This document shows positions 1-11,672 of a stretch of 11,672 nt of DNA, piece by piece (the stretch's first letter is position 1; every line of letters starts with the position of its first letter). This DNA is from Firmicutes bacterium ADurb.Bin467. Lineage in GTDB: Bacteria; Bacillota; Clostridia; Christensenellales; Aristaeellaceae. A model generated the notes under the pieces. That model was not told the DNA's origin, did no database searches, and worked only from the letters and a program-made list of their open reading frames with translations. A program made the translations under genes and the position numbers. The DNA lies in contig MWAC01000312.1 in the NCBI GenBank assembly GCA_002068815.1, positions 1-11,672 of the forward strand, given 5' to 3'.

Positions 1-181
1 CTACGCGATCCAGTCCGGCCGCGAGGTGCGCATCATCGTGAAACCCGAGGACGTCAACGACGCCGGCACGCTGATCCTCGCCAAGGAGATCGTCAAGCGC
101 ATCGAGAGCGAGATGGAGTACCCCGGCCAGATCAAGGTCAACGTCATCCGCGAGACCCGAGCGGTCGACTTCGCGAAGTAA
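1..181 (+). CDS. rny: Ribonuclease Y, C-terminal fragment
   Basis: This is the last 59 codons of an open frame that enters from the left edge; codons are in phase from base 2 and end with TAA. The peptide carries the well-conserved RNase Y tail: [13 protein letters not shown], an AKEIVKRIE helix, then [17 protein letters not shown] shortly before the stop. RNase Y is the membrane-anchored endoribonuclease that starts mRNA decay in many Bacillota; its transmembrane, coiled-coil, KH and HD parts would lie outside the window. The family is known for this C-terminal signature, so the call rests on sequence recognition rather than context. The gene is followed at once by a strong terminator, so it ends its transcript here and converges with the sigma/anti-sigma pair on the other strand. 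Confidence 0.93.
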
Positions 182-191
182 ACGACAGACG

Positions 192-221
192 AAACCGCCT
201 CCGAACGGGGGCGGTTTTTTT
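192..221 (+). terminator. Rho-independent terminator of rny
   Basis: An 11-bp stem (192-202 with 207-217, one T-G wobble) closes a GAAC tetraloop, and the 3' arm runs into a stretch of seven T (215-221). It lies 11 nt after the rny stop. The opposite strand has only a short T tract after the same stem, so it would be at most a weak terminator for the convergent anti-sigma gene. Confidence 0.92.
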
Positions 222-240
222 CGTGCTCTTCCCGATTTTC

Positions 241-1368
241 TCAATGTGCGATTTCCGCCGCCGACACCTCGACGGTATCCCGCCAGCGGTACTTCGTCCA
301 GCAGTCGAACGCGCGTATGCGGAACGATTCCGGGATGGTTTCCGAGCGGATCAGCAGCGTCTCGCGATAGCGCCCGTCCTCCAGAAGCAGGGCCGAATTG
401 AGCCCGTCCGTTTCCAGCACGTTCCCCTGCGCGTCGACGAGCTCGAACATGACGCCGGCCTCCTCGGCCTCAAACGGCTCGGTGAAGAAGCTGCAGCCGG
501 GGAGTGTGCAGGAACGCATGCCGCCCGCGATCTCCTCGAACGGACAGGGGCGCGCGGCGCCGCCCATCGCGGGGCATTCCGGGTTCATGTGATAGACGCC
601 GTCGCCGCCGGTAAAGTAGGTGAGGTTGCCGCTGGGCAGCTCCGGCGCGCGGATCGCGGAGCGGTCGACCGTATAAGTCAGCGTCAGCGCGATGTCGAGC
701 GCCGTGCGCGAAAGGGAAATCTCCTCGAACGCGATGCCGGCGCCGTCGATCGCGGCATCCCCCGCCGCCACGTTCGCCTCCGCCCCCTCCGGCCTCTTCG
801 TGAGCGGGACGGGAACCGGCTCGTCCGTGAACGGAGAAGCGATGCAGAGCGTCAATTGGTCGCCCGCGCCGTCCGGCAGCGCGCAGACGAAGTAGTAGTA
901 CATCTTCCCGTCGACCCACCGCTCCTCGTGCTCGCACGGCAGTTCCTCGCCGTCCCCGGTTTCCACGGTCGGCCCCCAGAACGGGATTTCGTCCGGCGCG
1001 AACGGCTCTCCCGTGCGGGCGACCTCGACGAGTATGTTCGCGGTGTCGCCGGCAAAATAGGCCTCCGAGACGGTCAGGGTATACTTCCCGTTCGAGGCCG
1101 CCGTGCCCGGCCTCTCGATGTCCGGGGCTTCCCCCGCGGGGGTGGTTCGGCCGGCCTGCCCGAGAAATTCCAGAATCCCCAAGCGGCTCCCCACGGCGAG
1201 CGCCGTGCCGATCAACAGGATTGCCGCGAGCACCGCGGCCAGCAGTGAAACACGCAATGTACGCTTTCGCATGGGCTCTTCCTCCGTTTTTTGCAATGCG
1301 CGCACGACGGCGCGGCGAAAGGATTCCGGCGTGGGCGGCAAAGCGCCCTCAAATCGGGGAGTTTGCAT
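241..1368 (-). CDS. Single-pass membrane protein, probable anti-sigma factor partner of the ECF sigma factor
   Basis: This is a 375-residue protein. Residues 1-38 are a charged cytoplasmic segment starting MQTPRFEGALPPTPESF, a pattern I associate with Clostridia anti-sigma-like (DUF4179-type) proteins. A transmembrane helix follows at about 40-60 and an extracytoplasmic domain of about 310 residues completes the protein. The outer domain holds a Cys/His cluster: YHMNPECPAMGG at 259-270, then C275, C287 and C292, which could bind metal or form disulfides. The start at 1368 lies inside the end of the sigma gene (20-nt overlap) and has a GGAGGGAGG ribosome site, so coupled synthesis is likely. 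Family knowledge says ECF sigma factors are usually paired with a membrane anti-sigma encoded just downstream; that is the basis for the role. A sensor or membrane carrier without sigma-binding activity is possible. Confidence 0.72.
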   Translation of the reverse strand: MQTPRFEGALPPTPESFRRAVVRALQKTEEEPMRKRTLRVSLLAAVLAAILLIGTALAVGSRLGILEFLGQAGRTTPAGEAPDIERPGTAASNGKYTLTVSEAYFAGDTANILVEVARTGEPFAPDEIPFWGPTVETGDGEELPCEHEERWVDGKMYYYFVCALPDGAGDQLTLCIASPFTDEPVPVPLTKRPEGAEANVAAGDAAIDGAGIAFEEISLSRTALDIALTLTYTVDRSAIRAPELPSGNLTYFTGGDGVYHMNPECPAMGGAARPCPFEEIAGGMRSCTLPGCSFFTEPFEAEEAGVMFELVDAQGNVLETDGLNSALLLEDGRYRETLLIRSETIPESFRIRAFDCWTKYRWRDTVEVSAAEIAH

Positions 1369-1834
1369 GGATGTCCCCTCCCTCCAACTGATCCTTGAGC
1401 ATCTTCCGCGCGCGGCTCAGCCTCGAGGCGACCGTCCCCTGCGGGACGCAGAGGATGCGCGCGATCTCCGCGACGCCGTAGCCGTCGATGTACTTGAGCG
1501 TGAGCACGATTCTGTGCCGGGCGTCGAGTGCGCGAAGCGCCCGATAGAGTTCCGGGTTCGGTGGCGGCGGCGCGGGCAGCGTCTCCGGGAGCGGCCCCTC
1601 CGCCCTGCGCCCGCGCCGCCTGAGCAGCTGTTTGCACTCGTTGATTACGATGCGCATGAGCCACGTCTCAAAGTACGCTTCCTCCCGAAGCGTGCCGAGC
1701 CGCCGCCACGCGCGCAGCAGCGCCTCCTGCACGGCGTCCTCGCAGTCCGCGGCGCTGTTCAGAAGCATGTACGCGATGCCGTACAGCCTGCGCTCGCATC
1801 CGAGCACGCGCGTCTGAAATTCGCGATTCGTCAT
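1349..1834 (-). CDS. ECF-type RNA polymerase sigma factor (sigma-70 family)
   Basis: This is a 161-residue protein. Region sigma-2 covers about residues 10-75, with DCEDAVQEALLRAWRRL and FETWLMRIVINECKQLLRR. A proline-rich linker spans about 81-94. Region sigma-4 covers 95-150, with the helix-turn-helix VAEIARILCVPQGTVASRLS at 121-140. Sigma-3 is absent and the length is normal for the extracytoplasmic-function group. I chose the ATG at 1834 because a GGGAGAG ribosome site precedes it by 5 nt; an in-frame ATG 14 codons upstream has no comparable site. The gene overlaps its downstream neighbour by 20 nt. It would redirect RNA polymerase in response to an envelope or metabolic signal relayed by the membrane partner; the signal cannot be read from the sequence. 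The promoter region between 1835 and 1919 shows no clear autoregulatory ECF motif pair. Confidence 0.93.
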   Translation of the reverse strand: MTNREFQTRVLGCERRLYGIAYMLLNSAADCEDAVQEALLRAWRRLGTLREEAYFETWLMRIVINECKQLLRRRGRRAEGPLPETLPAPPPPNPELYRALRALDARHRIVLTLKYIDGYGVAEIARILCVPQGTVASRLSRARKMLKDQLEGGDIHANSPI

Positions 1835-1919
1835 CGGTTCTCTCCCATCCAACGCGTTTGTCCCTTGGAGCTCCACACGTTAGACGCCTCCGCCGCGCGG
1901 TTTTATCCATTTCTCGGAA

Positions 1920-1946
1920 TAAAAAAAGGCGGGCATCACAGCCCGC
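1920..1946 (-). terminator. Rho-independent terminator of the UPF0158-like gene and upstream run
   Basis: Read on the minus strand, GCGGGC (1946-1941) pairs with GCCCGC (1934-1929) around the loop TGTGAT, followed after two C by seven T (1927-1921). The TGA stop codon of the upstream gene (1938-1936) lies inside the loop, so the last sense codons form the 5' arm of the hairpin. Confidence 0.85.
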
Positions 1947-2544
1947 GCGGTCGGCTTCGCGAAGCAAACGGTATCCGGATGGGCACGACGGCGGTCACGC
2001 TGGTCGCGGGGCGGCCCCTCGTTTCGAACACGCGGAAAATGCCGCGCCGCTCGCACCACGCCCGGGAATATTCGAATATCGCGGGGCGGCGCGGCGCCTT
2101 TCTGAGCACATAGGAGAACCCGCGCGCCTCGCACCACGCCCGGGCGTAGCCGAGCTCAAACCGCTCCTGGAAATCCGCGTAGGTCTCATGCGCGCGCACC
2201 GTGCCCGGCACGTCGTCCGCGGAGGTCTCCGTGTTGAAGGATTCGCACAGATTGTGCGCCTCGGCGAGGTACTCGAGCGCGAGGTCCGAGCAGGGCTCCC
2301 CGAGCGCAAAGCGCGGGTACGCGCGGAGGCTGCAGAGGTCCTCGATCGCGCCCTCGGCGAACATCCTCTCCATGTACAATTGCCGGACGTGCGCCGAGCA
2401 ATATTGCGGCAGGGGCAAATAGCGCGCCTCCGGGCCAAGATCCGGCCTGCTCGTGATCTCCCCGGTCTCGAGGTCGAGAAAGCAGGGGTCCATGCCGTAG
2501 GAAAAGAGGGCCGACGCCAGCAACCGAAGATTTTGAACCTCCAT
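1936..2544 (-). CDS. UPF0158-like protein of unknown function
   Basis: This is a 202-residue soluble protein with no signal peptide or membrane segment. The N-terminus (LRLLASALFSYGMDPCFLDLETGEI) resembles UPF0158-family proteins, which carry a 'YLD-ETGE' motif near the start; the remainder is too divergent for certainty. Residues 133-152 and 159-178 are an internal repeat with a 26-residue period (YARAWCEARGFSYVLRKAPR against YSRAWCERRGIFRVFETRGR), and 17 nt are identical between the copies. The C-terminus is basic and low in complexity, and its last codons overlap the terminator stem. I chose the ATG at 2544 because TTTTGGAGG stands 6 nt upstream; the longer upstream frame is antisense to the neighbouring gene. 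It follows the M1-like gene by 62 nt and is the last gene before the terminator. Function unknown. Confidence 0.7.
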   Translation of the reverse strand: MEVQNLRLLASALFSYGMDPCFLDLETGEITSRPDLGPEARYLPLPQYCSAHVRQLYMERMFAEGAIEDLCSLRAYPRFALGEPCSDLALEYLAEAHNLCESFNTETSADDVPGTVRAHETYADFQERFELGYARAWCEARGFSYVLRKAPRRPAIFEYSRAWCERRGIFRVFETRGRPATSVTAVVPIRIPFASRSRPRGL

Positions 2545-2566
2545 GGCAACCTCCAAAATGGAATCC

Positions 2567-2601
2567 GGTCTGTTTTGACTCGTACTTTTGCAAAAACGAC
2601 C
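2567..2601. repeat. Imperfect inverted repeat in the gap before the UPF0158-like gene
   Basis: GGTC plus GTTTTG (2567-2577) can pair with CAAAAAC plus GACC (2591-2601), with single-base bulges and a 13-nt loop. There is no T tract in the direction of transcription, so it is not a convincing terminator. It may be an RNA-stabilising hairpin or chance. Confidence 0.35.
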
Positions 2602-2606
2602 GAAGT

Positions 2607-4091
2607 CTATTCCATCCACTCGATGTTCTGCCTCTGGTACTCGTCGATGTTGAACAGCCAGTCGGTCAGGAACGCCTCCCAGCTCCCGCCGCTCGCGGAA
2701 TCGAGCGCATCGACGAGGTCGTACTCGCCGAGCACGTCGGTCATGAGGCCCTTCTCGTAGAACCGCTTCAATCCCTCGAGCATCGTTTCGAGCCCCATCG
2801 CCGAGCGCAGCTCGTGGAACACGAGCGCGCCGCGGCGGCGGACGATTACGTCGTACTCGGCCTGGGTGAACAGCGCCGCGTCGGTTGTGATTTCCAGCCC
2901 GCCCGGCACCGTGTACTGCACGGACGGCACGAGCGCGCGGTTCAGCTCCTCGAGAAACGCGTCGTGGCCCTCGCCGTCCTCGAGCGCGAGGTACGCGAGG
3001 TACTCCGAGAGCGCGTCCGACATCCACGCGTCCTCCGTGGGCATGCAATACGCCGCATAGCCGAAGAACTGCTTCGCGAGCGCCCGGCGCAGCGCCATCC
3101 TGTCCGAAAAGAGCTCGTCCGGCACCCAGAGCACGCCCGGCAGCGGCAGAAGCCCGACCGCGTGGTCCGACTGCGCGACGATCACGGTTCCGCCGAGCGC
3201 GCCGAACCACCCTTCATAGGTGTCCAGCGCCTCGATCGAAGTCTCAAGCGCCGCGCCCGCGCCCGTTCGCAGGTTCGAGAGCACGCGGACGCGCGTGCCG
3301 AGCGCCGTCTCCCCCGCGGTCTCGCGCCAGCGCATGCCGAACGACACCGCGAGCTCGCGCACGCCCGACGCGAAGACGCTCCACGTCGTCGTCCCGTCGC
3401 CGTTCGGCTTCGCGGCCACCTCGCCCGGCGCGGCGACGATGTAGCGATCCGGAAGCGCGATCGAAAACGCGTAGTCCGCGCGGTCGGCGTACGCATAGCG
3501 CGCGTGCTGGATCGGCTTCGGCGCGACGAAGTCGCCGTCCTCCCACTTCAGTGCCTCGGGGTAAAAGCCGCTCAACCGCCAGTCGGTGTCCCCGGCGCCC
3601 AGAAACGCGGCGTTCTGCGTCAAAAGCAGCGTGTACTCGAACCCGAACTCGCAGCTCTCGCCGTCCTCGAGCCGGCAGGCGACGCGCAGAAACAGCTCGT
3701 TTTCGCCGACCATGCCCCAGTCCGCGGCGGCCCCGTCCACGGTGATGCTCGAAAACTCGAACCCGCCCGGCGCATATCCCTTCGGAAGCGCGGCCGGGAG
3801 CGCCCCGCTCTCGTACGGGAGCGCGCTCGCGCGCCGGAACGCGTTTCCGTAGACGGAGAACTCGACGCGGTCGAGCGCCTCCCCCGTCCGGTTCGTATAG
3901 ACGAGGCGCTGCGAAATCCGCAGCGCCTGCCCGTCCTCCAGAAATTCCGCCGAAATCGCGTAGCGGTCCGGGGCCGAATTCCCCTCCGCGTGCGCGTGCT
4001 CGGACAGTATGATCGTCACGATCGCGCCCAGCGCCAAGAGCCCCGCGAGGATCAGCGCGGTCAGCCGCACGAATCTGTTGTGCTTTCTCAT
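2607..4091 (-). CDS. Membrane-anchored M1-family (gluzincin) peptidase-like protein, predicted catalytically inactive
   Basis: This is a 494-residue protein with a short basic N-terminus and one hydrophobic helix (about 9-29), so it is anchored or exported with the bulk outside. Residues 40-260 look like the beta-rich N-terminal domain of M1 aminopeptidases and 280-494 like the peptidase fold, including a C-terminal WEAFLTDWLFN helix. The zinc site HExxHxWFG is replaced by RALAKQFFG (336-344). The third zinc ligand, normally Glu 19 residues after the second His, is Asp359 in WMSDALSEYL. The catalytic Tyr of the YxKG motif is Arg418 in RRRG, and no GxMEN motif is seen. The fold is therefore kept while all key residues are lost. 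The ATG lies 3 nt after the lepB1 stop, so translation is probably coupled. A substrate-binding or scaffolding role is inferred. Confidence 0.85.
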   Translation of the reverse strand: MRKHNRFVRLTALILAGLLALGAIVTIILSEHAHAEGNSAPDRYAISAEFLEDGQALRISQRLVYTNRTGEALDRVEFSVYGNAFRRASALPYESGALPAALPKGYAPGGFEFSSITVDGAAADWGMVGENELFLRVACRLEDGESCEFGFEYTLLLTQNAAFLGAGDTDWRLSGFYPEALKWEDGDFVAPKPIQHARYAYADRADYAFSIALPDRYIVAAPGEVAAKPNGDGTTTWSVFASGVRELAVSFGMRWRETAGETALGTRVRVLSNLRTGAGAALETSIEALDTYEGWFGALGGTVIVAQSDHAVGLLPLPGVLWVPDELFSDRMALRRALAKQFFGYAAYCMPTEDAWMSDALSEYLAYLALEDGEGHDAFLEELNRALVPSVQYTVPGGLEITTDAALFTQAEYDVIVRRRGALVFHELRSAMGLETMLEGLKRFYEKGLMTDVLGEYDLVDALDSASGGSWEAFLTDWLFNIDEYQRQNIEWME

Positions 4092-4094
4092 AGG

Positions 4095-4727
4095 CTACTC
4101 GATGACGCGAATCCGGTTCAGCGGCCAGATCACGAAGCGCGCGCGGCCGATGATCATGTCCCCGGTGATCGGGCCGACGTCGCCCTCGGGCTGCCGGTCG
4201 TTCCAGTCTCGCGAGTCGTGGCTGTCGTAGATGTTGTCGCCGACGACGAAGTACTCGTCCGCGCCGAGCGTGTACGGGTCATAGTCGTCGGGCTTGCCGT
4301 TCGGGTAGAGCGCGCCGCGCAGCTCGTCGATCGGCTCGCCGTTTACGTAGGTCACGCCGTTCTTGCGCTCGACGACGTCGCCCGGCACGCCCCAGACGCG
4401 CTTGACGAAGTTCGTCTCCGAGCGTATGCCGAACAGACCCGCCGAATAGCGGTTCGGATAGTGGCAGATGACCACGTCGCCGCGGTCGACGCCCACGAGC
4501 TTCACGTCGAGCACCGAGACGAACAGCCGCTCGTTGTTGAGCAGCGTGTCCATCATCGAATTCCCGTCGACGCGGATCAGCGTGAACAGGAACGTCCGGA
4601 TCAACAGCGCGATCAGAACCGCCGCGGCGAGCGCGATCGCCCACTCGCGAATCTCCTTCCACACCCTCGACCCCCGCTGCGGCTGGACGTTCGCGCCCTG
4701 GGTGTCTCCCTTGATTTCCTCGTTCAC
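4095..4727 (-). CDS. lepB: Signal peptidase I, copy 1
   Basis: This is a 210-residue type I signal peptidase, the membrane serine protease that removes signal peptides from exported preproteins. It has a cytoplasmic N-terminus of about 28 residues, one transmembrane helix (29-50), the box around catalytic Ser57 (GNSMMDTL), general-base Lys109 in FVKRVWGVPGD, and the GDNIYDSHDSRDW box (163-175). The usual SMxPTL motif reads SMMDTL, so the conserved proline is replaced by aspartate. I chose a GTG start at 4727 because AGAGAGG lies 8 nt upstream and because 23 extra codons in the longer frame (ATG at 4796) are translated from the inverted-repeat element. It follows a second lepB and precedes the M1-like gene by 3 nt. 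Copies are common in Bacillota, and different substrate sets are possible. Confidence 0.93.
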   Translation of the reverse strand: MNEEIKGDTQGANVQPQRGSRVWKEIREWAIALAAAVLIALLIRTFLFTLIRVDGNSMMDTLLNNERLFVSVLDVKLVGVDRGDVVICHYPNRYSAGLFGIRSETNFVKRVWGVPGDVVERKNGVTYVNGEPIDELRGALYPNGKPDDYDPYTLGADEYFVVGDNIYDSHDSRDWNDRQPEGDVGPITGDMIIGRARFVIWPLNRIRVIE

Positions 4728-4760
4728 AGATGAAACCTCTCTTCTGTCAATGATTCGGAT

Positions 4761-4862
4761 GCCAAAAGTCCATTTCCCGGGATTGAGCCGCAACATATTG
4801 CGCAGACAATCGGTAACGAGCCCAATATGTTGTGGCGCTGAGGATGGAAATGGACTTTTGGC
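4761..4862. repeat. 102-bp symmetric inverted-repeat element (MITE-like) between two lepB genes
   Basis: Two arms mirror each other exactly in layout. GCCAAAAGTCCATTTCC (4761-4777) has its perfect complement at 4846-4862, and CAACATATTG (4791-4800) has its perfect complement at 4823-4832. Each pair of blocks is separated by 13 nt that are not complementary, and the centre is a 22-nt loop (4801-4822). The outer repeat extends by one further T-A pair. No open frame of its own and no T tract is present. TGTCAAT occurs on both sides (4745-4751 and 4871-4877), but not flush with the ends, so it is a weak candidate for a target duplication. It may be a non-autonomous mobile repeat or an RNA hairpin that sets relative expression of the two peptidases. 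The structure is seen directly; its origin is inferred. Confidence 0.8.
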
Positions 4863-4872
4863 ACCCTCAGTG

Positions 4873-5382
4873 TCAATAGATGCCCCGAAAAAACTTCTCG
4901 ATCGGCCAGAGGTGAAATCGCGCGCGGCCGATAAAGTCCCTCCTGGAGAGGACGCCCACGTCCGCGGCGCGGCTGTCGTAGCTCTCGAGCCGGTTGTCGC
5001 CGAGCACGAGGTACTCGCCCTCGTCGAGCGTGATCTGAAAGTCCTCGCAGCGATCGGTCCCCGTCGCGTAGGCTTCCGGGAGAACCTCCCCGTTTAAGTA
5101 TGCCACGCCGCCCCGAATCGCATAGGAGTCGCCCGGAATCGCCGCCACGCGCTTCAAATACGTCTGCTCGCGGCCGGGCAGCAGGCACAGCGCGACGTCG
5201 CCGCGGTTCGGCCCCGAAAACCAGTAGTCGAACTTCGTCAGAAGCACGATGTCCGTGTTGTAGAGCGTCGGCTCCATCGAGCTCCCGATGACGCGCGCGG
5301 TGCCGAACACCTGATCGCGTATGATGATCCCGACGACGACCGCGCCCAGAACCCAAACCCACCAGGATACAGCCCGCCTCAT
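4873..5382 (-). CDS. lepB: Signal peptidase I, copy 2
   Basis: This is a compact 169-residue type I signal peptidase with a very short cytoplasmic N-terminus and one transmembrane helix (about 7-21). Catalytic Ser35 lies in GSSMEPTL and general-base Lys77 in LKRVAAIPGD; the GDNRLESYDSR box follows at 128-138 and IGRARFHLWP at 151-160. All canonical motifs are intact, in contrast to the SMMD variant in copy 1. The ATG at 5382 has GGAGG 7 nt upstream and overlaps the DUF951 stop (ATGA), which indicates translational coupling. The two copies are clearly divergent (different lengths and inserts), so this is an old duplication or separate acquisition, not a recent tandem copy. The 102-bp inverted repeat follows 10 nt after its stop. 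Confidence 0.94.
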   Translation of the reverse strand: MRRAVSWWVWVLGAVVVGIIIRDQVFGTARVIGSSMEPTLYNTDIVLLTKFDYWFSGPNRGDVALCLLPGREQTYLKRVAAIPGDSYAIRGGVAYLNGEVLPEAYATGTDRCEDFQITLDEGEYLVLGDNRLESYDSRAADVGVLSRRDFIGRARFHLWPIEKFFRGIY

Positions 5383-5726
5383 TGTGAATCCTCCGCATGG
5401 CCAACGTTGGAAACCCTTCGGGTTTCCAAGTCGGCGGAGCCGACCGCGGATTTCTGAATCGGGGTGAATTTGTCGGAATTCATTCCGCCAAATTCAGTCC
5501 CGGAGGGACCGGTTTTTCCGTCCGGAAAAACCGCCTTGGATTCAGAAACCGCGCGTTCGATGCGCTTGATTCGCTTTTCGAACACCGGACGCTCGAGCAT
5601 GACCACCCTTCCGCAGCCCTCGCAGCGCATCTTGATGTCCGAGCCCACGAACGTGACCTTCCACAGATCGCTTCCGCAGGGATGCGCCTTTTTCATCTTC
5701 ACAACATCGCCGACCGTGAGAAGCAT
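5379..5726 (-). CDS. DUF951 family protein with a repeat-derived C-terminal extension
   Basis: Residues 1-57 match the small DUF951 family: VGDVVKMKKAHPCGSDLWKV, then KMRCEGCGRVVMLERPVFEK. The Cys and His residues are typical, and the family usually ends near 60-70 residues. Function of the family is not established; a nucleic-acid-binding or zinc-binding role is often guessed from the cysteines. From about residue 58 to the stop (115) the protein is an unrelated hydrophilic tail encoded by the palindrome cluster at 5401-5553. The frame nevertheless stays open and its TGA overlaps the lepB2 ATG, so coupling is retained. The ATG at 5726 lies 4 nt after korC, with GAAGGA upstream inside the korC end. 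I am sure of the DUF951 core, less sure the whole tail is a stable protein part. Confidence 0.87.
   Translation of the reverse strand: MLLTVGDVVKMKKAHPCGSDLWKVTFVGSDIKMRCEGCGRVVMLERPVFEKRIKRIERAVSESKAVFPDGKTGPSGTEFGGMNSDKFTPIQKSAVGSADLETRRVSNVGHAEDSQ
5401..5553. repeat. Cluster of nested palindromes with cloverleaf folding potential, inside DUF951 coding sequence
   Basis: Seven inverted repeats occur in 153 nt. CCAACGTTGG (5401-5410) is a perfect palindrome. TTGGAAACCC (5407-5416) pairs with 5420-5429 across TTC. GTCGGC (5430-5435) pairs with 5439-5444 across GGA. An outer stem of 15 bp with one bulge joins 5445-5460 to 5539-5553. Inside it are three hairpins: TGAATTTG/CAAATTCA with an inner GGAA/TTCC (5465-5496), GTCCC/GGGAC (5497-5509), and CGGTTTTTCC/GGAAAAACCG (5510-5533). 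The last four form a closed stem with three side hairpins, like a cloverleaf. The cluster begins almost exactly where the DUF951 core ends. This density is far above chance and suggests a dispersed palindromic element; its copy number elsewhere cannot be seen here. Confidence 0.85.
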
Positions 5727-5730
5727 GGAA

Positions 5731-6270
5731 CTATCCTTCCGCGACCGCCATGCCGCGGTCGATCGCCTCGCGGTTCATCTGCATCATGCCCTCCTTGGCG
5801 CTGCCGAGCTTGTGTCTGAGCGCGTCCACCAGTTCCTCTGCCGAAAAGGCCCCGGTGAGCTTCGCGACCGCGCCGAGCATGACCATGTTCGCGACCTTCG
5901 GGCTTCCGAGCTCCGAAGAGATCTCGCTGACCGGCACGGGGACCGCCCGGATGTCCGCGCGCTTCGGCTTGTCGTCGATCAGCGAGCTGTTGTAGATCAG
6001 CAGCCCCCCGGGGACGACGCTTTTCTCAAACGCCGCCATCGACGGCTTGTTCATCGCGACGACCACGTCCGCGTCCTCGACCTTCGGCGACCCGACCGGC
6101 TCGTCCGAGACGACGACCGAGCAGTTCGCGCTGCCGCCGCGCATCTCCGGGCCGTAGGCGGGCATCCACGAGACCTCTTTTCCGGAGAGCATGCCCGCGT
6201 ACGCGATCAACTGGCCCATCAGCAGCACGCCCTGGCCGCCGAAGCCCGCGAATATCATCTGCAAATTCAT
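5731..6270 (-). CDS. korC: 2-oxoacid:ferredoxin oxidoreductase, gamma subunit
   Basis: This is a 179-residue protein matching the gamma domain of the 2-oxoacid:ferredoxin oxidoreductase (POR/KGOR/VOR) family. GFGGQGV lies at 9-15, YGPEMRGG at 39-46 and the SANCSVVVSD strand follows. A VVAMN strand follows further on. In the known enzymes this subunit helps bind CoA and completes the complex with the alpha and beta subunits. The length is normal. The ATG at 6270 has AAGGAGG 8 nt upstream and stands 3 nt after the korB stop. It is the fourth gene of the D-A-B-C cluster and is followed by DUF951 after 4 nt. Symbol korC or vorC depends on substrate, which is not determined here. Confidence 0.92.
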   Translation of the reverse strand: MNLQMIFAGFGGQGVLLMGQLIAYAGMLSGKEVSWMPAYGPEMRGGSANCSVVVSDEPVGSPKVEDADVVVAMNKPSMAAFEKSVVPGGLLIYNSSLIDDKPKRADIRAVPVPVSEISSELGSPKVANMVMLGAVAKLTGAFSAEELVDALRHKLGSAKEGMMQMNREAIDRGMAVAEG

Positions 6271-6273
6271 CGG

Positions 6274-7014
6274 TCAGACCTCCTTCAGCGTGCCGAGCGG
6301 GTACTCCGGGATCATGCGCTCGGACACGAATTGAAGCGCCTCGAGCGGGCTCTTGCCCCAGTTCGTCGGGCAGGTCGAGAGCACCTCGATCAGCGAAAAG
6401 CCCTTCCCGTCGGCCTGATTCTGGAACGCCTTCGCGATCAGCTTCTTCGCGTTCAGCACGTTTTTGACGTCGTGGACGCTGACGCGCGCGATCAGGCTCG
6501 GGCCGTTTAAAGTCGCGAGCATCTCGCTGACGTGGATCGGGTTGCCGTTCGCGGCCGCGGTCCTTCCGAACGGGGACGTCGACGTCTTTTCGCCGATCAA
6601 GGTCGTCGGGGCCATCTGGCCGCCGGTCATGCCGTAGATGCCGTTGTTGATGAAGATGATCGTGATGTTCTCCCCGCGCGCGGCGGCGTGCACGGTCTCG
6701 GCCATGCCGATCGACGCGAGGTCGCCGTCGCCCTGGTAGGTGAACACGATCTTGTCCGGCTGCGCGCGCTTGATGCCGGTCGCGACCGCGGGGGCGCGGC
6801 CGTGCGCGGCCTCGAACATGTCGCAGTTGAAGTAGTTGTACGCGAACACCGCGCAGCCGACCGGCGCGACGCCGATCACCTCGTCCTGTTCGAACTTCTC
6901 GCCGAGCACCTCGGCGATCAGCCGGTGGACGATGCCGTGCGTGCAGCCGGGGCAATAGTGAAACGGCGCGTCCGTCAGGAATTTCGGGCGCCCATAAATT
7001 GCGGGAGCCGCCAT
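6274..7014 (-). CDS. korB: 2-oxoacid:ferredoxin oxidoreductase, beta (thiamine diphosphate) subunit
   Basis: This is a 246-residue beta subunit that binds thiamine diphosphate and catalyses oxidative decarboxylation of a 2-oxoacid with the alpha subunit. The HYCPGCTHG motif is at 19-27 and APVGCAVF at 50-57. The thiamine diphosphate motif starts at GDGD (95-98) and ends with NNGIYGMTGGQ (123-133), the expected spacing. The annotated start at 7014 (MAAPAIYGRP) has GGAGGAG upstream and overlaps the korA stop by one base (TAATG); a longer frame to 7107 runs antisense through korA and is not used. Context is the D-A-B-C cluster. Sequence alone does not separate 2-oxoglutarate from branched-chain 2-oxoacid use. 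Confidence 0.95.
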   Translation of the reverse strand: MAAPAIYGRPKFLTDAPFHYCPGCTHGIVHRLIAEVLGEKFEQDEVIGVAPVGCAVFAYNYFNCDMFEAAHGRAPAVATGIKRAQPDKIVFTYQGDGDLASIGMAETVHAAARGENITIIFINNGIYGMTGGQMAPTTLIGEKTSTSPFGRTAAANGNPIHVSEMLATLNGPSLIARVSVHDVKNVLNAKKLIAKAFQNQADGKGFSLIEVLSTCPTNWGKSPLEALQFVSERMIPEYPLGTLKEV

Positions 7015-8075
7015 TACAACTCCTCCTTCATCGCGTGAATCGCGGCGTGTATCTCGCGGACGCCGGGCACGATGCCGCCGGTGCGGCCGTAGAAGCGCAC
7101 GGGGCACCTGTCCCTCGCGGCGAGCCGCACGTCGTCGATCATCTGGCCGAGGGACATCTCGACGGCCAGCATGCCCTTCACTCGCCCCGCGGCATCCTCG
7201 ATTGCCTTTTCGGGGAACGGCCAGACCGTGACCGGGCGGATCAGGCCGACCTTGACGCCGTCCTCGCGCGCGCGGCGGACCGCGGTCAGCGCGATCCGGG
7301 CGGTCGTCCCGTAGGCGACGACTGCGTACTCGGCGTCGTCCATATACAGCTCCTCGACCATCGTCTCGTTTTCGGAGATGGCCGCGTACTTCCTCGCGAG
7401 CTTGTTGACGTGCTTTTCGAGCACGTCGGGCTGGATGTAGAGCGAGTTGATGACCGCGCGCTCGCGGCCGCAGCCCTCCTTCCAGCCGGTCGCCGCCCAG
7501 CTCCTGTCAAACGCGGGCGCAGTATATTCCGGCATCGTGACCGGCTCCATCATCTGGCCGATGATGCCGTCGCCCAGGATCATGACGGGCGTCCGGTACT
7601 TGTCGGCGACGTCGAACGCGCGCTGCGTGAGCTCCACCGCCTCCTGCACGGACGCGGGCGCGTAGACGGGCATGCGGTAGTCGCCGTGGCCGCCGCCGCG
7701 CGTCGCCTGATAGTAGTCCGACTGCGCGGGCTGTATCGAGCCCAAGCCCGGGCCGCCGCGCACGATGTTGACAATCACGCACGGGAGCTCCGCCCCCGCG
7801 ATGTAGCTGATGCCCTCCTGCTTGAGCGAGATTCCGGGGCTCGACGAGCTCGTCATCGACCTCGCGCCGGTGCCCGCCGCGCCGTAGACCATGTTGATCG
7901 CGGCGACCTCGCTCTCCGCCTGCACAAATTGTCCGCCGACCTCGACGAGGCGCCGGCTCATGTACTCGGGAATCTCGTTCTGCGGCGTGATCGGATATCC
8001 GAAGAAGAACCGACAGCCGGCCTGCACGGCGGCCTCGGCGATTGCCTCGTTGCCCTTCATCATCTGCCGGTTCAT
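7014..8075 (-). CDS. vorB: 2-oxoacid:ferredoxin oxidoreductase, alpha subunit (VorB/KorA type)
   Basis: This is a 353-residue alpha subunit. The N-terminal domain has KGNEAIAEAAVQAGC, YPITPQNEIPEY (27-38), VQAESEVAAINMVYGAAG with conserved Glu (51-68), TSSSSPG (75-81) and RGGPGLGSIQPAQSDYYQAT (106-125). The C-terminal transketolase-like domain has YGTTARIALTAVRRAREDG and GLIRPVTVWPFP. The overall pattern resembles proteins annotated as 3-methyl-2-oxobutanoate dehydrogenase subunit VorB in Clostridia, so a branched-chain 2-oxoacid is my preferred substrate, with 2-oxoglutarate as the alternative. The ATG at 8075 has AAAGGGGG upstream and overlaps the ferredoxin stop by four bases (ATGA). The longer frame starting at 8147 runs inside the ferredoxin gene and is rejected. 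Confidence 0.93.
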   Translation of the reverse strand: MNRQMMKGNEAIAEAAVQAGCRFFFGYPITPQNEIPEYMSRRLVEVGGQFVQAESEVAAINMVYGAAGTGARSMTSSSSPGISLKQEGISYIAGAELPCVIVNIVRGGPGLGSIQPAQSDYYQATRGGGHGDYRMPVYAPASVQEAVELTQRAFDVADKYRTPVMILGDGIIGQMMEPVTMPEYTAPAFDRSWAATGWKEGCGRERAVINSLYIQPDVLEKHVNKLARKYAAISENETMVEELYMDDAEYAVVAYGTTARIALTAVRRAREDGVKVGLIRPVTVWPFPEKAIEDAAGRVKGMLAVEMSLGQMIDDVRLAARDRCPVRFYGRTGGIVPGVREIHAAIHAMKEEL

Positions 8076-8287
8076 GCGCCCGTCCCCCTTTCGACGCGGA
8101 TCACGCAGTCCGGGCACATCTGGTAGCACATCGCACATGCCGTGCACTTATCGATGTCCGTGCAGTAGGCGGCATTGTAGCCCTTTTTGTTGATGTGCGC
8201 CGAGAGCTGGATCAGCTTGCGGGGGCACGCCGCCACGCACAGGCCGCAGCCCTTGCACTGGTCGGCGTCGAATTCAATTTTGCCCAT
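8072..8287 (-). CDS. vorD: 2-oxoacid:ferredoxin oxidoreductase, delta subunit (2x[4Fe-4S] ferredoxin)
   Basis: This is a 71-residue ferredoxin-like protein with two complete cluster motifs: C11, C14, C17 with C21 (CKGCGLCVAACP), and C48, C51, C54 with C58 (CTACAMCYQMCP). Such a subunit carries electrons from the thiamine centre to an external ferredoxin. It is the first gene of the D-A-B-C set, matching the common gene order of four-subunit enzymes. The ATG at 8287 has GGAGG 7 nt upstream. It lies 30 nt from the end of the methyltransferase gene and overlaps korA by 4 nt. Confidence 0.95.
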   Translation of the reverse strand: MGKIEFDADQCKGCGLCVAACPRKLIQLSAHINKKGYNAAYCTDIDKCTACAMCYQMCPDCVIRVERGTGA

Positions 8288-8310
8288 ATGCCGTCCTCCA
8301 AAACTTGATA

Positions 8311-8328
8311 CGAATGATTATACATTCG
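8311..8328 (-). promoter_or_regulatory. Possible promoter -10 box or short hairpin before vorD
   Basis: On the minus strand a perfect TATAAT (8321-8316) sits in the loop of a 6-bp palindrome CGAATG/CATTCG, overlapping the methyltransferase stop. No good -35 element is seen 17 nt upstream. It could be the vor operon promoter or a coincidental match in an otherwise GC-rich region. Confidence 0.3.
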
Positions 8329-9553
8329 GGTTGTTAAAATCGCTCGCATCGAGCGCGTAGTGGTGACTTTTTCCGCGGACGTCCGAGAGCCGCAGGCCCA
8401 GCGTCCCGTTGAACACCGGGACCTCGAGCTCGGGGAGCAGCGCCGGCTCCTTCCTCGACCGGACGGACTGTTTGAGCACGCGGAAACGGTCCCCCTCGAG
8501 GTAGCCGAGCGCCCAGTTGTCGAGCATGTCCCACGGCATCGGGACCTGTTCCAGCCGCGCGTGGTAGAAGCCGACGCCGCTCAATATGCCGACGCGGCAG
8601 TCCCCCTCCGGAATCTGCGGCTCGGGGTAGAAAAGCTCCCACGGCGCGCCGTCGAGCCGCCTGCGAAGGATGTTCGGGACGAGCGCGCACTTGTCGATGC
8701 CGACGAATCTCCGCCCCAATAATTTCGCGGCCTCGAGCGCCGTCCCGGAGCCGGCGAACGGGTCGAGCACGAGCTCGCCCTCGCGCGACGCGCAGCGGAC
8801 GATGCGGTCCAGGAGCGCCAGCGGCTTCTGCGTGTCGTAGCCGGTGCGCTGCGGGTCGCGCTGCTGCAGGTGGCTGACGTCGTCCCAGACGTCGGTCGGC
8901 GGCACGGGGTCGTCGTCGTAATAGGTGTACACGCGGCCGTTCGAGCGGATCGAGCGATAGACGCGCCCGTCCGGGTCGACGTGCTTGCGCATGTGGTTCT
9001 GCCGCGGCTTCACCGGCGGCGCGACGACCGCGGAGATGTTGAAATCGTAGCTCCTGGTCTTGCGGTAGAAGAGTATCGTGTCGTGCTTGCGGCTGAAATA
9101 CCGTTTCGCGGTGCCGCCGGTGTGGTAGACCCACGCGATCTCGTTGAGCAGGCTGTCCGGGCCGAACAAGTCGTCCAGAATCAGCCGAAGCCGCGCGCTC
9201 GCGCGGAAATCGCAGTGCAGAAACAGCATGCCGTCGTCGCGGAGCAATTCCCTCGACGCCTCGAGCGCGCGGCGCATCAAGGCGTAATAGCTCTCGGGAT
9301 CGAGGTCGTCGTCGTACGCGGGCAGCGTCAGCGAGCTCCGGCCGGTTTTCCAGTCGCCCTCGCCCGCGCGCGCGCGTATGACGAACCGCTCGCCGGTCAG
9401 AAACGGCGGATCCATGTAGATCAGCTTCACCTGTCCCCGGTATTCGGGCACGAGCGCGTCGAGCAGCCCGGGCGCGTCGCCCAGGTAGAACCGCCCGTCG
9501 GCCCCGCGGCCCTCGTAGCTCTCGCGGCGAACCGCGACCGGCTTCGGCTGCAT
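8318..9553 (-). CDS. DNA methyltransferase, N4-cytosine/N6-adenine type, beta class
   Basis: This is a 411-residue site-specific DNA methyltransferase that transfers a methyl group from S-adenosylmethionine. Motif IV DPPF (48-51, in LIYMDPPFLTGERF) comes first. A variable target-recognition region follows (about 130-235). TQKPLALLDRIV at 241-252 and then DPFAGSGT (264-271) and GRRFVGID (280-287) form the methyl-donor site; this order defines the beta class. About 110 residues beyond this core are not recognised. I chose the ATG at 9553 because GGGGAGG is 7 nt upstream; an ATG nine codons earlier has poor spacing. No restriction endonuclease is adjacent, so it appears solitary, perhaps regulatory or from an immigrant or decayed system. 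The stop is 30 nt before vorD, so read-through into the vor genes is possible. Confidence 0.9.
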   Translation of the reverse strand: MQPKPVAVRRESYEGRGADGRFYLGDAPGLLDALVPEYRGQVKLIYMDPPFLTGERFVIRARAGEGDWKTGRSSLTLPAYDDDLDPESYYALMRRALEASRELLRDDGMLFLHCDFRASARLRLILDDLFGPDSLLNEIAWVYHTGGTAKRYFSRKHDTILFYRKTRSYDFNISAVVAPPVKPRQNHMRKHVDPDGRVYRSIRSNGRVYTYYDDDPVPPTDVWDDVSHLQQRDPQRTGYDTQKPLALLDRIVRCASREGELVLDPFAGSGTALEAAKLLGRRFVGIDKCALVPNILRRRLDGAPWELFYPEPQIPEGDCRVGILSGVGFYHARLEQVPMPWDMLDNWALGYLEGDRFRVLKQSVRSRKEPALLPELEVPVFNGTLGLRLSDVRGKSHHYALDASDFNNPNV

Positions 9554-9594
9554 CGGATGACCTCCCCGCCATTCCTTCATAGACCTCGCGTTTT

Positions 9595-9623
9595 ATTATA
9601 CTACAGTCTTTGGGCGGGAGCAA
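9595..9623 (-). promoter_or_regulatory. Sigma-A type promoter of the DNA methyltransferase gene
   Basis: On the minus strand TTGCTC (9623-9618) and a perfect TATAAT (9600-9595) are separated by exactly 17 nt. The -10 box is about 41 nt upstream of the chosen ATG. The -35 is weak (TTG matches only). Confidence 0.65.
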
Positions 9624-9716
9624 GGAAAAGCTGTGTCCTATGTGAAAACTTCTTTATCCGCTCGCAAAAAAACGCCCGCGTTTTCCGGATTTTTTTGTGT
9701 TTTTCGGCATTCGCGC

Positions 9717-9746
9717 TTGACGGTCCGGACGGCGCTGTGATAGAAT
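9717..9746 (+). promoter_or_regulatory. Sigma-A type promoter of the sugar isomerase operon
   Basis: TTGACG (9717-9722) and TAGAAT (9741-9746) are 18 nt apart, and TG stands at the extended -10 position (TGATAGAAT). Predicted transcription starts near 9753, giving a leader of about 90 nt. It is divergent from the methyltransferase promoter, about 95 nt between the two -35 boxes. Confidence 0.7.
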
Positions 9747-9767
9747 ACCAGCGGTGGATCATGGGCA

Positions 9768-9779
9768 GAAAACGTTTTC
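9768..9779 (+). promoter_or_regulatory. LacI/CcpA-type palindromic operator (cre-like)
   Basis: GAAAACGTTTTC is a perfect 12-bp palindrome with the central CG typical of LacI-family operators and matches 12 of 14 positions of an idealised catabolite-responsive element. It lies about 15 nt after the predicted transcription start, where a bound repressor would block elongation. No regulator gene is in the window, so whether CcpA or a specific LacI-type repressor binds is unknown. Confidence 0.6.
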
Positions 9780-9843
9780 CAACCGCGTGTTTTTTGGCAT
9801 ATAGGTTGAGAATGTGAATGTATGTTGCAAGGAGGGCACCCGA

Positions 9844-11235
9844 ATGAAGATGGCGCTTTTGGTGGCGAACCGCGGCTTTTTCCCGAGCGAATTCCTCGAG
9901 GACGCGAGAAGGGAACTCGCACAGGCGGCCGCGAAGCACGGCATCGAGCTTTTGACGACGGATCCTTCGCTCACGCGCTTCGGCGCGATCGAGACGACGG
10001 CCGAGGGCATGCTGTTCAAAAAATTCCTGGACGAGCACCGCGGCGAGTTCGACGGCGTGATCATCACGCTCCCGAACTTCGGCGACGAGAACGGCATCAA
10101 GGCGGCGCTCGCGGACATCGACGTGCCGGTGCTTTTGCAGGCGTACCCGGACGAAATCGGCAAGATGGACTTCGCGAACCGCCGCGACGCGTTCTGCGGA
10201 AAGCTCGGGCTGTGCAGCGTGTTCAAGCAGATGGACTTCAAGTTCACCTCCGGAAGGCCGTTCGTCATGCACCCGCTGGGCGAGGACTTCGAGCGCGAGC
10301 TGCGCGACTTCGCCGCGATCTGCCGCATCGTCAAGAAGCTGCGCCACCTGCGCGTCGGCGTGTTCGGCGCGCGCACGACCGCGTTCAAGTCCGTGCGCTT
10401 CGACGAGATTGCGATGGAGCGCAGGGGCGTCGAGGTCGAGTCGTTCGACCTCGTCGGCGTGCTCGCGCGCTACAATAAAATGCCCGAAAACGACCCGCGC
10501 GTGCGCGAGTGGATCGACCGGCTGCACGCCGCCGCGAGCTTCGAGGGCGTTCCGGACTACGCGGACAAGACCCTCGCCCGGTTCGGAGCGACCATGCAGA
10601 GCTACGTCGACGAACTGAGCCTGGGCGCGCTGACGCTTCGCTGCTGGACGGAACTGCAAGACGAATTGAAAATCGCGCCGTGCTCGCTGCTCGGCATCTT
10701 CAACATGCTGGGCGTCCCCGCCGCGTGCGAGACCGACGCCTCGAACGTCTACACGATGGCCGCGCTCGCCGCCGCCTCCGAGGGCTCGGCCGCGTGCCTC
10801 GACCTCAACAACAACTACGGGACCGACCCGGACAAATTGATACTGTTCCACTGCGGCCCGGTGCCGGCCGACATGATGGTAAAGCCCGGCCGCATCGAGG
10901 AGCACAAGATGTTCGTCAAGACCTCCGGCCCGAACTGCTCGTGGGGCCTGAACGTCGGCCACATCCGCCCCGGTGCAATCACGTTCGCGGGCGGGCGCAC
11001 GGACAACGGCCGGTGCCAGTTCTATTTGAGCACGGGCGAGGTGACCTCCGACCCGGTCGAGGAGGGCTTCTTCGGCACGCCCGGCGTCATGCGCTCGGAC
11101 GATTTGCAGCGCAAGATGCAGAACATCTGCTACGCGGGCTTCCGCCACCACACGACGATCACGTTCGGCGACTGGGAGCGCGCGATGGACGAGGCGCTCG
11201 TGAAGTACCTCGGCTACACGCGCATCGCGATCTGA
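9844..11235 (+). CDS. L-fucose/L-arabinose isomerase superfamily protein
   Basis: This is a 463-residue enzyme of the L-fucose isomerase-like family (COG2407 type), expected to interconvert an aldose and a ketose using a divalent metal. N-terminal segments include LLVANRGFFP and GVIITLPNFGDENGI. The C-terminal half has the likely metal site: Glu in PAACETDASNVYTM, Asp in CLDLNNNYGTD and a His in the FHCGPVPADM or FRHHTTITFGDW segments. It is shorter than E. coli FucI (about 590 residues). The ATG at 9844 has AAGGAGG 8 nt upstream; the frame extends ten codons further but without a site. It is the first gene of an operon with an FGGY kinase, behind a promoter and a LacI-type operator. Substrate is uncertain: fucose, arabinose, rhamnose-like or another aldose. 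Confidence 0.88.
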   Translation: MKMALLVANRGFFPSEFLEDARRELAQAAAKHGIELLTTDPSLTRFGAIETTAEGMLFKKFLDEHRGEFDGVIITLPNFGDENGIKAALADIDVPVLLQAYPDEIGKMDFANRRDAFCGKLGLCSVFKQMDFKFTSGRPFVMHPLGEDFERELRDFAAICRIVKKLRHLRVGVFGARTTAFKSVRFDEIAMERRGVEVESFDLVGVLARYNKMPENDPRVREWIDRLHAAASFEGVPDYADKTLARFGATMQSYVDELSLGALTLRCWTELQDELKIAPCSLLGIFNMLGVPAACETDASNVYTMAALAAASEGSAACLDLNNNYGTDPDKLILFHCGPVPADMMVKPGRIEEHKMFVKTSGPNCSWGLNVGHIRPGAITFAGGRTDNGRCQFYLSTGEVTSDPVEEGFFGTPGVMRSDDLQRKMQNICYAGFRHHTTITFGDWERAMDEALVKYLGYTRIAI

Positions 11236-11264
11236 GGCAAGCACGGACGCAATGAGGTGGTGGA

Positions 11265-11370
11265 TTGCCGAGGCGATTTTTGGCCCCCACAAGGAGCCAG
11301 CAGGGAGCCGTAGTGGAGGCCTACGGCGACCGGATGAGCGACACGGTGGGGGCGGAAAAGCGACCGGCAA
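11265..11370 (+). ncRNA. Stem-rich element between isomerase and kinase genes, candidate structured RNA or dispersed repeat
   Basis: The ends TTGCCG (11265-11270) and CGGCAA (11365-11370) pair, as do GCCCCCAC (11283-11290) and GTGGGGGC (11346-11353). Between these blocks TTTT and AAAA tracts also align, giving an imperfect stem of about 25 bp. The enclosed 55 nt hold a second hairpin, GCCGTAG/CTACGGC (11307-11313 with 11321-11327, 7-nt loop), flanked by purine-rich single strands with GGAGC, GGGAGC and GAGCGACA. The TTGCC arm could instead pair with GGCAA at 11236-11240, so mutually exclusive folds are conceivable. It has no coding frame of note and no T tract. The kinase ribosome site follows 33 nt later. 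I do not recognise the family. It could be a cis-regulatory leader, an mRNA-stability element or a MITE. Confidence 0.6.
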
Positions 11371-11414
11371 GCCTGCCGCCGAATAAGTCAGTGATTGCCT
11401 GGGAGGAGGTTCCC

Positions 11415-11672
11415 ATGGCATACATCGGTCTCGACGTCGGCACGACCGGCAGCAAGGCGACCGTCATCGCGCGCGACGGCAGGGCGCTCTCGAGCGCCTA
11501 CCGCGAGTATAACCTGCGCTTCCCCGCTCCGGGCCACGTCGAGCTTCGGCCGTCGGACGTGTGGGAGGCGGTGAAAACCGTGCTCAGGGAGGTCGCCGCG
11601 ACGTCCGGCGAGCCGATCGAGGCGCTGGCGGCCGCGTCGTTCGGCGAGGCGGTCGCGCACATCGGCCGCGAC
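11415..11672 (+). CDS. FGGY family carbohydrate kinase, N-terminal fragment
   Basis: The first 86 codons are present and run off the right edge. The protein begins MAYIGLDVGTTGSKATVIA, the phosphate-1 ATP-binding motif of the FGGY kinases (xylulokinase, fuculokinase, rhamnulokinase, glycerol kinase and relatives). It then continues with PGHVELRPSDVWEAV, which matches the family's segment before the first helix, and AAASFGEAVAHIGRD. The ATG has AGGAGG 5 nt upstream. The gene follows the isomerase by 179 nt in the same direction, so it probably phosphorylates the ketose made by that enzyme. The exact sugar cannot be assigned without the C-terminal half. Confidence 0.9.
   Translation, partial: MAYIGLDVGTTGSKATVIARDGRALSSAYREYNLRFPAPGHVELRPSDVWEAVKTVLREVAATSGEPIEALAAASFGEAVAHIGRD

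Follow-up and report, generated by a model that had tools for sequence, protein, structure and literature searches.

How does a gene come by a C-terminal half that is written in inverted repeats and still end at the right place? This question is raised by a DUF951 gene in the window (the whole 11,672-nucleotide stretch of DNA analysed here), whose tail is encoded by a cluster of hairpins and whose stop codon overlaps the start of the next gene, lepB. The window comes from a MAG of an uncultured gut bacterium (74% complete, 320 contigs) that clusters by its orthologues with Candidatus Pullichristensenella and presumably belongs to that genus. An original prediction, made from the window alone, had proposed the in-frame insertion of a palindromic element. 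The analysis reported here indicates that the DUF951 tail very probably consists of a three-hairpin repeat in two copies, a dispersed and non-autonomous element of Candidatus Pullichristensenella and related genera.

RESULTS

The DUF951 gene and its extended tail

The Pfam family DUF951 (PF06107) matches residues 4-56 of the 115-aa ORF (Table 1), which agrees with the original prediction that the core ends near residue 57. The frame is open as far as the stop, and lepB, a signal peptidase gene, lies directly behind the DUF951 gene and is joined to it by an ATGA overlap, both as predicted. Two consecutive signal peptidase (PF10502) genes follow DUF951, at 4095-5382 of the window. The tail is presumably translated. 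AlphaFold (18 sequences in the alignment) gave residues 61-115 a mean pLDDT of about 50 and no secondary structure; the tail is predicted to be disordered, and its addition is probably tolerated and not useful.

Table 1. Features of the DUF951 gene and its hairpin cluster (window coordinates)
Feature	Position	Strand	Basis or remark
DUF951 gene, 115 aa, extended tail	5379..5726	-	ORF; residues ~58-108 from repeat units
ATGA, DUF951 stop overlapping lepB start	5379..5382	-	lepB = 4873-5382
Outer three-hairpin unit, split by inner	5403..5554	-	77 nt without inner unit (78 if start = 5555)
Outer H1, 5' arm	5539..5552	-	pairs with 5446-5460; folds
Outer H1, 3' arm	5446..5460	-	pairs with 5539-5552; folds
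Outer H2 hairpin	5430..5444	-	fold and model match
Outer H3 hairpin	5407..5429	-	perfect-stem script, fold, model match
Inner three-hairpin unit, 75 nt, opposite orientation	5463..5537	+	models R1 and R2, fold
Inner H1 hairpin	5465..5496	+	fold
Inner H2 hairpin	5497..5509	+	fold
Inner H3 hairpin	5510..5533	+	perfect-stem script, fold

The hairpin cluster is two nested copies of one unit

On the coding strand, the region 5395-5560 folds at -87.7 kcal/mol compared to a mean of -54.8 kcal/mol for shuffled sequences (z -7.9; 0 of 200 shuffles as low). The fold is one closed stem carrying three side hairpins, as had been predicted, and then two further hairpins. This gives six hairpins in the cluster; to arrive at the seven inverted repeats of the original prediction, the two-tier inner H1 must count as two. 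Two of these hairpins were picked up by a script that looks for perfect stems of at least 9 bp, and a repeat finder with default seeds did not list the short hairpins of the cluster.

Beyond what had been predicted, the cluster is two copies of one three-hairpin unit in opposite orientation, one inside the other. The unit has the layout H1-H2-H3 with ends GG...CCTT and is about 72-79 nt long. The inner unit sits within the H1 loop of the outer unit, and the closed stem with three side hairpins is the outer H1 enclosing inner H1, H2 and H3. When the 75-nt inner unit is removed, the 77 nt that remain of the outer unit fold into three clean hairpins with an H1 loop of 3 nt (-44.5 kcal/mol, z -6.6, 0 of 200 shuffles as low). 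The inner unit alone gave a fold z of -4.5, again with 0 of 200 shuffles as low. It should be noted that the 5' end of the outer unit was placed by hand, guided by a unit in hflX that is described below.

The unit belongs to a dispersed and covarying family

BLAST searches yielded little: a 160-nt window query found two partial copies besides the window, and a 75-nt query gave seven weak extra hits at E up to 10, none of which was accepted as a copy. Covariance models were therefore used. The pattern of the last hairpin (outer H3) was found at 28 sites in 5 of 60 genomes (window genome included), with 0 in a backwards control. The first alignment, made with MAFFT, held 18 distinct sequences from relatives, three hits from the window genome being left out. 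Its stems covary, as 12 of 30 pairs had changes on both sides compared to 2.5 in shuffled alignments (none of 500 reached 12) and 1-4 with the structure slid. In a later alignment of 42 sequences both sides had changed in 26 of 30 pairs, compared to 16.3 shuffled and 8-14 slid, though this alignment was fitted to the structure and therefore leans toward it. The compensatory stem changes that were proposed as a check on the original prediction are well above both kinds of control.

Model R1 was built from the 18 sequences of relatives and holds no sequence of the window genome, while model R2 includes seven units of the window genome and no window sequence. With filters off, R1 matched the outer unit at 5403-5489(-) with 44.7 bits and the inner unit at 5463-5537(+) with 37.0 bits, both at full length; these matches overlap because the second unit lies inside the first. 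The same interruption explains why the outer unit scores below most copies against R1. Within the window genome, R2 matched the inner unit at E 8.7e-8 and the outer unit at E 8.4e-5. Both window units are members of the family; full independence from the model applies to the inner unit alone, since the seed pattern of R1 was taken from outer H3.

A search for further copies, also proposed with the original prediction, found the sequence to be multi-copy. In the window genome R1 matched at least 8 places at E up to 1.3e-5, after removal of 6 of the 14 rows, all with E > 0.01; most of these were opposite-strand matches to units already counted, and one lay at C285. R2 gave 12 rows there, corresponding to at least 11 units at 10 or more loci, with the twelfth row (E 0.04) overlapping the gpmI unit on the other strand. 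Among the 60 genomes, window genome included, R1 matched in at least 9, with at least 26 matches in G002, 25 in G005, 22 in G006, 13 in G022, 8 in the window genome, 4 each in G003 and G028, 2 in G021 and 1 in G025. Among 300 genomes of the taxonomic family (again including the window genome), matches at E up to 1e-5 were found in at least 34 genomes and at least 7 of 50 genera. All unit counts are lower bounds because scoring covered a part of the first-look candidates of each genome. Nothing in Rfam matched the window stretch (E up to 1) or seven unit loci (E up to 0.1). Phages gave no BLAST match to the unit of one relative and plasmids none to the window cluster, and the unit pattern had no match in IMG/VR.

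Sister genomes show the DUF951 site without the units

A DUF951 orthologue was matched in 48 of the 60 genomes searched (window genome included), and 80 orthologues were kept from 106 related loci. These proteins are 57-87 aa long with a median of 65, and none of the 80 reaches 100 aa, which is the outcome that the original prediction had anticipated for orthologue length. Four same-genus orthologues (G002, G003, G005 and G006) are 70 aa each and run by the same ATGA onto lepB. In G004, the fifth, the protein has 68 aa and the ATGA overlap is missing, and the same-genus genome G001 gave no DUF951 match. Set against the four 70-aa sisters, the window gene has a net gain of 45 codons in frame. 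Addition in frame, as originally predicted, is thus upheld, and the predicted size of about 55 residues has to be lowered to that net figure. In the sister comparison the host sequence picks up again on the 3' side at G(H/N)AED. The 5' junction is not clean and its position is uncertain, as some 17-18 nt of the host tail are without a counterpart there.

Units lie in frame in gpmI, tatD and hflX

Three further genes of the window genome, whose families (GpmI, TatD and HflX) were confirmed with Pfam, carry the unit in frame. The gpmI unit is 75 nt and encodes residues 288-312, and all five matched same-genus genomes lack these residues with contiguous flanking matches (G002 gave no gpmI match; the DNA junction was read for G004). 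The tatD unit of 78 nt is absent in 6 of 6 same-genus genomes, with junctions read for all six, and the hflX unit, 72 nt and antisense to the gene, is likewise absent in 6 of 6, with the DNA junction read for G004. At all three genes the net gain equals the unit length, and therefore no target duplication is needed. However, tatD and hflX have identical triplets on the two sides of the unit, and a 3-bp duplication offset by codon loss is therefore possible at these two. The empty sites at DUF951, gpmI, tatD and hflX bear out the predicted in-frame insertion of a palindromic element, and the presence of units in frame in four unrelated genes fits the likeness in principle to Rickettsia elements that had been drawn.

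The tatD gene (L260, G000:C45) contains, apart from the unit, an unusual stretch of about 37 codons that is bracketed by two copies of a short direct repeat and is not present in the sister species. A second partial tatD (G000:C138:6869-7171) covers residues 1-101 and is 87% identical. Rearrangement or chimeric assembly is possible for both. A separate AlphaFold model of GpmI made from three sequences had a mean pLDDT of 44 and was discarded.

Unit length was a multiple of three in 5 of 5 coding units (gpmI, tatD, hflX, G021:C39 and the inner unit) compared to 18 of 56 others; these 61 units are 60 of 71 listed rows plus the inner unit. A first coding test flagged gpmI and hflX of the window genome, missed tatD and DUF951, and was replaced by a uniform test that called for an open frame through the unit and coding-like codons in both flanks, the 5' flank being enough where fewer than 15 codons follow the unit. 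By the uniform test 4 of 10 loci of the window genome (gpmI, tatD, hflX and DUF951) are coding compared to 5 of 123 places in relatives (Fisher p 0.0018), a comparison in which the copies in relatives are non-independent. These five calls are 1 of 61 places from the R1 search of 60 genomes and 4 of 62 from the 300-genome search, and the 61 places are part of the 97 R1 places outside the window genome, most of the strongest copies of G005 and G022, which lie in hairpin mosaics, being left out.

The coding unit at G021:C39 lies in a mannitol-dehydrogenase-family gene, that at G060:C46 (L331) in a gene encoding a DNA polymerase A exonuclease domain and that at G098:C188 (L351) in a gene with a peptidoglycan-binding domain. 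The gene called at L350 (G021:C243) had no Pfam match, and the call at L337, a 59-codon frame, is probably spurious. The host genes of L350, L351 and L331, all in other genera, look phage-like or DNA-processing.

Units in leader RNAs and spacer mosaics

One unit of the window genome (L070, G000:C39:1703-1779) lies inside a match to the cobalamin riboswitch aptamer (RF00174, E 9.4e-19) and is an insertion relative to the RF00174 model. Another adjoins a T-box match that scores below the gathering score. Two units (L305, G000:C258:585-656, and L307, C142:41-112) occupy the same position in a pair of similar flanks that look like leaders. These flanks gave no credible Rfam match, the L307 stretch reaching only a chance-level 0.79, and this leader could be a structured RNA that has yet to be described.

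In relatives, units are embedded in longer hairpin mosaics of the spacers. G006 (L133-L145) has near-identical unit copies at many loci, often near contig ends, which suggests recent spread, and one of its mosaics (L134) holds two units. Several other hairpin modules surround the unit in these G006 mosaics. In a strict test of hairpin-loop targeting, 8 of 54 units lay in loops compared to 68 of 830 control points, and in a looser test 15 of 46 units of relatives and 2 of 8 of the window genome did so compared to 114 of 831 controls. As the copies are non-independent, general targeting of hairpin loops by the unit is suggestive only.

DISCUSSION

Origin of the tail

Under the proposed origin, the outer unit would have inserted near the end of the DUF951 gene, and the inner unit would then have entered the loop of H1, the hairpin that leads the first unit. 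Insertions would survive where their net length is divisible by three and no stop interrupts their frame, and DUF951 would thereby have gained its 45 net codons while still ending on the lepB start. The order, outer then inner, is what we infer, since no strain with only one unit at DUF951 was seen. Of the insertion and mobility that were originally proposed, the empty sites establish insertion, and the dispersion of the unit, those same sites and the near-identical copies suggest that it is non-autonomously mobile.

The hairpins could instead be a regulatory RNA of the DUF951-lepB operon (an attenuator, an mRNA stabiliser or a coupling element), with the tail as a by-product. This would account for a strong fold directly before lepB and is in keeping with the units found in leader RNAs. 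However, the hairpins are absent from the same operon in the sister genomes, and the unit occurs in unrelated genes in both orientations, so this explanation is improbable. An assembly or binning artefact might be suspected because the MAG is fragmented and contains the odd extra stretch in tatD and the second partial tatD, but the frame is kept and the boundaries are exact in four genes on four contigs, and we consider such an artefact very improbable. The tail might also have arisen by local drift and local hairpin duplication, without insertion of a dispersed repeat. Already disfavoured, this is extremely improbable: the inexact 5' junction relative to the sister species would fit it, but both units match models free of window sequence from end to end, GG and CCTT termini included. 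Insertion of the dispersed repeat is therefore preferred. The interpretation put forward in the original prediction is supported, and its own tests (a tail shared by orthologues, a single-copy sequence, stems without compensatory changes) did not refute it.

Compatible with insertion of the dispersed repeat is the idea that a REP/RAYT-like Y1 (HUH) transposase moves the unit, its gene being lost or missing from the assembly. Hairpins and the lack of a clear target duplication fit Y1 chemistry, and Y1_Tnp was found in 3 of the 9 unit-bearing genomes of the R1 search (G002, G005 and G025). However, Y1_Tnp (PF01797) was not found in the other 6 (the window genome, G003, G006, G021, G022 and G028), and three of these 6 have a completeness of at least 97%. 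There is no clear association between Y1 transposase and unit presence, and a mover of this kind is unlikely, if far from negligible. A single-strand, hairpin-recognising mechanism would suit exact insertion without clear target duplication. A broader and tentative suggestion, which we would not yet bet on, is that gut Bacillota harbour a new class of non-autonomous hairpin elements, to which the unit would belong. Such elements would insert exactly and without target duplication, enter hairpin loops including those of their own copies and of a riboswitch, build Russian-doll structures that leave the host RNA or frame usable, repeatedly write disordered protein segments, and be moved by something other than Y1 transposases.

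In the literature consulted, palindromic repeats in frame are known mainly from Rickettsia and Wolbachia, and some REPs lie within genes elsewhere. A covarying family found in four genes of one genome of the gut Bacillota, with a nested copy in one gene and with empty sites in close sister species, makes this route to new protein segments a broader one and shows that in this lineage, too, structured repeats are able to create such segments. The before/after pairs at DUF951, GpmI, TatD and HflX make the cost of such inserts measurable.

Comparison with known systems

The unit's modules may resemble those of BOX elements. Like MITE, BIME and BOX elements, the unit is non-autonomous and dispersed, and in relatives it is part of modular spacer mosaics. 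It may differ from MITEs: judged by eye, the unit alignment has no long terminal inverted repeats, and there is no clear target duplication at three sites (gpmI, tatD and hflX, with identical flanking triplets at tatD and hflX). Some elements of the MITE, BIME and BOX kind carry ORFs that fuse to host genes, according to the portion of PMC10969869 consulted. No description of this repeat family was found among literature titles and abstract openings, a coverage outside which subscription papers and preprints lie, and the part of the RepRanger paper (PMC12306157) that was available did not contain the terms for Clostridia, Christensenella or Rickettsia.

The available sections of PMC3733652 describe the GTAG/CGTC-tagged REP elements associated with RAYTs as short dispersed palindromes that lie mostly in spacers and sometimes within genes, so genes carrying palindromic repeats are not new as a kind. 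The unit is likewise a short dispersed palindrome. However, it has three hairpins, its ends in the 18-sequence alignment are GG and CCTT with no GTAG/CGTC tag, and it lacks the clear Y1 association of REP/RAYT systems.

The closest parallel in description is to the Rickettsia and Wolbachia palindromic elements (RPE and WPE), which the consulted portions of PMC3767692 and PMC10969869 present as dispersed palindromic repeats in unrelated protein genes that leave the frame intact and encode solvent-exposed segments. As with these elements, the unit lies in frame in several unrelated genes; the likeness is one of description. The window genome is neither Rickettsia nor Wolbachia and belongs to another phylum, and the unit, at about 72-79 nt with three covarying hairpins, differs from elements of 100-150 bp. 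Also unlike RPE and WPE, one copy of the unit is nested in another inside a gene.
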